Below, piece by piece: positions 1 through 64,000 of a stretch of 64,000 nt of DNA; within the stretch, counting starts at the first letter, position 1; each line of letters opens with the position of its first letter. Position numbers and translations under genes: made by a program. Under the pieces are notes generated by a model, which was given only the letters and a program-made list of their open reading frames with translations, had not been told where the DNA came from and searched no databases. The DNA is from Alphaproteobacteria bacterium casp-alpha6. GTDB lineage: Bacteria; Pseudomonadota; Alphaproteobacteria; Rhodobacterales; Rhodobacteraceae. The stretch is from the NCBI GenBank assembly GCA_001510135.1, contig LFER01000016.1, forward strand, positions 1 to 64,000. The letters run 5' to 3'.

Positions 1-8
1 CTTAGCGA

Positions 9-1691
9 TTAAACACCGAGACCAAGATGTTTTGAGGATTGAAAATTGAGATCATCTTCTGAATTCGCCGTCTTGGATGTGTTAAAATGAAAACCTTTGT
101 ATCCGTCTTGCGCGATTTTATCACAGATATTGCGATAACTGACCAAGCCCCCCGCATAGGGCATAAATACACGCGGTTTTCCCGGAATATTCGAGCCAAG
201 ATACCAGCTGTGCTTGACTGTAGGCAGTAATGTGGCATCTGCAACCTCGCGAACATGATCTGTCCAACGTTGTGCCGCCTGCTGGTCTGCTTGGATCGTT
301 TTACAGCCAACTTCGATGCAGTGCCTTAGACATTCTGTGATCCAATCAACATGCTGCTCAATTGAAACTGGCATATTTGATAAAACAGATGGGCTACCCG
401 GTCCTGTGATCGTAAAAAGATTTGGAAACCCAGGTATGGCAAGGCCGAGGTAATTTGTGGGACCATTGTCCCAATATGTTTTCAATGACGTTTTGGGCGT
501 TGTTATGTTCAAATTGAGCAGGGGTCCTGTCATTGCATCGTAGCCAGTCGCAAAAACAATAACGTCTAGCTCATGGTGTTTACCACTTTGCAGTCTGATC
601 CCATCGCTGGTGATCTCGGCAATGGGATCTGCTTTCAAATCCACAAGCATGACATGATCTTCGTTAAAGATCTCGAAGTATTCTGTGTCGATAGGAGGTC
701 GTTTTGCAGCATATGGATGGTCAATGTTGGTCAATATGTCAGCCGTGTCTGGATCATCCACTATTTGGAGAATTTTGGATTTGATGAAGCTGGCTGCCGC
801 GTCATTTGCCATTTTGGAGGTCAGCAAATCATGAAATACACCTCTAAAGCGCAGCCCACCTTTTTTCCACGCGGCTTCGAACATGTCTTCGCGTTCTGTA
901 TCAGATACCTCCATCGTCAGATTGTTTGATATCCGAAATGGATGTCCGTTGGGGGTCGATTGAACCAAGCCTTTTAATTCATCGTAATGATCGCGCACCC
1001 ATGTCGCATATGTTTCATCCCAAGCTGTGTTGCGCGCAGGGATCGAATAATTTGGTGTCCTTTGAAATACTGTAAGATTTTTGCAGGATTTGGCGATTTC
1101 GGGAGCAGCTTGTATTCCGGTGGACCCAGTTCCGATTTGCCCGACCTTCAAACCTGCAAAATCTACGCCTTCGTGTGGCCATTTTCCTGTGTGATACCAC
1201 TGCCCTTTAAAGCTAGATAACCCCGGAATGTCTGGCACGTTTGCTGTGGAAAGGCAGCCAACTGCTGTGATAAGCCACTTTGCAAACAAACACGATCCAT
1301 CGTCAATTTTAATTTCCCAAAGGTCCTTTTCAGATATAAATCGACAGCTGGATACTGTGGTGTTGAAGAGAATGTCTTTTTTAAGATCCAGCGTATCGGC
1401 GACATAATTCAAATATGCTCTGATTTCTGTATGCCCGGGATACCTTTCAGACCATTGCCAATTTTGGTGTAGATCACGCGAGAAAAAATAAGCATACCCG
1501 TGGCTTTCGCTGTCGCAGCGTGCACCCGGATAGCGGTTCCAATACCATGTCCCCCCAACACCGTCAGCTTTTTCGACGACAGCCGTTTTCAACCCGAGAT
1601 CGTCGCGCAATCTGTGAAGTTGATATAGCCCAGAAAATCCGGCACCGATGACAAGGGCATCGTAATGATTATTTATTTTACCATGTTCCAT
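9..1691 (-). CDS. flavin-containing Baeyer-Villiger-type monooxygenase
   Basis: A 560-residue protein that should use FAD, NADPH and O2 to oxygenate a ketone or similar carbonyl compound in the cytoplasm. An N-terminal FAD-binding Rossmann motif GAGFSG lies at residues 16-21, followed by the GTWYWNRYPGARCD segment (47-60) typical of cyclohexanone-monooxygenase relatives. The Baeyer-Villiger fingerprint (F-x-G-x-x-x-H-T-x-x-W-P) reads F161 to P172, and the second, NADPH-binding GxGxxG is at 187-192. Length matches the family (about 540 residues). The ATG at 1691 leads directly into the FAD motif, so the start is secure. It lies 66 bases downstream of the MOSC gene on the same strand and may be co-transcribed with it. 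Family membership is clear; the substrate cannot be read from sequence. Confidence 0.9.
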   Translation of the reverse strand: MEHGKINNHYDALVIGAGFSGLYQLHRLRDDLGLKTAVVEKADGVGGTWYWNRYPGARCDSESHGYAYFFSRDLHQNWQWSERYPGHTEIRAYLNYVADTLDLKKDILFNTTVSSCRFISEKDLWEIKIDDGSCLFAKWLITAVGCLSTANVPDIPGLSSFKGQWYHTGKWPHEGVDFAGLKVGQIGTGSTGIQAAPEIAKSCKNLTVFQRTPNYSIPARNTAWDETYATWVRDHYDELKGLVQSTPNGHPFRISNNLTMEVSDTEREDMFEAAWKKGGLRFRGVFHDLLTSKMANDAAASFIKSKILQIVDDPDTADILTNIDHPYAAKRPPIDTEYFEIFNEDHVMLVDLKADPIAEITSDGIRLQSGKHHELDVIVFATGYDAMTGPLLNLNITTPKTSLKTYWDNGPTNYLGLAIPGFPNLFTITGPGSPSVLSNMPVSIEQHVDWITECLRHCIEVGCKTIQADQQAAQRWTDHVREVADATLLPTVKHSWYLGSNIPGKPRVFMPYAGGLVSYRNICDKIAQDGYKGFHFNTSKTANSEDDLNFQSSKHLGLGV

Positions 1692-1757
1692 CGTGATCCA
1701 ACATGCAGAACAAATTTACATTTTGCACGCGTTATTTTTGTTGTTCTTTTGAGCGCA

Positions 1758-2339
1758 TTATTTTGGGTCCCATCCACGTTGAGTTGGCGTAAAAAGGCTT
1801 ACTGTATCACCAACAGCCAGTGGACCTGGTCGTTCAATCCAAGCTGTTATGCCACGACGTCCCATTGCCGCACCTTTAAATGCTCTTCCGAATCCTGGAT
1901 GTTCGTTTTCAATTTCTCTGGCGGGTAAGTTGCAAGGTGCATTTTCCAAATCTACGGTCAGTGTTGTGCCAGCACTCGTTTGTAAGCGTGAACCGGGCGG
2001 GATATGCGTAAAATCGGGGAATCCTTTGACCACGATCGACGCGCCAAACCAACTTGGATCAAGATTATCTAATCCCATATGCGCTGCGATCTCTGCAATT
2101 TCTTCGGCAGAAAGCACAGAAATCTGGCGGGTGTTTTTGATGACTGTCCCTTTTGGATAAAGCATAGTGACCCTGACGCATGAGGGGCGGTTCAGACCGG
2201 AATGCGTTTCACCACAGATGCCTTCAAAGGTGGTGTCAACCTTGCCAGTCGTCTCCGATCGAATATTTTTAGATGCGTGAGGCACGCGACCAAGCCAAGC
2301 TACGCTGCCGGTGAACTCAGATTTAACAAGACAATCCAT
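1758..2339 (-). CDS. MOSC domain-containing protein
   Basis: A MOSC (molybdenum cofactor sulfurase C-terminal) domain protein of 193 residues. The family binds or carries sulfur for metal-sulfur cluster or cofactor chemistry; the conserved cysteine in NAPCNLPAREI is the expected sulfur carrier. The open frame extends upstream to 2423, but I place the start at ATG 2339 because an AAAGGA ribosome-binding site sits about seven bases before it and the preceding residues do not look conserved. The central GASIVVKGFPDFTHIPPGS stretch and the C-terminal GRRGITAWIERPGPL are typical of small proteobacterial MOSC proteins. It lies just upstream of the monooxygenase gene on the same strand. Its specific partner is unknown. 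Confidence 0.85.
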   Translation of the reverse strand: MDCLVKSEFTGSVAWLGRVPHASKNIRSETTGKVDTTFEGICGETHSGLNRPSCVRVTMLYPKGTVIKNTRQISVLSAEEIAEIAAHMGLDNLDPSWFGASIVVKGFPDFTHIPPGSRLQTSAGTTLTVDLENAPCNLPAREIENEHPGFGRAFKGAAMGRRGITAWIERPGPLAVGDTVSLFTPTQRGWDPK

Positions 2340-2634
2340 CAATTTTCCTTTGGGCCAAAAATCTATGGCGCATTTAAAAAGCATCAATTTTGATTGCAGA
2401 CCTTTTTGATGCCTAAACCACAATGACGAAGCATCTAATTTCAGTCAATAATCATATTATGTATCTCAAATAGACACCCGCGTCGGGATGGAAATTTTCA
2501 CTGACCATCATTTGAAATAATCCAAACATAAAGGGATGCACTCAAAAAGTTTGCAGAATTTTATCTGCATTAGGAATACTCTTTAAAACTTTTGGAGCTT
2601 AAATAAAGAATGAAATAGTTTTACTTGCTCTGTA
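2340..2634. other. AT-rich divergent intergenic region
   Basis: About 295 bases between the divergent MOSC gene and the dimethylformamidase-like gene. It is distinctly A+T rich, especially around 2440-2620, and should hold both promoters. I see no RNA gene, no clear terminator and no credible small reading frame in it; an ATG at 2609 is followed at once by a stop. No operator palindrome stood out. Confidence 0.5.
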
Positions 2635-4809
2635 TTGGTCAGTAAGTTCAAGTTAGGCCAATATTCGACGTACAAAGAGTTGAGAACTAAGTTGAAAACA
2701 GTCCCATTGATTGGATATTCCAGTCGCCTATCTGGGCGTGCAAATGAACGTATAGATTTCATGGTTTCCAGTGAACATGAAGAAAACTATACTGCACGAC
2801 TTTTTCGATCCATAAGCGCTGATCCCAATCCCCAAGGCATGGGGCTTGTTGAGTATGCCTGTGATGATTTGTTTCGGGAGCAGTCTTTCATATCGCGCAA
2901 ACAAAGGTTCAGTCCGGGATCTTATGGAATAACAACTGAACAGCTTAAAATTCGAGCTGAACAAAAAATCATGTTTTCGCTCCTGCTTTATCCGACCCTT
3001 ATAAGCGAAGCTGCTCAGGAAATTTTACATTTTGGCCGGTTTCGTCTGACGTTGACGGCGGGTGGTCATGTTAATTTTGGTGTCGATCAAAATACTGTCA
3101 GGAGCGAAAACAAGGTTGCTATCCGCAGATGGTATCGAATTGAGGCCTCGGTCAATAAACAGGGTGAACTCAGTGTTTCAGTGAATGGCATTGAGCAAAT
3201 CCAAAGCCCCGAAGAAACTGTTCGGGATTTGGAAACACAGATTGATTTATCGGAAAACTCGATCCTCATAATTGCCGGTCAGAACGTTCAAAATGCGGTT
3301 AAAAATTGTTTCAATGGGAAAATTGAGGCCCCATCGGTATTCATGGATGGGCAGTGTGTTGCCACTTGGGATTTTGCCAAAAACATTCAAAGCATGACGG
3401 TTCCTGGCAATGGCTGCGCGGATCTGGAACTTGTCAACGCGCCGACCCGTGCTGTTACAGGCGCGGCATGGGATGGAAGCGAAATGAACTGGCAACACAA
3501 ACCAGACCACTACGCTGCCATTTCCTTTCATCAGGATGATATTTATGATTTTGGCTGGGAAACGGACTTTAGCTTTGTAATCCCCGACAATATGCCATCA
3601 GGTATTTATGTTATGCGTATTTCCTGCGGGGATGACTATGATGCGATGCCTTTTTTTGTCTGTCCCCAAAGAGATCAACCAACCGCAAAACTTTGTGTTT
3701 TGGTGTCAACTTTTACCTATGTTATCTATGGAAATCATGCGCGACCGGATTATGAACCTTCATGGCTGGATCGGATTGCTGAATGGAACGCATACCCGCA
3801 CAACGCGGCTGTCTTTTCAAGTTACGGGTTATCCACTTATAATAACCATGTGGACGGCAGCGGAATATGTCACGCCTCTCATAAACGTCCGCTTTTTAAT
3901 CTACGTCCCGGGTACATTACATTTGGTCAAGCCACCTGCTCGGGTTTGCGTCACTTTCAGGCGGACAGTCATCTAATTTCTTGGTTACATACCAAGAACA
4001 TAGCTTATGACATCGTTACTGATGAGGAGCTCCACAATGAAGGAGTGGATGCAATTAAGCGGTACGATGCGGTTGTGACTGGCAGCCATCCAGAATACCA
4101 CACCACAGAAACCCTAGACGCATTGACCCATTACAGAGACGGCGGGGGCGCTTTGCATTACCTTGGCGGTAATGGGTTTTATTGGCGCATTGCGCGCCAC
4201 AGTGAAGATCCAAGTTTGCTTGAAATTCGAAGAGCAGAAGATGGTTTGCGCGCATGGGCTTCCGAACCCGGAGAATATTATAACGGATTTGATGGGGCCT
4301 ATGGTGGTTTGTGGCGGCGCAATGGTCGAGCTCCGCAGAAATTGGTGGGCGTCGGATTTACGGCACAAGGCACATTTAACGGGATGCCCTATCAGCGTGT
4401 GTGTTATGATCCGGAATTTGATTGGGTCTTTGAGGGTATCGATCAGGACATCATTGGTGATTTTGGGTTCAGTGGCAACGGCGCTGCAGGTTTTGAACTG
4501 GACCGCGTTGATCCAAAGCTGGGCTCAGGTGATCAGATCACCATTTTGGCGCAATCCTTTGCATCTGACGACCATTTCATTTTGGTGCCAGAGGAACAAT
4601 TGACACATTTAACAAATTTGTCGGGTGGTCCTGAAAAAGAAGTGATGCGTGCGGATATGGTTTATTTTGAAACACCCGAGGGAGGGCGCGTTTTTTCAGT
4701 CGGGTCTATTACCTTTTGCGGGAGCTTGCCTTGGAACAATTTTGACAACACCGTCTCTCGGCTGCTGCTCAACGTCTTATCGCGCAGCTTGGGCAATTTG
4801 TCTTCGTAG
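2635..4809 (+). CDS. N,N-dimethylformamidase large-subunit-like amidohydrolase
   Basis: A protein of up to 724 residues resembling the large (beta) subunit of N,N-dimethylformamidase, an iron enzyme that hydrolyses dimethylformamide to dimethylamine and formate. The N-terminal GYSSRLSGRANERIDFMVSS begins a beta-rich domain, and a lectin-like insert follows. The C-terminal half carries an HPE triad at H485-P-E487 and a candidate ligand Y365 in VIYGNHA; from memory the characterised enzyme uses two tyrosines and the glutamate of an HPE motif as iron ligands. Y387, Y397 and Y402 are candidates for the second tyrosine. The start is uncertain: TTG at 2635 opens the frame, TTG at 2692 is an alternative, and the first in-frame ATG (2761) would cut into conserved sequence. 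No gene for the small subunit (about 130 residues) is visible nearby, so the true substrate could be another N-substituted amide. Confidence 0.75.
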   Translation: MVSKFKLGQYSTYKELRTKLKTVPLIGYSSRLSGRANERIDFMVSSEHEENYTARLFRSISADPNPQGMGLVEYACDDLFREQSFISRKQRFSPGSYGITTEQLKIRAEQKIMFSLLLYPTLISEAAQEILHFGRFRLTLTAGGHVNFGVDQNTVRSENKVAIRRWYRIEASVNKQGELSVSVNGIEQIQSPEETVRDLETQIDLSENSILIIAGQNVQNAVKNCFNGKIEAPSVFMDGQCVATWDFAKNIQSMTVPGNGCADLELVNAPTRAVTGAAWDGSEMNWQHKPDHYAAISFHQDDIYDFGWETDFSFVIPDNMPSGIYVMRISCGDDYDAMPFFVCPQRDQPTAKLCVLVSTFTYVIYGNHARPDYEPSWLDRIAEWNAYPHNAAVFSSYGLSTYNNHVDGSGICHASHKRPLFNLRPGYITFGQATCSGLRHFQADSHLISWLHTKNIAYDIVTDEELHNEGVDAIKRYDAVVTGSHPEYHTTETLDALTHYRDGGGALHYLGGNGFYWRIARHSEDPSLLEIRRAEDGLRAWASEPGEYYNGFDGAYGGLWRRNGRAPQKLVGVGFTAQGTFNGMPYQRVCYDPEFDWVFEGIDQDIIGDFGFSGNGAAGFELDRVDPKLGSGDQITILAQSFASDDHFILVPEEQLTHLTNLSGGPEKEVMRADMVYFETPEGGRVFSVGSITFCGSLPWNNFDNTVSRLLLNVLSRSLGNLSS

Positions 4810-4891
4810 CTATTAGTGAAACAGATGGAAGATTTCGGGGGGAATATCTTCATCAATTTGCGAGTGGCGTTGATGAGCGGGCACATTCAAC

Positions 4892-4919
4892 GAGGCGTCA
4901 GTCACACATAAGACGCCTC
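4892..4919. terminator. inverted repeat between convergent genes
   Basis: GAGGCGTC (4892-4899) pairs perfectly with GACGCCTC (4912-4919) around a 12-base loop. It lies between the converging dimethylformamidase-like and ABC ATPase genes, where a bidirectional terminator would be expected. Neither side has a convincing T-run, so the call is tentative. Confidence 0.35.
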
Positions 4920-4986
4920 TGAGCGCAGCTTTGGATGGCGTCGAGCCATTCGTCAGCTACAATTTCTAAAGGGTGACATGCCTTGC

Positions 4987-6615
4987 TTATGTGGCAAGTT
5001 TGCGATCCCAGTTTTGTCCTGGTACAGCCGCCAAAAGTTCCTGCGTGTAACTATGCTGAGGGTTGTTGAAAATGTCACCGGTTGCGCCTGTTTCAACGAT
5101 CTCTCCATAACGCATGACTGCCAAACGATCACATACCTGCGCGGCGACCCTAAGGTCATGGGTGATGAACATCATCGACAGGTTCATCTTTTCTCTGATT
5201 TCGTCCAAAAGTTCCAAAATTTGTGCTTGGATCGAAACGTCGAGGGCGGATACCGGCTCATCGGCGACCAATATTTCCGGATCCAAAGCCAAAGCGCGCG
5301 CAATGCCTATCCTTTGGCGTTGACCACCAGAAAACTCATGCGGATAACGGTTGAAGGCCCGCTCATCCAGCCCGACAATTTCGAGCAGTTCGCGCGCGCG
5401 CGCCTCGGCACTCTCGCGTGCCTCTCCTTGGATCATAGGTCCTTGGGAAATGATCTGCCCCACTTTAATTCGGGGATTTAAAGAGGCAAACGGGTCTTGA
5501 AACACCATCTGTATTCTTTTTCGAAACGGACGCATTTCTGAACGCCCCAGCGATGTAATATCAACATCGTCCAGCAAAATACTCCCGCTGTCACTGTCCA
5601 TCAGTCGAATTATGCAGCGCGCCAAGGTCGATTTTCCCGAGCCACTTTCGCCAACCACACCCAAAGTCTCGCCACGGCGCAAATCAAGTGTGACATCTTT
5701 TACGGCTCTTACATGACGATTTGGTTTTCCAAAGCCGAATAAACTTTTCCCGCCTCCAAAGGACTTCTGTACATCCTTCCCGGACAATACGATGTGTTCT
5801 GAACGCGGGCGGGGGGCGCGAGGTATCAAACTCGGCACGGAGGCAATCAATGCCTGTGTATAGCTGTGTTCAGGTGCATTTAAGACCTTATCAACAGTGC
5901 CTGTTTCCACAACTTTTCCATACTGCATAACAACAACGCGATCTGCAATATCGGCAACAACACCAAAATCATGCGTAATAAACAAAACACCCGATTTATG
6001 AACGTCTTGCATTTCATTTATTAATTTCAAGATTTGCGCTTGCGTCGTGACATCCAACGCCGTTGTCGGCTCATCGGCGATCAAAATCTTTGGTTCCAAG
6101 GCGAGGGCCATAGCAATCATTGCCCTTTGGCGCTGCCCCCCTGATAATTCATGCGGGTATGCCGCGACTATTTGCTTAGGGTCGGGTAAATGAACGTCTT
6201 CAAGCAGCTGTATCGCCCGTTTGCGACGCTCACGTGGCGGCATATCCGCGTGAAACCTGAACACCTCATCAATTTGCCCCCCGATCGTCATAACCGGGTT
6301 AAGCGCTGTCATAGGCTCTTGGAAAATCATGGATATTTCGCTGCCGCGGATCTGGCGCATTCTTGGCTCGGACGCTTGGGTAAGGTCTTCTCCACAAAAC
6401 AAAACTTTTCCCTTTGTCGCCCGAACATGGGGCGCGGGCAGCAACCCCATCAAAGCGCGTGCAGTTAATGATTTTCCTGAACCACTTTCGCCGACAATAC
6501 AAAGAGTTTCCCCGGGAGATAGATCAATACTTAGATTTTCTACTGCCAACCTGCGTTCGGACCCCTCAGGGAGCGCGATGTCAAGATTTGATATTGTGAG
6601 GAGTTTATCTGTCAC
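4987..6615 (-). CDS. dipeptide/oligopeptide-type ABC transporter, fused double ATP-binding protein
   Basis: A 542-residue protein containing two ATP-binding cassettes in tandem, equivalent to DppD and DppF fused (GsiA-like). The first Walker A motif GESGSGKS is at residues 42-49 and the second at 322-329. Each half has the LSGGQRQR or FSGGQRQR signature, an ILIADEP or ILVADEP Walker B, and the D-loop and H-loop that follow. It powers the membrane pair encoded just upstream; its ATG at 6615 overlaps the end of the permease gene by four bases, which implies translational coupling. Family 5 importers carry peptides, nickel, glutathione or opine-like solutes; the substrate here is not determined by the ATPase sequence. 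Confidence 0.95.
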   Translation of the reverse strand: MTDKLLTISNLDIALPEGSERRLAVENLSIDLSPGETLCIVGESGSGKSLTARALMGLLPAPHVRATKGKVLFCGEDLTQASEPRMRQIRGSEISMIFQEPMTALNPVMTIGGQIDEVFRFHADMPPRERRKRAIQLLEDVHLPDPKQIVAAYPHELSGGQRQRAMIAMALALEPKILIADEPTTALDVTTQAQILKLINEMQDVHKSGVLFITHDFGVVADIADRVVVMQYGKVVETGTVDKVLNAPEHSYTQALIASVPSLIPRAPRPRSEHIVLSGKDVQKSFGGGKSLFGFGKPNRHVRAVKDVTLDLRRGETLGVVGESGSGKSTLARCIIRLMDSDSGSILLDDVDITSLGRSEMRPFRKRIQMVFQDPFASLNPRIKVGQIISQGPMIQGEARESAEARARELLEIVGLDERAFNRYPHEFSGGQRQRIGIARALALDPEILVADEPVSALDVSIQAQILELLDEIREKMNLSMMFITHDLRVAAQVCDRLAVMRYGEIVETGATGDIFNNPQHSYTQELLAAVPGQNWDRKLAT

Positions 6616-7445
6616 TTTCTTTCTCTCAAACGGGGGTTCAGCGCATCGTTCAAACCTTCGCCAACCAAATTAATGGCAAGAACCGTGATTAAAATCGCAA
6701 TGCCGGGAAAAGTACATATCCACCAAGCAACCCGAAGCATCGAACGCCCGTCGCTAATGATGAATCCCCAGCTCATAACATTGGGATCGCCAAGGCCCAA
6801 AAATGCCAACCCACTTTCAATTAGAATTGCTGTTGCCACCATCAGCGATCCAATAACGATGATAGGGCTCAGACAATTGGGCAATATTTCCGCCAGCATG
6901 ATGCGCACATCACCCATGCCCAATGTGTGACAGGCTTGCACAAATTCACGGTTCTTGAGCGCTAAGAACTCGCCTCGAACCAGACGCGCAACCGCAGGCC
7001 AAGACACTACCGTGATCGCAATCACAACACTTTCAATGGAGGGCTTCATGATAGCCACCAGAAGGATTGCGAAAATAAAGGAGGGGATTGTTTGAAACAC
7101 TTCGGTGACACGCATTAAAATGTCATCGACGATCCCACCGTAATAGCCTGCAAAAGCACCAAAAATAACGCCGATAAAAACGGCAGCAAGGGTCGCAATG
7201 AGGCCGATCAACAAAGATGTTTTCGCGCCATGGGCGATGCCCGAAGCCACATCGCGTCCGATTGAATCGCTGCCCAAAAGAAAACCGTTTTCGCCAGGGG
7301 GGGACAACGGAAATTTTGAATATAAAAACGGATCACCGGGATAAATAATATTTGCAATCGCCGCAAGGAAAATCACGCAGCACAAAATCAGTAATCCAAG
7401 CACAGCCTGATGGTTACGTGAAAACCTTTTCCAAAAATCTGCCAT
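6612..7445 (-). CDS. ABC transporter permease, DppC type
   Basis: A 277-residue inner-membrane permease of the DppC/OppC family. It has one N-terminal membrane span (about residues 15-35, AVLGLLILCCVIFLAAIAN), a short periplasmic loop with the GTDxxGRD-like LLGSDSIGRDVASG, and then a five-span core domain. The EAA-type cytoplasmic loop reads around LVRGEFLALKNREFVQACHTLGMGD, where the coupling helix contacts the ATPase. It pairs with the DppB-type permease one base upstream and is translationally coupled to the ATPase gene downstream. Confidence 0.93.
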   Translation of the reverse strand: MADFWKRFSRNHQAVLGLLILCCVIFLAAIANIIYPGDPFLYSKFPLSPPGENGFLLGSDSIGRDVASGIAHGAKTSLLIGLIATLAAVFIGVIFGAFAGYYGGIVDDILMRVTEVFQTIPSFIFAILLVAIMKPSIESVVIAITVVSWPAVARLVRGEFLALKNREFVQACHTLGMGDVRIMLAEILPNCLSPIIVIGSLMVATAILIESGLAFLGLGDPNVMSWGFIISDGRSMLRVAWWICTFPGIAILITVLAINLVGEGLNDALNPRLRERK

Positions 7446-7446
7446 G

Positions 7447-8433
7447 TCAATTCACTTCTATTCTTGGGTCCAGAAAACAATAGATCACGTCAACGACCAA
7501 GTTAACCGCGACGACCAAGGCTGAAGAGAGCAGGAAAATGCCCAACAGCAGGTTCAGATCACGTGCAAAAAGCGATTCAAAGGCGAGCATTCCCAAACCG
7601 GGCCATGCAAATACGGATTCCACGATCACCGATCCACCAATCAACGCTCCAACTTGTACCCCCGCCATTGTGACAACAGGTAAAAGCGCATTGCGAAGAA
7701 CATGAACAAAGGTAATGCGCCGTTCTGTAACACCTTTGGCTCTGGCTGTAATCACATAATCCTGTCCGTATTGTTCCAGCATAGAGGCACGCATCATCCG
7801 CGTGTAAAGAGCCAGATAAAACAAAGACAACGTGATCGTGGGCAGCACCAAGTGGTGTGCTATATCTTTTACCCGCTCAAAACCCTCGTAAAACATCGCG
7901 CTGTTTTCCATCCCGCTTGTTGGAAACCAGTCATTTTTAATTGAAAATAAAATTATCATCATCAGCCCCACCCAAAAAAGCGGCGTTGCATAGGTTATCA
8001 GCGCAAACACGCTGACCACAGAGTCTTTCCATGTATTCAAATTTATTGCGGCAAAAAGCCCGAGCAGTATTCCAAAACCGACCGCCAAAAGGATCGTGCT
8101 GACCATCAAAATCAATGTGGGCCAGAAACGGTCAATGATCAATTCTGTAACCTGCATGTCATGACGGAATGAATATCCGAGATCCAGTTGGATAACATTT
8201 TTGAGGTAAACTGCCAGTTGTACCGGTAAGGGTTTGTCCAGACCAAATTTTTTGCGCATTTCTTCCATATATTCCGGCGTTGCCGATCCGGCTTCACCTG
8301 CCAGCACGTCCACAGCGTCGCCTTCGGCCAGATTTAACAGGAAGAAGTTCAACACAACAATTGCCAGGATAATCGGAATTCCCTGTATCAGCCTACGGGA
8401 GACATAGCGGAAAATCTTGCTTGATCTGTTCAT
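7447..8433 (-). CDS. ABC transporter permease, DppB type
   Basis: A 328-residue inner-membrane permease of the DppB/OppB family. It has an N-terminal span followed by the long periplasmic segment typical of the family (about residues 35-100), then five further membrane spans. The EAA loop lies near YVITARAKGVTERRITFVHVLRNALLP, and the protein ends with a DPRIEVN tail like other DppB proteins. It forms the heterodimeric channel with the DppC-type protein encoded one base downstream. The gap of 112 bases to the upstream binding-protein gene contains a strong hairpin. Confidence 0.93.
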   Translation of the reverse strand: MNRSSKIFRYVSRRLIQGIPIILAIVVLNFFLLNLAEGDAVDVLAGEAGSATPEYMEEMRKKFGLDKPLPVQLAVYLKNVIQLDLGYSFRHDMQVTELIIDRFWPTLILMVSTILLAVGFGILLGLFAAINLNTWKDSVVSVFALITYATPLFWVGLMMIILFSIKNDWFPTSGMENSAMFYEGFERVKDIAHHLVLPTITLSLFYLALYTRMMRASMLEQYGQDYVITARAKGVTERRITFVHVLRNALLPVVTMAGVQVGALIGGSVIVESVFAWPGLGMLAFESLFARDLNLLLGIFLLSSALVVAVNLVVDVIYCFLDPRIEVN

Positions 8434-8502
8434 ATTTGGATCATCTTTTAATGTTTAGTGCTCGATTGTTTGCATCCCAAAAGAGAAATGCAAAGCGAAA
8501 AG

Positions 8503-8533
8503 AAACAGAGCTGAGGCGAGCTCAGCTCTGTTT
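8503..8533 (-). terminator. hairpin between binding-protein and permease genes
   Basis: A perfect 13-bp stem (AAACAGAGCTGAG with CTCAGCTCTGTTT) and a 5-base loop, followed in the minus-strand direction by a T-rich run (TTTCTTTT). It lies immediately after the binding-protein gene and before the permease genes of the same operon. In such positions a partial terminator or 3'-end stabiliser commonly lets the binding protein be made in excess over the membrane components. Confidence 0.75.
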
Positions 8534-8545
8534 TTGAGTTATCAC

Positions 8546-10138
8546 CTATTCAAGATAGGCGTCACCAAACGATGCATATGCACCCATCGCTGAGTCATAA
8601 GCGCCCTTGAGTTTGGTATTGTAAACTGTCAAAAACTCAAGTTCGAACAGATTTACAACAGGCATGTCATTGGCCAGAATTTTCTGGATATCAAGATAAA
8701 CTGCCGCCCGCTTTTCTGCATTTGGCTCTGTCATACCCGCAGAAAGAAGCGCATCCAGTTCTGGATTGCTATAGCGAGAAGAGTTCACAAAATGCGTACC
8801 CTGACGGATCATATTGGTTCCGTAATGACGGTGGACACCCAAAACTGGATCTGACAATTGGTAGAAATAGTTGAGGTTCATCTCGAAATCATAGTTATGA
8901 TAGATGCGCTTAAGCCATGTCGGCACGTCTTCGTAACGCAGTTCGACGTCTATTCCAATTTCTCCAAGCACCTGTTGAATGTACTGACCACCACGTTTCC
9001 AGTCTTCGCCGTAAGGGATCAGATCGAACATAGCCTTCATTCTGACGCCATTTGCGTCTTTCGCATATCCGGCATCATCCAGAATTTTATTGGCTGCGGC
9101 GATATCCCCGTTCGCAGGATAGTTTGGCATCGCTGCATGAAGGCCTGTCGCCCCAAAGTTACTGGACAGCGCGCTTGTCGCTGGTTTTCCGTATCCAAAG
9201 AAGATGGTGTCGATCATATACTGTCTGTCGATCGCCGTGGAAATGGCACGACGGACGGCCGCGTCTGTAAACGGACCTTCCTTTGTGTTGAACTCGATCA
9301 ATGCCATAGGATTGATCATTGAATAGCCATTGGTTGTGATTGAGATGTCGTCTTTTTCTTTGTTCAATCGCACGGCTTCTACATTGGAGACCGCATTATA
9401 GGCAGCATAAAGGACTTCACCCTTTTCCATTGCGGCGGCGCGGGTTGACGCGTCAGGCACAAATCTTCCAACAATTCTGTCAAGATAGGGGCGACCGTCT
9501 TTCCAATAATTCTCATTCTTATCTAGACGGATATATTGGCCTTTTTTCCATTCAACAAACTTAAAGGGACCAGTGCCGATGGGACTATTCGCCAGTTTTG
9601 CGGCTTTGATGTCTTGGCCTTCCAAATGGTGTTTGGGAACCATCGGCGACTCATAGGAGGAAAGCGCGCGAAGCATGTATGGTGCTGGATTGTCTAGATT
9701 GAAAATAGCCGTATGGTCATCCGGTGTATCAATGCTTGACACTTCTTTGAAGGAGTTTGGCCCCCGAGGGTGAACCTTTTTGAGAACATCCATGATCGTG
9801 AATTGGACGTCTTCGGACGTAAATGCTTCACCATCGTGCCATGTGACACCTTTGCGCAGCTTGAACGTTACCGTCTTGCCATCTGCGCTGACATCAACAC
9901 TTTCAGCAAGCATCGGAACCATTTTGCCATCATTATCATAGTCAAACAGTCCGTCGTAAATTTTTGGACCCAAGAGGCCTATTGGACCCGACGTTGATAC
10001 ATATCCCGCCATCGTTGGGGGTTCCGGTTGAACGAGAAAGACCAGCGATCCGCCCGCTTGTTGGGCGTGTCCCAAGCTTCCAACCATGGTAACAGCTGCG
10101 GCAGTTAAAGCAGCCTTAACGTACCTATTTAGCTTCAT
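8546..10138 (-). CDS. extracellular solute-binding protein, family 5 (DppA-like)
   Basis: A 530-residue periplasmic binding protein that captures the solute for the ABC importer encoded downstream. Residues 1-25 form a Sec signal peptide with a likely cleavage after GHA. The mature part has the family 5 features: an N-terminal LVFLVQPEPPTMAG, KLRKGVTWHDGEAFTSEDV in the first lobe (the conserved GVxWHDGxxFTxxDV block), the segment GTGPFKFVEWKKGQYIRLD, and a C-terminal lobe with NLFELEFLTVYN. It is the first gene of a minus-strand transcription unit ending with the fused ATPase. The ligand (peptide, opine, nickel chelate, glutathione) cannot be decided by eye. Confidence 0.93.
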   Translation of the reverse strand: MKLNRYVKAALTAAAVTMVGSLGHAQQAGGSLVFLVQPEPPTMAGYVSTSGPIGLLGPKIYDGLFDYDNDGKMVPMLAESVDVSADGKTVTFKLRKGVTWHDGEAFTSEDVQFTIMDVLKKVHPRGPNSFKEVSSIDTPDDHTAIFNLDNPAPYMLRALSSYESPMVPKHHLEGQDIKAAKLANSPIGTGPFKFVEWKKGQYIRLDKNENYWKDGRPYLDRIVGRFVPDASTRAAAMEKGEVLYAAYNAVSNVEAVRLNKEKDDISITTNGYSMINPMALIEFNTKEGPFTDAAVRRAISTAIDRQYMIDTIFFGYGKPATSALSSNFGATGLHAAMPNYPANGDIAAANKILDDAGYAKDANGVRMKAMFDLIPYGEDWKRGGQYIQQVLGEIGIDVELRYEDVPTWLKRIYHNYDFEMNLNYFYQLSDPVLGVHRHYGTNMIRQGTHFVNSSRYSNPELDALLSAGMTEPNAEKRAAVYLDIQKILANDMPVVNLFELEFLTVYNTKLKGAYDSAMGAYASFGDAYLE

Positions 10139-10485
10139 TTTTACTCTCCTGTTGGTTTGGATTATGTCTCAACAGTCAGTCTTATTAAGCTACGAGAGTC
10201 AATTAATTTTACAAAATAATAACAAAATGGGATTTTTTTAACTGGAATAATTCTTTGATACTGAAGGGAAATTGATTGATTTTACCAGTAAGCTGATATC
10301 GATTTTCCCAATTCCGATATAATGTGTTTGGATCAATATTTCAGGCATTCTGCTTTGTTGATCCGCGACCGAGGAGAGTTTATCGAAGCCCAATTTTCTC
10401 CAGTGAACCGCATTGTCTCCGGTGCGTCATTGAATTAAAGAAACTTTGTTTCTCAATTGGGTTAAGCGTCGGAAAGAGCTACTTT
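10139..10485. other. AT-rich divergent promoter region
   Basis: This 347-base gap separates the divergent binding-protein and phosphodiesterase genes. It is A+T rich around 10200-10300 and should contain both promoters. The frame of the phosphodiesterase is open upstream to 10324, but that extension has no recognisable homology or ribosome-binding site, so I treat it as untranslated. I see no RNA gene or clear operator. Confidence 0.5.
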
Positions 10486-11427
10486 ATGGCTGTATATCAG
10501 GTGGTTGAGGCCTTTCGAGGAGGCCCAGATTTAATTAAGATTGTCGGGCATCGGGGCGCACGTGGATATTTTCCTGAAAACTCACATGTTGGTTTTATTG
10601 AAACCATAAACATGGGCGTGACCCTTTTGGAATTTGACGTAGTTTTTACGTCAGATGGTGTACCGGTCATCACACATGATCACTACTTGCACGCCCCGAC
10701 ATTTCGCGGCCCTGATCGTGCTTTCGTAAATGCCCAGATCAAAGTGAGCGACCTCACATGGATGCAGCTTCAAGACTATGAAATTGGCGTCATGGATCAA
10801 GAGAGCTGCTACGCAAAAAGATTTCCCGCTCAGCGTCAGATTGCGGATGCGCGTGTGCCACGGCTTGTGGATCTTTTGGCTTTGGCGGCGGACCGGCAAC
10901 ATGACGATGTCTGCTTGATGCTAGAGATCAAATCTGATCCAGATTTTCGATCTGATCTTGGCTATCGAAGACAAATGGTGGCAACAATCATTGATCAGCT
11001 GCGCCGGTTTGGACTGGCTCAGCGCACGCTGTTGCACAGCTTTGACTGGGAATTATTGACAGAATGTCAACGGCAGGCTTCTGACATCGCAACCTCTTTC
11101 CTTACCGAATTGCCACAACTATCGGCGTCGTCGAACGATCCGACTGCATTAATCTCTCCTGATTTCTCCGGTCGGAAACGTCAGATACCGGATCTTGTCC
11201 ATGATGCAGGCGGACAGCTTTGGTGCCCGTATTTTAGGGATGTCACGCGACGCGACCTGCAGCGGGCTAAAGATCTTGGCTTAGTCATCGCGGTATGGAC
11301 CGTGAATGAATTCAAAGATATTGATAAGATGATATCATTGTCTGTGGATGCCATTGTGACGGATTTTCCTGATCGTGTTCAAAGTGTTTTAGAAGATTGG
11401 GGATACAATTGGCGTGCACAGTCATAG
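10486..11427 (+). CDS. glycerophosphodiester phosphodiesterase
   Basis: A 313-residue GDPD-family enzyme that would hydrolyse glycerophosphodiesters to glycerol 3-phosphate and an alcohol. The HRGARGYFPENS motif gives the catalytic H22 and metal-binding glutamate; EFDVVFTSDG supplies E49 and D51, and THDH contains the second catalytic histidine H64. Later blocks LEIKSDP and WTVNEFKDI match the TIM-barrel fold. I chose ATG 10486 because GGAAAGAG precedes it at seven bases and the HRG motif follows at the usual distance; the longer open frame from 10324 is not supported. No signal peptide is evident, so it is probably cytoplasmic and acts on imported or membrane-derived diesters. Confidence 0.9.
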   Translation: MAVYQVVEAFRGGPDLIKIVGHRGARGYFPENSHVGFIETINMGVTLLEFDVVFTSDGVPVITHDHYLHAPTFRGPDRAFVNAQIKVSDLTWMQLQDYEIGVMDQESCYAKRFPAQRQIADARVPRLVDLLALAADRQHDDVCLMLEIKSDPDFRSDLGYRRQMVATIIDQLRRFGLAQRTLLHSFDWELLTECQRQASDIATSFLTELPQLSASSNDPTALISPDFSGRKRQIPDLVHDAGGQLWCPYFRDVTRRDLQRAKDLGLVIAVWTVNEFKDIDKMISLSVDAIVTDFPDRVQSVLEDWGYNWRAQS

Positions 11428-11600
11428 TTGCGTGTATTTCCACTAAAAGCCAAGATATTGGGTCACGTCAAACGTGGATTCCCCTTAGAAACAATTCATA
11501 AAAATTATCATAATGATTGAATATATTTCCGTTCGCCTGTGTAAAAATAAATTATGCTGCTATGGTTCCACCCAATGTTGCAAAGTCTTGGAGAATTGGC

Positions 11601-11921
11601 ATGGGATTAAATCGGCTTGTCGTGAAAGTTTTTTCCGCCTTAATCGTACTGCTGCATTTCGTGGTCATATGTGCATTGGGCTTGGGCCTCTATTTTGAGT
11701 CTGACCCAGAAGCTGCCATGCAGCTGATTTTGCAATTTGACCTTACATTTCTTCTTGATCCTCCATTTGAGTTGATGATTGCGCTTGCATTTGTGGTCTA
11801 TGTAATTTTTGTCGGTGCACTTTCGCTGCTCATCAACATGAGCCAGAGGCTCGATCAGTCAGTAAAGGTCCTGGAGGAAATCAGAGACGCAGTACAATAT
11901 AATAATTCGGAAAATTATTGA
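11601..11921 (+). CDS. small two-span membrane protein of unknown function
   Basis: A 106-residue protein I do not recognise. Two hydrophobic segments are visible, roughly residues 10-30 (FSALIVLLHFVVICALGLGL) and 58-82 (MIALAFVVYVIFVGALSLLI), separated by an acidic loop and followed by a charged, helical tail. The ATG at 11601 has a GGAG ribosome-binding site about seven bases upstream, so I prefer it to the earlier start at 11517. It lies alone between the phosphodiesterase and lon, convergent with lon. Function unknown. Confidence 0.65.
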   Translation: MGLNRLVVKVFSALIVLLHFVVICALGLGLYFESDPEAAMQLILQFDLTFLLDPPFELMIALAFVVYVIFVGALSLLINMSQRLDQSVKVLEEIRDAVQYNNSENY

Positions 11922-11969
11922 TACGATAAGAAAATACAGAATGTTCTAACTGAAAAAGGCGCTAAGCTA

Positions 11970-11997
11970 AGAGCCCGGGCAGAGGTGCCCGGGCTCT
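11970..11997. terminator. terminator between small membrane protein gene and lon
   Basis: A perfect 12-bp GC-rich stem (AGAGCCCGGGCA with TGCCCGGGCTCT) with a 4-base GAGG loop. On the plus strand it is followed by TTTATT. It ends five bases from the lon stop codon, so it probably serves both converging transcripts, although the T-run on the lon side is poor. Confidence 0.8.
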
Positions 11998-12002
11998 TTA
12001 TT

Positions 12003-14417
12003 CTAATGCGTCGTTGCGGTACCTGCCTCATCAGCGCTTGATGATGAGGCAGCCTGTTCTGCAGCTTTCTCATAAGCCTCTTCATCCCAATCAACAGGCT
12101 CAGGCGTTTCAATCAGAGCGTGTTTCAACACTTCTGAGACGTGTTTGACCGGAATAATCTGCAAACCTTCTTTGACGTTGTCCGGGATATCAGCGAGGTC
12201 TTTTTCGTTTTCTTCTGGGATCAAAACTGTTGTGATCCCCCCGCGCAGAGCGGCAAGAAGTTTTTCCTTAAGCCCACCAATAGCCAGTGCATTGCCACGC
12301 AGGGTCACCTCGCCGGTCATTGCGATATCCTTGCGTACAGGAATACCCGTTAGAACAGACACGATTGAGGTCACCATGGCAAGTCCCGCACTTGGCCCGT
12401 CTTTGGGTGTTGCCCCTTCCGGCACGTGGACGTGGATGTCGATCTTGTCAAACTTTGGCGGTTTGACCCCTATTTCGGGACTGATGGAGCGGACATAGGA
12501 ACTCGCCGCGTCAATGCTTTCTTTCATAACATCGCCAAGCTTGCCTGTTGTTTTCATCCGTCCTTTACCAGGGAGCTTTAGCGCCTCAATGTGCAAAAGA
12601 TCCCCACCAACGGATGTCCAGGCCAAGCCTGTTACAACGCCGACCTGATGATCCTCCTCCGCCAAGCCGTAGCGGAATTTTTTGACACCCAGAAAATCGT
12701 CGATATTTTCAGATGTCACCTGCACATTCTCGGCCTCTTTCTTAACGATTTTGGTCACGGCTTTACGTGCAAGTTTTGCAATCTCGCGTTCCAAATTACG
12801 CACACCGGCTTCGCGCGTGTAACGGCGTATGATATCGTTCAATGCATCATCGCTGACTTCGAATTCGTTCTTTTTCAGTCCATGGTTTTTGATCTGTTTG
12901 TCGATCAAATGACGGCGGGCAATTTCACGTTTTTCGTCTTCGGTATAGCCTGCGAGCGAAATAATCTCCATCCGGTCCAAGAGGGGGCCGGGCATGTTGT
13001 AACTATTCGCTGTTGTGAGGAACATCACATTTGAGAGATCATATTCGACCTCCATGTAGTGATCCACAAAGGTGCTGTTTTGTTCGGGATCGAGCACTTC
13101 AAGCATGGCTGAGGCCGGATCTCCACGAAAATCCTGACCCATTTTGTCAATCTCATCGAGCAGGATAAGAGGATTGGTCGTTTTGGCCTTTTTCAGTCCC
13201 TGAATGATCTTTCCTGGCATGGAGCCAATGTAGGTCCGACGGTGACCGCGAATTTCGCTTTCATCGCGCACACCACCAAGCGAGATACGAATAAATTCCC
13301 GCCCTGTTGCCTTGGCCACAGATTTTCCAAGTGAGGTTTTTCCCACACCGGGAGGACCCACAAGACAAAGGATCGGTCCCTTAAGCTTTGCACTGCGCTG
13401 CTGCACGGCGAGGTACTCAATGATCCGTTCTTTTACTTTTTCAAGACTATAGTGATCATTGTCTAAAATTTCCTGCGCGCGGTGGAGGTCTTTCTTGACA
13501 CGCGATTTCACGCCCCATGGGATACTCAGCATCCAGTCAAGGTAATTTCGCACAACGGTGGCTTCGGCAGACATGGGGCTCATGTTTTTGAGCTTTTTGA
13601 TCTCTGCATCGGCTTTTTCGCGTGCTTCCTTGCTAAGCTTGGTTTCGCTGACCCGCGACTCCAGCTCCGCTACTTCGTTTTGTCCGTCCTCGCCATCACC
13701 AAGCTCTTTTTGGATCGCCTTCATCTGTTCGTTGAGATAATATTCGCGTTGGGTGCGTTCCATCTGGGATTTGACGCGCGTTTTGATCTTCTTCTCAACT
13801 TGAAGAACGCTCATTTCGCCCTGCATAAGCCCATAGAGTTTTTCCAAGCGCTCACTGACAGAAAGCGTTTCCAAAAGTTCCTGTTTTTGTTCAACTTCAA
13901 TTCCCAGATGACCTGCCACAATATCAGCAAGTTTTGCTGGTTCGTTTGTCTCTGCAACCGCGCTTAACGCTTCCTCAGGGATGTTTTTGCGGATTTTTGC
14001 GAATTTCTCAAACTCTTCACTTACACTTCGCAGCAGTGCTTCAGTTGTTGTTTTGTCTCCGGGAATTTCTTTCAGACCTTCGATGCGGGCCTCAAAGAAA
14101 TCGTCATTGTCTACATATTCGGTGATGCGTATGCGCGATTGTCCTTCCACCAGCACTTTCACAGTGCCGTCGGGCAGCTTTAACAATTGCAGCACTGAGG
14201 CCAAAACGCCCGTGTCATAGATTGTATCCACAGTCGGATTATCTTCCGATGGGTCCTTTTGGCTGGCCAATACGATCTGTTGATCTTCTTGCATCACCGC
14301 TTCGAGCGCGCTGACTGATTTTTCACGCCCAACGAAGAGGGGCATAATAATATGTGGAAACACAACAACATCCCGCAATGGCAGAACTGGATAGGTTTCG
14401 TTAATGGGCTCGCTCAT
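12003..14417 (-). CDS. lon: ATP-dependent endopeptidase Lon
   Basis: An 804-residue LonA protease that degrades misfolded and short-lived regulatory proteins in the cytoplasm. The N-terminal substrate-binding domain starts at YPVLPLRDVVVFPHIIMPLF. The AAA+ module has Walker A GPPGVGKTS and Walker B LILLDEIDKM. The C-terminal protease domain has the catalytic dyad S676 (in KDGPSAGLAM) and K719 (in GGLKEKLLAAL), with the same spacing as in E. coli Lon. Length is normal. The ATG at 14417 has an AAGGAAG ribosome-binding site. The gene stands alone, ending at a shared terminator. Confidence 0.98.
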   Translation of the reverse strand: MSEPINETYPVLPLRDVVVFPHIIMPLFVGREKSVSALEAVMQEDQQIVLASQKDPSEDNPTVDTIYDTGVLASVLQLLKLPDGTVKVLVEGQSRIRITEYVDNDDFFEARIEGLKEIPGDKTTTEALLRSVSEEFEKFAKIRKNIPEEALSAVAETNEPAKLADIVAGHLGIEVEQKQELLETLSVSERLEKLYGLMQGEMSVLQVEKKIKTRVKSQMERTQREYYLNEQMKAIQKELGDGEDGQNEVAELESRVSETKLSKEAREKADAEIKKLKNMSPMSAEATVVRNYLDWMLSIPWGVKSRVKKDLHRAQEILDNDHYSLEKVKERIIEYLAVQQRSAKLKGPILCLVGPPGVGKTSLGKSVAKATGREFIRISLGGVRDESEIRGHRRTYIGSMPGKIIQGLKKAKTTNPLILLDEIDKMGQDFRGDPASAMLEVLDPEQNSTFVDHYMEVEYDLSNVMFLTTANSYNMPGPLLDRMEIISLAGYTEDEKREIARRHLIDKQIKNHGLKKNEFEVSDDALNDIIRRYTREAGVRNLEREIAKLARKAVTKIVKKEAENVQVTSENIDDFLGVKKFRYGLAEEDHQVGVVTGLAWTSVGGDLLHIEALKLPGKGRMKTTGKLGDVMKESIDAASSYVRSISPEIGVKPPKFDKIDIHVHVPEGATPKDGPSAGLAMVTSIVSVLTGIPVRKDIAMTGEVTLRGNALAIGGLKEKLLAALRGGITTVLIPEENEKDLADIPDNVKEGLQIIPVKHVSEVLKHALIETPEPVDWDEEAYEKAAEQAASSSSADEAGTATTH

Positions 14418-14722
14418 ATGACTTCCTTTATCTTAGCCAACGATCTGATCCCCGAACTGCGGCAGATGCGATCGTTTCCAAATGCTCAAGAGTTATGTAA
14501 TGCGGGTGGCGGAGCTCTGCAAGCTGCGGTTCATAAAAAGTACGGTTATGGTAAATTTGGACTTGGGGCGCATGTCCTGTGCTTTGGGTTTTCCGTTGGC
14601 TTAATTTACGTCAGGATGTAAACTTTTGGAGCAGGGCCAAGAGGGTGAATTAAAATTTTTCGCCAAAGGTGGTATTTTGCAATTGACGCTTCTAAGCTCT
14701 TCGCGTAATTCAGCCCTCACGC
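14418..14722. other. intergenic region between lon and tRNA-Asp
   Basis: About 305 bases that should hold the divergent promoter of lon and the promoter of the tRNA gene. I looked for a sigma-32 type promoter in front of lon and found only a weak CTTGAGC on the minus strand, not enough to claim. No small gene is supported here. Confidence 0.45.
14683..14711 (+). promoter_or_regulatory. probable promoter of tRNA-Asp
   Basis: TTGACG (14683-14688) and TAATTC (14706-14711) are separated by exactly 17 bases and lie 12 bases before the mature 5' end of the tRNA. The -35 element is near consensus; the -10 element is weaker. Confidence 0.5.
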
Positions 14723-14799
14723 GCGGTTGTAGCTCAGTTGGTTAGAGTACCGGCCTGTCACGCCGGGGGTCGCGGGTTCGAGCCCCGTCAACCGCGCCA
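14723..14799 (+). tRNA. tRNA-Asp (GTC)
   Basis: A 77-base cloverleaf. The acceptor stem pairs GCGGTTG with CAACCGC, the D-loop holds AGTTGGTTA, the anticodon stem-loop is CCGGC-CTGTCAC-GCCGG with anticodon GTC, and the T-arm is GCGGG-TTCGAGC-CCCGT. The discriminator base G and the CCA end are encoded. It stands alone and shows no flanking integrase or duplicated 3' end that would mark an attachment site. Confidence 0.97.
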
Positions 14800-14934
14800 C
14801 TTTTTCCCAGCAGATACGGATTGTGTTGAGCGTTGATGGTTCTTATCAAGGCCAGCCGCTTTGGACGAGCACATGTGAAAAAACCATCATGCTTATGCGG
14901 AACCGCACATGAGCAGAAAGTTGACGGGTCCAGA

Positions 14935-15591
14935 TTACTCTTTTTGAAACTCGACGACATATTCTTTCCCATCCAAGTTAAACGTAACGGTCGAATAGGA
15001 GTAGATCATCGCATTTCGCGGGCTTTTCTTGTATTTTGTAGTGCAGACCGTTTTGTCATCATAACCAACAATGGCGGTTTTGGTTTTTGCTTTCTGATTT
15101 TCATTCGCCAAGGCCCCCCCGATGATCGCACCAAGTGCGGCCCCACCGTCATTGTCGCTTACCACTTTTCCTATGATACCGCCCACTATTGCGCCCCCCA
15201 CGACCGCACCTGGATCAGTGTCGCCCTGAACTTTTCCATAAACGGGTTCTTGTTGATTTGAACAGACTTCGTATGGAATATCTTCGAAAACGGTTTTGTC
15301 TTGATAATAATCTGTAACGCGGCCACCGCTGGTCATTCGCGTTTCGCTGGCGTATGTGTACGAGTTGCAGGTGTTGACAAGCTCTTCGTAGGCTCTGTCG
15401 CTGCGCTGTCCCCAAACTCCGTCCGCGCGAACGCCAACCATTTGCTGCAGTCGTTTTATATCTCTTAGGGATGCGGTTGACTGCATCACAGACTTATAAA
15501 GTGCATTGGTTTCGGAGATTCTGCTGCAGTCAGCGAAAAGAATATTTCCGCTCATCGCACATGCAGCCGTCAAAATTAACAAGGTTTTCAT
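14935..15591 (-). CDS. secreted glycine-zipper envelope protein
   Basis: A 218-residue protein with a Sec signal peptide (about residues 1-20, cleavage near LFA-DC). The region DIKRLQQMVGVRADGVWGQRSDRAY resembles a peptidoglycan-binding repeat. Residues of about 130-165 form a glycine-zipper (GAVVGGAIVGGIIGKVV and GGAALGAIIGGALA), as in the 17-kDa surface antigen/SlyB-like family, which inserts into or spans membranes. A charged C-terminal domain with two cysteines follows. It probably acts in the periplasm or outer membrane, perhaps linking peptidoglycan and membrane. It is monocistronic and I cannot name a precise function. Confidence 0.75.
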   Translation of the reverse strand: MKTLLILTAACAMSGNILFADCSRISETNALYKSVMQSTASLRDIKRLQQMVGVRADGVWGQRSDRAYEELVNTCNSYTYASETRMTSGGRVTDYYQDKTVFEDIPYEVCSNQQEPVYGKVQGDTDPGAVVGGAIVGGIIGKVVSDNDGGAALGAIIGGALANENQKAKTKTAIVGYDDKTVCTTKYKKSPRNAMIYSYSTVTFNLDGKEYVVEFQKE

Positions 15592-16059
15592 AAAGATCTC
15601 CTTTGTCGCAATAGATTCATTCTTGCATATCGGTTTGACATCTTAGCGAACTGGCTTAGGTTCGTTCCTGTGGCAGAAAATAGTATTTATTATCAAAAAG
15701 CAAAATTTTTGGATGCTATGGGCAGAGTCATGCCGATCTGTAAACCGATCTGTGAAACAGCGGATGCATCACCTGTAAACAGGCTTGTCCATCAACATTC
15801 GTGCAGGCGGTCTGCTGCAACGCAAACGAAACGTGCTTTAGCAGCCTGAACGAGTGAGTAACTGGCAACCAGTCATTTTGAGAGGAAAACATTTCTGAAC
15901 CCTTAGAATGACATGCCTGCCGTTTAACTGACATCGTCACTTGACCTTTCACATTGAAAGATACTCTATCCATTGAACGATATATTTGCCAAAACTATGT
16001 GCGCAAAGGAAATCGAATGAAAATCGCAATACAGGAAAAACTGTAAAGGGGGGCTTGAT
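15592..16059. other. unassigned intergenic region
   Basis: This 468-base gap lies between the divergent glycine-zipper and cupin genes. A minus-strand open frame (15728-15973, 81 codons) and a 39-codon plus-strand frame are present, but neither has a good ribosome-binding site or recognisable protein features. The segment 15735-15860 is rich in short repeated words (GATCTGTAAACC, GATCTGTGAAAC) and may be a relic or a non-coding RNA; I cannot decide. Near the end is a nine-codon leader-like frame (16017-16046). Confidence 0.4.
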
Positions 16060-16440
16060 ATGTCAGCATCAGATTATTTTTTTAATATCAATGCGTTGGA
16101 AAGGGGTATTCATCGTAAATTGACCGATGGGATGGAGGCTCATATTTTTCCGGCAGAGCAATCCATGGCATCGGTGGTTGTGATTGCGCCAAATGCAGTG
16201 GGGACAATACACAGCCATCCGCAGGAACAATGGAGCGTTCTTATCAAAGGCGGGGGAACGCGCATCCATGATGGGGAACAGATCCCCGTCAAAGAGGGAG
16301 ATTTTTGGGTTGCTCCGGGAAATTGTGAACATGGCATCATCGGTGGGCCTGAAGGGGCTGTCATCGTTGATATTTTTGCACCCGCGCGCCCGGAGTATAC
16401 AAAACCCGGAGAAGGTTTCGCGGGTCAAAAGACGGACTGA
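16060..16440 (+). CDS. cupin-domain protein
   Basis: A 126-residue single-domain cupin. Motif 1 reads GTIHSHPQEQWSVLIKGGG, giving two histidines and a glutamine in place of the usual glutamate as metal ligands, and motif 2 contains PGNCEHGIIGG with the last histidine. Such proteins are small metal-dependent isomerases, dioxygenases or sugar/solute sensors; the function here is not fixed. An AAGGGGGG ribosome-binding site precedes the ATG. The stop codon directly abuts the stop codon of the convergent ispG, with no room for a terminator between them. Confidence 0.85.
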   Translation: MSASDYFFNINALERGIHRKLTDGMEAHIFPAEQSMASVVVIAPNAVGTIHSHPQEQWSVLIKGGGTRIHDGEQIPVKEGDFWVAPGNCEHGIIGGPEGAVIVDIFAPARPEYTKPGEGFAGQKTD

Positions 16441-17571
16441 TTACTCTGCCGCATCAACCTGCGGTTCTATTGCCTTGAGTTCTTCCGCTTTCTTTTCGAC
16501 AAGCTCAACAATGTGATCCACCATTTTGTCATTGTCGATCCGGTGGTCCTGTTTGCCGGCCCAATAGACCATTCCGTGACCCGCGCCACCGCCGGTAAAG
16601 CCCACATCGGTCATTAAGGCTTCGCCGGGTCCGTTGACCACACAGCCAATGATTGACAGGCTCATAGGTGTTTTGATGTGTTCAAGACGCCGTTCCAGTG
16701 TTTCGACCGTTTTGATCACGTCAAAACCCTGCCGTGCACAGCTTGGGCAGGAAATGATATTCACACCCCGATGTCTTAAACCGAGTGATTTCAAGATTTC
16801 ATAGCCAACTTTGACTTCTTGGACAGGATCTGCGGATAGAGAAACACGAATGGTGTCTCCAATTCCCATCCACAAAAGATTGCCCAATCCAATGGCCGAT
16901 TTGATCGTACCGGTTGTCAATCCACCGGCCTCTGTGATGCCGAGATGAATTGGGGCATCTGTGGCTTCCGCCAAGGCCTGATAGGCCGCCGCAGCGAGAA
17001 ACACGTCAGAAGCTTTAACACTGATCTTGAATTCGTGAAAATCATTGTCCTGTAGAATTTTGATATGATCCAAGCCACTTTCCAACATGGCTTCGGGGCA
17101 GGGTTCGCCGTATTTTTCCAAAAGATGTTTTTCAAGGGATCCTGCGTTTACGCCAATGCGCATTGAGCAATTATGGTCGCGTGCGGCCTTTATGACTTCA
17201 CGCACCCTTGCTTCACTGCCTATATTGCCCGGATTGATCCTGAGACACGCGGCACCGGCCTCCGCAGCTTCGATCCCGCGTTTGTAGTGAAAGTGGATGT
17301 CTGCAACAATGGGGACGGGACTTTCTTTGACAATCTCACGCAACGCCTTTGCGCTGCTTTCATCTGGAACGGATACCCTGACGATATCTGCACCGGCCTC
17401 TGCAGCCGCCAAAACTTGGGCGATGGTGGCTGCGGCATCGGTTGTAAGCGTATTTGTCATTGTTTGGACTGAAATGGGTGCGTCCCCACCCACTGGGACG
17501 TTACCCACGTATATTTGTCGAGATTTTCGACGATAAATATTACGCCAAGGGCGCACTGAATTAAGCGACAT
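16441..17571 (-). CDS. ispG: 4-hydroxy-3-methylbut-2-en-1-yl diphosphate synthase
   Basis: A 376-residue IspG (GcpE), the iron-sulfur enzyme that converts methylerythritol cyclodiphosphate to hydroxymethylbutenyl diphosphate, the penultimate step of the MEP isoprenoid pathway. An N-terminal TIM barrel ([14 protein letters not shown] and the following repeats) is joined to a C-terminal domain whose cysteines [12 protein letters not shown] and [10 protein letters not shown] bind the [4Fe-4S] cluster. Length is typical of bacterial IspG without the plant insert. It lies 62 bases downstream of the RodZ-like gene on the same strand and may share its transcript. Confidence 0.97.
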
Positions 17572-17633
17572 GGGTGTGTTCCTCGAATCCGGTCACTTGG
17601 TGCAGCAAGACATCCGGCTGCCTATGTGTCACT

Positions 17634-18908
17634 TTAATCTGACAGATCGTCGATTGTAAAGCTTGAGACGATCGCTGAAGCTGCAACGCGTAAAAGTTGA
17701 GGGTCCTGCCTGATATCTGCAACCGAATAGGCCGTCTGAAGGGCCGATTGAGATAATGCCACGTTTTTCACAACCCGAGTTCCTTCGCCTGCTGGTCCGT
17801 AAAGTTCACCATTGATGGCGAAATATATGGACCCAGACATACCCGCCCTTAAGGACAGGGGGAGGGTGCTTGAAGGAAGTATAAATTCTTCACCCGCCTT
17901 CATGGTTTGTTCAAAGAGGCGTGTACCATCGGCGGCCGTTACGCTGACCCACGCATCACGCGTCGCAAAAAGCGCAACCTGAGAAGGTGCCGGTTCGAGG
18001 ACTTTTGGAACGCTTGCTAACGTGTCTTCAGAAGCGCCTGCGCTCTCTTTCGTATCGGCGAGTGCCTCTGCGAGCATGTCGTTAACTTGGAGCGTCATGC
18101 TGGGTTCAGCCGGCTTGAAATTGCCATAATTTCTGGGATCAAGCGATGCAATTGACGCTTCGCGCGGCGCCATGACGGGCACATCCAGTGGTTTTGGGCG
18201 GTAAAGGCGATCAACGGATGCCCTATTTATCGTGTCATCAGACAGTGGTCTTGTGGTTAGACTATTTAACGAAGCTGTTTCCAAATTGGGATCTACGGCA
18301 AGAGGATCAATTTCCGACATCGTAATGGGTGTGATTTCGGCGGGTACCACACGAACTTGCTGAATTTCTTTCAGGACCGACCAACCACCATAGCCCAGTC
18401 CCGAAATCAACATCACCAGAACGGCGACCGAGGCAACGGCGCGTGCTTCGATCTTATCGAGAATACTCTCCTCAGAGGGAAGGAATGCCGTCGCAGAGTT
18501 TACAAACAAATTCTTGCCGCACTCCTCATTGTGCGCGTCAACACCCTTGGCTGGTAAACTCGTTCTGCGAACAGATGCCCCTTCAGACATTCCATGCGCC
18601 AATGTGTACCCACTTTCGGAGCAAAATTTATCGTAGACTGAGTTAGGGCACATTCCGAGATATTTAGCATAAGAACGCACGTAACCGGCGATGAAACCGG
18701 GCGTTTCAAATGCCTCAGCATCGCAGTTTTCGATAGCCGATATGTAAGACGCTTTTATGCGTAGCTCGCGCTGCACGTCCAAAAGAGATTTGCCCAAGGT
18801 CGCACGTTCGCCGCGCATTATATCCCCGAGCTTCAGCTCGTAGTCGTCAAATCCCTTTAATTGCGTCTCATAATTCCGACTTTCATTCGCCAGATATGTA
18901 TGATCCAT
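17634..18908 (-). CDS. RodZ-like helix-turn-helix membrane protein
   Basis: A 424-residue protein with the RodZ architecture: a cytoplasmic N-terminal helix-turn-helix domain (about residues 25-95, LGDIMRGERATLGKSLLDVQ onward), one membrane span near 157-177 (VASVAVLVMLISGLGYGGWS), a disordered proline- and serine-rich periplasmic linker, and a C-terminal beta domain (DUF4115) around 315-390 with LFATRDAWVSVTAADGTRLF. RodZ links MreB to the cell-wall elongation machinery and sets cell width. The linker is poorly conserved, as usual. It precedes ispG. The assignment to the family is firm; a role in shape is by analogy. Confidence 0.85.
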   Translation of the reverse strand: MDHTYLANESRNYETQLKGFDDYELKLGDIMRGERATLGKSLLDVQRELRIKASYISAIENCDAEAFETPGFIAGYVRSYAKYLGMCPNSVYDKFCSESGYTLAHGMSEGASVRRTSLPAKGVDAHNEECGKNLFVNSATAFLPSEESILDKIEARAVASVAVLVMLISGLGYGGWSVLKEIQQVRVVPAEITPITMSEIDPLAVDPNLETASLNSLTTRPLSDDTINRASVDRLYRPKPLDVPVMAPREASIASLDPRNYGNFKPAEPSMTLQVNDMLAEALADTKESAGASEDTLASVPKVLEPAPSQVALFATRDAWVSVTAADGTRLFEQTMKAGEEFILPSSTLPLSLRAGMSGSIYFAINGELYGPAGEGTRVVKNVALSQSALQTAYSVADIRQDPQLLRVAASAIVSSFTIDDLSD

Positions 18909-19021
18909 ACTGCTTTTTTGCCTCTTTCCCTAAACCGCTACGTCCATACCGAATCGGTATAAACAGCATACACCACAGGTACTGTAGCATACTCCGAAGA
19001 GGGGTGCACGATTGAAAGGTG

Positions 19022-20260
19022 TTAACCGGCCAATTCAGCACGATTCAGCGCGCAGTGCGACCAAAGCTTATCAATGGCTTTGACAAGGTGGTTTATGTTC
19101 TCTGTGCTATGCACAGGCGAGGGCGTGAAGCGCAAACGTTCAGTGCCTCTGGGCACGGTCGGGAAATTAATCGGTTGAACGTAAATGCCGAAATCTTCCA
19201 GCAGTTTGTCGGACAGTTTTTTCGTATGCACAGGATTGCCGACAATCAGTGGAACAATGTGGGTTTTGTGATCAATGACCGGAAGCCCAAGTCCACGCAG
19301 GCGCAGCTTCAATATACTGGCTTTTGCCTGATGTTCGTCCCTCAGGTGCATATCAGCTTTCAAAAATGCAACAGAGGCTCTCGCGCCAGCGGCGAGTGCA
19401 GGAGCAATTGAGGTCGTAAAGATAAATCCGGGCGCATAAGAGCGGATCGCGTCACAAATTTTCGCGCTTGCCGCAATGTAACCGCCCATCGTTCCATAGG
19501 CCTTGGCAAGTGTGCCGTTGAGAATATCGATGCGACCAATCAATCCGTCCCGTTCAGCTACGCCGCCCCCGCGGGGGCCGTACATACCAACTGCGTGCAC
19601 CTCATCCAGATATGTCATAGAATTAAATTCGTCTGCCAGATCACATATTTCCTCAATTGGAGCAAAATCGCCGTCCATCGAATAAATCGATTCAAAGGCA
19701 ATCAGTTTTGGTGTGGAGGGATCGTCCGCCTCGAGCAAAGCGCGCAAGTGATCAAGGTCATTATGGCGGAAAATACGTTTCGCGCCTCCGTTGCGGCGCA
19801 CGCCTTCAATCATTGACGCATGGTTCAGCGCGTCGGAATAGATGATAAGGCCCGGCAAAAGTTTCGGTAAGGTGCTCAGCGTTGCATCATTGGCGATATA
19901 GGCACTCGTGAAAACAAGCGCGGCTTCCTTGCCGTGAAGATCCGCAATCTCGTCTTCCAGAGCTTTGTGATATATTGTGGTTCCCGAAATATTCCGTGTT
20001 CCGCCAGAGCCTGCACCGACCGCTTCAATTGCCTCATGCATTGCGTTTAACACAACGGGATGCTGACCCATGCCAAGGTAATCGTTGCCACACCAGACTG
20101 TGACCGGCGTTTCGCTTCCGTCTGGTTTTTTCCAGATCGCATGTGGAAAATTTCCGTTTTCGCGCGCGATGTCGATAAAAGTGCGATAGCGGCCTTCTTC
20201 GTGCAACCTGTCCAGTGCCGCCGTGAAATGGTCTTCGTACTTCATCGGATTATTCCCCAA
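19022..20260 (-). CDS. hemA: 5-aminolevulinate synthase
   Basis: A 412-residue PLP enzyme that condenses glycine with succinyl-CoA to form 5-aminolevulinate, the first step of haem, cobalamin and bacteriochlorophyll synthesis in alphaproteobacteria (C4 pathway). Visible features are the cofactor-binding [15 protein letters not shown], the [12 protein letters not shown] segment with the pyridine-contacting aspartate, and the Schiff-base lysine K253 in [12 protein letters not shown]. Length matches ALAS of Rhodobacter and Rhizobium. The intergenic region to the divergent dipeptidase carries a partial inverted repeat TAACCGCTAA near 20274. Confidence 0.97.
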
Positions 20261-20394
20261 TAGTCGTTTTGCCTAACCGCTAAACTCCAACTTCGTTTCG
20301 GTTTTACAAAGGCGTCCCCATTAATAGCAAGAGCACCTAGACAAAAATTTGAAATTAGGTACGACTCGTAAAGACGTTATAGCAGGAGTTTTTG

Positions 20395-21789
20395 ATGTCA
20401 CTACCCCCCGTACTCGCGCGGATTGACGCAGATTTAAACAAATCTCTGGAAAGATTGATGGATTTACTTCGTATTCCATCTATTTCGACAGATCCTGCCT
20501 TTAGGGATGATTGTCAAAAAGCGGCGGATTGGCTGGTTGCAGATTTGATCTCTTTGGGTGCCCAAGCCTCAAAACGCCAAACCCCGGGGCATCCAATGGT
20601 GGTAGGACATATCACGCCTCCGCAGAGCGCAAACAAGCCCCATCTGCTTTTCTACGGTCACTACGATGTGCAACCTGTTGATCCTCTGGACTTGTGGGAC
20701 AGGGATCCGTTTGACCCAGCCATTGAAGAGACTGAAAAAGGGAAAGTAATCCGCGCACGTGGGGCTTGCGACGATAAGGGCCAGTTGATGACATTTGTAG
20801 AAGCGTGTCGGGCCTGGATTGCGGAGCATGGCGAACTGCCTTGCAAGATCACGTTTTTCTTTGAAGGCGAAGAAGAAAGCGGGTCTCCCAGCCTCATTCC
20901 CTTCATGAAGGAAAACAAAGACGAAATTACTGCAGATATTGCGCTGATTTGCGACACAGGTCTTTTTGACAGTAGGGTCCCAGCCATCACTACGATGCTG
21001 CGCGGTCTCTTGGGCGAAGAAATCACTATAACCGGACCAAACAAAGATTTGCATTCCGGCCTTTATGGCGGTGCCTCAATCAACCCGATCCGTGTGCTCA
21101 GTCGTATTTTGGCTAGCCTCCATGATGAAAACGGGCGCATTACGGTTCCCGGATTTTATGAGGGCGTGCCTGACTTGTCCGATGATTTGAAACGTCAGTG
21201 GGAGGCGCTTGGTTTTGACCACAACGCGTTTCTTGGGGGTGTCGGGCTGAACACACTGGCAGGTGAAAAAGGGTATTCGGCGCTTGAGATGTTGTGGTCT
21301 CGACCGACCTGTGAAATCAACGGGATCAAAGGCGGATATACAGGAGATGGCTTCAAAACCGTCCTGCCAAGTCATGCCAGCGCAAAGATAAGCTTCCGCC
21401 TTGTGGGTCAACAGGATCCTGTGGAAATCCGCAAAAACCTTCGGCGCATGATCGAAGGAATGTTGCCACCAGATTGTTCGGTCTCTTACAAATCGCATGG
21501 GTCGTCAGGAGGCATTGTCATGTCAAGCGAAGCGCCAGCCTTTGAAGCGGCAAGACAGGCGCTCAGTGATGAATGGCCCGACGAAGCAGCCTTTATCGGA
21601 TCAGGGGGATCTATACCGATTGCGGGGTTTTTCCAAGACATTACCGGGGTTGACCCGATCCTCATCGGATTCGGCAAGGACGATGATCAGCTTCATTCGC
21701 CAAATGAAAAATATGACGTGGAAAGTTTTCACAAAGGCATGCGAAGCTGGGCACGGGTCTTAGACGCGCTGTCGCGTTTGGAGACATGA
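20395..21789 (+). CDS. M20 family dipeptidase
   Basis: A 464-residue zinc-dependent M20-family peptidase related to carnosinase-type dipeptidases (CNDP/DapE-like). Metal ligands are visible in YGHYDVQP (His), GACDDKGQ (bridging Asp), EGEEESGS (Glu) and CDTGL; the dimerisation domain begins around GLLGEEITITGPNKDLHSG. The C-terminal GFGKDDDQLHSPNEK contains the last histidine ligand. The TTG at 20392 is also in frame, but ATG 20395 sits at a good distance from AGGAG. It is cytoplasmic, with no signal peptide. It directly abuts the haloacetate-dehalogenase-like gene, so the two are translationally linked. Confidence 0.9.
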   Translation: MSLPPVLARIDADLNKSLERLMDLLRIPSISTDPAFRDDCQKAADWLVADLISLGAQASKRQTPGHPMVVGHITPPQSANKPHLLFYGHYDVQPVDPLDLWDRDPFDPAIEETEKGKVIRARGACDDKGQLMTFVEACRAWIAEHGELPCKITFFFEGEEESGSPSLIPFMKENKDEITADIALICDTGLFDSRVPAITTMLRGLLGEEITITGPNKDLHSGLYGGASINPIRVLSRILASLHDENGRITVPGFYEGVPDLSDDLKRQWEALGFDHNAFLGGVGLNTLAGEKGYSALEMLWSRPTCEINGIKGGYTGDGFKTVLPSHASAKISFRLVGQQDPVEIRKNLRRMIEGMLPPDCSVSYKSHGSSGGIVMSSEAPAFEAARQALSDEWPDEAAFIGSGGSIPIAGFFQDITGVDPILIGFGKDDDQLHSPNEKYDVESFHKGMRSWARVLDALSRLET

Positions 21790-22659
21790 ATGTTTGATGG
21801 CTTTGAAAGTGGCGTTGTAACGCGTGGAGGATGTGATGTGTTCTACCGTCACAAAGGGCAGGGTGCGCCCGTTTTGCTCTTGCACGGTTTTCCGCAAACC
21901 CACGCCATGTGGGCTGAAATAGCCCCAAAACTCGCAGAACACTATTCTGTGGTCTGTGCGGATTTGCGCGGCTACGGGGCTTCGGGCAAACCCGTGGGGG
22001 TAAAACATTATTCCTTTCGCGAAATGGGCGCGGATCAGCTGCATCTCATGGCGGAACTGGGATTTGAAAAATTCCATCTCGTCGGGCACGACAGGGGCGC
22101 GCGCACGGCCCATCGAATGGCACTGGACGCACCGGAGCGGATTCAAAGCCTTACTCTGATGGACATCGTGCCTACGCATCTTTTGCTTGATGATCTGAGC
22201 AAAGAAGTTGCACGCGCCTATTACCATTGGTTTTTCTTGGCACAACCATCCCCCTTTCCGGAAAAGCTAATTCTATCCGATCCCGATGGATTTTTCCAAA
22301 ACAGTTTGACCGGCTGGGGATCGGCTGATTTGGCGGATTACGCGCCAGAACAACTCGAGGCCTACCGCAGCTCATGGCGCAATATGGACTGCGTGCGTGC
22401 GATGTGCGACGACTACCGCGCCGCTATTGACTATGATTTTGCGATAGATGCCCAAGACCTGCATCGCTTAGTGACTGTTCCATCAATGGTTATGTGGGGG
22501 GCAGATGGTGCAATGGCCAAGGCCTATGATATGTCCACAATCTGGAATGACCGGCTTAGCCACTACACCACTGCTGCTGTTAAAGGCGGTCATTTCTTCC
22601 CTGACACCGCGCCTGATGACACCCTACAAGCTCTTTCAGCTTTTCTTCGGTCATTGTAA
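21790..22659 (+). CDS. alpha/beta hydrolase, fluoroacetate dehalogenase-like
   Basis: A 289-residue alpha/beta hydrolase with the complete residue set of fluoroacetate dehalogenases, which replace the halogen of fluoro- or chloroacetate by hydroxyl to give glycolate. The nucleophile D101 lies in GHDRGAR, with carboxylate-binding R102 and R105. D125 and H268 (in GGHFFPDTAP) complete the triad. The halide pocket H146-W147 (in YYHWFF) and Y209 (in DDYRAAIDYD) are present; spacing to the well-studied Rhodopseudomonas enzyme is constant at nine residues over the first half. Related proteins may be epoxide hydrolases, but the aspartate nucleophile plus H-W-Y pocket favours dehalogenation. The ATG begins on the base after the dipeptidase stop codon. 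Confidence 0.85.
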   Translation: MFDGFESGVVTRGGCDVFYRHKGQGAPVLLLHGFPQTHAMWAEIAPKLAEHYSVVCADLRGYGASGKPVGVKHYSFREMGADQLHLMAELGFEKFHLVGHDRGARTAHRMALDAPERIQSLTLMDIVPTHLLLDDLSKEVARAYYHWFFLAQPSPFPEKLILSDPDGFFQNSLTGWGSADLADYAPEQLEAYRSSWRNMDCVRAMCDDYRAAIDYDFAIDAQDLHRLVTVPSMVMWGADGAMAKAYDMSTIWNDRLSHYTTAAVKGGHFFPDTAPDDTLQALSAFLRSL

Positions 22660-22678
22660 GCCCTGCTCACTCGGGATC

Positions 22679-23461
22679 TCAGGACCCTCGTTGTTCCTTT
22701 GCAACCTCGCGCATCGCATCAAGCGGAAGGTAGCCGCGCAACAAAGCCTCTCCAAAGACAAAAGTGGGTGTGCCGCTGATCTGCATTTTCTGGCCTAAGG
22801 CACGGTTTTCGTTGATTTCGTCCATCACCGTCTCGCTCATCATTTCTGTGAAGATTGGTGTTGGCTCAAACCCAAAAGTGGTTGCAATGTCTGCCAAGAC
22901 CTCTGGCCTTGGTTCCCCTGTGAAGGTCATAAGCGTATCATGGATTGACTTATAAGCATCGGCACCGTGGATGTTCCTAACCGCGATGGCAAACTGAGAC
23001 GCGATCATAGACGCCTCGCCGAGGATTGGGAATTCTTTGATAATAAAACGAATATTGCCGTCATCCTCTAACAGCATTTCCACTTCCTCAAAGGCTTTGC
23101 GGCAATATCCGCAGCGATAATCCAGAAATTCGACTAAGGTGATATCGCCCTCTGGGTTGCCACCCACATAGGAGCGACCGTCATTTTGGAGCTCATCCCA
23201 ATACTCTTTGACCAAATCTACGTCGCGTTTGCTTTCTTCTTCTGCTTCGCGCTGACGAACAATTGCGGCGGCTTCGAAGATGATATCTGGATTTTCTAGG
23301 ATATAGGCGCGAATTTCTGCGTGTAACATTGCCTTGTCAAATGTCTCTTCTGCTTTGGGCACAGGGCCATTTGTACGCGAGGTGAAAACAGCAAGAAGCG
23401 CAACACATAGAACCGTCAAAAAGATGCCAGCAAGAGTACGCGAGGTTTTGTTATAATCCAT
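22679..23461 (-). CDS. DsbA-family thiol:disulfide oxidoreductase
   Basis: A 260-residue periplasmic thioredoxin-fold protein. A signal anchor (about residues 8-30, RTLAGIFLTVLCVALLAVF) precedes a charged helical segment (the Com1/ScsC-like N-terminal extension) and then a DsbA domain with the active site DYRCGYCRKAF and the cis-proline loop ISGTPTFVFGE. It probably oxidises or isomerises disulfides in exported proteins. The frame runs upstream to 23533, but that would overlap the protease gene; ATG 23461 has a TGAGG site and opens directly into the signal sequence. It lies 35 bases downstream of the M48 protease gene and is probably co-transcribed with it. Confidence 0.9.
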   Translation of the reverse strand: MDYNKTSRTLAGIFLTVLCVALLAVFTSRTNGPVPKAEETFDKAMLHAEIRAYILENPDIIFEAAAIVRQREAEEESKRDVDLVKEYWDELQNDGRSYVGGNPEGDITLVEFLDYRCGYCRKAFEEVEMLLEDDGNIRFIIKEFPILGEASMIASQFAIAVRNIHGADAYKSIHDTLMTFTGEPRPEVLADIATTFGFEPTPIFTEMMSETVMDEINENRALGQKMQISGTPTFVFGEALLRGYLPLDAMREVAKEQRGS

Positions 23462-23496
23462 CGGGAAAGCCTCAAGGTAAAGAAATGTGGATGGGT

Positions 23497-24795
23497 TTAT
23501 TTGATATCTAATATATCTTCTGCACTTTGCCACCCGGGTGAGCCACGTGGCAAATTGTCAAGCGCGCGGCGGGCATGGATTTTAGCGTCTTTCGTCTTTC
23601 CCTGAAGCGCAAAACGTTCCGCGGTGATCAGCGAGGCCATGCCGTTTTGACCGGTCTTTGAATAGGCTACCGCAAGATCACGGAGCATGCGGATATTTCG
23701 AAAATCTTTTTGGCGAGAGGTTTTCAATACCGAAAGCGCCTTGTTCGTTTGATTTGAAGCCAAAAGCGCCCGACCGTAACCCGCCAGAATTAATGCGTTG
23801 CTTCCATCCAAATCACTGGCCTTTTGATATTCTTTCGCGGCCCGATCAAATTTTTTGTGCCGCATGTAAAGCTCTGCTTTCAAATCCTGAAGATAAGCGT
23901 CTTTCGGCCGCACGCTTTGCGCCTTTGAAATTTCGTTGATTGCCTCCTCCAATTTTCCTTGCCGGGAAAAGGCGACTGCGCGGCGCAGATGTTTGACGTC
24001 CTCATGTGACGAGCTATCCGTATTTTTCAGTGTCCAATCAGGAGCGCGCACAAAGGCCGACAGTTTTCCAATGGCGCGGTCGTGCCAGTAAAGAGCGTTT
24101 TTATCTTGCGCGGGTTTAGGTTGTGCCGTCACACGCCCTTCCACGACACGGCGTCTGTCGCGGCTCAAGGGGTGCGTGCGGGCATAAGGATCCTGCCGGT
24201 TGGCCGAAAGATTTTCCTGACCGATAAAGATATCTAGTACGTCTGCCATCCCTGCAGCATCGATGCGCGATTGCGCCATGTAGGACATGGCCGCCTGATC
24301 CGCAGCGCTTTCTTCGGCGCGCGTATGGGCCAAAAGCGCACGTGTGGCGCTACTGGAGGTGCCCAAAGCCAGAGAGGTGCCAAGCTCCGCGTTGCCGCTC
24401 AAAGCGCCTGTCATAATGCCCAAAGCCAAACCAAATGCAGCAACAGATCGGGCGTTTTCGATATTTTGCGTCCGTCTTGCTACATGTCCGTAAGCGATAT
24501 GTGCTGCCTCATGCGCGATGATGGATTGAAACATTTCAGGTGTTCGGGTTTTCAGTGCGAGACCTGTGGTAATGAAAATATGTTTGTTATCGATGACAAA
24601 GGCATTAGGGCGTGTATCATCAATGAGCATGATTTTAATCCCGCTTGGGGAAAGACCTGCCGCCTGCAGGACCGGTTTTGAAAGCTCAGAAAAGGCATTT
24701 TCGATGTCTGCATCCCGCAACAAAGACACAGCAAAAGCTTGAAATGCGTAAAGAGCAAAGATCAGCCCGATTATAATTGTTTTAAGGATCGACAT
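23497..24795 (-). CDS. M48 family metalloprotease with TPR repeats (BepA/YfgC-like)
   Basis: A 432-residue periplasmic metalloprotease with a C-terminal TPR array. A signal peptide covers about residues 1-22. The zinc site is H95-E96-x-x-H99, and the third ligand is the glutamate of EESAADQAAMSYM. TPR-like helical pairs run from about residue 265 to the end. The architecture is that of BepA, which degrades misassembled outer-membrane proteins such as LptD and assists their assembly. The downstream DsbA-type gene fits that job because LptD assembly needs disulfide formation. The functional link is inference. Confidence 0.88.
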   Translation of the reverse strand: MSILKTIIIGLIFALYAFQAFAVSLLRDADIENAFSELSKPVLQAAGLSPSGIKIMLIDDTRPNAFVIDNKHIFITTGLALKTRTPEMFQSIIAHEAAHIAYGHVARRTQNIENARSVAAFGLALGIMTGALSGNAELGTSLALGTSSSATRALLAHTRAEESAADQAAMSYMAQSRIDAAGMADVLDIFIGQENLSANRQDPYARTHPLSRDRRRVVEGRVTAQPKPAQDKNALYWHDRAIGKLSAFVRAPDWTLKNTDSSSHEDVKHLRRAVAFSRQGKLEEAINEISKAQSVRPKDAYLQDLKAELYMRHKKFDRAAKEYQKASDLDGSNALILAGYGRALLASNQTNKALSVLKTSRQKDFRNIRMLRDLAVAYSKTGQNGMASLITAERFALQGKTKDAKIHARRALDNLPRGSPGWQSAEDILDIK

Positions 24796-24855
24796 TGACG
24801 CTGATAAGGAAACCTTGAAATAAGATGACGGGTAACCCCAGTCTGGAAGGTCCGA

Positions 24856-26010
24856 ATGAAAAACTCAACCCGTGGAAGTGTTGATCCCTTTATTGTGATG
24901 GATGTCATGGAGTCGGCGCGCCAGTTAGAGGCCTCTGGTCGCCGCGTTATCCATATGGAAGTCGGACAGCCCTCCACCTCAGCGCCAAAGGCTGCTTTGG
25001 AAACTTTGGGTCGCACAATGTCGATTGATCCTATGGGATATACCGTTGCGCTGGGCTTGCCGTCGCTTCGGCGCAAAATCGCCGAGCTCTATGATCAGTG
25101 GTATGGGATATCGCTAAATCCGGACCGTGTTGTGATCACTTCCGGTTCGTCGGCGGCATTTTTACTAAGCTTCACGTCGCTGTTTGATTCGGGAGACAAA
25201 GTGGGTATTGGCGCTCCGGGTTATCCCAGTTATCGCCAGATATTAAAATCCCTTGGTCTTTGTCCCGTCGACATCCAGACCGCGCCAGAAAACCGTTATC
25301 AGCCAGTAAGTTCTGATCTCAATGGACGGGATCTCGCAGGGCTTCTGGTTGCCTCACCGGCAAACCCGACGGGGACGATGCTCTCTAAAGAGGCGCTGTC
25401 TGACTTGATGACCACGTGCCAGAGCATGAATGCAGCCTTTATCAGCGATGAAATTTACCACGGTATCGAATATGAAAAGAAAGCCGTCACAGCGCTGGAA
25501 ATTTCTGATATGTGTTATGTGATCAATTCATTTTCGAAATTCTTTTCGATGACGGGCTGGCGTATTGGATGGATGGTGGTGCCTGAGGACCACGTGCGCC
25601 GCATTGAACGTTTGGCCCAAAATATGTTCATTTGTGCGCCCCACGTGAGTCAGATTGCAGCACTCGCCGCTTTGGATTGTCCGCAAGAACTGGATGCCAA
25701 TCTAGAGGTATACCGTGAAAACAGAGACCTTATGCTTTCAGGCTTGCCTGCAGCCGGATTTGATACGATCGCGCCGCCTGATGGCGCCTTTTACATTTAT
25801 GCAGATGTCAGCAAAATGACGGACGACAGCTTGCAATTTGCGCGCGATATTTTGAACGAAGCAGGGGTCGCGGTGACGCCAGGTCTTGATTTTGACCCGT
25901 CTCGGGGGGCAAAAACATTGCGGTTTTCTTATGCAAGAAGCACAGAGGATATCAAAGAGGGGCTAGAGCGATTAAAGAACTTCATGCAGGCAAGAGGGTA
26001 TCTTTTTTGA
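24856..26010 (+). CDS. PLP-dependent class I/II aminotransferase
   Basis: A 384-residue fold-type I aminotransferase. The Schiff-base lysine is K228 in INSFSKFFSMTGWRIGW; upstream are VASPANPTGTM, the conserved PxNPTG segment, and FISDEIYHGI, which supplies the pyridine-contacting aspartate. The C-terminal TLRFSYAR contains the substrate-carboxylate arginine. This is the aspartate/alanine aminotransferase-like subgroup; the amino-acid specificity cannot be settled by eye. It precedes amiC, whose TTG start overlaps its stop by four bases, suggesting co-translation, although the functions are unrelated. Confidence 0.9.
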   Translation: MKNSTRGSVDPFIVMDVMESARQLEASGRRVIHMEVGQPSTSAPKAALETLGRTMSIDPMGYTVALGLPSLRRKIAELYDQWYGISLNPDRVVITSGSSAAFLLSFTSLFDSGDKVGIGAPGYPSYRQILKSLGLCPVDIQTAPENRYQPVSSDLNGRDLAGLLVASPANPTGTMLSKEALSDLMTTCQSMNAAFISDEIYHGIEYEKKAVTALEISDMCYVINSFSKFFSMTGWRIGWMVVPEDHVRRIERLAQNMFICAPHVSQIAALAALDCPQELDANLEVYRENRDLMLSGLPAAGFDTIAPPDGAFYIYADVSKMTDDSLQFARDILNEAGVAVTPGLDFDPSRGAKTLRFSYARSTEDIKEGLERLKNFMQARGYLF

Positions 26011-27242
26011 CCCGTGCGCGAAGCACAGTCGTGACGTTGCTGATTGTGGTGTTTCAGCTGGTTTGCACATCTTCTTTGCTGGCCCAGTCAAATTCCGCTT
26101 TGGCTGAATTCATAGAAGAAGGGTCTGTGATCAAAGATCGTCTTTGGCGCCAGGTGGAAATCAAACTTAACCTATCGCAACAGGTACCCTATCGGGTGTA
26201 TGTCCAGTCCTCTCCAAACCGCGTACTCCTTGAATTTGGCAGCGTGAATTTTCAAGGTTTTTCCGATACCAAGCTCTTGAGCAGCAAAAGGGTGAGAAAT
26301 GCCGAAACGAGCGTTTTGCCAAACGGATGGAGCAGGCTTTCGCTTGAGCTTACGAAACCTTTTGCTGTGACATCTGCAGAAATGAAGCGCGATGCGAACA
26401 CCGAAAAAGCCACTTTATCGGTCTGGTTGGGGCCGGTAACAGAAGAAGAGTTTAAAGACTTGGTCAGCCCCTATAATGAGGAAGAAAATTATACCGTCAC
26501 GGCTGAAGCCGAAACGAAGAATGGGCTTAGTCATACCAAAAGGGTTCGTGTTGTTCTGGACCCTGGTCATGGTGGCGAAGATCCAGGTGCATTGGCCGGA
26601 AACCTCAAAGAATCTGACCTTATGTTGCGCCTCGCACTGGAAATCAAAGAAGCTTTGCTCAGGGCAGAGATTTTCGACGTGTTTTTGACGCGCACAGACG
26701 ACCGTTTTGTGTCCTTAAGGGACCGCGTTGAATTCGCCACGGAACATCAAGCGGATCTGTTCATTTCGCTTCACGCCGATGCCATCGACAAAGGTGTTGC
26801 TTACGGTACCACTGTTTACACGCTGTCTGAAAAGGCAAGTGATGAGTTGAGCGAAACTTTGGCACATGAACATGACCGTGCCTCGCTTCTTGTGGGGGCG
26901 GATTTGACTGGAGCAGAGGATACGATCGCAGATATTCTGATTGAAATGGCCTCTACAGAAACGTTGCCACGTTCAGAGGCGCTTGCCGAAGGAATGATTG
27001 AAGAACTGTTATTCGAACTCGGTTCCGTCAATGCAAAACCCTTGAGAAAGGCGGGATTTTCTGTTCTCAAATCCCCTGATATCCCGTCAATTCTTGTGGA
27101 GGTCGGCTTTTTGTCAACTCAAAGTGACTTGGATAATCTGATTGATCCAATTTGGCGAAATAAATTTGTGAACGGTTTTAGAAACGCGCTTGTTAAGTGG
27201 GTGGACAAAGATACCGCTGACGCTATCAGGCGCAGACAATAA
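26007..27242 (+). CDS. amiC: N-acetylmuramoyl-L-alanine amidase
   Basis: A 411-residue exported cell-wall amidase that cleaves the stem peptide from muramic acid during septum splitting. A signal peptide (about 1-26, ending LLAQS) is followed by an AMIN-type beta domain (about 40-150) and an Amidase_3 catalytic domain from about 182. Zinc ligands and the catalytic glutamate are visible in VVLDPGHGGEDPG, NLKESDL, LFISLHAD and ILVEVGFLS. The start is TTG at 26007, overlapping the aminotransferase stop; no better start precedes the signal sequence. It is followed by the PBP1A gene, so the operon combines wall synthesis and cleavage. Confidence 0.93.
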   Translation: MTRARSTVVTLLIVVFQLVCTSSLLAQSNSALAEFIEEGSVIKDRLWRQVEIKLNLSQQVPYRVYVQSSPNRVLLEFGSVNFQGFSDTKLLSSKRVRNAETSVLPNGWSRLSLELTKPFAVTSAEMKRDANTEKATLSVWLGPVTEEEFKDLVSPYNEEENYTVTAEAETKNGLSHTKRVRVVLDPGHGGEDPGALAGNLKESDLMLRLALEIKEALLRAEIFDVFLTRTDDRFVSLRDRVEFATEHQADLFISLHADAIDKGVAYGTTVYTLSEKASDELSETLAHEHDRASLLVGADLTGAEDTIADILIEMASTETLPRSEALAEGMIEELLFELGSVNAKPLRKAGFSVLKSPDIPSILVEVGFLSTQSDLDNLIDPIWRNKFVNGFRNALVKWVDKDTADAIRRRQ

Positions 27243-27328
27243 TCCAAAGATATGCAGGATACTGCCGTTTGGCTTTTGACGCGGTTCCAATCCCTGCCTA
27301 TATAAAGGTCAGAGCGAAAGGACACGGT

Positions 27329-29878
27329 GTGATCAGGGCCATCTTATCCATTCTGGGCGGAATATTCACCTTTGTGACTTTGGGGATCATTGGTGTTGTG
27401 ATTGGCATTGGGGGTGTGTTCTGGATTTATGGACGCGATTTGCCATCCTATGCCTCGCTGGCGCAATATCAGCCTCCAATTATCAGCCGGATCTATTCGT
27501 CTGAAGGACAGTTGATAGATGAATTTGCCCGCGAGCGGCGCTTGTTCACAGCTGCAGAAGATATACCCGATTTGATCAAGCAGGCGTTCATTTCAGCTGA
27601 GGACAAAAATTTCTATACCCATCCTGGATATGATTTGCGCGGGATTATATCGAGCATTGTGGATGCCGTGCGCAGCGGGGGAAAACGGGTGCGCGGGGCG
27701 TCAACCATCCCGCAGCAGGTGATCAAGAACTTTTTGCTGGATGGATCGCGCCAAGCCGAACGTAAAGTGAAAGAAATCATTCTTGCGACCCGCATAGAAG
27801 GAGCCCTGAGCAAAGAGAAGATTTTGGAGCTTTATCTCAACGAAATATTCTTGGGGCAAAATTCTTATGGTGTGACGGCTGCGGCGCAGACCTATTTCAA
27901 CAAAACGCTCGACGAACTCGCCCCTAATGAGGCAGCGTTTCTGGCGTCTTTGCCCAAAGCGCCCTCCGATTTCCACCCTGTGCGACGCAAAGACCGGCTC
28001 CTGTCGCGCCGCAATTACGTTTTGCAAGAGATGTTGCAAAACGGCTATCTCGATCAGGATACATATGAGCAGGAAAAAAATATGCCGTTGCTATCGGTGC
28101 AAAACGGCGATTTTGAAAGTTTCCGCTCGGCCATTCCTGACAGAGATTATTTCACCGATGAGATCCGCCGCCAATTGAGTAAGGATTTCGGAGAAGAGAC
28201 TTTTTTCACCGGTGGAATGACCATTCGAGCCACCGTTGAACCTGAGCTGCAGGAGCGCGCCCGTCTTGCCTTGCAGCGGGCATTGGAATCCTATGATCGC
28301 AATCAAGGAGTTTGGCGGGGAACTGGCGTCGCGCTGCCTCTGGATGTTTTGTCAGAGGAGGCAAGCTGGCGAGATGCGCTGAAAGACACTGAGGTGCCAA
28401 GAGATATTCAGCTTGACGGGCAATGGTACCCTGCGGTGGTCCTTAGTTTGGGCAAAACCTCCGCGCGCATCGGAATTGAGGGTGTGGAGGAGGATGACGA
28501 CGGACATTGGATATCAGGTGAAGACGTTAAATGGGCCGGGAAGGCTAACTCTGGTGGGTCGGTTAGCCCAAAAGCAACGGCGGCGAAAGATCTTTTATCC
28601 CCTGGCGAAATCGTCTTGGTGCGCCGTCTTTTAAAAGAGGACGGGAGTTTTGATCGCTGGTCGCTTCGCCAAACCTCTGACGTGCAGGGCGCATTTATGG
28701 CGATGGATGTTAACAGCGGTCGCATTCTGGCAATGCAGGGAGGGTTTTCCTACAGTGCCTCTGTGTTTAACAGGGCAACTCAGGCGGATCGACAGCCGGG
28801 CTCTTCGTTTAAGCCCTTTGTCTATGCCGCAGCTCTGGACAGCGGGTATTCACCCGCCACAATCATTGTGGATGCGCCTATTGAAATCAATACGCCTGAA
28901 GGCCTTTGGACTCCTAAAAATTCCTCTCGAAAATTTTACGGCCCAACCCCGTTGCGTACCGGCATTGAACAGTCACGGAACTTGATGACCATTCGTCTCG
29001 CTCAAGAAGTCGGCATGGATATCATCGGGGGTTATGCAGAACGCTTTGGCGTATATAACAATATGGGTAAATTCCTTGCCAACTCCTTGGGATCAGAAGA
29101 AACCACATTGTTCAAAATCGTGGCTGCGTATGCTATGTTCGCCAATGGCGGCGAACGTGTCGTGCCCACACTCGTGGATCGCGTGCAGGACCGGTATGGA
29201 AAAACCGTCTATCAGCATGATCCGCGGAGCTGCGTGGATTGTGACAATGCCTATCTGCCCAGCGGAATGGCGCCGACAATTCTTTCTGACCGCGAAAGGG
29301 TGATGGACGCGATCACAGCCTATCAGTTGACCTCCATGTTGCAGGGGGTTGTGGAGCGGGGAACGGCAAAAAACTACATAAAGCTTCCTGTGCCCGTCGC
29401 GGGTAAGACAGGAACTACAAATGATGCCAAAGATGTCTGGTTTGTGGGTTTCACAAGCAATATCGTTGCAGGATGCTACATTGGTTATGACATCCCCAAA
29501 GCGCTGGGGGCCGGGTACTTCGGCGGGTCTGCCTGTGGACCTGTTTTCAATGAATTCATGACTGCTGCCGTTCAAAAATATGGCGGCGGAGATTTCGTTG
29601 TTCCGGAGGGGGGCCAATTTATCAATATTGATCGTCTCAGCGGGTCTAGGCTTGCTGATGATGCAGAGGGGGTAAATGTTGTAGCGGAATATTTCCGGGA
29701 CGGCAGTGAACCGGTTTTTGGCGTCGCATATGACGGTGGCTTTGCGATGGGAAGCAATTTTGAACTGATCAACCCCGACGAAGCCTATGGGCGCACGGTT
29801 ATAACATCGACCGGTGAAACAGGTGTGGTTGGCGGCAACGCCAGCATCGGATCAATCTCATCAGGCGGTCTTTATTAA
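27329..29878 (+). CDS. mrcA: penicillin-binding protein 1A
   Basis: An 849-residue bifunctional class A PBP that polymerises and cross-links peptidoglycan. A membrane anchor (about residues 4-30) leads into the glycosyltransferase domain with the catalytic glutamate in FISAEDKNFYTHPG and the block GASTIPQQVIKN. An OB-like insertion follows. The transpeptidase domain has SxxK in QPGSSFKPF, the SRN motif in EQSRNLM, and KTGTTNDAKD. I chose GTG 27329 over the upstream TTG (27269) because AAAGGA lies seven bases before it and it opens just before the membrane anchor. It follows amiC on the same strand. Confidence 0.95.
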   Translation: MIRAILSILGGIFTFVTLGIIGVVIGIGGVFWIYGRDLPSYASLAQYQPPIISRIYSSEGQLIDEFARERRLFTAAEDIPDLIKQAFISAEDKNFYTHPGYDLRGIISSIVDAVRSGGKRVRGASTIPQQVIKNFLLDGSRQAERKVKEIILATRIEGALSKEKILELYLNEIFLGQNSYGVTAAAQTYFNKTLDELAPNEAAFLASLPKAPSDFHPVRRKDRLLSRRNYVLQEMLQNGYLDQDTYEQEKNMPLLSVQNGDFESFRSAIPDRDYFTDEIRRQLSKDFGEETFFTGGMTIRATVEPELQERARLALQRALESYDRNQGVWRGTGVALPLDVLSEEASWRDALKDTEVPRDIQLDGQWYPAVVLSLGKTSARIGIEGVEEDDDGHWISGEDVKWAGKANSGGSVSPKATAAKDLLSPGEIVLVRRLLKEDGSFDRWSLRQTSDVQGAFMAMDVNSGRILAMQGGFSYSASVFNRATQADRQPGSSFKPFVYAAALDSGYSPATIIVDAPIEINTPEGLWTPKNSSRKFYGPTPLRTGIEQSRNLMTIRLAQEVGMDIIGGYAERFGVYNNMGKFLANSLGSEETTLFKIVAAYAMFANGGERVVPTLVDRVQDRYGKTVYQHDPRSCVDCDNAYLPSGMAPTILSDRERVMDAITAYQLTSMLQGVVERGTAKNYIKLPVPVAGKTGTTNDAKDVWFVGFTSNIVAGCYIGYDIPKALGAGYFGGSACGPVFNEFMTAAVQKYGGGDFVVPEGGQFINIDRLSGSRLADDAEGVNVVAEYFRDGSEPVFGVAYDGGFAMGSNFELINPDEAYGRTVITSTGETGVVGGNASIGSISSGGLY

Positions 29879-29956
29879 GTCATTTATGTCCATGTGACTT
29901 GCGAGCCTTCGTTGCCTGCGATAGATCATTCGCAGCAGGATCAAACAGGAAATGGT

Positions 29957-31084
29957 ATGCGCGCTGAAATTCAAAATATTGCGGCAGAAATTGAAAAATC
30001 TCTGGAACTTTTGCGCCAGCGAATGGATTGGGAAACAGTCCCCCATCGTTTGGAAGAATTCAACGCGCGGGTTGAGGCACCCGATCTTTGGGATGATCCG
30101 CAAAAAGCACAAAAGCTGATGCAGGACCGTCAGGCTCTGGTTGACGCGGTCGGAGTGCATGACGGCATCGAGCAGGATTTGAAAGATACCATTGACCTTA
30201 TCGAGCTGGGCGAATTGGAGGACGACGAAGAAGTCGTGAAAGATGCAGAGCAATCCTTGCAGATGCTTGCAAAGAAAGCCGCTGAAAAAGAACTTGAAGC
30301 CCTATTAAACGGCGAAGCAGATTCCAACGATACATTTCTAGAGGTGCATTCCGGGGCAGGCGGCACCGAAAGCTGTGACTGGGCATCGATGCTGGCGCGC
30401 ATGTATGTGCGCTGGGCGGAAAAGCGTGGCTACAGAGTTGAAATGCAATCAGAGACCCCCGGGGAAGAGGCCGGGATTAAATCAGTAACCTATAAAGTCA
30501 GCGGGCATAATGCCTATGGATGGCTGAAGTCTGAAAGTGGTGTGCATCGTCTTGTGCGAATATCTCCGTTTGATTCGGCAGCAAAGCGGCATACGTCCTT
30601 TTCTTCTGTCTGGGTCTATCCTGTTGTGGACGATAACATCGAAGTCGAAGTGAACCCTGCTGATATTCGTATTGATACATACAGGTCGTCCGGTGCCGGA
30701 GGACAACACGTCAATACGACAGACTCAGCCGTGCGCATCACGCACCATCCCACAGGGATTGTGGTCACAAGTTCGGAAAAATCCCAACACCAAAACCGCG
30801 ATATTGCGATGAAAGCTCTGAAATCGCGCCTCTATCAAATGGAGCTGGATCGGCGCAATGCTGCAATCACGGATGCGCATGAAAATAAAGGGGATGCGGG
30901 TTGGGGGAATCAGATACGTTCTTACGTCTTACAGCCCTATCAGATGGTCAAAGATCTGCGCACCAACCATGAGACATCCGACACCAAAGGTGTTTTGGAT
31001 GGGGACCTTGACGCCTTTATGGCGGCGACCCTTGCCATGGATGTATCCGGCAAGTCACGCGCCGCTGCCACGGCAGGTGATTAA
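29957..31084 (+). CDS. prfB: peptide chain release factor 2
   Basis: A 375-residue RF2 that recognises UGA and UAA stop codons and triggers peptide release. The SPF anticodon tripeptide is in VRISPFDS and the catalytic GGQ in [10 protein letters not shown]. The ATG at 29957 has AGGAAA in front; the frame is open upstream to 29894 without support. Unlike E. coli prfB, there is no internal TGA with a CTTTGA slippery site near codon 25, so this copy lacks the autoregulatory frameshift. The gene follows PBP1A. Confidence 0.97.
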
Positions 31085-31166
31085 AGATCACATGCATGTA
31101 TATATGTTTCTTCGCTTGATTTTCTTTTCGCTCAGGTAAATTGTGATGAAAAATCACGAGGATTGC

Positions 31167-32582
31167 ATGGCGTTTCATTTTACCCCTGCCTACGAATTAA
31201 TCGACGATCTTTCGAACCAGAGGCTCAGCGCAACAGATCTGATGAAATCCACGATCGGTCGGATCTGGGATGTCAATGAGGACGTAAATGCGATTGTGTC
31301 GCTGCGCGAGGAGCAAGATCTTTTGGAGGACGCCGCCTCGGCTGATCAAGTGTCTTTGGAACAACGTGGTGCGCTCCACGGGATCCCTATCGCGATTAAG
31401 GACCTTGCCAATGCCAAAGGGCTTTTGACCACCGAAGGCTCCCCGATCTTTGCCAACCGTATCGCAGAGAAAGATGACCTTATGGTGGCGCGCATTCGCA
31501 AAGCGGGTGCAATCATTATCGGGAAAACAAACACACCCGAATTCGGTCTGGGAAGTCACACCTACAATCCGGTTTTTGGAACCACGTTCAATCCCTATGA
31601 TCTGAAACGCTCTGCGGGCGGATCTTCTGGCGGGGCTGCGGTGGCGCTGGCAACTGGTATGCTCTCTATTGCGGATGGATCGGATATGATGGGCAGCCTG
31701 CGCAATCCTGCCGCATGGAACAACGTCTATGGCATGCGTCCGAGCTGGGGTTTGGTGCCTTCTGATCCTGAGGGGGATTTGTTTTTACACTCGCTTGCCA
31801 CCAGCGGACCGATGGCACGAAATCCCAAAGATATCGCACTATTGCTCTCTGTGATCAGCGGAGAACATCCCAAAGTGCCAAACAGCTTTTCTAACCCTGA
31901 CCTTCTTCCGGTTAGAGCTGCGGATATGAAAGGACTGCGCGTCGGCTGGCTTGGAGATTGGGGCGGGAACTTGAAATTTGAAAGCGGATTGTTTGAGGCT
32001 GCTGAAAAGGCCGTCCGCCAATTTGAAGCAATGGGGGCGAGTGTTGATTTGGTCATCCCCGAATTCACAGGAGAGTTGCTATGGGAAAGCTGGACAAAGC
32101 TGCGTTCATGGAAATTGGCGTCTTCCCATCAACATTTTCTGGACGATCCGGTGTTTTCCAACCAATTGAAACCCGCTGTTATTTGGGAAATTGAAAACGG
32201 AAAATCATTAAGTGCACAGGATGTGAATACGGCCAGTAAGCTTAGATCAGATTGGTTTCTCTATGCAGCAGAGCTTTTTGAAACTTATGACGTTTTGGTT
32301 CTGCCCTCCACCCAAACCTGGCCCTTTGAGGCAGAAAAACCTCATCCGACAGAAATCGATGGAATTGAAATGGATACCTATCACAGATGGATGGAGGTTG
32401 TGATACCGGCGGGGCTTCTTGGGCTTCCTGTGTTGAATGTGCCCGCTGGCTTTGGTGAGAACGGCTTGCCCTTCGGTCTGCAACTCATAGGCCCCAAAAA
32501 AAGTGATGACCGGCTGATTGCCATTGGTCAATCTTGGCACGAGATGACAAACTGGCCGGATAGCCGTCCCCCAAGTCTTTGA
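31167..32582 (+). CDS. amidase (amidase signature family)
   Basis: A 471-residue amidase-signature hydrolase. The Ser-cisSer-Lys triad is complete: K78 in AIKDLANAKG, S153 in SAGGSSGGAA and S177 in DMMGSLRNPA, where MM replaces the usual IG before the nucleophile. Known relatives act on amides such as indole-acetamide, aryl amides or nylon oligomers; GatA is excluded because there is no GatB/C context. ATG 31167 has GAGG at a good distance; the alternative ATG 31146 cannot be ruled out. The stop codon lies inside the left arm of a strong hairpin. Confidence 0.9.
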   Translation: MAFHFTPAYELIDDLSNQRLSATDLMKSTIGRIWDVNEDVNAIVSLREEQDLLEDAASADQVSLEQRGALHGIPIAIKDLANAKGLLTTEGSPIFANRIAEKDDLMVARIRKAGAIIIGKTNTPEFGLGSHTYNPVFGTTFNPYDLKRSAGGSSGGAAVALATGMLSIADGSDMMGSLRNPAAWNNVYGMRPSWGLVPSDPEGDLFLHSLATSGPMARNPKDIALLLSVISGEHPKVPNSFSNPDLLPVRAADMKGLRVGWLGDWGGNLKFESGLFEAAEKAVRQFEAMGASVDLVIPEFTGELLWESWTKLRSWKLASSHQHFLDDPVFSNQLKPAVIWEIENGKSLSAQDVNTASKLRSDWFLYAAELFETYDVLVLPSTQTWPFEAEKPHPTEIDGIEMDTYHRWMEVVIPAGLLGLPVLNVPAGFGENGLPFGLQLIGPKKSDDRLIAIGQSWHEMTNWPDSRPPSL

Positions 32583-32602
32583 GGGCGAGGCGACCCTCAA
32601 AG
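32577..32602 (+). terminator. hairpin at the end of the amidase gene
   Basis: A perfect 9-bp stem, CTTTGAGGG with CCCTCAAAG, around an 8-base loop. It includes the amidase stop codon (32580-32582). No T-run follows, so it may be a Rho-type 3' end stabiliser rather than an intrinsic terminator. Confidence 0.45.
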
Positions 32603-32689
32603 TTGCAGTCTTGTCAACGATGCGCAAAAACATTGCGTCTCAGGGTGAGCTTGGGTATCTGAAGCAAAACACCAAAGCAGGAGTGATCA

Positions 32690-33625
32690 GTGGCACGAGC
32701 ATTTGTTTGTCCCGGGCAGGGCGCACAGAGTATTGGCATGGGCAAAGCGCTTGCAGAAGCATATGTCGAATCAAAGCAGGTTTTTGAAGAAGTGGATGAT
32801 GCACTCGGCGAATCCTTGAGCAAACTGATCTGGGAAGGTGACATAGATGTTTTGACCCTGACCGAAAACGCCCAGCCAGCTTTGATGGCAACTTCCCTTG
32901 CCGCAGCGCGCGCACTGACGCGCGAAGGTATGGGAGTTGAAACTGGCAATTATGTTGCCGGACATTCTCTGGGCGAATATTCTGCTCTTGCCATAGCGGG
33001 TGCTCTGAGCATCGCGGATGCGGCGCGGCTTCTTCGTACGCGCGGTAAAGCGATGCAGGCTGCGGTTCCAGTTGGGGTCGGCGCGATGGCTGCCCTTCTT
33101 GGGCTTGATTTTGAAACAGCGAGCCAAGTCGCAAAGCAGGCCGCTGGTGACGAGGTCTGCGAAGCCGCAAATGATAATGACCCGGCCCAAGTCGTCGTAT
33201 CCGGCCATAAGGCGGCGGTTGAACGCGCCGTAGAGCTTGCCAAGGAACATGGCGCAAAACGGGCCGTGCTGCTGCCGGTGAGCGCACCGTTTCATTGTTC
33301 TCTCATGTCACCCGCTGCAGCCGTTATGAAAGAAGCGCTTTCAGAGGCGACGATTATCTCCCCCTCCGTACCTGTCGTGTCCAATGTAAAGGCGCAGGCG
33401 GTAAGTGATCCGGACGAAATAAGAGAGTTGCTAATCCAACAAATCACGGGCTCTGTGCGCTGGCGTGAATCGGTTATGTGGATGGCGCAAAATGATGTAT
33501 CGGAAATATGGGAAATAGGCGCAGGCAAAGCGCTCAGTGGCATGGTTCGTCGCATTGATCGTGACGTGGAATGTAAGAATATCGCCACACCCGAAGATAT
33601 TCGAGCACTATCCGGTAAAAATTAA
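32690..33625 (+). CDS. fabD: malonyl-CoA:ACP transacylase
   Basis: A 311-residue FabD that loads malonate onto acyl carrier protein for fatty-acid synthesis. The N-terminal PGQGAQSIGMG forms the oxyanion loop, the catalytic serine is in GHSLGEYSAL, and the catalytic histidine is in VSAPFHCSLM. The start is GTG at 32690, with GGAG a few bases upstream. The gene heads the cluster fabD-fabG-acpP-fabF-mltG, with 13 bases to fabG. Confidence 0.97.
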   Translation: MARAFVCPGQGAQSIGMGKALAEAYVESKQVFEEVDDALGESLSKLIWEGDIDVLTLTENAQPALMATSLAAARALTREGMGVETGNYVAGHSLGEYSALAIAGALSIADAARLLRTRGKAMQAAVPVGVGAMAALLGLDFETASQVAKQAAGDEVCEAANDNDPAQVVVSGHKAAVERAVELAKEHGAKRAVLLPVSAPFHCSLMSPAAAVMKEALSEATIISPSVPVVSNVKAQAVSDPDEIRELLIQQITGSVRWRESVMWMAQNDVSEIWEIGAGKALSGMVRRIDRDVECKNIATPEDIRALSGKN

Positions 33626-33638
33626 AAGGGGCAAATAA

Positions 33639-34376
33639 ATGTTTGATTTAACAGGAAGAAACGCTTTGATTACGGGTGCGTCAGGTGGCATCGGTGGAGC
33701 AATTGCCAAAGCACTGCACGCTGCTGGGGCGCAGGTTACTCTAAGCGGAACACGCAGCGCGCCTTTAGAAGAATTGGCTCGGGAGCTGGGCGGAAACACA
33801 CATGTTCTTCTCTGTAATCTCTCCGATATGGAAGCGGTAGAAAATTTGCCTAAACAGGCGACAGAGGCCATGGGGAGCGTCGACATTCTGGTCAATAACG
33901 CGGGCGTTACCCGCGATAATTTGTTCATGCGCATGTCGGATGAGGAATGGCAATCGGTCTTGGATGTGAACCTCACTGCAACGATGAAGCTTTGCAAAGG
34001 TGTTTTGCGTGGAATGATGAAGGCACGCTGGGGACGGATGATCAACATCAGTTCTGTTGTGGGCGCCACAGGCAATCCCGGTCAGGCCAATTATGCCGCC
34101 TCAAAAGCTGGGATGGTCGGGATGTCAAAATCGCTTGCCTATGAAGTGGCGAGCCGCGGGATTACTGTGAATGCGATTGCCCCGGGATTTATCACGACTG
34201 CGATGACTGACAAACTTAATGATGATCAGAAATCAAAAATTATGGAACAAATTCCGGCAGGTCGCATGGGGCAGGCAGAGGAGATCGCAGCCGCTGCACT
34301 TTATCTGGCAAGTGAGGAAGCCGGCTATGTCACCGGAACAACGCTTCATGTAAACGGTGGAATGGCGATGCTTTGA
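33639..34376 (+). CDS. fabG: 3-oxoacyl-ACP reductase
   Basis: A 245-residue short-chain dehydrogenase, the NADPH-dependent beta-ketoacyl-ACP reductase of fatty-acid synthesis. The cofactor motif is TGASGGIGG, the NNAG motif is VNNAGVTRD, the catalytic serine is in NISSVVG, and the YxxxK pair is in YAASKAG. The C-terminal YVTGTTLHVNGGMAML is characteristic of FabG. It is preceded by fabD, and acpP lies 222 bases downstream, with its own ribosome-binding site. Confidence 0.97.
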   Translation: MFDLTGRNALITGASGGIGGAIAKALHAAGAQVTLSGTRSAPLEELARELGGNTHVLLCNLSDMEAVENLPKQATEAMGSVDILVNNAGVTRDNLFMRMSDEEWQSVLDVNLTATMKLCKGVLRGMMKARWGRMINISSVVGATGNPGQANYAASKAGMVGMSKSLAYEVASRGITVNAIAPGFITTAMTDKLNDDQKSKIMEQIPAGRMGQAEEIAAAALYLASEEAGYVTGTTLHVNGGMAML

Positions 34377-34402
34377 AGGTGAAGGCTAGTTGGAAAATCG
34401 GG

Positions 34403-34543
34403 TCAGGTCGATTTCTTCTTGTCAAACCATTTGCCAAAACTCAAACCTGTGATATAGGCGGCGAGGAGATCGTTTGCATCGGCTGTTGCGGACGATTTAA
34501 CACGTTTGTAACGTGGTTTTGAAGAGCCCTTTGGAGACGACAC
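34403..34543 (-). CDS. candidate 46-residue basic protein, antisense between fabG and acpP
   Basis: A 46-codon frame on the minus strand occupying most of the gap between fabG and acpP. Read from GTG at 34543 it gives a lysine-rich peptide ending [14 protein letters not shown]. The peptide has a plausible amphipathic middle ([17 protein letters not shown]). GGAGAAG touches the GTG, which is too close for an ideal ribosome-binding site, and the frame continues open into the acpP complement. It may be a real small protein or a chance frame; conservation would decide. Confidence 0.3.
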
Positions 34544-34598
34544 CTTCTCCGTGGGAAGGGAAACAGGGCGGGCATCCGTCGAATATGAGGAAATAGAA

Positions 34599-34832
34599 AT
34601 GAGCGATACCGCAGAACGCGTAAAGAAAATTGTTGTTGAACACTTGGGCGTAGATGAAGACAAAGTTGTCGAAAACGCGTCTTTCATTGATGATCTTGGC
34701 GCAGACAGCCTTGACACAGTCGAATTGGTCATGGCCTTTGAAGAAGAGTTCGGTATCGAAATTCCCGATGATGCCGCGGAAAACATTCAGACATTTGGCG
34801 ATGCGGTCAAATTTATCGACAACGCAGGTTAA
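34599..34832 (+). CDS. acpP: acyl carrier protein
   Basis: A 77-residue acidic acyl carrier protein, the carrier of growing acyl chains. The phosphopantetheine attachment serine lies in [10 protein letters not shown], and the sequence [18 protein letters not shown] is typical. ATG 34599 has GAGGAAA upstream; the frame open from 34551 is not coding. It probably has its own promoter in the 222-base gap before it, as expected for a very abundant protein. Confidence 0.98.
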
Positions 34833-34858
34833 GTTTTTTAACTTTGAAATCTAACATG

Positions 34859-34890
34859 AACCCTTGTCATTTGGCGGGGGTTTTTGTTTT
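34859..34890 (+). terminator. weak terminator after acpP
   Basis: A short AACCC/GGGTT stem with a long loop is followed by a T-rich run (TTTTTGTTTT). The stem is weak, so the call rests mainly on its position between acpP and fabF. Confidence 0.35.
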
Positions 34891-35006
34891 GAATGAGATG
34901 CTCTTTGAGGGCAATTGTTAATAAGGGCGTTCTGGGTCTTGCCCTTTAGGGGGCGGTCGCGATAGGAGTGTTCAGGTAAACTCATTAAAGACAGAGGGGC
35001 AGTCAT

Positions 35007-36266
35007 ATGCGTCGTGTGGTCGTAACAGGACTTGGGTTGGTCACGCCTTTGGCGAGTGGAGTAGAGGAAAGCTGGTCGCGTATCTTGAGCGGAGAATCAG
35101 GCGCATCAGAGATTACCAGATTTGACAATTCCCGCGTCACAACCAAATACGCGTGCGAAGTTCCCATTGGGGATGGATCAAACGGAACCTTCTGTGCAGA
35201 TGACTGGATGGAAGCCAAAGAACGGCGCAAGGTTGATGATTTTATTCTTTACGGCATTGCAGCAGCAGACCAGGCGGTAAAGGATGCTGACTGGACACCG
35301 CAGGATGATGAAAGCCGTTTGCGCACCGGCGTCATGATCGGTTCAGGAATTGGAGGTCTGAATTCAATTGCTGAGACTGCACTTCTTATTCATGAAAAAG
35401 GTCCGCGCCGTGTATCACCTTTCTTTATTCCCGGCGCCTTGATAAACCTGATTTCAGGTCAGGTCAGTATTCGTTACGGATTTAAGGGCCCGAACCATGC
35501 GGTCGTTACGGCCTGTTCTACCGGTGCACATGCTATAGGAGATGCCGCACGCCTGATCATGACGGATGATGCAGATGTTATGGTCGCCGGCGGCGCAGAG
35601 GCCGCAATTTCAGAAATCGGCATCGCTGGATTCAACGCTTGTAAAGCGCTCTCAACCAAATGGATCGATAACCCCAAAGCGGCCTCGCGCCCTTATGACA
35701 TAGACCGCGATGGATTTGTCATGGGTGAAGGCGCAGGGGTGGTCGTTTTGGAAGAATATGAACATGCCAAAGCGAGGGGCGCAAAAATCTATTCCGAGGT
35801 GATCGGATACGGTCTTTCGGGGGATGCACATCATATCACGGCACCCTCAGAAGATGGTGAAGGTGGCGAACGGGCGATGCGGGCAGCTTTGAAAAAGGCA
35901 GGGCTTGAGGCTTCTGCAGTTGATTATATCAACGCCCATGGCACATCGACGATGGCGGATGTGATTGAATTGGCCGCGGTGGAACGGCTGATGGGGGATG
36001 CGGCAGGTAAAGTCACCATGTCTTCGACCAAATCTGCGACAGGGCATTTGTTGGGGGCCGCTGGCGCCATCGAAGCTATCTTTTCCATTCTTGCAATTCG
36101 TGATCAAGTGGCGCCCCCCACAATCAACCTCGATAACCCAGCCGTTGAAACCCCCGTCGATTTGGCACCCAATAAAAAACGGGAAAGAGAAATCAAAGTT
36201 GCCTTGTCGAATTCCTTCGGGTTTGGGGGCACAAATGCCTGCGTTGCCTTTGGAAAAGTTGACTAA
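35007..36266 (+). CDS. fabF: 3-oxoacyl-ACP synthase II
   Basis: A 419-residue condensing enzyme that elongates acyl-ACP with malonyl-ACP. The catalytic cysteine is in VTACSTGAHAIG, and the two histidines are in NAHGTST and KSATGHLLGAAGA. The C-terminal SNSFGFGGTNA completes the thiolase fold. GAGGGG precedes the ATG. Its last base is shared with the first base of the mltG start codon (TAATG). Confidence 0.97.
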   Translation: MRRVVVTGLGLVTPLASGVEESWSRILSGESGASEITRFDNSRVTTKYACEVPIGDGSNGTFCADDWMEAKERRKVDDFILYGIAAADQAVKDADWTPQDDESRLRTGVMIGSGIGGLNSIAETALLIHEKGPRRVSPFFIPGALINLISGQVSIRYGFKGPNHAVVTACSTGAHAIGDAARLIMTDDADVMVAGGAEAAISEIGIAGFNACKALSTKWIDNPKAASRPYDIDRDGFVMGEGAGVVVLEEYEHAKARGAKIYSEVIGYGLSGDAHHITAPSEDGEGGERAMRAALKKAGLEASAVDYINAHGTSTMADVIELAAVERLMGDAAGKVTMSSTKSATGHLLGAAGAIEAIFSILAIRDQVAPPTINLDNPAVETPVDLAPNKKREREIKVALSNSFGFGGTNACVAFGKVD

Positions 36267-37426
36267 TGTGGCGAAGCATTGCGTCCAACGGGTTTAACCT
36301 ACTGATCCTTCTGGCGTTATTGATCGGGGCTTTGGCGGTTTGGGGCAAAGCGCAGTATTACAACGCAGGTCCATTAGGCAATGCAATATGTCTTCAGGTG
36401 GATCGTGGCACCACAATGCGCAGCCTGTCGCAAACTCTTTATGAGAAAAATGCCATCTCAAGCGCTCCGATTTTTCGTATGGGGGCAGAGTACACAGGAA
36501 AAGCCGGAGATCTGAAGGCTGGCAATTTTCTTTTGGACACAGCCATATCTATGGCGGACATTACGGAAATTGTCACCAAAGGTGGCGCGAACAGCTGTGG
36601 TGCGGAAGTGGTCTATCGGATCGGCATAACCGCGACACAGGTTCAGGTGCGGGAGATGGATCCCAGCACGTCCCAATTTGAGGAAAAAGTTTCCTTTACC
36701 CTTGGTCAGGACGCGCCCGAAGCCTTTAAGGAGCTTAGCCAAGAGTTGGGAATTCGTCACCGCCTCGCCATTGCCGAAGGGGTGACCTCCTTTAAGATTG
36801 TGGAAGCGTTAAATGAAATTGATGTGCTAAGCGGTGAAGTGCTTAACATTCCCCCAGAAGGAACGCTTGCGCCAGACAGTTTTGAGCTGCGCCAAGGAGA
36901 TGACCGTCAGGCGCTTTTGCTGAAAATGCAAGCGGCTCAGGAGGCAATCTTGAACGAAGCATGGGACCAGCGAGAGGAAGGCTTACCCATTACCTCAAAA
37001 GAGGACGCCTTAATTCTTGCGTCAATCATTGAAAAAGAAACCGGTCAGACTGATGAGCGGGCTTTGGTGGCAAGCGTCTTTGTCAATCGGCTCAATAAGG
37101 GCATGCCTTTGCAGACAGACCCCTCTGTCATTTATGGAATTACACTTGGCAAAGACATCTTAGGACGGGGGCTGCGCCAAAGTGAATTGCGCAAAGATAC
37201 CCCTTGGAACACCTATGTGAACAAAGGCCTTCCCAAAACTCCTATAGCCAATCCTGGGCGCAAAAGTATTCTGGCCGCAGTTTCCCCAGCCCAAAGCGAT
37301 TACCTGTTTTTTGTCGCTGATGGCAGTGGGGGGCATGCTTTTGCGGTAACGCTTGCAGAACACAACAAAAATGTTGCCAAATGGCGCGCGATAGAGGCAG
37401 AGCGTCGAAACAGTCAGGGCGATTAG
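36266..37426 (+). CDS. mltG: endolytic transglycosylase MltG
   Basis: A 386-residue membrane-anchored lytic transglycosylase that cuts nascent glycan strands and sets their length. A membrane span covers about residues 7-25, followed by a LysM-like region and the YceG catalytic domain. The catalytic glutamate is in SIIEKETGQTDER, with VASVFVNRLNKGMPLQTDPSVIYG following. The fabF-mltG arrangement matches the conserved coupling of fatty-acid and wall genes in proteobacteria. Translation is coupled to fabF. Confidence 0.95.
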   Translation: MWRSIASNGFNLLILLALLIGALAVWGKAQYYNAGPLGNAICLQVDRGTTMRSLSQTLYEKNAISSAPIFRMGAEYTGKAGDLKAGNFLLDTAISMADITEIVTKGGANSCGAEVVYRIGITATQVQVREMDPSTSQFEEKVSFTLGQDAPEAFKELSQELGIRHRLAIAEGVTSFKIVEALNEIDVLSGEVLNIPPEGTLAPDSFELRQGDDRQALLLKMQAAQEAILNEAWDQREEGLPITSKEDALILASIIEKETGQTDERALVASVFVNRLNKGMPLQTDPSVIYGITLGKDILGRGLRQSELRKDTPWNTYVNKGLPKTPIANPGRKSILAAVSPAQSDYLFFVADGSGGHAFAVTLAEHNKNVAKWRAIEAERRNSQGD

Positions 37427-37468
37427 CCTTTAACGATGGTCTCTTTATACTTTGTGGGGCCCTGCATT

Positions 37469-38050
37469 TTACCAAAGCTCAAATTGATCCGCACATTTGC
37501 GTCTGAATTTTTTTTCAGTTTCCGGTGAAATCTGTACACGTATTTTGGGTGATACATTGGTCACCGGCAACTCAAATTCCTTTTCAAGCCGGTTCTTTAA
37601 AAACTCAACCAATGAAATTTGATCTTCATATTGGAACAGGTGGGTGATTTTAGGGCCGTCTCCGGCAGGTTTCAGAAAACTTGACTGATTGCCAATGCGG
37701 GCAAAGCGCGGAGGATCATTGCGCATGTAATGTTCGACAAATTCGTCAAATGTAATGCCGGCAGTGGAATTTTCAGAGCAATCCAGACTATCCCGAAGCC
37801 GATATCTGTACCAGCTGCTCATCCAATCGAGGGGATGGCGAATAACGGCCAGAGTTTCTATCGTTTTTTGACTGTTGTGTCCTAGAACAGGTCTAAGAAC
37901 TTTGTCAAATTTCTGAAGACTCATATGTTTGAAATTCGGCGGGCCTTTGACAGTAATGGTCGCATAAGGGGACAAAGCATGAATATAAGACGTAGATGCA
38001 GTCTTCGGCATCGACAAAAAGGCAAGATTTTTTTGCGAAAATACAAGCAC
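37469..38050 (-). CDS. sulfotransferase-like protein
   Basis: A 193-residue protein with the two PAPS-binding signatures of sulfotransferases: the 5'-phosphosulfate loop LSMPKTASTSYIHAL near residues 12-26, and the 3'-phosphate region VIRHPLDWMSSWYRYR. It is short for the fold, and no acceptor-binding domain is obvious. The start is GTG 38050, supported by a GGGAGG ribosome-binding site eight bases upstream. Proteins of this kind in roseobacters are often labelled gamma-glutamyl kinase, which the sequence does not support. It is divergent from recA. The acceptor is unknown. Confidence 0.75.
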   Translation of the reverse strand: MLVFSQKNLAFLSMPKTASTSYIHALSPYATITVKGPPNFKHMSLQKFDKVLRPVLGHNSQKTIETLAVIRHPLDWMSSWYRYRLRDSLDCSENSTAGITFDEFVEHYMRNDPPRFARIGNQSSFLKPAGDGPKITHLFQYEDQISLVEFLKNRLEKEFELPVTNVSPKIRVQISPETEKKFRRKCADQFELW

Positions 38051-38143
38051 TTATTGTGCCTCCCGTACAATACAGAAATTACAGCAACCGTCGTATACTA
38101 CTAATTAACACTTAGCTATAAAACTAACTTTATTAAAATATTC

Positions 38144-38172
38144 TTGAAATGTTCTCATTTTTTTTCCATAAG
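38144..38172 (+). promoter_or_regulatory. probable recA promoter
   Basis: TTGAAA (38144-38149) and CATAAG (38167-38172) with 17 bases between them. The expected start site falls inside the SOS box immediately downstream, which fits repression by LexA. Confidence 0.45.
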
Positions 38173-38174
38173 GA

Positions 38175-38189
38175 GAACAAGAGTAGAAC
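38175..38189 (+). promoter_or_regulatory. SOS box (LexA operator) of recA
   Basis: GAAC at 38175-38178 and GAAC at 38186-38189 with exactly seven bases between, the direct-repeat SOS box known from alphaproteobacteria such as Rhodobacter. It lies 55 bases before the recA ATG and overlaps the predicted transcription start. Confidence 0.85.
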
Positions 38190-38244
38190 AAAGCAGTCAT
38201 TGCCGAACGTGTGCGGCTATGAAATAAGAAAGGCAAAACAGAAA

Positions 38245-39318
38245 ATGGCAGACCTTCTCACAATGGATACAAAACGTAATAGCGATAAGCAAAAAGCGCT
38301 CGACAGTGCTCTGGCACAAATTGAACGCCAATTCGGTAAAGGTTCGATTATGAAGCTGGGTGGGGAAAATGCCATTCAGGAAATCGAAGCCACCTCGACC
38401 GGTTCCCTTGGGCTTGATATTGCTCTTGGCATTGGGGGATTGCCCAAGGGTCGGATTATTGAAATCTTTGGCCCTGAAAGTTCCGGTAAAACGACTCTCA
38501 CGCTGCATTGCGTGGCTGAGGAACAGAAAAAAGGGGGGGTTTGTGCATTTGTGGATGCGGAACATGCGCTTGATCCTCAATATGCAAAAAAATTGGGTAT
38601 TGATTTGGATGAGTTGTTGATCAGTCAGCCTGATACCGGAGAACAAGCGCTCGAAATAACAGACACGCTTGTGCGCTCGGGCGCAGTGAATTTGATCGTC
38701 GTTGATTCCGTTGCGGCGCTTACGCCCAAGTCTGAATTAGAGGGTGATATGGGCGATAGCAGTGTTGGTGTTCAGGCGCGTTTGATGAGCCAAGCCATGC
38801 GCAAGCTGACAGGATCTATCAGCCGAAGCAAGTGCATGGTCATTTTTATCAATCAAATTCGGATGAAAATAGGCGTCATGTTTGGTAGCCCTGAAACCAC
38901 AACAGGAGGCAATGCGCTTAAGTTTTATTCCTCTGTGCGCTTGGATATTCGCCGGATAGGAGCGATTAAGGATCGTGAGGAAGTGATCGGGAATGCCACG
39001 CGGGTGAAGGTTGTCAAAAACAAAGTCGCACCACCCTTTAAACAGGTTGAATTTGACATCATCTACGGAGAGGGCATTTCCAAAACGGGCGAATTGTTAG
39101 ATCTGGGTGTTAAGGTTGGCGTCGTGGATAAATCGGGTGCTTGGTACAGTTATGGAGATGAACGGATCGGGCAGGGGCGAGAAAACGCAAAGACCTTTTT
39201 GAAGGAAAACGAAGCGATGGCTCTGGACATAGAGGACAAGATCCGTGCCGCACATGGGTTGGATTTTGATATTAGTTTTTCGGAAGGACAGGAAAATGAT
39301 GACGTCCTTGAGGCGTGA
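38245..39318 (+). CDS. recA: recombinase RecA
   Basis: A 357-residue RecA that forms filaments on single-stranded DNA, catalyses strand exchange and activates LexA self-cleavage. The Walker A motif is GPESSGKTT, with the alphaproteobacterial [18 protein letters not shown] and the L2 loop around [22 protein letters not shown]. The frame is open upstream to 38149, but ATG 38245 matches the family start (MADLLTMD) and has AGAAAGG upstream. The C-terminal acidic tail is present. It is followed by a good terminator. Confidence 0.98.
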
Positions 39319-39343
39319 TTGCTCTTCTTGGTATTGAAGCTAC

Positions 39344-39376
39344 GGGCCGCCTGATTTGGCGGCCCTTTGTTTTTTG
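39344..39376 (+). terminator. recA terminator
   Basis: A perfect 8-bp GC stem (GGGCCGCC with GGCGGCCC), a 6-base loop, then TTTGTTTTTT. It lies 25 bases after the recA stop codon. Confidence 0.9.
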
Positions 39377-39474
39377 CATTGGGTGCGCGCTTTGCGTTGC
39401 GAAGCAGTGGACATAGGCGCGAGGGAAGGCTACACGTCACTCTGTTTACACCTATGATATGAGAAGACACTGCC

Positions 39475-42144
39475 ATGCCATCGCTAAACGACATCCGATC
39501 CACCTTTCTGAATTACTTTGGCAAGAATGATCATGAGATCGTCGCGGCAAGCCCCTTGGTCCCGCGCAATGATCCGACCTTGATGTTTGTCAACTCGGGT
39601 ATGGTGCAATTCAAAAACCTGTTCACAGGGGTGGAAACCCGCGATTATCAGCGCGCGACGACCTCTCAAAAATGTGTGCGTGCCGGCGGAAAGCACAATG
39701 ACCTCGACAATGTGGGCTACACAGCGCGCCATCATACATTTTTCGAAATGCTCGGCAATTTCAGCTTTGGTGATTATTTCAAATCGGACGCAATTCCCTT
39801 TGCTTGGGAATTGTTGACCAAAGAATTTGGCCTGAACAAAGACCGCCTTCTTGTCACTGTGTATCATACCGATGATGAGGCCGCAGAGATTTGGAAAAAA
39901 GTGGCCGGTTTCAGTGATGATAAAATCATCCGGATCGCCACAAGTGATAATTTCTGGATGATGGGCCCGACGGGACCTTGTGGGCCTTGTACGGAAATTT
40001 TTTATGATCATGGCGATCATATCTGGGGGGGGCCTCCGGGCAGTGCGGAAGAAGATGGGGACAGATTCATTGAAATCTGGAACCTCGTTTTCATGCAGAA
40101 CGAAAAATTCGAAGACGGCAGTATGATCGATCTGGAAAAGCAATCCATTGACACAGGGATGGGGCTTGAACGCATTGGTGCACTATTGCAGGGCAAACAC
40201 GACAATTATGACACTGATTTGATGCGCGCCTTGATTGAGGCGAGCGCCGATCTCTCCGATGGTGCGCCCGATGGTCCGGGAAAAATGCATCACCGTGTCA
40301 TTGCGGACCATTTGCGGTCTACCTCTTTTTTGATTGCCGATGGGGTAATGCCGTCCAATGATGGGCGTGGTTATGTTTTGCGCCGCATCATGCGCCGTGC
40401 GATGCGCCATGCGCATCTCTTGGGTGTGAAAGACCCTTTGATGCATCGCCTTGTTCCGGCATTGGTAAGTAAAATGGGCGCGGCCTATCCCGAATTGCCC
40501 CGTGCACAGTCATTGATTGAAGAAACCCTGCGCCTTGAGGAAACCCGCTTTAAGCAAACGCTTGATCGTGGTCTCAAATTGCTGGACGAGGAATTGGTTC
40601 ATGTCGCCGACGGGGGCGAATTGGACGGGGAAACCGCCTTTAAACTCTACGATACCTATGGGTTCCCTCTTGATCTGACCCAAGACGCTTTGCGGGAAAA
40701 GGGTCGCACCGTTGATGTGGCAGGATTTGATGCTGCGATGGCAGAGCAAAAAGCCAAAGCGCGTGCCGCGTGGAGTGGTACGGGCGAAGCAGCAGATGCA
40801 GCGATTTGGTTTGATGTTGCTGACAAACATGGCGCGACTGAGTTTTTGGGATATGAAACAGAGCAGGCGGAGGCACAATGCCTGTCGATAATAAAGGATG
40901 GTGTAGAAATTTCCTCTGCCTCAAAAGGGGACAGCGTGCAAATTGTGGTCAACCAGACACCCTTTTATGCAGAAAGCGGCGGGCAGGTTGGCGATAGCGG
41001 TCTTGTTCGTGGAGATGGCTTTGCCGCGAGGGTAAAAGACACGAAAAAAGTGTCGGGGGTTTTTGTGCATTTTGCAGACATTGACGAGGGTAAAGTCAAT
41101 GCCGGTGATAGTCTTGTTTTGACTGTGGATCGCGCACGCCGTCAAAATATCCGTGCAAACCATTCTGCCACACATCTTTTACATGAGGCTCTGCGCCGTG
41201 CGTTGGGCGATCATGTGGCACAGAAAGGGTCGATGAATGCAGAGGATCGGCTACGTTTTGACTTTAGCCATTCCAAACCACTTAGCGCAGAGGAGCTCAA
41301 AACCGTCGAAGCCGAAGTAAATGCATTCATCCGTCAAAATACTCCGGTTGAGACCCGAATCATGACGCCCGACGATGCGCGTGAGATCGGCGCACAGGCC
41401 CTTTTTGGTGAAAAATACGGGGATGAAGTGCGCGTCGTTTCCATGGGTCGTCTTGAGGAATCAGGCAAAGGCGGAAACGGAGATGTTTATTCATTGGAAC
41501 TTTGTGGGGGCACGCATGTGCGCCAGACGGGTGACATTGGCATGTTTATAACGATGGGCGACAGCGCAAGCAGTGCCGGTGTGCGCCGGATCGAAGCTCT
41601 GACGGGTGATGCGGCCTATACCCATCTTTATGCGCAGTCCTCTGCCTTGGCTGCTGTGGCAGCGGAACTGAAAAGCCAGCCGGCCGATGTTCCTGACCGC
41701 GTGAAATTGCTCCTTGAGGAGCGTAAGTCGCTTAGCAATGAAGTGGCTCAATTGCGCCGGCAATTGGCCATGGCAGGCGATTCTGGGGGGACTGGCGGAT
41801 CAAACGCACGCAAAATAGGGCAGATCTCTTTTGTCGCACAGGTCTTGAGTGGCGTTTCAGGAAAAGATCTTCCATCCTTGATCGACGAACATAAATCCCA
41901 ACTGGGAAGCGGGGCGGTGCTGCTTTTGGCCGAAGGGGATGGAAAAGTTGCTGTTTGCGCGGGCGTCACAGAGGATCTGACCGCCAGCCTCTCTGCTGTG
42001 GATCTGGTTCAAGCTGCAGTTCCTCTTTTGGGTGGCAAAGGCGGCGGTGGCCGTCCTGATATGGCGCGTGGCGGAGGCAGTGATTTGTCTGGAGCTGATG
42101 AGGCCATCAAGGCCGCCGAAGCGATAATAGAAGGAGCACAATAA
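39475..42144 (+). CDS. alaS: alanyl-tRNA synthetase
   Basis: An 889-residue class II synthetase that charges tRNA-Ala. The catalytic core begins [18 protein letters not shown], motif 2 lies near [18 protein letters not shown], and the editing domain has the zinc-binding HxxxH ([10 protein letters not shown]) and CGGTHV. The C-terminal glycine-rich DHHA1 oligomerisation domain contains [15 protein letters not shown]. Length is normal. It is translationally coupled to the DUF1330 gene (TAATG). Confidence 0.98.
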
Positions 42145-42431
42145 TGTCAGCACTTTGGATTGCGCATGTGAGCGTGAATGACGCAGAATCTTACGCCAAA
42201 TACGCGGAACTTGCGGGACCGGCGATTGCCAAACATGGCGGTCACTTCATTGCCCGTGCGGGGCGCTATGTTCAGCTGGAGGGCAAAGATCGCCCACGCA
42301 ACGTGGTGGCGAAATTTCCAAGTCTTGAGGCCGCAGAGGCCTGCTATCATTCACCTGAATATCAGGCTGCCCTTGATCACGCCCGCGGTGCGGCAGAGCG
42401 TGAACTGGTGGTCGTTGAAATTACAGAATAA
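42144..42431 (+). CDS. DUF1330 family protein
   Basis: A 95-residue alpha/beta-barrel ferredoxin-fold protein of the DUF1330 family: ALWIAHVSVNDAESYAKYAE, a central GGHFIARAGRYVQLEG and C-terminal ELVVVEITE. Function is unknown for the family. It shares the TAATG junction with alaS and so is made with it. Its stop codon is only 17 bases from that of the convergent typA. Confidence 0.88.
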   Translation: MSALWIAHVSVNDAESYAKYAELAGPAIAKHGGHFIARAGRYVQLEGKDRPRNVVAKFPSLEAAEACYHSPEYQAALDHARGAAERELVVVEITE

Positions 42432-42448
42432 CGATATAAAACAAAGCC

Positions 42449-44269
42449 TTAGCCGGCTTTGCTCATGCGCTTTCTTTCATGTGTATCAAGGTAGCGTTTG
42501 CGCAGGCGAATAGATTGTGGCGTGACTTCTACCAATTCGTCATCGTTGATATATGCAATCGCTTCTTCGAGTGAAAACTGTGTATGTGGTGTCAAACGTA
42601 CAGCTTCGTCCGTACCAGAGGCGCGCACATTGGTGAGCTTTTTGCCCTTCAGGGGGTTCACTTCAAGGTCATTGTCGCGGCTGTGCTCTCCGATAATCAT
42701 ACCTTGATAGACCTGCACCTGCGAGCCGATAAACATGCGTCCGCGGTCCTCTAGATTCCAAAGCGCATATGCGACAGAGACGCCGTCTTCCATTGAAATG
42801 AGCACTCCGGCGCGTCGTCCCGCAATAGGGCCTTTGAATGGTTCCCAAGAATGGAACACACGGTTTAGCACGCCAGTCCCGCGTGTGTCTGTCAAGAACT
42901 CTCCGTGGTATCCGATCAACCCGCGGGAGGGTACATGGGCGACAATGCGTGTCTTTCCCGCACCTGCAGGGCGCATATCGACCATTTCGCCTTTGCGCGG
43001 GCCGGTGACTTTTTCAATAACTGCCCCCGTATAATCATCGTCCACGTCAATTGTGACCTCTTCGATGGGTTCAAGGCGCACGCCATTATCATCTTCGCGG
43101 AATAATACCTGCGGTCGTGAAATGGACAGTTCAAATCCTTCGCGACGCATATTTTCAATCAAAACACCCATTTGCAATTCGCCGCGCCCTGCGACTTCGA
43201 AAGCCTCACCGCCCGGAGTATCGCTCACGCGGATGGCGACATTGCTTTCGGCTTCTTTCATCAACCGGTCGCGGATCACACGGCTCTGGACCTTTTTGCC
43301 CTCCCGCCCTGCGAGAGGACTGTCGTTGATCCCGAATGTAACGGTGATCGTGGGGGGGTCAATCGGTTGCGCCTCAATCGGGGTGTCAACAGCCAAAGCA
43401 CAAAGCGTATCAGACACCGTTGCTTTGCTCATCCCTGCTAATGACACGATATCGCCTGCAACTGCTTCGTCGATATCGGCCTGACCCAGACCGCGGAATG
43501 CTTGAATACGGGTCACACGGAATTGTTCGAACTTTTGTCCTGTGCGCGAGAGTGCCTGAAGGGTCGCACCGACTTTCAACCGGCCGTTCTCGACCCGACC
43601 TGTGAGGATACGACCCACAAAGGGATCTGTGCCAAGCGTTGTTGCAAGCATCCGAAAATCTTCGTTTTGATGGGCGATCTGTCTTGGTGCAGGTACATGA
43701 TTGACAATCAGATCGAAGAGCGCCGCGAGATCTTTGCGGGGGCCATGTAGCTCCGTGTCCGCCCAACCAGAGCGACCAGAGGCGTAAAGATGGGGAAAAT
43801 CGAGCTGATCTTCGTTTGCGTCAAGCGCTGCGAAGAGATCAAAACATTCATCCAAGGCGCGGTCGGGTTCGGCGTCTGGTTTATCCACTTTGTTTAAGAC
43901 AACGATCGGGCGCAGTCCAAGTGCCAGCGCTTTGGAGGTCACAAATTTAGTCTGTGGCATTGGCCCTTCTGCGGCGTCAACGAGAAGCACCACTCCGTCC
44001 ACCATGCTCAGGATCCGCTCGACCTCTCCACCGAAATCAGCGTGTCCCGGGGTGTCCACAATGTTGATGCGGGTATCTTTCCAAACGACGGACGTCGCTT
44101 TGGCAAGTATCGTAATACCGCGTTCGCGCTCTAGATCATTGCTGTCCATCGCACGTTCGACCACTGCCTGATTTGCGCGAAACGCCCCAGATTGCTTAAG
44201 CAGCTCATCGACGAGCGTTGTTTTCCCATGATCAACATGAGCGATGATTGCGATGTTGCGCAAATCCAT
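42449..44269 (-). CDS. typA: ribosome-associated translational GTPase TypA/BipA
   Basis: A 606-residue translational GTPase related to EF-G. The G1 motif is [11 protein letters not shown]3 is [12 protein letters not shown], and G4 is [13 protein letters not shown]. Domains II, III and V follow, and the BipA-specific C-terminal domain includes [12 protein letters not shown]-like sequence ([16 protein letters not shown]). It helps ribosome assembly and growth under stress. It is on the minus strand, convergent with DUF1330, and the MttB-type gene precedes it on its upstream side with a 111-base gap. Confidence 0.97.
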
Positions 44270-44380
44270 TGAAATCGTCCTATTTCAGAGAAGTTGGCGA
44301 TGCCCTACATCCTCTGAACGGAAATGACCAGAGAACTTCGGGCTTTTTTCAAACTTCTCTCGCTCCTGTGTCAATAAACA

Positions 44381-45919
44381 CTATACAGGAAGGTGAATTT
44401 TGAACGCTTCGCGGATAGCACGATCAACGTCTGGGGCAAAACGGGCCGAAGAGGGTTCAGATAAGATGGCTTCTTTTCGTGCAATCGCTTTTTGGATCAG
44501 GTCGGGTTTTCCGAGTTCATCCCATTCCTTTGGTGAGGTTCTGTCGCCAAGTTCGGGATAGATATATTCCGTCTGCATGACCGAGAGCGTTTGATCCGAT
44601 CCAAGGTAATGACCGGGTCCCCCCATACAGGTCTGGCGGATGACATCCACGCTGACCGTGTCCTCGGTCACTTCGATGCCACGCACGCAGCGCATAGCTT
44701 GCCCCAAGAGATCATCACCAAGCACAAGAGATTCGAGGCAAAACCCGAGAAGTGAGGCATGCATGCCCGCCGCCTCGTAGACCATATTCAATCCCGAAAG
44801 CCCTGCCATGACATTCGACGTGGCCTGTTCCCAGCCTGCCTGCATATCAGGCAGCTTGGCATCTGCAATCCCCGCCGCTGCACCACCAGGAAGGTTGTAG
44901 AACCGGTGCATCTGTGCACAGCCTGCTGTCAAAAGCGCCTGTTCGCCACTGCCTCCTGACATCGCTCCCGTGCGCAGATCCGATACAAACGGCCAAGTTC
45001 CAAAAATCGCAGTATGGCCCGGTTTGATGGACTGAACGTAGAAAAGCCCTGCAAGGCATTCTGCAACCGCCTGAACAATTGCACCGGCAATTGGGGCAGG
45101 GGCTGTGGCTCCGGCTTGTCCCGCGCTGAGAAGCAGGATTGGCATGCCTTGGTGGATGCATTCTTCCATCACCAGACAGCTTTCCGTGGCGAATTTCATG
45201 GGCGGTACGACAAAGCAGTTCGAATTTGACACGAACGGACGCGCGCGCCATGCGTCTTCTCCTCCCGCGATCATGTGCAGCATTTTAAATGCATCACGCG
45301 CAAACCCCACTTCGGTAAAGGAAGTGCCCACATGTTTCGTTGTTCCCGAACAGCAGGCATAAATCGTGTTGAGGTCCATCTCACGATTGTCAACAATATC
45401 GCGACAGACCATTGGTCTTTGCAGAAAATGGATATTGTCAAGTTTGTCGGTCAGCCGTGCTGCGTCAAAGAGATCTTTGACCGTACTGTCACGATAATTC
45501 CGCCCCTCGACATCCACGACATGAACAGCGGCACCGGCAGTGCCAAAGTGGACATTGCTTCCGCTGAGGTCGAGATCGTTTTTGCCGTCCCGACTATAAA
45601 GCGTGATTGACCGATTGGCTGAGGCAATCGTGTCTTCAATCAAAGCGCGAGGAAAACGAAGTCGTCCATCGTCGCCAAGAATGGCACCCGCTGCGGTCAT
45701 GTAGTCAATCCCGCTCTGTGGGGCATCTGCAAGGCCTATGGTTTCAAGGGCATCAAGGACGGCTTGGTGTATGCGTTCAATGCCCTCTTGGCTAAGTGGC
45801 TGATATCGCCCGCCGGGAAGGCCGGCGCGCACAGGGCGAAGGTGTTCAGCTAGAGGTGCCGCGCGTGCAGATCTGCGTGCTAAACGGCCACCGGCGCGGC
45901 GAGAAGGTTGTGCTGTCAT
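44381..45919 (-). CDS. MttB-family (trimethylamine methyltransferase-like) protein without pyrrolysine
   Basis: A 512-residue protein of the trimethylamine methyltransferase (MttB) superfamily. Archaeal MttB carries pyrrolysine at an in-frame TAG; this frame reads through with ordinary codons, so it belongs to the non-pyrrolysine group whose known members demethylate quaternary amines such as glycine betaine, proline betaine or carnitine through a corrinoid protein. The family pattern is visible in ISGG-like glycine-rich turns (GGSGEQALLTAGCAQM, GGAAAGIADAKLPDMQAG) and QTCMGGPGHYLGSDQT near the C terminus. The N-terminal 30 residues are Arg/Ala-rich and probably disordered. The ATG has CGGAG upstream. 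No corrinoid protein or second methyltransferase is in the window, so the substrate and acceptor are open. Confidence 0.88.
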   Translation of the reverse strand: MTAQPSRRAGGRLARRSARAAPLAEHLRPVRAGLPGGRYQPLSQEGIERIHQAVLDALETIGLADAPQSGIDYMTAAGAILGDDGRLRFPRALIEDTIASANRSITLYSRDGKNDLDLSGSNVHFGTAGAAVHVVDVEGRNYRDSTVKDLFDAARLTDKLDNIHFLQRPMVCRDIVDNREMDLNTIYACCSGTTKHVGTSFTEVGFARDAFKMLHMIAGGEDAWRARPFVSNSNCFVVPPMKFATESCLVMEECIHQGMPILLLSAGQAGATAPAPIAGAIVQAVAECLAGLFYVQSIKPGHTAIFGTWPFVSDLRTGAMSGGSGEQALLTAGCAQMHRFYNLPGGAAAGIADAKLPDMQAGWEQATSNVMAGLSGLNMVYEAAGMHASLLGFCLESLVLGDDLLGQAMRCVRGIEVTEDTVSVDVIRQTCMGGPGHYLGSDQTLSVMQTEYIYPELGDRTSPKEWDELGKPDLIQKAIARKEAILSEPSSARFAPDVDRAIREAFKIHLPV

Positions 45920-45976
45920 GGGAAACTCCGAAAAAAGGTTAAGTGAAAAGGCGTCTTATGCTCAAATTTCACTCAA

Positions 45977-46013
45977 CGGCGCGCCGCGTGCAGCGCGACC
46001 GCGCTCCGCGCCG
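45977..46013 (-). other. GC-rich nested inverted repeat in the mttB-like 5' region
   Basis: An outer 7-bp stem (45977-45983 with 46007-46013) encloses an inner 5-bp stem with a 4-base loop (45992-46005). The block lies 58-94 bases before the mttB-like ATG and is strikingly GC-rich against AT-rich flanks. It could be a structured leader of the transcript. I compared it mentally with B12 and SAM-type riboswitch cores and could not match it. Confidence 0.4.
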
Positions 46014-46119
46014 ATCGTCAGGACTACGATTTGTATAATCGAAGCTTCTCGCTGCATTAATGAACCCTTCAAATTTGGAAATCTGGTATGATTTTATGAG
46101 AATCGAGTCTGGTCAAATT

Positions 46120-46134
46120 GCGACCTCAGGTCGC
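46120..46134. promoter_or_regulatory. 15-bp palindrome upstream of the mttB-like gene
   Basis: GCGACCT-C-AGGTCGC, with perfect 7-bp arms around one base. It lies about 200 bases upstream of the mttB-like gene and 24 bases past the mmsA terminator. Its length and shape suggest a dimeric regulator site, but no matching family is recognised. Confidence 0.35.
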
Positions 46135-46157
46135 TAATCGACTAAGCTATCTGAACA

Positions 46158-46188
46158 AATAAAAAACGCCGCCCAAAATGGACGGCGT
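46158..46188 (-). terminator. mmsA terminator
   Basis: On the minus strand ACGCCGTCC pairs with GGGCGGCGT (one G-T pair) around a 5-base loop, followed by TTTTTATTT. It lies 27 bases beyond the mmsA stop codon. Confidence 0.88.
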
Positions 46189-46214
46189 CTATCGGCGCTT
46201 AGACTTTTCTTCAA

Positions 46215-47714
46215 TTAGTCCATAGGTTTGAAATTGAACTCTCCGCCCTCTTTGATGCCTGACGGCCAGCGGGAAGTGATCGTTTTTGTGCGCGTATAAA
46301 ATTTAAACGCATCGGGCCCATGTTGGTTCAAATCGCCAAAGACCGACTTTTTCCATCCACCAAAGGTGTGATAGGCAAGTGGCACCGGAATAGGGACATT
46401 GATCCCGACCATGCCAATATTGATACGGTTGGCAAAGTCGCGCGCTGTATCCCCGTCGCGTGTAAATATCGCGGTTCCATTGCCATATTCATGGTCAATT
46501 GCCAGATTGATTGCTTCTTCATAGCTCCCGGCACGTACTGTGCTCAGAACTGGTCCGAAGATTTCCTTTTTATAGATGTCCATATCTGGTGTAACACGGT
46601 CAAAAAGATGCGGGCCAACAAAAAACCCGTTTTCATAACCCTGCAAAGTGAAATCCCGGCCATCAACGACCAACTCTGCGCCCTGATCTACACCACTTTG
46701 AACAAGGCCAAGGATATTGCGTTTGGCCGCTTCAGTGACAACTGGACCGTAATCTATGTCATCGCCCGCAGTATAGGGTCCGACTTTCAACTTTTCGATG
46801 CGTGGAACAAGTTTTTCAATCAAACGGTCCGCAGTTTCCTCGCCTACGGGCAAGGCTACGGATATCGCCATGCAACGTTCCCCCGCCGCACCATAGCCGG
46901 CACCAACCAATGCATCCGCAGCTTGATCCATATCAGCATCTGGCATGATGATCATGTGGTTTTTGGCACCGCCAAAACACTGCACCCGCTTCCCATGGCT
47001 GCATCCGCGACCATAGATATATTCCGCAATCGGAGTTGATCCCACAAAACCGATAGATTGAATGACAGGATGCTCGATAATAGCATCCACTGCCTCTTTA
47101 TCGCCATTTACCACTTGCAAGACGCCTTTTGGAAGGCCTGCTTCTTCCATCAGCTCTGCCAACATCAGCGGAACAGATGGATCACGTTCAGATGGTTTGA
47201 GAATAAAGGCGTTCCCGCAAACAATTGCAGGGGCAAACATCCACATGGGGATCATTGCAGGGAAATTGAACGGTGTAATGCCTGCCGTCACGCCGAGGGC
47301 CTGACGCATGGAATACATGTCAATGCCCGGACCTGCGCTATCTGTAAATTCCCCTTTCAGCATTTGGGGTGCCCCAATGCAGTATTCTACAACTTCTAAT
47401 CCGCGTTGCACGTCGCCTTTAGCATCTGGGATGGTTTTACCATGCTCGCGGCTCAATGCTTCGGCCAGCTTGTCCATATCTCGATTCAAAAGATCGACGA
47501 ATTTCATCATGACACGTGCACGGCGTTGCGGGTTTACAGCGGCCCATTGAGGTTGAACTCTTGCGGCAACATCCACTGCTATAGCCAATTCTGCTGCAGA
47601 GGCGAGCGGTACTTTGTACTGGACTTCGCCAGTCGCAGGGTTAAACACATCGGCGAAACGCCCAGATGTCCCTTTAACGTGTTTCCCGTCAATGTAATGC
47701 GTTAACTCAGTCAT
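46215..47714 (-). CDS. mmsA: CoA-acylating methylmalonate-semialdehyde dehydrogenase
   Basis: A 499-residue aldehyde-dehydrogenase-family enzyme that converts (methyl)malonate semialdehyde with CoA and NAD to propionyl- or acetyl-CoA, in valine, inositol and beta-alanine breakdown. Features are the N-terminal HYIDGKHVKGTSGRFADVFN, the NAD site FVGSTPIAEYIY, and the catalytic cysteine in GAAGERCMAIS. The absence of the usual general-base glutamate region in favour of CFGGAKNHMIIMPDAD is typical of this CoA-dependent subfamily. It is monocistronic, ending at its own terminator, and divergent from coaD. Confidence 0.95.
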   Translation of the reverse strand: MTELTHYIDGKHVKGTSGRFADVFNPATGEVQYKVPLASAAELAIAVDVAARVQPQWAAVNPQRRARVMMKFVDLLNRDMDKLAEALSREHGKTIPDAKGDVQRGLEVVEYCIGAPQMLKGEFTDSAGPGIDMYSMRQALGVTAGITPFNFPAMIPMWMFAPAIVCGNAFILKPSERDPSVPLMLAELMEEAGLPKGVLQVVNGDKEAVDAIIEHPVIQSIGFVGSTPIAEYIYGRGCSHGKRVQCFGGAKNHMIIMPDADMDQAADALVGAGYGAAGERCMAISVALPVGEETADRLIEKLVPRIEKLKVGPYTAGDDIDYGPVVTEAAKRNILGLVQSGVDQGAELVVDGRDFTLQGYENGFFVGPHLFDRVTPDMDIYKKEIFGPVLSTVRAGSYEEAINLAIDHEYGNGTAIFTRDGDTARDFANRINIGMVGINVPIPVPLAYHTFGGWKKSVFGDLNQHGPDAFKFYTRTKTITSRWPSGIKEGGEFNFKPMD

Positions 47715-47921
47715 ATTTGAGTCTCCTTTGGTTTTGCCGCACCATACTCATATGGTTTCCAAACGGAAAGGGTGAAAACCAGTATTTAACATAACTGTTT
47801 TGAAAACCATGGAAAGTGACTGTCATCCTCTGATCAGCCTTGGAAATTTTTTGAAAAACACATCTGAAAGTCATGTGCCATTCTCAATAACTCATAACGC
47901 CTTCTTTGCTGCATTTCCCGT

Positions 47922-47950
47922 TTGAGACTTGCATTTTGGGCTTGTATGAT
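47922..47950 (+). promoter_or_regulatory. probable coaD promoter
   Basis: TTGAGA (47922-47927) and TATGAT (47945-47950) with an exact 17-base spacer, 41 bases before the coaD ATG. Both hexamers are close to the sigma-70 consensus. Confidence 0.6.
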
Positions 47951-47991
47951 GTTGCTTGCGTTCAAGTTTCGTGCGGAGGGAGCAACCAATT

Positions 47992-48489
47992 ATGCGAATA
48001 GGACTTTATCCGGGAACGTTTGATCCCATCACTTTAGGTCATGTTGATATCATCAGACGCGCAGCGATGTTGGTAGATCGGCTGGTCATTGGAGTTGCCA
48101 TTAACCGTGACAAAGGACCTTTGTTCAGCCTCGAAGAACGTGTTGAAATGATCGAACAAGAATGTGCACAATTGTCCAAAGACACCGCAACAGAAATTGT
48201 TGCCCATCCTTTTGAAAACCTCTTGATCAATTGTGCGCATGACGTGGGCGCTCAAGTTATTGTTCGCGGCCTGCGGGCGGTTGCAGATTTTGAATACGAA
48301 TTTCAGATGGTTGGCATGAATAGGGCGTTGGATTCTTCCATTGAAACAGTCTTTCTTATGGCCGAAGCCCGTCATCAGGCAATCGCATCAAAACTGGTGA
48401 AAGAAATCGCGCGTATGGATGGAGACGTGTCAAAATTTGTCACGCCCCGTGTGAAGGATCAATTGATGCTTAAGCTGGGGAAGGTCTAA
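47992..48489 (+). CDS. coaD: phosphopantetheine adenylyltransferase
   Basis: A 165-residue nucleotidyltransferase that converts 4'-phosphopantetheine and ATP to dephospho-CoA, a late step of coenzyme A synthesis. The nucleotide motif GTFDPITLGH is at the N terminus, with RGLRAVADFEYEFQM and the C-terminal RMDGDVSKFVTPRV. I chose ATG 47992, which fits the family start (MRIGLYPGTF) and follows GGAGGG; the frame open from 47956 lacks support. The stop codon is two bases from that of the convergent gap gene. Confidence 0.97.
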   Translation: MRIGLYPGTFDPITLGHVDIIRRAAMLVDRLVIGVAINRDKGPLFSLEERVEMIEQECAQLSKDTATEIVAHPFENLLINCAHDVGAQVIVRGLRAVADFEYEFQMVGMNRALDSSIETVFLMAEARHQAIASKLVKEIARMDGDVSKFVTPRVKDQLMLKLGKV

Positions 48490-48491
48490 GC

Positions 48492-49493
48492 CTAAAGGTG
48501 TTTCGCCATTGCAACCGCAGTGTCGAGCATGCGGTTTGAAAATCCCCACTCATTATCATACCAAGCAAGAACGCGGCAGAATGTACCGGACAGAACCTTA
48601 GTCTGATCCGTTGCGAAAATGCTCGAATGGCTGTCATGGTTGAAATCCATTGAGACGAGTTTTTCGTCGGTGACACCCAAAATGCCGCGTAAACGCCCGT
48701 CGCTGGCTTCGTGCATGGCGGCGTTGATTTCTTCGGTGCTGGTGGAGCGAGAGGCTTCAAAGGTGAAATCAACGCAAGACACATTGGGTGTGGGTACGCG
48801 GATCGCTACCCCGTCGAGCTTTCCATCCAATTCAGGCAATACCAGCCCGACGGCACGAGCGGCACCCGTAGACGTGGGGATCATATTAAGTGCTGCAGCG
48901 CGGGCGCGATACAAATCGCTATGGCCGCGATCCAATGTGGGCTGATCACCTGTGTAACTGTGGATTGTCGTCATAAAGCCTTTTTCAATTCCGACAGTGG
49001 CATTCAAAACGCTTGCAACAGGGGCCAGACAATTGGTGGTACAGGAGGCATTGGAGACAATCGTATCGCGGCCTGTCAGAACAGAGTGATTGACACCATA
49101 AACAATAGTCTTGTCAGCACCGCTTGCAGGCGCGGATACCAAGACGCGTTTCGATCCATTCTTGAGGTGAACAGAGGCTGTCTCTTTCGAAGTGAATATA
49201 CCCGTACATTCCAAGACGATATCGACATCATCCCAAGGAAGTTCGTCCGGATTTCGCAGGGCGGAGACCTGCATCCGGCCCCGTCCCATATCTATGGTGT
49301 TCCCATTGACGGTGACCTCACCCGGAAATTTGCCGTGTACACTGTCAAATCGTAAAAGATGCGCGTTTGTTTCTACAGGGGCCAGATCATTAATTGCAAT
49401 AATTTCGACATCTGTGCGCCCATTTTCCAATACACTGCGCAAAATATTGCGTCCAATACGACCAAATCCATTTATGGCAAGTTTTACAGGCAT
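48492..49493 (-). CDS. gap: glyceraldehyde-3-phosphate dehydrogenase (first copy)
   Basis: A 333-residue phosphorylating GAPDH that interconverts glyceraldehyde 3-phosphate and 1,3-bisphosphoglycerate. The NAD motif INGFGRIGRN is N-terminal, the catalytic cysteine is in SNASCTTNC, and the conserved HSYTGDQPTLD and WYDNEWGFSNRM follow. The NAD-region residue after the second strand is Asn-Asp (AINDL), as in NAD-dependent enzymes. A perfect 16-bp palindrome lies 21 bases before the ATG, next to the AGGGTGA ribosome-binding site, so this copy is probably repressed at initiation. It is one of two copies with clearly related but divergent sequences. Confidence 0.97.
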   Translation of the reverse strand: MPVKLAINGFGRIGRNILRSVLENGRTDVEIIAINDLAPVETNAHLLRFDSVHGKFPGEVTVNGNTIDMGRGRMQVSALRNPDELPWDDVDIVLECTGIFTSKETASVHLKNGSKRVLVSAPASGADKTIVYGVNHSVLTGRDTIVSNASCTTNCLAPVASVLNATVGIEKGFMTTIHSYTGDQPTLDRGHSDLYRARAAALNMIPTSTGAARAVGLVLPELDGKLDGVAIRVPTPNVSCVDFTFEASRSTSTEEINAAMHEASDGRLRGILGVTDEKLVSMDFNHDSHSSIFATDQTKVLSGTFCRVLAWYDNEWGFSNRMLDTAVAMAKHL

Positions 49494-49513
49494 GCGCAGA
49501 TCACCCTAATATT

Positions 49514-49529
49514 TTGTTAGCGCTAACAA
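49514..49529. promoter_or_regulatory. LacI-type operator upstream of first gap
   Basis: A perfect 16-bp palindrome, TTGTTAGC-GCTAACAA. Its central CG flanked by TTAG/CTAA half sites resembles operators of LacI-family repressors. It lies 21-36 bases before the gap start codon, where a bound repressor would block transcription or initiation. Related sites stand before the second gap gene. Confidence 0.7.
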
Positions 49530-49580
49530 CATGATCGCAAACCATTTGTCAACCCAATATGTGGCCAAAATATCAGGGTG

Positions 49581-49724
49581 TTATCGCCAGAAAGCGAGCC
49601 ATTCAACAAGATCGTTCATTTTTCGAAGTACGAAAACGATGTCTTTTCCCTCAAAAACAACGAAGTCCAAAATCACAACAGCAATGATCAAAGCAAATAA
49701 AATTGCCCAAAATCTATGTGGCAT
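49581..49724 (-). CDS. 47-residue single-span membrane protein between the two gap genes
   Basis: A short gene on the same strand as both gap genes. It begins MPHRFWAILFAL and ends DLVEWLAFWR. One hydrophobic span (about residues 5-24) is followed by an amphipathic, partly basic C-terminal half. ATG 49724 has AGGAAAG about six bases upstream, and the frame ends at TAA 49581. It lies 111 bases downstream of the second gap gene and 87 bases upstream of the first, so it is probably co-transcribed with the second gap. From memory a small protein ending in a similar EW/EY-LAFWR tail sits at this place in related roseobacters; I could not check that. Function unknown. Confidence 0.7.
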   Translation of the reverse strand: MPHRFWAILFALIIAVVILDFVVFEGKDIVFVLRKMNDLVEWLAFWR

Positions 49725-49835
49725 AAAGAACTTTCCTGTTGTGGCATGCTCGCTTTGACGTAGCTATCGCAGGTCAGGACTTACGAAAAGACTAATTTAA
49801 ACGTTTTACGCCTGAATACAGGTACGCTGGTTCCC

Positions 49836-50837
49836 TCAAAGCAAACGGCCTATGGAAGAGGCAACATCTGCCATCCGGCATGAAAATCCCCATTCATTGT
49901 CATACCATGCCAAGACACGCACCATTCTTTTGCCGACAACTTTGGTTTGATCTGGCGCGAAAATAGACGAATGTGTTGTGTGGTTGAAATCGATGGACAC
50001 TTTGGGTTCTGGATCATAGGCCAGAACTTGACCAAGCCGTCCTTCGGAGGCCTCTCTCACAACTTCATTTACATCGTCTACGGTCACATCTTTGCCGGCC
50101 TCGAAGGTCAAATCCACTGCAGAAACATTTGGTGTTGGTACCCGCATGGCCGTCCCGTCAAGTTTACCACTTAATTCAGGAAGAACTTCGCCAAGCGCTT
50201 TTGCGGCCCCCGTCGAGGTCGGGATCATGGCCATCGCTGCTGCGCGGGCGCGGTAAAGGTCATTGTGGCGACGATCTAGTGTTGGCTGATCGCCAGTGTA
50301 GGAGTGGATCGTCGTCATAATCCCGCGTTCAATGCCGATGGCATCATTCAAAACTTTGGCAAGAGGGGCCAGACAATTCGTCGTGCAAGACCCATTCGAG
50401 ATCATTGTGTCCCCGGGAATAAGGTCTCTGTGGTTGACGCCATATACAATTGTCTTGTCGACGTTTTTGGCCGGGGCAGAGATCAGCACCGATTTGGCCC
50501 CCTGTTGAATGTGCACTGCCGAGGTTTTTCCGTCGTTGAATTTTCCGGTACATTCCAGAACTACGTCACAACCGCTCCAGTCGAGTTCAGTGGGATCATA
50601 GGTTGACATCACCTCGATCGGGCCACGTCCAAGATCAATAGAGTTTCCATTCACGGCCACATTGCCCCCAAAGCGACCGTGAACACTGTCATAGCGTAAA
50701 AGATGGGCATTTGTTTCAATTGGGCCCGTCGCATTCAATTTTACGACATGTACATCATTGCGACCGCTTTCTGCGATATGCGCCAGCGTACAGCGACCAA
50801 TTCTTCCAAATCCGTTAATGCCCACCGTGACAGTCAT
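49836..50837 (-). CDS. gap: glyceraldehyde-3-phosphate dehydrogenase (second copy)
   Basis: A 333-residue GAPDH paralogue of equal length to the other copy. Motifs are INGFGRIGRC, the catalytic SNGSCTTNC, HSYTGDQPTLD and WYDNEWGFSCRM. The residues after the nucleotide-binding strand are VKLNATG instead of AINDL, so the aspartate that selects NAD over NADP is missing and cofactor use may differ (NADP or dual). That is an inference from one position. The ATG has AGGAAAGAG upstream. It lies 217 bases downstream of tkt, with two operator-like sites in the gap. Confidence 0.95.
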   Translation of the reverse strand: MTVTVGINGFGRIGRCTLAHIAESGRNDVHVVKLNATGPIETNAHLLRYDSVHGRFGGNVAVNGNSIDLGRGPIEVMSTYDPTELDWSGCDVVLECTGKFNDGKTSAVHIQQGAKSVLISAPAKNVDKTIVYGVNHRDLIPGDTMISNGSCTTNCLAPLAKVLNDAIGIERGIMTTIHSYTGDQPTLDRRHNDLYRARAAAMAMIPTSTGAAKALGEVLPELSGKLDGTAMRVPTPNVSAVDLTFEAGKDVTVDDVNEVVREASEGRLGQVLAYDPEPKVSIDFNHTTHSSIFAPDQTKVVGKRMVRVLAWYDNEWGFSCRMADVASSIGRLL

Positions 50838-50921
50838 TTGCTCTTTCCTTGCCTAACTTCCATCCTCTCTATACGTCAAAAAGAGTGGCCCTAATATGGC
50901 AAAAACCGAGTTTTTATATGA

Positions 50922-50935
50922 TGTTAGCGATAAAA
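50922..50935. promoter_or_regulatory. operator-like site A upstream of second gap
   Basis: TGTTAGCGATAAAA, matching 12 of 14 positions of the palindrome TGTTAGCGCTAACA found before the first gap gene. It lies 85-98 bases before the start codon of the second gap gene. Confidence 0.5.
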
Positions 50936-50951
50936 TTCCACAATGTCAGAA

Positions 50952-50965
50952 TGATACCGCTAACA
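50952..50965. promoter_or_regulatory. operator-like site B upstream of second gap
   Basis: TGATACCGCTAACA, again 12 of 14 matches to TGTTAGCGCTAACA. Its centre is 30 bases from that of site A, close to three helical turns, so two dimers could bind on the same DNA face. Confidence 0.5.
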
Positions 50966-51054
50966 AGTTGCCCATTGTTGTCGCCACAATCTAAGGCGCG
51001 GGCATTTTGAAGTGCTGACAGAGCCTCAAAAACGACTCACTGCTCTGGCAGCCA

Positions 51055-53073
51055 TCACAAAAGAGCTTCGGCCCGTGCAACAATCTGATCGACTGTAATC
51101 CCGAAATGTTCAAAAAGCGTTTCGGCCGGAGCGGAGGCCCCAAAGCGATCCATTCCGATAAAATCAGTTTTTGCCTCTCGGCCCTTTTCGCCCAGAAGCC
51201 AGCGATTCCAACCTTGACGCACGCCAGCTTCAACCGCGATCCGCACAGTATTGCCCCCAAGAAGCACGCGTTGGCGGTACTTCGCATCCTGCTTTGCAAA
51301 AAGCTCCATACAGGGCATGGACACGACACGTGTTCCTATCCCTTTATCCTGCAACTGTTTTCGCGCCTCAAGAGCGAGGTGCACTTCTGATCCTGTGGCG
51401 ATCAAGACCACCTGTCTTTTACCTTCCGCTTCCGCAAGCACATAGGCGCCTTTTTCGCTGAGGTTGGCTGATCTGTGATCAGTCCGGACCGTCGGTAAAT
51501 TTTGTCGTGACAATGCCAATACAGAGGGCGTTTCTTTTGTGCTGAGCGCGATTTCCCACGCTTCTGCTGTTTCAACGGTATCTGCCGGGCGGAAGACATA
51601 AGTATTGGGGGTCGCACGACTTATGGCAAGGTGTTCAACCGGTTGATGGGTTGGGCCATCCTCTCCAAGGCCAATGCTGTCATGGGTCATCACAAATACT
51701 GTTGGAATTTTCATCAGAGCCGCCAGACGCATGGCAGGGCGGGCATAATCGGTAAAACACATAAATGTTCCACCATATGGACGTATCCCGCCATGAAGCG
51801 CCATACCATTCAACGCAGCAGCCATCCCATGTTCGCGAATACCCCAATGCATGTAGCGCCCAGAGCGGTTATCGGTATCGAAAACATTCATGTCGGATGA
51901 CTTTGTGTTATTGGAGCCGGACAAATCCGCTGATCCACCAAAGGTCTCTGGCATCACTGGGTTGATCACATTCAGCGCCATTTCAGAAGATTTTCGTGTA
52001 GCAACCTTTGGAGCGTCTTGAGATGTTTTTTGTTTGAAGGCGCGGATTACCGATTTCAGCTTTCGTGCAGGTTCCAAGGAATACACCCGCTCAAATTCTT
52101 TCTGCCGATTTTCCGAAATTCCCGATAACCGCTCTTCCCAAGCGTCGCGTTCTGCGACACAGCGTTTGCCCATCTCTTCCCATGCCGTTTTAATATGTGC
52201 TGGAATTTCAAATGGACCGGACAGCCAACCATAGGTTTTGCGGGCATCAGCGATAAGCGTCGCATCGGTCAAGGCCCCATGACCTTTTGAGGTATCCTGC
52301 GCCGATGAACCCAGTGCAATATGCGTTTTACAGGCAATCATAGTGGGTTTTTTGCTTTTCTTCGCGGTTTCGATCGCTTCGTCGATTTCGATCGGATTGT
52401 GACCATCAATTTCTAAAACCTGCCAGCCAGAGGCCTTAAACCGCATCACCTGATCAGTCCGGTCCGCCAAGTCCACGGTTCCGTCAATGGTGATGTTGTT
52501 GTTGTCCCAAAACACGATCAGTTTGCTAAGTGCATGACGACCCGCAAGGCTGATCGCTTCTTGGCTCACGCCTTCCATTAAACAGCCGTCTCCCGCGATG
52601 ACATAGGTATAATGATCCACGAGTTTCTTGCCAAACCGGGCGCGAAGCACTTCTTCTGCCATAGCAAAACCGACCGCATTGGAAATGCCCTGACCAAGTG
52701 GACCTGTGGTTGTCTCAATCGCCGGAGAAAGAAAATTCTCTGGATGTCCTGCAGTTTTGGCACCCAATTGGCGGAAATTTTTGATTTCATCCATTGGAAA
52801 GTCTTTGTACCCTGTGAGGTGCAGGAGACTGTAGAGCAACATTGAACCATGTCCGGCAGAGAGAATGAACCGATCTCGATCGTGCCATTTTGGATCATCC
52901 GCAACGAATTTGAGATGTTTTTCAAACAGAACGGTGGCCACATCTGCCATGCCCATAGGCATGCCGGAATGTCCTGAGTTTGCAGCCGCCACGGCATCTA
53001 ACGTTAAAACGCGAATTGCAGTAGATTTTTCCCAATGTTCAGGATGGGCTGCACGTAATGTTTGGATATCCAT
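51055..53073 (-). CDS. tkt: transketolase
   Basis: A 672-residue thiamine-diphosphate enzyme that transfers two-carbon units between sugar phosphates in the pentose phosphate (and Calvin) pathways. The N-terminal [15 protein letters not shown] contains the conserved histidine, the ThDP motif starts at [13 protein letters not shown] and runs to DNNNITIDG, and the middle domain has the catalytic [11 protein letters not shown] and HGIREHGM-like [12 protein letters not shown]. Length is normal. It heads a minus-strand cluster with both gap genes, which supply and use the same triose phosphates. Confidence 0.97.
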
Positions 53074-53284
53074 ATTTTACGGTGTCCTTTATTGAATTTT
53101 TTCTGTTGTTCCATACCAGCCTAATAGCGAAGTGCAAGCAGAAGACGATGATTCTTCTCAAAGGGGGCGCAATTTTGAACTGTGTCGGATAAACTCTTAC
53201 AATATTGCAAAGACTTGATTCGCTTTTTGGAGGTTTGGTGCAAGGGTCATGCTTCCAATATGGCAGGGGCAGTAAAGGCAAAAA

Positions 53285-53563
53285 ATGGAAAACTTAAAAG
53301 AACTTGAACGACGCATCAAGGTTGCTCTGGACCGTGTTTCTGAGGGTTTGGAGCATGGAAATAATTCTCATGATGCCAGCGAAAGAGAAGCGGTTTTGCA
53401 GGCGGAAGTCGATGCTCTGAGCGAGCAGAATGCAAAACTGTCTGCTCTTTTGGCAGAACTCGAGCAGGATCGCCAAGCTGAGGCTGACGAACTCCAGAGC
53501 CTTTATGGGAAATTGGCAGAGGTGTTAAATTCCTCTGATGCGGAACTTGAGGAGGGCGCCTGA
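53285..53563 (+). CDS. coiled-coil protein upstream of zapA
   Basis: A 92-residue acidic protein predicted to be almost entirely helical: heptad-like leucines run through KELERRIKVALDRVSEGL and LQAEVDALSEQNAKLSALLA. The size and coiled-coil character recall ZapB, the partner of ZapA at the division ring, although I see no direct sequence match. Its TGA overlaps the zapA start codon (TGATG), so the two are made together. A division role is inferred only from context. Confidence 0.75.
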   Translation: MENLKELERRIKVALDRVSEGLEHGNNSHDASEREAVLQAEVDALSEQNAKLSALLAELEQDRQAEADELQSLYGKLAEVLNSSDAELEEGA

Positions 53564-53958
53564 TGCCAGAAGTCGAAATCGAGATTGGTGGCCGGCGTTT
53601 CGAAGTAGCCTGTCAACCGGGTGAAGAAGATTATCTTATCTCTGCGGCAACTGCACTTGATAAGGAAGCATCCTCCATTGGTGACCAGTTAGGGCGACTT
53701 TCAGAAGCAAGGATGCTGCTAATGGCAGGATTGATGCTGGCTGATCAGGCGGGGAATTTAAAAGAGAAACTAGCCAAATCTGACGCGGACCTGTCGGCCG
53801 CCATTTCTGAAGTATCCCGCCTGAATGCAGAGCTGTCTTCCAGTTCTATACCAGGCAATGAAAACGCCGCGCTTTCTGCAGAGTTTGAAAAAACCCTTAC
53901 CGACATTGCCGAAAAGGCAGAAAGACTTGCGGACAAAATTGACTCACAACAGAGCTGA
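53563..53958 (+). CDS. zapA: cell division protein ZapA
   Basis: A 131-residue ZapA that cross-links FtsZ filaments at the division site. The N-terminal VEIEIGGRRFEVACQPGEED is the ZapA globular domain, and a long coiled coil follows (about residues 55-105). It is slightly longer than the E. coli protein (109 residues), with a helical tail. It is translationally coupled to the coiled-coil gene upstream. Confidence 0.9.
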   Translation: MPEVEIEIGGRRFEVACQPGEEDYLISAATALDKEASSIGDQLGRLSEARMLLMAGLMLADQAGNLKEKLAKSDADLSAAISEVSRLNAELSSSSIPGNENAALSAEFEKTLTDIAEKAERLADKIDSQQS

Positions 53959-53991
53959 TGTGAGTCTGAACAAGAGCGCCATTGGCGCTCT
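53941..53991. terminator. two adjacent hairpins between zapA and grxD
   Basis: The first inverted repeat (GACTCACA 53941-53948 with TGTGAGTC 53959-53966) spans the zapA stop codon. The second (AGAGCGCC 53973-53980 with GGCGCTCT 53984-53991, 3-base loop) is a compact GC stem followed by a T-rich GTTCGTTCT. Together they probably end both convergent transcripts. Confidence 0.65.
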
Positions 53992-54015
53992 GTTCGTTCT
54001 CTGAAATATACTCAG

Positions 54016-54378
54016 CTATTTGTTTGCTTCGCGTATTTTTTCAGCGGCTTCTTCGCTAAAGTTTACGCCATTATCTCTGAACAATGTATCAAGTTCACCG
54101 GAAAGTGCCATTTCCGTCACGATGTCACATCCCCCAACAAATTCGCCTTTGACATAGAGCTGCGGCACGGTCGGCCAATCAGAATAATCCTTTATACCTT
54201 GTCGAACGTTTTCATCTGCAAGCACGTTGACGTCCTGGTATTCAACCCCGATGTAATTCAAGACGCCCGCAACCCGGCTGGAAAATCCGCATTGGGGCAT
54301 TTCTTTGGTTCCTTTCATGTAAAGAACGACATCATTTGATGTCACCATTTCACGAATTTGATCGTTAACTTCACTCAT
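54016..54378 (-). CDS. grxD: monothiol glutaredoxin
   Basis: A 120-residue CGFS-type glutaredoxin (Grx4/GrxD family) that binds a glutathione-ligated [2Fe-2S] cluster with BolA and moves clusters between proteins. The active site reads MPQCGFSSRV; the glutathione-binding segment WPTVPQLYVKGEFVGGCDI follows. BolA is encoded 105 bases upstream on the same strand, matching the known physical pairing of the two proteins. Confidence 0.95.
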   Translation of the reverse strand: MSEVNDQIREMVTSNDVVLYMKGTKEMPQCGFSSRVAGVLNYIGVEYQDVNVLADENVRQGIKDYSDWPTVPQLYVKGEFVGGCDIVTEMALSGELDTLFRDNGVNFSEEAAEKIREANK

Positions 54379-54483
54379 TTCTGTGATCCTTATGTTCGAA
54401 AGCTCCTGCTATTTATAGGTTAACAAGACGCTTTGTACTAATCTTACACTTTTGCTTTAACGCCAGTTTTGAAGCCTGCGCAT

Positions 54484-54726
54484 TTAGTCAGGGATTTTGG
54501 TTGTCAGGGCAAGCGCGTGCAATTCTCCATGTGATCCATCCATTTTTCCTTTCAGGGCAGCATAGACCGCCCGTTGTTGTTGGACCCGGTTTTTTCCACG
54601 AAAACTTTCGTCGGTAACCTCAGCGGCATAATGGTTTCCATCACCGGCTAAATCAGTGATGGTGATTTTCGCTGCGGGAAAGCTTTCGCGAATAAGGTCT
54701 TCAATTTCCTGCGCTTGCATTGGCAT
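54484..54726 (-). CDS. bolA: BolA family protein
   Basis: An 80-residue BolA/IbaG-type protein with a class II KH-like fold. The invariant C-terminal histidine is in HGELHALALTTK, a ligand of the Grx-BolA [2Fe-2S] cluster, and the central FRGKNRVQQQRAVYAAL is the family signature. Two start codons, M1 and M3, are possible; AAGGA lies upstream of the first. It precedes grxD. Confidence 0.93.
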   Translation of the reverse strand: MPMQAQEIEDLIRESFPAAKITITDLAGDGNHYAAEVTDESFRGKNRVQQQRAVYAALKGKMDGSHGELHALALTTKIPD

Positions 54727-54783
54727 ATGTCATAATCCTTTTTTTAGAATTTATGCATTCTTGCACATCAGGACAAGACCTGA

Positions 54784-55560
54784 TTAACGCTCTTCGAAGG
54801 CGCCATATCGGCGGTTTAATTTGCGCATTCCAGCGATCCAGCGATCATAATTATCGGTTTTATTTCGCATGTACTCTTTCACCTGTGGGTGGGGGAGGAT
54901 GAGAAAACTCTCTTCGCGCAAGCCTTGGACACAGAATTCGGCGACATCTAGGGGCTCCAACATGCCATCGGTGCTGGCCACGTGATCTTCGAGTCCACGG
55001 GTCATTTCGGTGCGCACTGCCTGTGGACAAAGAACAGAGACCTTTATTCCCTGATCTGCATAAGTCATGGCAAGCCATTCGCCAAGCCCGATAGCGGCGT
55101 GTTTTGTGACTCCATAGGGGGCTGATCCCACCTGATTAAGCAAACCGGCGGCAGAGGCCGTATTTAACAGATATCCGCCGCCGCGTTTGGACATACGGGG
55201 AACAAGATGACGTGCAGCCCAGACATGGGACATCAGGTTTACGTCCCATATTTTTTGCCACCCTTCATTGGGCACCTCAACGCCACCACCGATCGAAATC
55301 CCTGCGTTGGAACAGAAAAGATCAATGGGTCCGGTCTTTTCTTCGGTGCTCTCAATCACATTAGCGATGTCGACTTCTTTGGCTGCGTCCATCGCAAAAG
55401 ATATACCGTTCACTTCAGAGGCCGTTTTTGCCGCGCCCTCTGCATCAATATCTGCACAAATTATGCTTTTTGCCCCTTCTTTGGCAAAGCGCAATGCCAT
55501 GGCTTTTCCAATACCCCCAGCAGCGCCGGTAACGACAATAATTTTATCCTTGAGCTCCAT
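54784..55560 (-). CDS. short-chain dehydrogenase/reductase (last gene of acyl-CoA operon)
   Basis: A 258-residue SDR oxidoreductase. The NAD(P) motif is TGAAGGIGKAMA, the NAG motif is CSNAGISIGG, and the YxxxK pair is in YGVTKHA. An acidic residue after the second strand (CADIDAEGA) suggests NAD. It is the last of five genes with gaps of only 9-11 bases that encode acyl-CoA activation and oxidation steps, so it probably oxidises a hydroxyl in the same pathway. The specific substrate is unknown. Confidence 0.88.
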   Translation of the reverse strand: MELKDKIIVVTGAAGGIGKAMALRFAKEGAKSIICADIDAEGAAKTASEVNGISFAMDAAKEVDIANVIESTEEKTGPIDLFCSNAGISIGGGVEVPNEGWQKIWDVNLMSHVWAARHLVPRMSKRGGGYLLNTASAAGLLNQVGSAPYGVTKHAAIGLGEWLAMTYADQGIKVSVLCPQAVRTEMTRGLEDHVASTDGMLEPLDVAEFCVQGLREESFLILPHPQVKEYMRNKTDNYDRWIAGMRKLNRRYGAFEER

Positions 55561-55571
55561 CCGCTAATCCT

Positions 55572-56345
55572 TCATGCCCACATGTTTGATCCGCCGCATA
55601 CCGTTAGCGCCTGTCCAGTCATATATCTGCTGGCATCAGAGGCAAGAAAGACAGCCAATCCCTTAAGATCGTCGGCCTCTCCGAGACGTCGCAGCGGGAT
55701 TTGTTGTTGAATACGATCTTCTACTTTGGGATTTTCCCAAAGTTCACGCGCGAAATCGGTTCTTATCAGTCCGGGGCAGATTGCGTTAAATCGCACGCCA
55801 TGTGGTCCAAATTCCTGCGCGAGATTGCGCGTGAGTCCGATCAAGGCGAGCTTTGACATTCCATAAGTTCCGAGCTGCTCTGAGGGTTTTAAGGCGGCTA
55901 CGGAGGCTGTGAAAATCACGGATCCTGCGCCTTTTTTAACCATATCGGGAACAGTTAATTGTGCCAACCAGAGGTTTGATTGCACATTGGTTGTCATGGT
56001 TTTTTTGTATGCGGCATCAGAAATTTCCGAGGTTGGGCCAAAATACGGGTTAACTCCGGCATTTCCGATCACGATATCGATTGAACCGGCACGCGAGCGG
56101 GCTGTTTCAACCAGATTTTCAAGAGCCTCGCGCTGTCCTGCATTTGCTACGACAGGTATCGCCATATCTTTCCCGCAGAGGCTATTTATTGTCTGCGCTG
56201 CGGTTTCCAGTTGGTCTTGGTTTCGTGCTGAAATAACCACTCTGGCTCCGTGTTCTGCAAGAGCTGTCGCCATGGCGAGCCCCATTCCTTTAGAAGCCCC
56301 TGTCAGGACAGCAGTCTTTCCGCTTAGATCGAATAATGGGAACAT
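55572..56345 (-). CDS. short-chain dehydrogenase/reductase (fourth gene of acyl-CoA operon)
   Basis: A 257-residue SDR. The cofactor motif is TGASKGMGLAMA with an arginine after the second strand (VVISARN), which suggests NADP; the NAG motif is IGNAGVNPYFG and the catalytic pair is YGMSKLA. The C terminus TGQALTVCGGSNMWA is a typical SDR end. It sits between the second SDR and the enoyl-CoA hydratase with a 9-base gap. The differing cofactor cue suggests it acts at another step than its neighbour. Confidence 0.88.
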   Translation of the reverse strand: MFPLFDLSGKTAVLTGASKGMGLAMATALAEHGARVVISARNQDQLETAAQTINSLCGKDMAIPVVANAGQREALENLVETARSRAGSIDIVIGNAGVNPYFGPTSEISDAAYKKTMTTNVQSNLWLAQLTVPDMVKKGAGSVIFTASVAALKPSEQLGTYGMSKLALIGLTRNLAQEFGPHGVRFNAICPGLIRTDFARELWENPKVEDRIQQQIPLRRLGEADDLKGLAVFLASDASRYMTGQALTVCGGSNMWA

Positions 56346-56354
56346 GGAGTTTTC

Positions 56355-57131
56355 CTATCGGTTTACCCAATTTGGTTTTCGTTTTTCGACAAAGGCCTGA
56401 ACACCTTCTTTGAAATCATCTGTCTTGGACAGGTCACTCATGACCTCGCGGCTGAACGCGAGGCTTTCAGGAAGCTGTTCGCGCCTTGCCATATCGTTTA
56501 ACACGCGTTTGGTCGCCTTGACGGAGGAAGGGGAGACTTGGGTAATCTCTTCGGCTTTTGCCATAGCGATTTCCATCAATTTGTCGTGGGGAACAACGGC
56601 GTTCACGAAACCGAGCTGTAAGGCTTCTTCTGCACCAACTTGCCGTCCTGTGATCATCATTTCCTGCGCTGCCAGACGTCCGATATATCGGCTGAGCCTC
56701 TGAACCCCGCTTGCCGCGGCAAAAAAACCAACTTTGACTTCGGGAAGAGCAAAAGTTGCCTGTTCGCTCGCAATGATGATGTCGCAAGAGAGCGCTGTTT
56801 CAAATCCGCCTCCCATGGCAAACCCGTTCACTGCGGCAATGATAGGTTTTTCGAGATCATACCGTTGGCTCAACCCAGAAAACCCGGACGCCGGCAGGGT
56901 GGCGCGCCCGCCTTTGGCCGTAAATTTCAGGTCATTCCCTGCACAAAACGCCTTATCTCCCGCGCCGGTGAGAACGGCGACCCAGAGGTCAGGATCAGCA
57001 GCAAATGCGTCCCAAAGGTCCGAAAGCTCGTGATGCATCGGCCCATGTACAGCGTTATAGACCTCTGGTCGGTTGAGCGTGACGCATAAAACATGTCCGC
57101 GGCGTTCGGTTGTGATGAATTCGTAGCTCAT
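56355..57131 (-). CDS. enoyl-CoA hydratase/isomerase family protein
   Basis: A 258-residue crotonase-fold protein, close in pattern to carnitinyl-CoA dehydratase (CaiD) and short-chain hydratases. The oxyanion-hole segment is AFCAGNDLKFTA and GFAMGGGFETALSCD; the two catalytic glutamates of hydratases are both present, in GGGFE and LPEVKVG. It ends with AFVEKRKPNW, the conserved C-terminal motif. With both glutamates a hydration or dehydration reaction is likely. It is the third gene of the operon. Confidence 0.9.
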   Translation of the reverse strand: MSYEFITTERRGHVLCVTLNRPEVYNAVHGPMHHELSDLWDAFAADPDLWVAVLTGAGDKAFCAGNDLKFTAKGGRATLPASGFSGLSQRYDLEKPIIAAVNGFAMGGGFETALSCDIIIASEQATFALPEVKVGFFAAASGVQRLSRYIGRLAAQEMMITGRQVGAEEALQLGFVNAVVPHDKLMEIAMAKAEEITQVSPSSVKATKRVLNDMARREQLPESLAFSREVMSDLSKTDDFKEGVQAFVEKRKPNWVNR

Positions 57132-57140
57132 GTGTTGTCC

Positions 57141-58442
57141 CTAGATTTTTGCAGTTTTCAGGCCACCTGTGTCAATGGCGCTAAATCTTCCGCCGGTCGC
57201 GGCCAGTTCTCTTAACATTTCCGCAGGGGCATAGGCAGGATCTTCTTGGCCAAGCTCCTCCATTTTGGCAAGGATCGCTTCAGCTCCAATTGTATCTGCG
57301 TAGTATATGGGGCCTCCCTTATCCGCGGGCCAGCCGTAACCATTAAGCCAAACAATATCGATATCTGAGGGGCGCTGGGCCTTGTTTTCTTCGAGGATTT
57401 TCACAGCCTCGTTGATCATTGGATAAATGCAGGTTTCAATGATGCTTTCTGCTGCCATGGTGACGGGCTCTACGCCAGTGATGTCACGGATGATTTTCGC
57501 AGTAATATCAGAGGGCACCGGTGTGCGGTTTTCATCGTAATCGTAAAACCCCGCTTTTGTTTTTTGACCACGCCGATCCATTTCACAAAGTGCGTCACGG
57601 ATTGGATTGTCAGTTTTCGCACCTTTTGACCAGCCGATATCAAGCCCCGCAAGATCGGACATTTGAAAATTTCCCATCTTAAATCCAAACGTATTCATCG
57701 CCGCATCAATTTCCCATGGCATGACGCCCTTATACATCAGTTTTTGCCCCTGTCCTTGACGCGCAAAGAGCATTCGGTTGCCCACAAACCCGGGACACAC
57801 CCCGACAAGAACTGCGATTTTATTTATCGTCTTGGCAAGCTGCATCGCCGTTGCGACGACATCATCGGCAGTTTTTTCAGCACGCACAATTTCAAGCAGT
57901 TTCATCACATTGGCTGGAGAAAAGAAATGTAAACCTATCACGTCTTCTGGGCGTTTGGTTGTTGATGCGATCTCATCAATGTCCAGAGCCGAGGTGTTGC
58001 TTGCCAAAATTGCACCGCCTTTTGCAACAAGGTCCAGTTCAGAAAATATCTGCTTTTTAAGATCCATATTTTCAAAAACGGCTTCGATGATCAAATCGCA
58101 ATCGCTTAACGCGTTAAGGGACAGCTCCCCAGTGATGCGTGCCATACGCAACTCTACCTCTTCTTGGCTAAAACGCCCCCGAGCAGCGCTGCGCTGATAA
58201 TTTTTCCGAATAACCGAAAGACCGCGATCCAGCGCCTCTTGTTTTTGTTCGACGATGGTCACCGGAATGCCAGCAGTGGCAAAATTCATCGATATGCCGC
58301 CCCCCATGGTGCCGGCACCGATAATCCCGACTTTTTCTATGGCGCGTAAGGGCGTTTGAGGAGAAAGGTTAGGAACGTTCCAAGCAGCTTGGCCAGAGGC
58401 AGCTATATATTTTGCAACGGAATCATTTGAAGAAAGTGTCAT
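57141..58442 (-). CDS. 3-hydroxyacyl-CoA dehydrogenase, free-standing FadJ-type dehydrogenase half
   Basis: A 433-residue NAD-dependent 3-hydroxyacyl-CoA dehydrogenase with duplicated C-terminal domains, equivalent to the dehydrogenase half of the multifunctional FadJ protein. The NAD motif is GAGTMGGG, the catalytic histidine is in [17 protein letters not shown], and CPGFVGNRM follows. The N-terminal 35 residues resemble the linker that joins hydratase and dehydrogenase in the fused form ([18 protein letters not shown]). The hydratase is encoded separately, 9 bases downstream. This looks like a split version of the trifunctional enzyme, adapted to a particular substrate. Confidence 0.92.
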
Positions 58443-58451
58443 TTATACTCC

Positions 58452-60167
58452 TCAGGATTTGGTCTTTTGGGGTGGTAAAGAAAGACAGATATCGCGCAGT
58501 TCGCGCCGATCCAATTTATCTGTGGCGCCGCGGGGAAGGGGGGCACCATAAATCCATATATGTTCCGGGATCTTGAAATGCGCGATATGATCTTTGAGAA
58601 AGGTTTGAAGTTCGTTTGGTGTTGCTCTCATTCCACTTCGGAGGTGAACCGCCGCCCCTACGACTTCTCCAAGACGGCTGTGTGGGACTGAAAAAGCACA
58701 GGACTCTGCCACAGCCGGATGACAGTGGAGGGCGGCCTCAACCTCCATACAGGCGATATTTTCGCCGCCACGAATAACGATATTTTTCTTTCTATCTATT
58801 ATGGTTATGACGCCGTCTTCATCCACTTTTCCAAGATCACCAGTTTTCAGCCAACCATTTTGAAATACCTCTGCGGTTGCCTGTGGTTTGTTAAGATATC
58901 CGCGCATGTTGCACGCGCTTTTGACTGTAATTTCGCCGACCTGACCGGCGGGTACTTGATGCCCCTTGTCGTCTAAAATCATTAACTCCTGCAAAGGTGG
59001 ATAGAGGCGCCCAGCGGCATTTGGGTTGTTTAAATAATCATCCCCAAAATAACCAATACCGCAGGCATTGGTTTCTGTCATTCCCCATCCCGTAGCAATT
59101 TGGGTGTGAGGAAAGGCATTTTTCAATTCGTTTACCTGAGCAGGGGGCCGTTTAGCACCGCCAGACGTGAGAAATTCGAGCGTCTTGAGAGATGCGTTCA
59201 TTCGTCTTGCGGCCACCATCAAGTCCGCAGATTGCGTGGGTACCCCCAAGAAACGCGTCACACGCTCCTTTTCGATAATTCTTACGGCGTCTTCCGCATC
59301 CCATTTGTCCATCAGACAAATCTTTGCTCCGGCTGGTAGGCTGAAGAGAAAATTAGGATGCGTTGCCGTGACATGGAAAAGCGGAGTTGCAATCAGGATC
59401 ACATGGCGAGGACGGGTTTCGGGAATTGTCTGGGGGGGCATCAGTATTTCGGCGAGGGGCCCTTGCATTAACCAGCTGAAGACCGCATTGATTGCCCCGC
59501 GATGGGTTTGGATCACCCCTTTGGGATACCCTGTCGTTCCGGAGGAATACATCACTGCAAAATCGTCATCTGTGTGGATTTCTACGACCGGCCAATCAGA
59601 ATTTGTGTCCTGCGCGCGCAGCCTCGAATAGCTATGTTCAAGAATGTGGTCTGCATCCCGCACCCCGACAAGCGTCAATCCTTGCGCCTCCTTTAATGGC
59701 AGAAGTTTTTCCGCTCTCGGGCTGTCGGTAAACACCAGTTTCGCGCGGCTGTCCTCTAGCGCATAAGCCAATTCCGGACTTGTCCACCATGCGTTCAGAA
59801 ACACGACAACACCCCCAGCTGCAGCTATTCCCATGATAAGTATCAGCATTTCAGGATAATTCTTCATGGCCAGTGCAACGGGTGTGCCTTTTCCCACTCC
59901 AAAATTCTGCTGTAATGTCCAAGCCGTGGATTTTATTTCGCTGCAAAAGTCTTCGTAGGACCATCTTTCATTCCGAAAAACGAGATAATCGTCGGAGTGC
60001 ACATTTTGTGCGTCTCGACATACATCAAGCAGGTCGCGCAGCGTATCTGGGACATTTTTAAATACGCGATAGTCCACGCCCCTGATTGTTTCTTTCTTAA
60101 TTTCAAATGTAGGATTTGTGGAAATAAGCGTTTCGACCGCCCCTCGAATTCTATCCCCTGTTTTCAA
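58452..60167 (-). CDS. acyl-CoA synthetase (AMP-forming)
   Basis: A 571-residue ANL-superfamily ligase that activates a carboxylic acid with ATP and CoA. The AMP-binding loop reads YSSGTTGYPKGVIQTHRG; GWGMTETNA and WLKTGDLG follow, and the catalytic lysine is in PRGATDKLDRREL. It is the first gene of the five-gene operon and defines the pathway entry. The substrate may be a medium or branched-chain acid, but none is fixed by sequence. The gene has gaps of 9 bases to the next gene, and no regulator lies beside it. Confidence 0.93.
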   Translation of the reverse strand: MKTGDRIRGAVETLISTNPTFEIKKETIRGVDYRVFKNVPDTLRDLLDVCRDAQNVHSDDYLVFRNERWSYEDFCSEIKSTAWTLQQNFGVGKGTPVALAMKNYPEMLILIMGIAAAGGVVVFLNAWWTSPELAYALEDSRAKLVFTDSPRAEKLLPLKEAQGLTLVGVRDADHILEHSYSRLRAQDTNSDWPVVEIHTDDDFAVMYSSGTTGYPKGVIQTHRGAINAVFSWLMQGPLAEILMPPQTIPETRPRHVILIATPLFHVTATHPNFLFSLPAGAKICLMDKWDAEDAVRIIEKERVTRFLGVPTQSADLMVAARRMNASLKTLEFLTSGGAKRPPAQVNELKNAFPHTQIATGWGMTETNACGIGYFGDDYLNNPNAAGRLYPPLQELMILDDKGHQVPAGQVGEITVKSACNMRGYLNKPQATAEVFQNGWLKTGDLGKVDEDGVITIIDRKKNIVIRGGENIACMEVEAALHCHPAVAESCAFSVPHSRLGEVVGAAVHLRSGMRATPNELQTFLKDHIAHFKIPEHIWIYGAPLPRGATDKLDRRELRDICLSLPPQKTKS

Positions 60168-60420
60168 TCTTTGTTCCTTTCACCGACCCATTTTTGAAGA
60201 AGTATCACCTGCATGATATAGCATCCGCAAGTATTACTTGGGGTCGCTTTGGAGCAGCTATATTACCATTAACCGATTTTCGAAGGCGGCCTGGGCAGGT
60301 CGTATCACTTTGAAATGAGCGTGCAGACTTAATTCTGCCGGCCGGACGGGCGCGCTTGAATGCTGAATTGGCTAAACAATCAAAAAATATGTCGTTTCAT
60401 AAAGTGACTAGGAGAAGATA

Positions 60421-61782
60421 ATGGGCACGCATTTTCAAACGCATACGTCTGACATGTCAGCATCGCTTTCTTGTTCTTCGGTGGCTCAAAGCGTCGCTTT
60501 GAGTGAATCGATGTGGCAAAAAACATCGGTCGATGGTTTGTCCGGAAAGTTGGACGCATCAAATACGGAAATTGGAACTGAGATAGTTTCCCTTATCACT
60601 CAATTATTTGCCAAGGGTAAATATGAGCTGGTCGTTGAAATCGCGGATGAACTGGTAACCGTCCATCCGCAATCGTTCTTTTTGCATAATGTTTTGGGCG
60701 AATCCTTTGCGTTCTTGGGTGAAAACTTGAAAGCCGTGGCGCATTTTAAGAAAATTTTGCAGCTTGAACCTTCGGAAAACGAAGACCGTCTGCGCGAGGC
60801 ATGCTTGCCCAATGTCCATAATAATATTGGCATCGCGTTAAAGTCGATCGGCTTCTTGGAAGAATCTGAGAAACATTTAATCAAAGCCATAGAGCTCGAT
60901 CCGAAACTGGCTTCGGCATATAATAATTACGGCAACCTGCTGAATGAAAAGGCCGACCTTTCTGGTGCTCAGGAGAAATTTCTGAAAGCAATTGATCTTG
61001 AACCGAGCAGCTATGCTGCGTATTGGAACCTTCATTCTACAGTGAATGAAGAACAAACGGCGAAAGCGATTATTGAACAATGTCTCTTACAATCGCCAAC
61101 GTTCAAAGACGCCGTCTTTACCTTAGCCGGAATGCTAGCTTTTGGAGGAAATGATACTCATTTCAAAGAATTGCTGTCATCGGGTTTTGTTGATGAACCA
61201 ATTATTCGATCAATTAACTGGGTCTTATCACTTCCAAAGCTACCTGAGATCCATTTTAACAGATGGTCGATGTTTGATCGCGCGATAGAACTTAGTGATA
61301 CATCGCGTCCATTTTACGAATATGGTGTTTGGATGGGGGATAGCTTTCGGTACCTCATGAAGCATTTTGAAAAGGGATATGGTTTTGATACCTTTGAAGG
61401 GCTTCCAGAAGACTGGGGACCTTTACCAAAAGGCACGTATTCAAGCTTTGGCAAAGTCCCATGTATAAAGGGCGCAGAATTTATCGTGGGTGAGTTTGAG
61501 CACTCTTTGCCCAAGTTTTTTTCAACCCCGCGTCCATTGGCATCGCTGATCAATTTTGATGCAGACCTTTATGCATCCACATTATGCGCGCTGGTCAATT
61601 CAAAGGCCGTGATTGATGAAAAAACCATCTTAATTTTTGACGAGTTTATCATTAACAGCGATTGGGAAAATGACGAGTTCCGCGCACTTGAAGAATTCTG
61701 TAAGGCAAATGGTCTAGATTATGAAGTAATCGCCGTTTCCCTTTACACAAAACAGGTTGTGTTGCGTCTTGTGGGGCGGTGA
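60421..61782 (+). CDS. TPR protein with TylF/MycF-type methyltransferase domain
   Basis: A 453-residue fusion. The N-terminal third has TPR-like helical repeats (about 55-235, including NNIGIALKSIGFLEESEKHL and NYGNLLNEKADLSGAQEKF). The C-terminal third (from about residue 275) matches the TylF/macrocin O-methyltransferase fold: a SAM-binding GVWMGDSFR at 302-309, DAD at 380-382, and metal-binding D407-E408-F409. Known TylF proteins O-methylate sugars; in this fusion the TPR could recognise a protein or glycan carrier. AGGAGAAG precedes the ATG. It is flanked by an unrelated secreted protein gene, and may be a laterally acquired single gene. Confidence 0.8.
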   Translation: MGTHFQTHTSDMSASLSCSSVAQSVALSESMWQKTSVDGLSGKLDASNTEIGTEIVSLITQLFAKGKYELVVEIADELVTVHPQSFFLHNVLGESFAFLGENLKAVAHFKKILQLEPSENEDRLREACLPNVHNNIGIALKSIGFLEESEKHLIKAIELDPKLASAYNNYGNLLNEKADLSGAQEKFLKAIDLEPSSYAAYWNLHSTVNEEQTAKAIIEQCLLQSPTFKDAVFTLAGMLAFGGNDTHFKELLSSGFVDEPIIRSINWVLSLPKLPEIHFNRWSMFDRAIELSDTSRPFYEYGVWMGDSFRYLMKHFEKGYGFDTFEGLPEDWGPLPKGTYSSFGKVPCIKGAEFIVGEFEHSLPKFFSTPRPLASLINFDADLYASTLCALVNSKAVIDEKTILIFDEFIINSDWENDEFRALEEFCKANGLDYEVIAVSLYTKQVVLRLVGR

Positions 61783-61807
61783 TCGCGAAAATCCTTTAAA
61801 ATGCGGG

Positions 61808-62203
61808 CTAGAAATATTCTCTACACACCATGTAAACTGGTAAAAACACGGCCCAATCGTCATCGGATTTCGGTAACACAGGCCCTTCATCCAATATCGT
61901 ATACATGAGTGTCATGTCATTCATGTTCAACTGAAGCGAAAGGTTTTTTTCAGGCAAACGGGTGTCGTCCGTTTGCATGGGATGGGTCCACTGTATAATC
62001 ATTGATGACCAATAGCTTGCCTCAACGCTGTCATAGGATTTGTAACTTGCACTTTGGCGCGCCCAGTCAATGCTCAGATTTTCGGTTTTCGGCTTTCCCG
62101 GTTCACCACATGCAAAAAGGCTCGTGTCGGCAAGACCAAAAACTGGCGTTAAAAAGACAAAAATTACCACAAAAAACCGCAAATTGGTTCCTTCCGACAT
62201 CAT
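61808..62203 (-). CDS. secreted hypothetical protein
   Basis: A protein of about 130 residues with a signal peptide (FFVVIFVFLTPVFGLA) and a mature part with two cysteines. I do not recognise it. The frame is open to 62236. ATG 62203 is a workable start, and a TTG at 62182 has GGAAGGA upstream and gives a compact signal peptide, so the start is unresolved. It converges with the TPR-methyltransferase gene. Confidence 0.55.
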   Translation of the reverse strand: MMSEGTNLRFFVVIFVFLTPVFGLADTSLFACGEPGKPKTENLSIDWARQSASYKSYDSVEASYWSSMIIQWTHPMQTDDTRLPEKNLSLQLNMNDMTLMYTILDEGPVLPKSDDDWAVFLPVYMVCREYF

Positions 62204-62470
62204 ATATCCAACGTATTTGACGTGAACTTTTCGCATTGAAGACAGGTAAAGACCCGACTTTGCACCAATATAGCTCAGCTCTGTATAAAACGGTCATCCT
62301 GAAATTGAACCTAAGTCGATAAATGCTCTTGTCCATGAATTTGCTTTTCTGGCGGGTTAAAAATGGAAGGAGGCTTGTTTTTGATGCGATTTCTTGGCAA
62401 ATCCCAGAGGAAAGGTGTCTGCCTGATGATGCGCCGTTGAGGGCTCAAAATGGCAAAAAAAGGGGTTAAG

Positions 62471-63628
62471 ATGACCAAACGGGTCCATTCAAAAAAATTA
62501 AACAAACAGCTAAACGAGGCGCTGCAATCCGAAGGTATTCCAGGAGCCGTGGCGCTTGTTACCACAAAGGAACAGGTCATTTATGATGCGGCCTTTGGAT
62601 GGTCTAATGTGGGAAAATCTGAGAAAATGCGCAGTGGCTGTCTTTTCCGCATTGCATCGATGACAAAAGCGATAACATCCCTTTGCGTGATGCAGCTGGT
62701 AGAGAAATCCCTTATCGAAATTGACGATCCGATTCGAAACCACATGCCTGACTTGCCCGCTTTTCAGGTATTTACATCTTTCGACGAGAATACGGGGCAA
62801 TTTAAAACACGTCCGGCCGCGCGTGATATGACGATAAAGCATCTTCTGACGCATACAGCGGGGCTTGCTCTTTGGTTCAATAGTCCAACACTCTTTAATC
62901 TTGGGGAAGGCAAAAAGATGCGTCAATCTTGGCGTTATCCCCTTCACCATGATCCTGGAGAGCGTTGGACCTACGGAGATGCGACAGCCCTTTTGGGGGA
63001 GCTGATCGCCTATAAAACCGGCCAGAGTATTGAGGTCTATATGCGCCAAAATATTTTTGATCCGCTACAAATGTCCGATACAGGCTTTTCCTTGAACAAG
63101 GCTCAGACCTGCAACTTGGTGACCCTTCATCATCGTGATGAACAGCGATTTAAGGAAAAACTCAATCCCGATGAGATCGTAGAAAAAGGGTTTGGCGACG
63201 GGGGGCTTATCAGTACGGCGTCGGATTACGCAAAATTCATGCGCGTGTTCCTGAACAAAGGACGTAGTGACCTCGGAAAACCTATTTTACGTCCAGATTT
63301 AATCTTGGAGATGGGTAAAAATCACATAGGGGACGTTGAACTTAGACGCCAAATATCTGCAGACCCTGTGTCAGCAAAGGACTTTCCTCAGGGGGCAGGT
63401 GTGGATCGTTGGGGGCTTGGCTTCCAAATTACCGCGCAAAAAAGACCCCACATGCGGCCAGTGGGTTCTTTGTCTTGGGGAGGGCTTTTCAATACGAAAT
63501 TCTGGATTGATCCACAAAATGAAATCGCAGCCGTTCTTTTGATGCAATATTTACCGTTTGATGATGAGGCCCATATTCGCGTGCTGAACGCATTTGAGAC
63601 AGGGATTTATCAATCGCTGGTCTGCTAA
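62471..63628 (+). CDS. serine hydrolase (class C beta-lactamase/esterase family)
   Basis: A protein of about 385 residues with a beta-lactamase fold. The SxxK motif is S63-M-T-K66 in RIASMTKAITS. The usual YxN is replaced by Y168-G-D in WTYGDATALLG, a pattern seen in EstB-like esterases and D-aminopeptidase relatives. A third block, VGSLSWGGLFNTKFWID, takes the place of KTG. The absence of a signal peptide suggests a cytoplasmic esterase rather than a beta-lactamase. ATG 62471 has AAGGGG at a good distance; ATG 62450 is an alternative. The cut-off AhpD-like gene follows 100 bases later. Confidence 0.85.
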   Translation: MTKRVHSKKLNKQLNEALQSEGIPGAVALVTTKEQVIYDAAFGWSNVGKSEKMRSGCLFRIASMTKAITSLCVMQLVEKSLIEIDDPIRNHMPDLPAFQVFTSFDENTGQFKTRPAARDMTIKHLLTHTAGLALWFNSPTLFNLGEGKKMRQSWRYPLHHDPGERWTYGDATALLGELIAYKTGQSIEVYMRQNIFDPLQMSDTGFSLNKAQTCNLVTLHHRDEQRFKEKLNPDEIVEKGFGDGGLISTASDYAKFMRVFLNKGRSDLGKPILRPDLILEMGKNHIGDVELRRQISADPVSAKDFPQGAGVDRWGLGFQITAQKRPHMRPVGSLSWGGLFNTKFWIDPQNEIAAVLLMQYLPFDDEAHIRVLNAFETGIYQSLVC

Positions 63629-63728
63629 GGGTTGCAAGGTCTCTCGCAGGGTAGCAATCTATGTCCGTGCCGCGTCATTTACTGGCGCCAAGAAATTGAA
63701 GCCGCGCCTGAAAAGAGAGGGAAAAGGA

Positions 63729-64000
63729 ATGTCTTGGATCGACACAATCTCCTATGAAGAGTCATCTGGAAAACTGCGTAAACTTTATGACCGGATTAAA
63801 GGGCCAGAGAACAACGTTGATAATATCATGATGCTGCATTCATTGCGGCCTCATTCAATGGAAGGTCACATGGCGATCTATAAATACGTGCTGCATCATT
63901 CCTCAAACACATTGCCTAAGTGGTTTCTTGAAACCCTCGGGGTGCTGGTGAGTGCTATAAATGAGTGTCATTACTGTGTAGATCATCACTTTGCCGGTTT
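63729..64000 (+). CDS. AhpD/carboxymuconolactone decarboxylase-family protein (cut by window end)
   Basis: The first 90 codons of a gene running off the right edge. The translated part begins MSWIDTISYEESSGKL and contains the redox motif C80-H-Y-C83 followed by VDHH, the catalytic ExxxCxxCxxxH pattern of alkylhydroperoxidase-like (AhpD) proteins. These reduce peroxides or work as small peroxidase-related enzymes. A GAGAGGG-AAAAGGA stretch precedes the ATG. The rest of the protein is outside the window. Confidence 0.8.
   Translation, partial: MSWIDTISYEESSGKLRKLYDRIKGPENNVDNIMMLHSLRPHSMEGHMAIYKYVLHHSSNTLPKWFLETLGVLVSAINECHYCVDHHFAG

Follow-up and report, generated by a model that had tools for sequence, protein, structure and literature searches.

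A conserved 47-residue protein with a predicted membrane helix, encoded beside the gap genes of Rhodobacteraceae

Glyceraldehyde-3-phosphate dehydrogenase (GAPDH) is a textbook soluble enzyme. In cyanobacteria and plastids it has a small regulator, CP12, which is soluble and disordered and acts as a cysteine-based redox switch. Small proteins with one membrane span usually partner membrane proteins, and CydX and AcrZ are small single-span accessory subunits. CcoM is named among such subunits in the excerpt of PMC10433244 used here. A small GapA-binding protein of Bacillus subtilis, SR1P, is encoded by a dual-function sRNA (excerpt of PMC8152036).

Here we describe a 47-residue protein encoded between two gap genes of the window, by which we mean the whole stretch of 64,000 nucleotides that was analysed. 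With CP12 it shares its small size and, as a candidate role, the regulation of GAPDH, but it has no cysteine and carries a membrane helix. CydX, AcrZ and CcoM resemble it in being tiny, in having one membrane helix and in their accessory role, which we propose for the window protein as well; in contrast to these, 53 members of its family give no Pfam or NCBIfam match above isolated noise. SR1P is similar as a small protein tied to glycolytic GAPDH and provides a model for a tiny GapA modulator (excerpt of PMC8152036). Compared by description and not by sequence, the window protein differs from SR1P in its membrane helix, and binding to GapA would be a candidate property for it.

Conservation and anatomy of the small protein

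The small ORF is separated by 111 bp from the upstream and by 87 bp from the downstream gap gene, all on one strand. The coding features of the cluster are as follows (gapA and gapB are names used here).

48492..49493, minus strand: gapA, the downstream gap gene, type I GAPDH (TIGR01534, E=3e-125)
49581..49724, minus strand: small ORF, 47 aa, MPHRFWAILFALIIAVVILDFVVFEGKDIVFVLRKMNDLVEWLAFWR plus stop (frame read from the sequence; conserved family; dN/dS 0.22)
49731..49737, minus strand: ribosome-binding site AGGAAAG, 6 nt 5' of the ATG (read from the sequence)
49836..50837, minus strand: gapB, the upstream gap gene, type I GAPDH (TIGR01534, E=1.4e-119)
51055..53073, minus strand: putative transketolase gene, upstream in the same cluster (frame called; homologues near the small ORF at other loci)

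The frame at 51055..53073 we take to be transketolase (tkt) from its sequence. A further large ORF of the window (44381-45919, minus strand) has a start that presumably resembles a trimethylamine methyltransferase. The first-pass annotation had reported a same-strand frame of 47 aa between two gap genes, with a good ribosome-binding site and a WLAFWR tail, and all of this is found in the sequence as it was stated.

The length of the frame is not significant by itself, because 42% of randomised spacers of the same size contain an ORF of 47 or more codons on the same strand (start ATG, GTG or TTG). Antisense frames are open in 85, 51 and 30 of 124 copies of the small ORF. Judged from sequence, the small ORF is a genuine protein-coding family, for which conservation and not length is decisive. 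It is most likely translated; a triplet resembling a ribosome-binding site precedes 96 of 128 copies under a lenient criterion applied without control.

At the lenient threshold of E<=1, a search with the single sequence matches 312 of 395 genomes of the family and 26 of 61 relatives. Two of these 26 matches (G043 and G049, E 0.12 and 0.24) fall outside the family and were treated as chance. A family profile was built from 46 aligned rows, the window copy among them. At E<=0.1 it matches 185 of the 196 genomes sampled from the order, and the window copy scores E=7e-19 against this profile, which includes it. Class-wide, the profile search at E<=0.01 gives matches in 5 of 241 genomes, four of them in the window's family (window included); 20 of the 236 non-matching genomes are among those listed. 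One class-wide match (G614) was rejected as weak and partial (residues 2-39, E=0.005, in a 215-aa frame). The family boundary rests on this class-wide search, since the whole order sample falls in the window's family, which we call Rhodobacteraceae from the record titles (Sulfitobacter, Roseovarius, Shimia, Tabrizicola and others). As signature of the protein family we define a length of about 47 aa, a hydrophobic helix, D20, an RK pair and an end similar to [DE]LIEWLAFWR, and the window copy shows all of these. An identical contig stretch (L122, L124) appears in two deposited MAGs, titled Flavobacteriia (unverified) and Roseobacter, respectively, of which the Flavobacteriia-titled one looks mislabelled or contaminated.

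Copies for alignment were extracted by requiring an [AS]FW end, with seven weak matches (L025-L031) and the duplicate L001 excluded. The resulting 128 copies are 47 aa long in 124 cases, 46 aa in three and 51 aa in one, and they end in AFWR (123), SFWR (4) or AFWQ (1). The suspicion that a similar tail would occur at this locus in relatives is confirmed by the AFWR and SFWR ends of most copies. The conservation of F45 and W46 is partly by construction, because the [AS]FW end was required at extraction. Among copies found by the profile without the tail rule, ends in AVWR (G448), AIWR (G431) and QFWR (G432, G182) occur, so the FWR tail is not strictly invariant. In 115 distinct 47-mers, a set that omits the 46- and 51-aa copies and the AFWQ copy of G001, D20 is found in 114, K35 in 102, E41 in 104 and W42 in 103 sequences. 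R47 is found in 115 of 115, again partly by construction, as the AFWQ copy was left out.

The small-ORF family is under purifying selection, which is weaker than that on gap (dN/dS 0.19-0.22 versus 0.06). Pooling 16 close pairs without overlap gives a dN/dS of 0.22; for an identical set of 14 pairs it amounts to 0.187 for the small ORF versus 0.058 for the neighbouring gap gene. A lack of any conserved frame in relatives and a high nonsynonymous rate had been named as possible refutations. We find the frame conserved in 185 of 196 order genomes and a pooled dN/dS of only 0.19-0.22. Together with the membrane helix, the profile matches and the dN/dS of 0.22 bear out the earlier proposal that the gap locus encodes a small membrane protein which is conserved and had been overlooked.

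The window protein matches no Pfam or NCBIfam family at E<=1. When 53 members were compared with both libraries, each listed family matched one member alone (best E 0.025), which is noise, and a PHROGs scan likewise returned noise alone. In the PDB there are no profile matches at E<=10 and no Foldseek matches at E<=10, the latter being a weak test for a very short model. A literature search by title and abstract opening found no report of the 47-aa protein; a table of Rhodobacterales signature proteins is given in PMC2241609.

The protein can be divided into three parts.

49653..49712, minus strand: membrane helix, residues 5-24, hydrophobic, with the Asp20 codon at 49665-49667 (hydropathy; D20 in 114 of 115; AlphaFold helix 3-24)
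49590..49640, minus strand: amphipathic second helix, residues 29-45 (AlphaFold helix 29-45; hydrophobic moment)
49584..49592, minus strand: C-terminal FWR, the most conserved stretch (ends of 128 copies, partly via locus selection)

AlphaFold, run on 53 sequences, predicts helices at residues 3-24 and 29-45 with a mean pLDDT of 79.9 and a pTM of 0.47. The single membrane span of the first-pass annotation agrees with the hydropathy helix at residues 5-24 and with the predicted helix 3-24. Helix 1 is hydrophobic apart from the conserved Asp20, and its mean hydrophobic moment is 0.08-0.09, compared to 0.31 for helix 2. Residues 1-4 carry on average 0.43 K/R versus 2.93 in residues 25-47, pointing under the positive-inside rule to a C-terminus in the cytosol, and the amphipathic helix 2 is probably cytosolic. 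The proposed topology is uncertain, because the net charge is nearly equal on both sides (N +0.35, C +0.19).

With moderate confidence we lean towards a small accessory adaptor or modulator located in the inner membrane, made with GAPDH, whose C-terminal helix docks a partner. The small ORF would be co-transcribed from gapB, the N-terminus of the protein would face the periplasm and its C-terminal helix would lie along the cytosolic face. The conserved face of helix 2 and the FWR tail, with Asp20, may then dock one partner protein, to which the small protein, produced alongside GAPDH, would be an accessory subunit that adapts or modulates. Its partner would most likely be another membrane protein and less likely GAPDH. 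The docking is deduced from conservation alone, since there are no matches to known families.

Linkage to the gap genes and decay within one genus

The first-pass annotation had put forward a membrane anchor or regulator of GAPDH. According to this idea the C-terminal helix would bind GapA/GapB tetramers and hold or modulate them at the membrane, for which the binding of GapA by SR1P in Bacillus is a precedent (excerpt of PMC8152036). The gene neighbourhood is the main evidence in its favour. At 80 named loci, found by the pattern L[IV]EWLAFW and over-representing one part of the family, a same-strand gap gene lies within 400 bp upstream of the small ORF in 69 cases and further off in 5. The rest are cut by a contig end (3) or have no gap gene upstream (3, two of these with gap downstream). 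On the downstream side, for which four query genes were used, gap is next in 23 loci, a convergent coaD within 600 bp in 38 and coaD further away in 9, and none of the four is found in 10.

The order sample was drawn independently of the tail motif. Adjacency was counted on the 123 genomes (window included) that are among the matches listed for both the small ORF and gap. Among these listed matches, gapB lies within 400 bp upstream in 98 of 123 genomes. All 25 exceptions were inspected: gapA is within 250 bp downstream in 20 and at 744-803 bp in three, and in the other two gapB lies 0.7 and 1.7 kb upstream. Absence of gapB was defined by a best E above 1e-150, a cut chosen by eye. The adjacency total adds 14 of the 26 carriers without gapB, namely those with coordinates among the matches listed; gapA is within 600 bp in 12 of these and neither gap gene is in the stretch in two. 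This gives a gap gene within 600 bp of the small ORF in 130 of the 137 genomes placed, among the matches listed.

The ancestral gene order, as reconstructed by us, is probably tkt-gapB-ORF-gapA-coaD (convergent), and with this order the small ORF would still have one gap gene as its neighbour after a break on either side. In 32 of the 39 genomes with gapB absent or distant, gapA is adjacent; of 59 sampled genomes with gapB in place, 37 have a gap gene downstream (p=0.045, relatedness ignored). The latter figure counts the presence of gap within 1 kb and not its strand, since at 28 of the 59 loci the strand of the small ORF was not recovered. The excess is small and gives weak support to selection on the linkage between small ORF and gap beyond inherited order. 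A second association, in favour of the GAPDH anchor, is that gapB is absent in 6 of 11 non-carriers versus 26 of 185 carriers (p=0.003, relatedness ignored). Because every one of the 196 order genomes has some GAPDH, a need for GAPDH as such cannot be read from which genomes carry the small ORF.

Against the anchor stand the same 26 of 185 carriers that keep the small ORF without gapB, and loci that retain it in a stretch free of gap genes. These are L016, L023 and L024 (flanks up to 1.5 kb) and L079 (10 kb), where the small ORF lies near coaD, tkt or other genes, as well as the stretches around the small ORF in G187 and G171. In a Pelagimonas MAG (L079, 7001-13000) the small ORF does not follow gap but is still 5' of convergent coaD; the genes ahead of it presumably encode proteins similar to arginase and ornithine cyclodeaminase. 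At three further loci (L109, L111, L117), about 1.65 kb separates gap from the small ORF, and in L109 and L111 we take the frame within this interval to resemble cytochrome b561. It also counts against the anchor that one-span small proteins commonly partner membrane proteins, and that both gap genes remain where the small ORF has decayed in the window's genus. The proposal of a GAPDH anchor or regulator is thus weakly supported and has lost ground, as the small protein survives without gapB, decays beside both gap genes and shows a linkage barely above inherited order. We now regard it as doubtful.

The spacer between gapB and gapA was recovered for all six other draft genomes of this genus. 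The small-ORF frame is broken by indels or stops in five of them (G002, G003, G004, G005, G006), and in G001 it is open yet eroded (51 aa, tail RLAFWQ). As these broken frames come from drafts, the single-base deletion in G005 may be an assembly error, which is less so for the cases with several lesions. None of the six drafts lacks either gap gene, but gapA of G003 spans contig ends, a contig end truncates gapB of G005, and gapB of G006 is both truncated and frameshifted. The frameshift in gapB of G006 (L168 / L179) is located near residues 146-150 and could be a draft assembly error. A small gapB tree, several nodes of which are weakly supported, groups the window with G001 and places G002, G003 and G006 in another group. 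This separation of the decayed members suggests more than one decay event. In the 11 non-matching order genomes, the stretches around the gap genes hold no copy of the small ORF. The small protein is dispensable and has been lost in some lineages.

Given five broken frames and one eroded frame in congeners, the window copy of an otherwise real family might itself be in early decay, and its lack of the usual MTN start would fit. However, it is full length, retains D20, RK, E41, W42 and AFWR, has a good ribosome-binding site and scores E=7e-19 against the profile (which includes it), and we consider such decay improbable.

Candidate control signals around the small ORF

Two candidate control elements are located between the small ORF and gapA.

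49515..49528, strand not assigned: perfect palindrome TGTTAGCGCTAACA, a CceR/LacI-type operator candidate (sequence; genus conservation; fits the RSP_1663 motif)
49547..49552, minus strand: TTGACA, similar to a -35 hexamer and possibly part of a gapA promoter 3' of the small ORF (in all 7 aligned genus spacers)

We take CceR to be identical to RSP_1663. For this LacI-family regulator of Rhodobacter sphaeroides the predicted motif is [A/G/T]GTT N6-8 AAC[A/C/T] (excerpt of PMC4344238). The palindrome at gapA resembles this motif, as do imperfect ones at gapB, and the likeness concerns a candidate site of the regulator, not the small protein. The imperfect CceR-like palindromes are found upstream of gapB at 50922-50935 and 50952-50965, 30 bp apart. 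At the named loci, the operator motif occurs in 16 of 23 ORF-gapA spacers (2.2 kb) and in 41 of 68 regions of 300 bp 5' of the upstream gap gene (20.3 kb). It is scarcer in gap-ORF spacers (3 of 69, 6.7 kb) and in other 100-bp stretches on the downstream side (2 of 57, 5.7 kb). The pattern is loose, with about 0.4 occurrences per kb expected by our own arithmetic at equal base use. Palindromes with up to three mismatches are not enriched in the window (17 sites versus 11.4 expected). All seven genus spacers contain TTGACA; four of them carry the perfect palindrome and the other three a version with one mismatch.

No good -10 box was seen near TTGACA at 49547..49552. A consensus promoter scan missed this hexamer, and a terminator scan found no terminator in the gapB-ORF spacer; the yield of neither scan was above that of shuffled sequences, so that both are uninformative either way. 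From the arrangement of these motifs, gapA probably has its own control region 3' of the small ORF and the small ORF most likely rides on the gapB transcript, since the operator is frequent in ORF-gapA spacers and scarce in gap-ORF spacers.

A short ORF 5' of gapA whose most conserved residues lie at the extreme C-terminus could also be a leader or arrest peptide that controls translation or transcription of the downstream gene. This is very unlikely in view of gapA's own operator and of the many loci where no same-strand downstream target was found. The CceR-like operator sits between ORF and gapA in 16 of 23 spacers plus the window, and the genus keeps it where the small ORF is broken. In 38 of 80 named loci a convergent coaD, no more than 600 bp away, is the nearest of the four query genes on the downstream side, and a constant same-strand target was not found, gap being next in 23 of 80 among the genes tested. 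Asp20 and the membrane helix are conserved as well. A hydrophobic peptide of the type I toxin kind would fit in size and helix, but is extremely unlikely: the small protein is carried by 185 of 196 order genomes and, where it could be placed, sits at an inherited locus, and a tblastn search of 72,556 plasmid records with one member found nothing at E<=1. The remaining reading, a chance ORF without function such as 42% of these spacers hold at equal length, is refuted for the family by conservation, near-constant length and dN/dS, and we give it practically no weight.

A clade-specific protein of Rhodobacteraceae

Rhodobacteraceae are common in the sea, and the accessory membrane protein that we favour is a clade-specific protein in most of their sampled genomes, missing from the family libraries searched. 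In a bolder version, a family-wide micro-subunit would hold GAPDH, or a complex of lower glycolysis, at the inner membrane and couple the oxidation of glyceraldehyde-3-phosphate to a membrane process, having been discarded more than once in the window's genus; to this version we attach rather little credence. If the small protein touches GAPDH, an enzyme known from textbooks as soluble would gain a link to the membrane. Otherwise the small protein probably belongs to a membrane complex, as a subunit that has escaped recognition. The losses within one genus offer a natural contrast.
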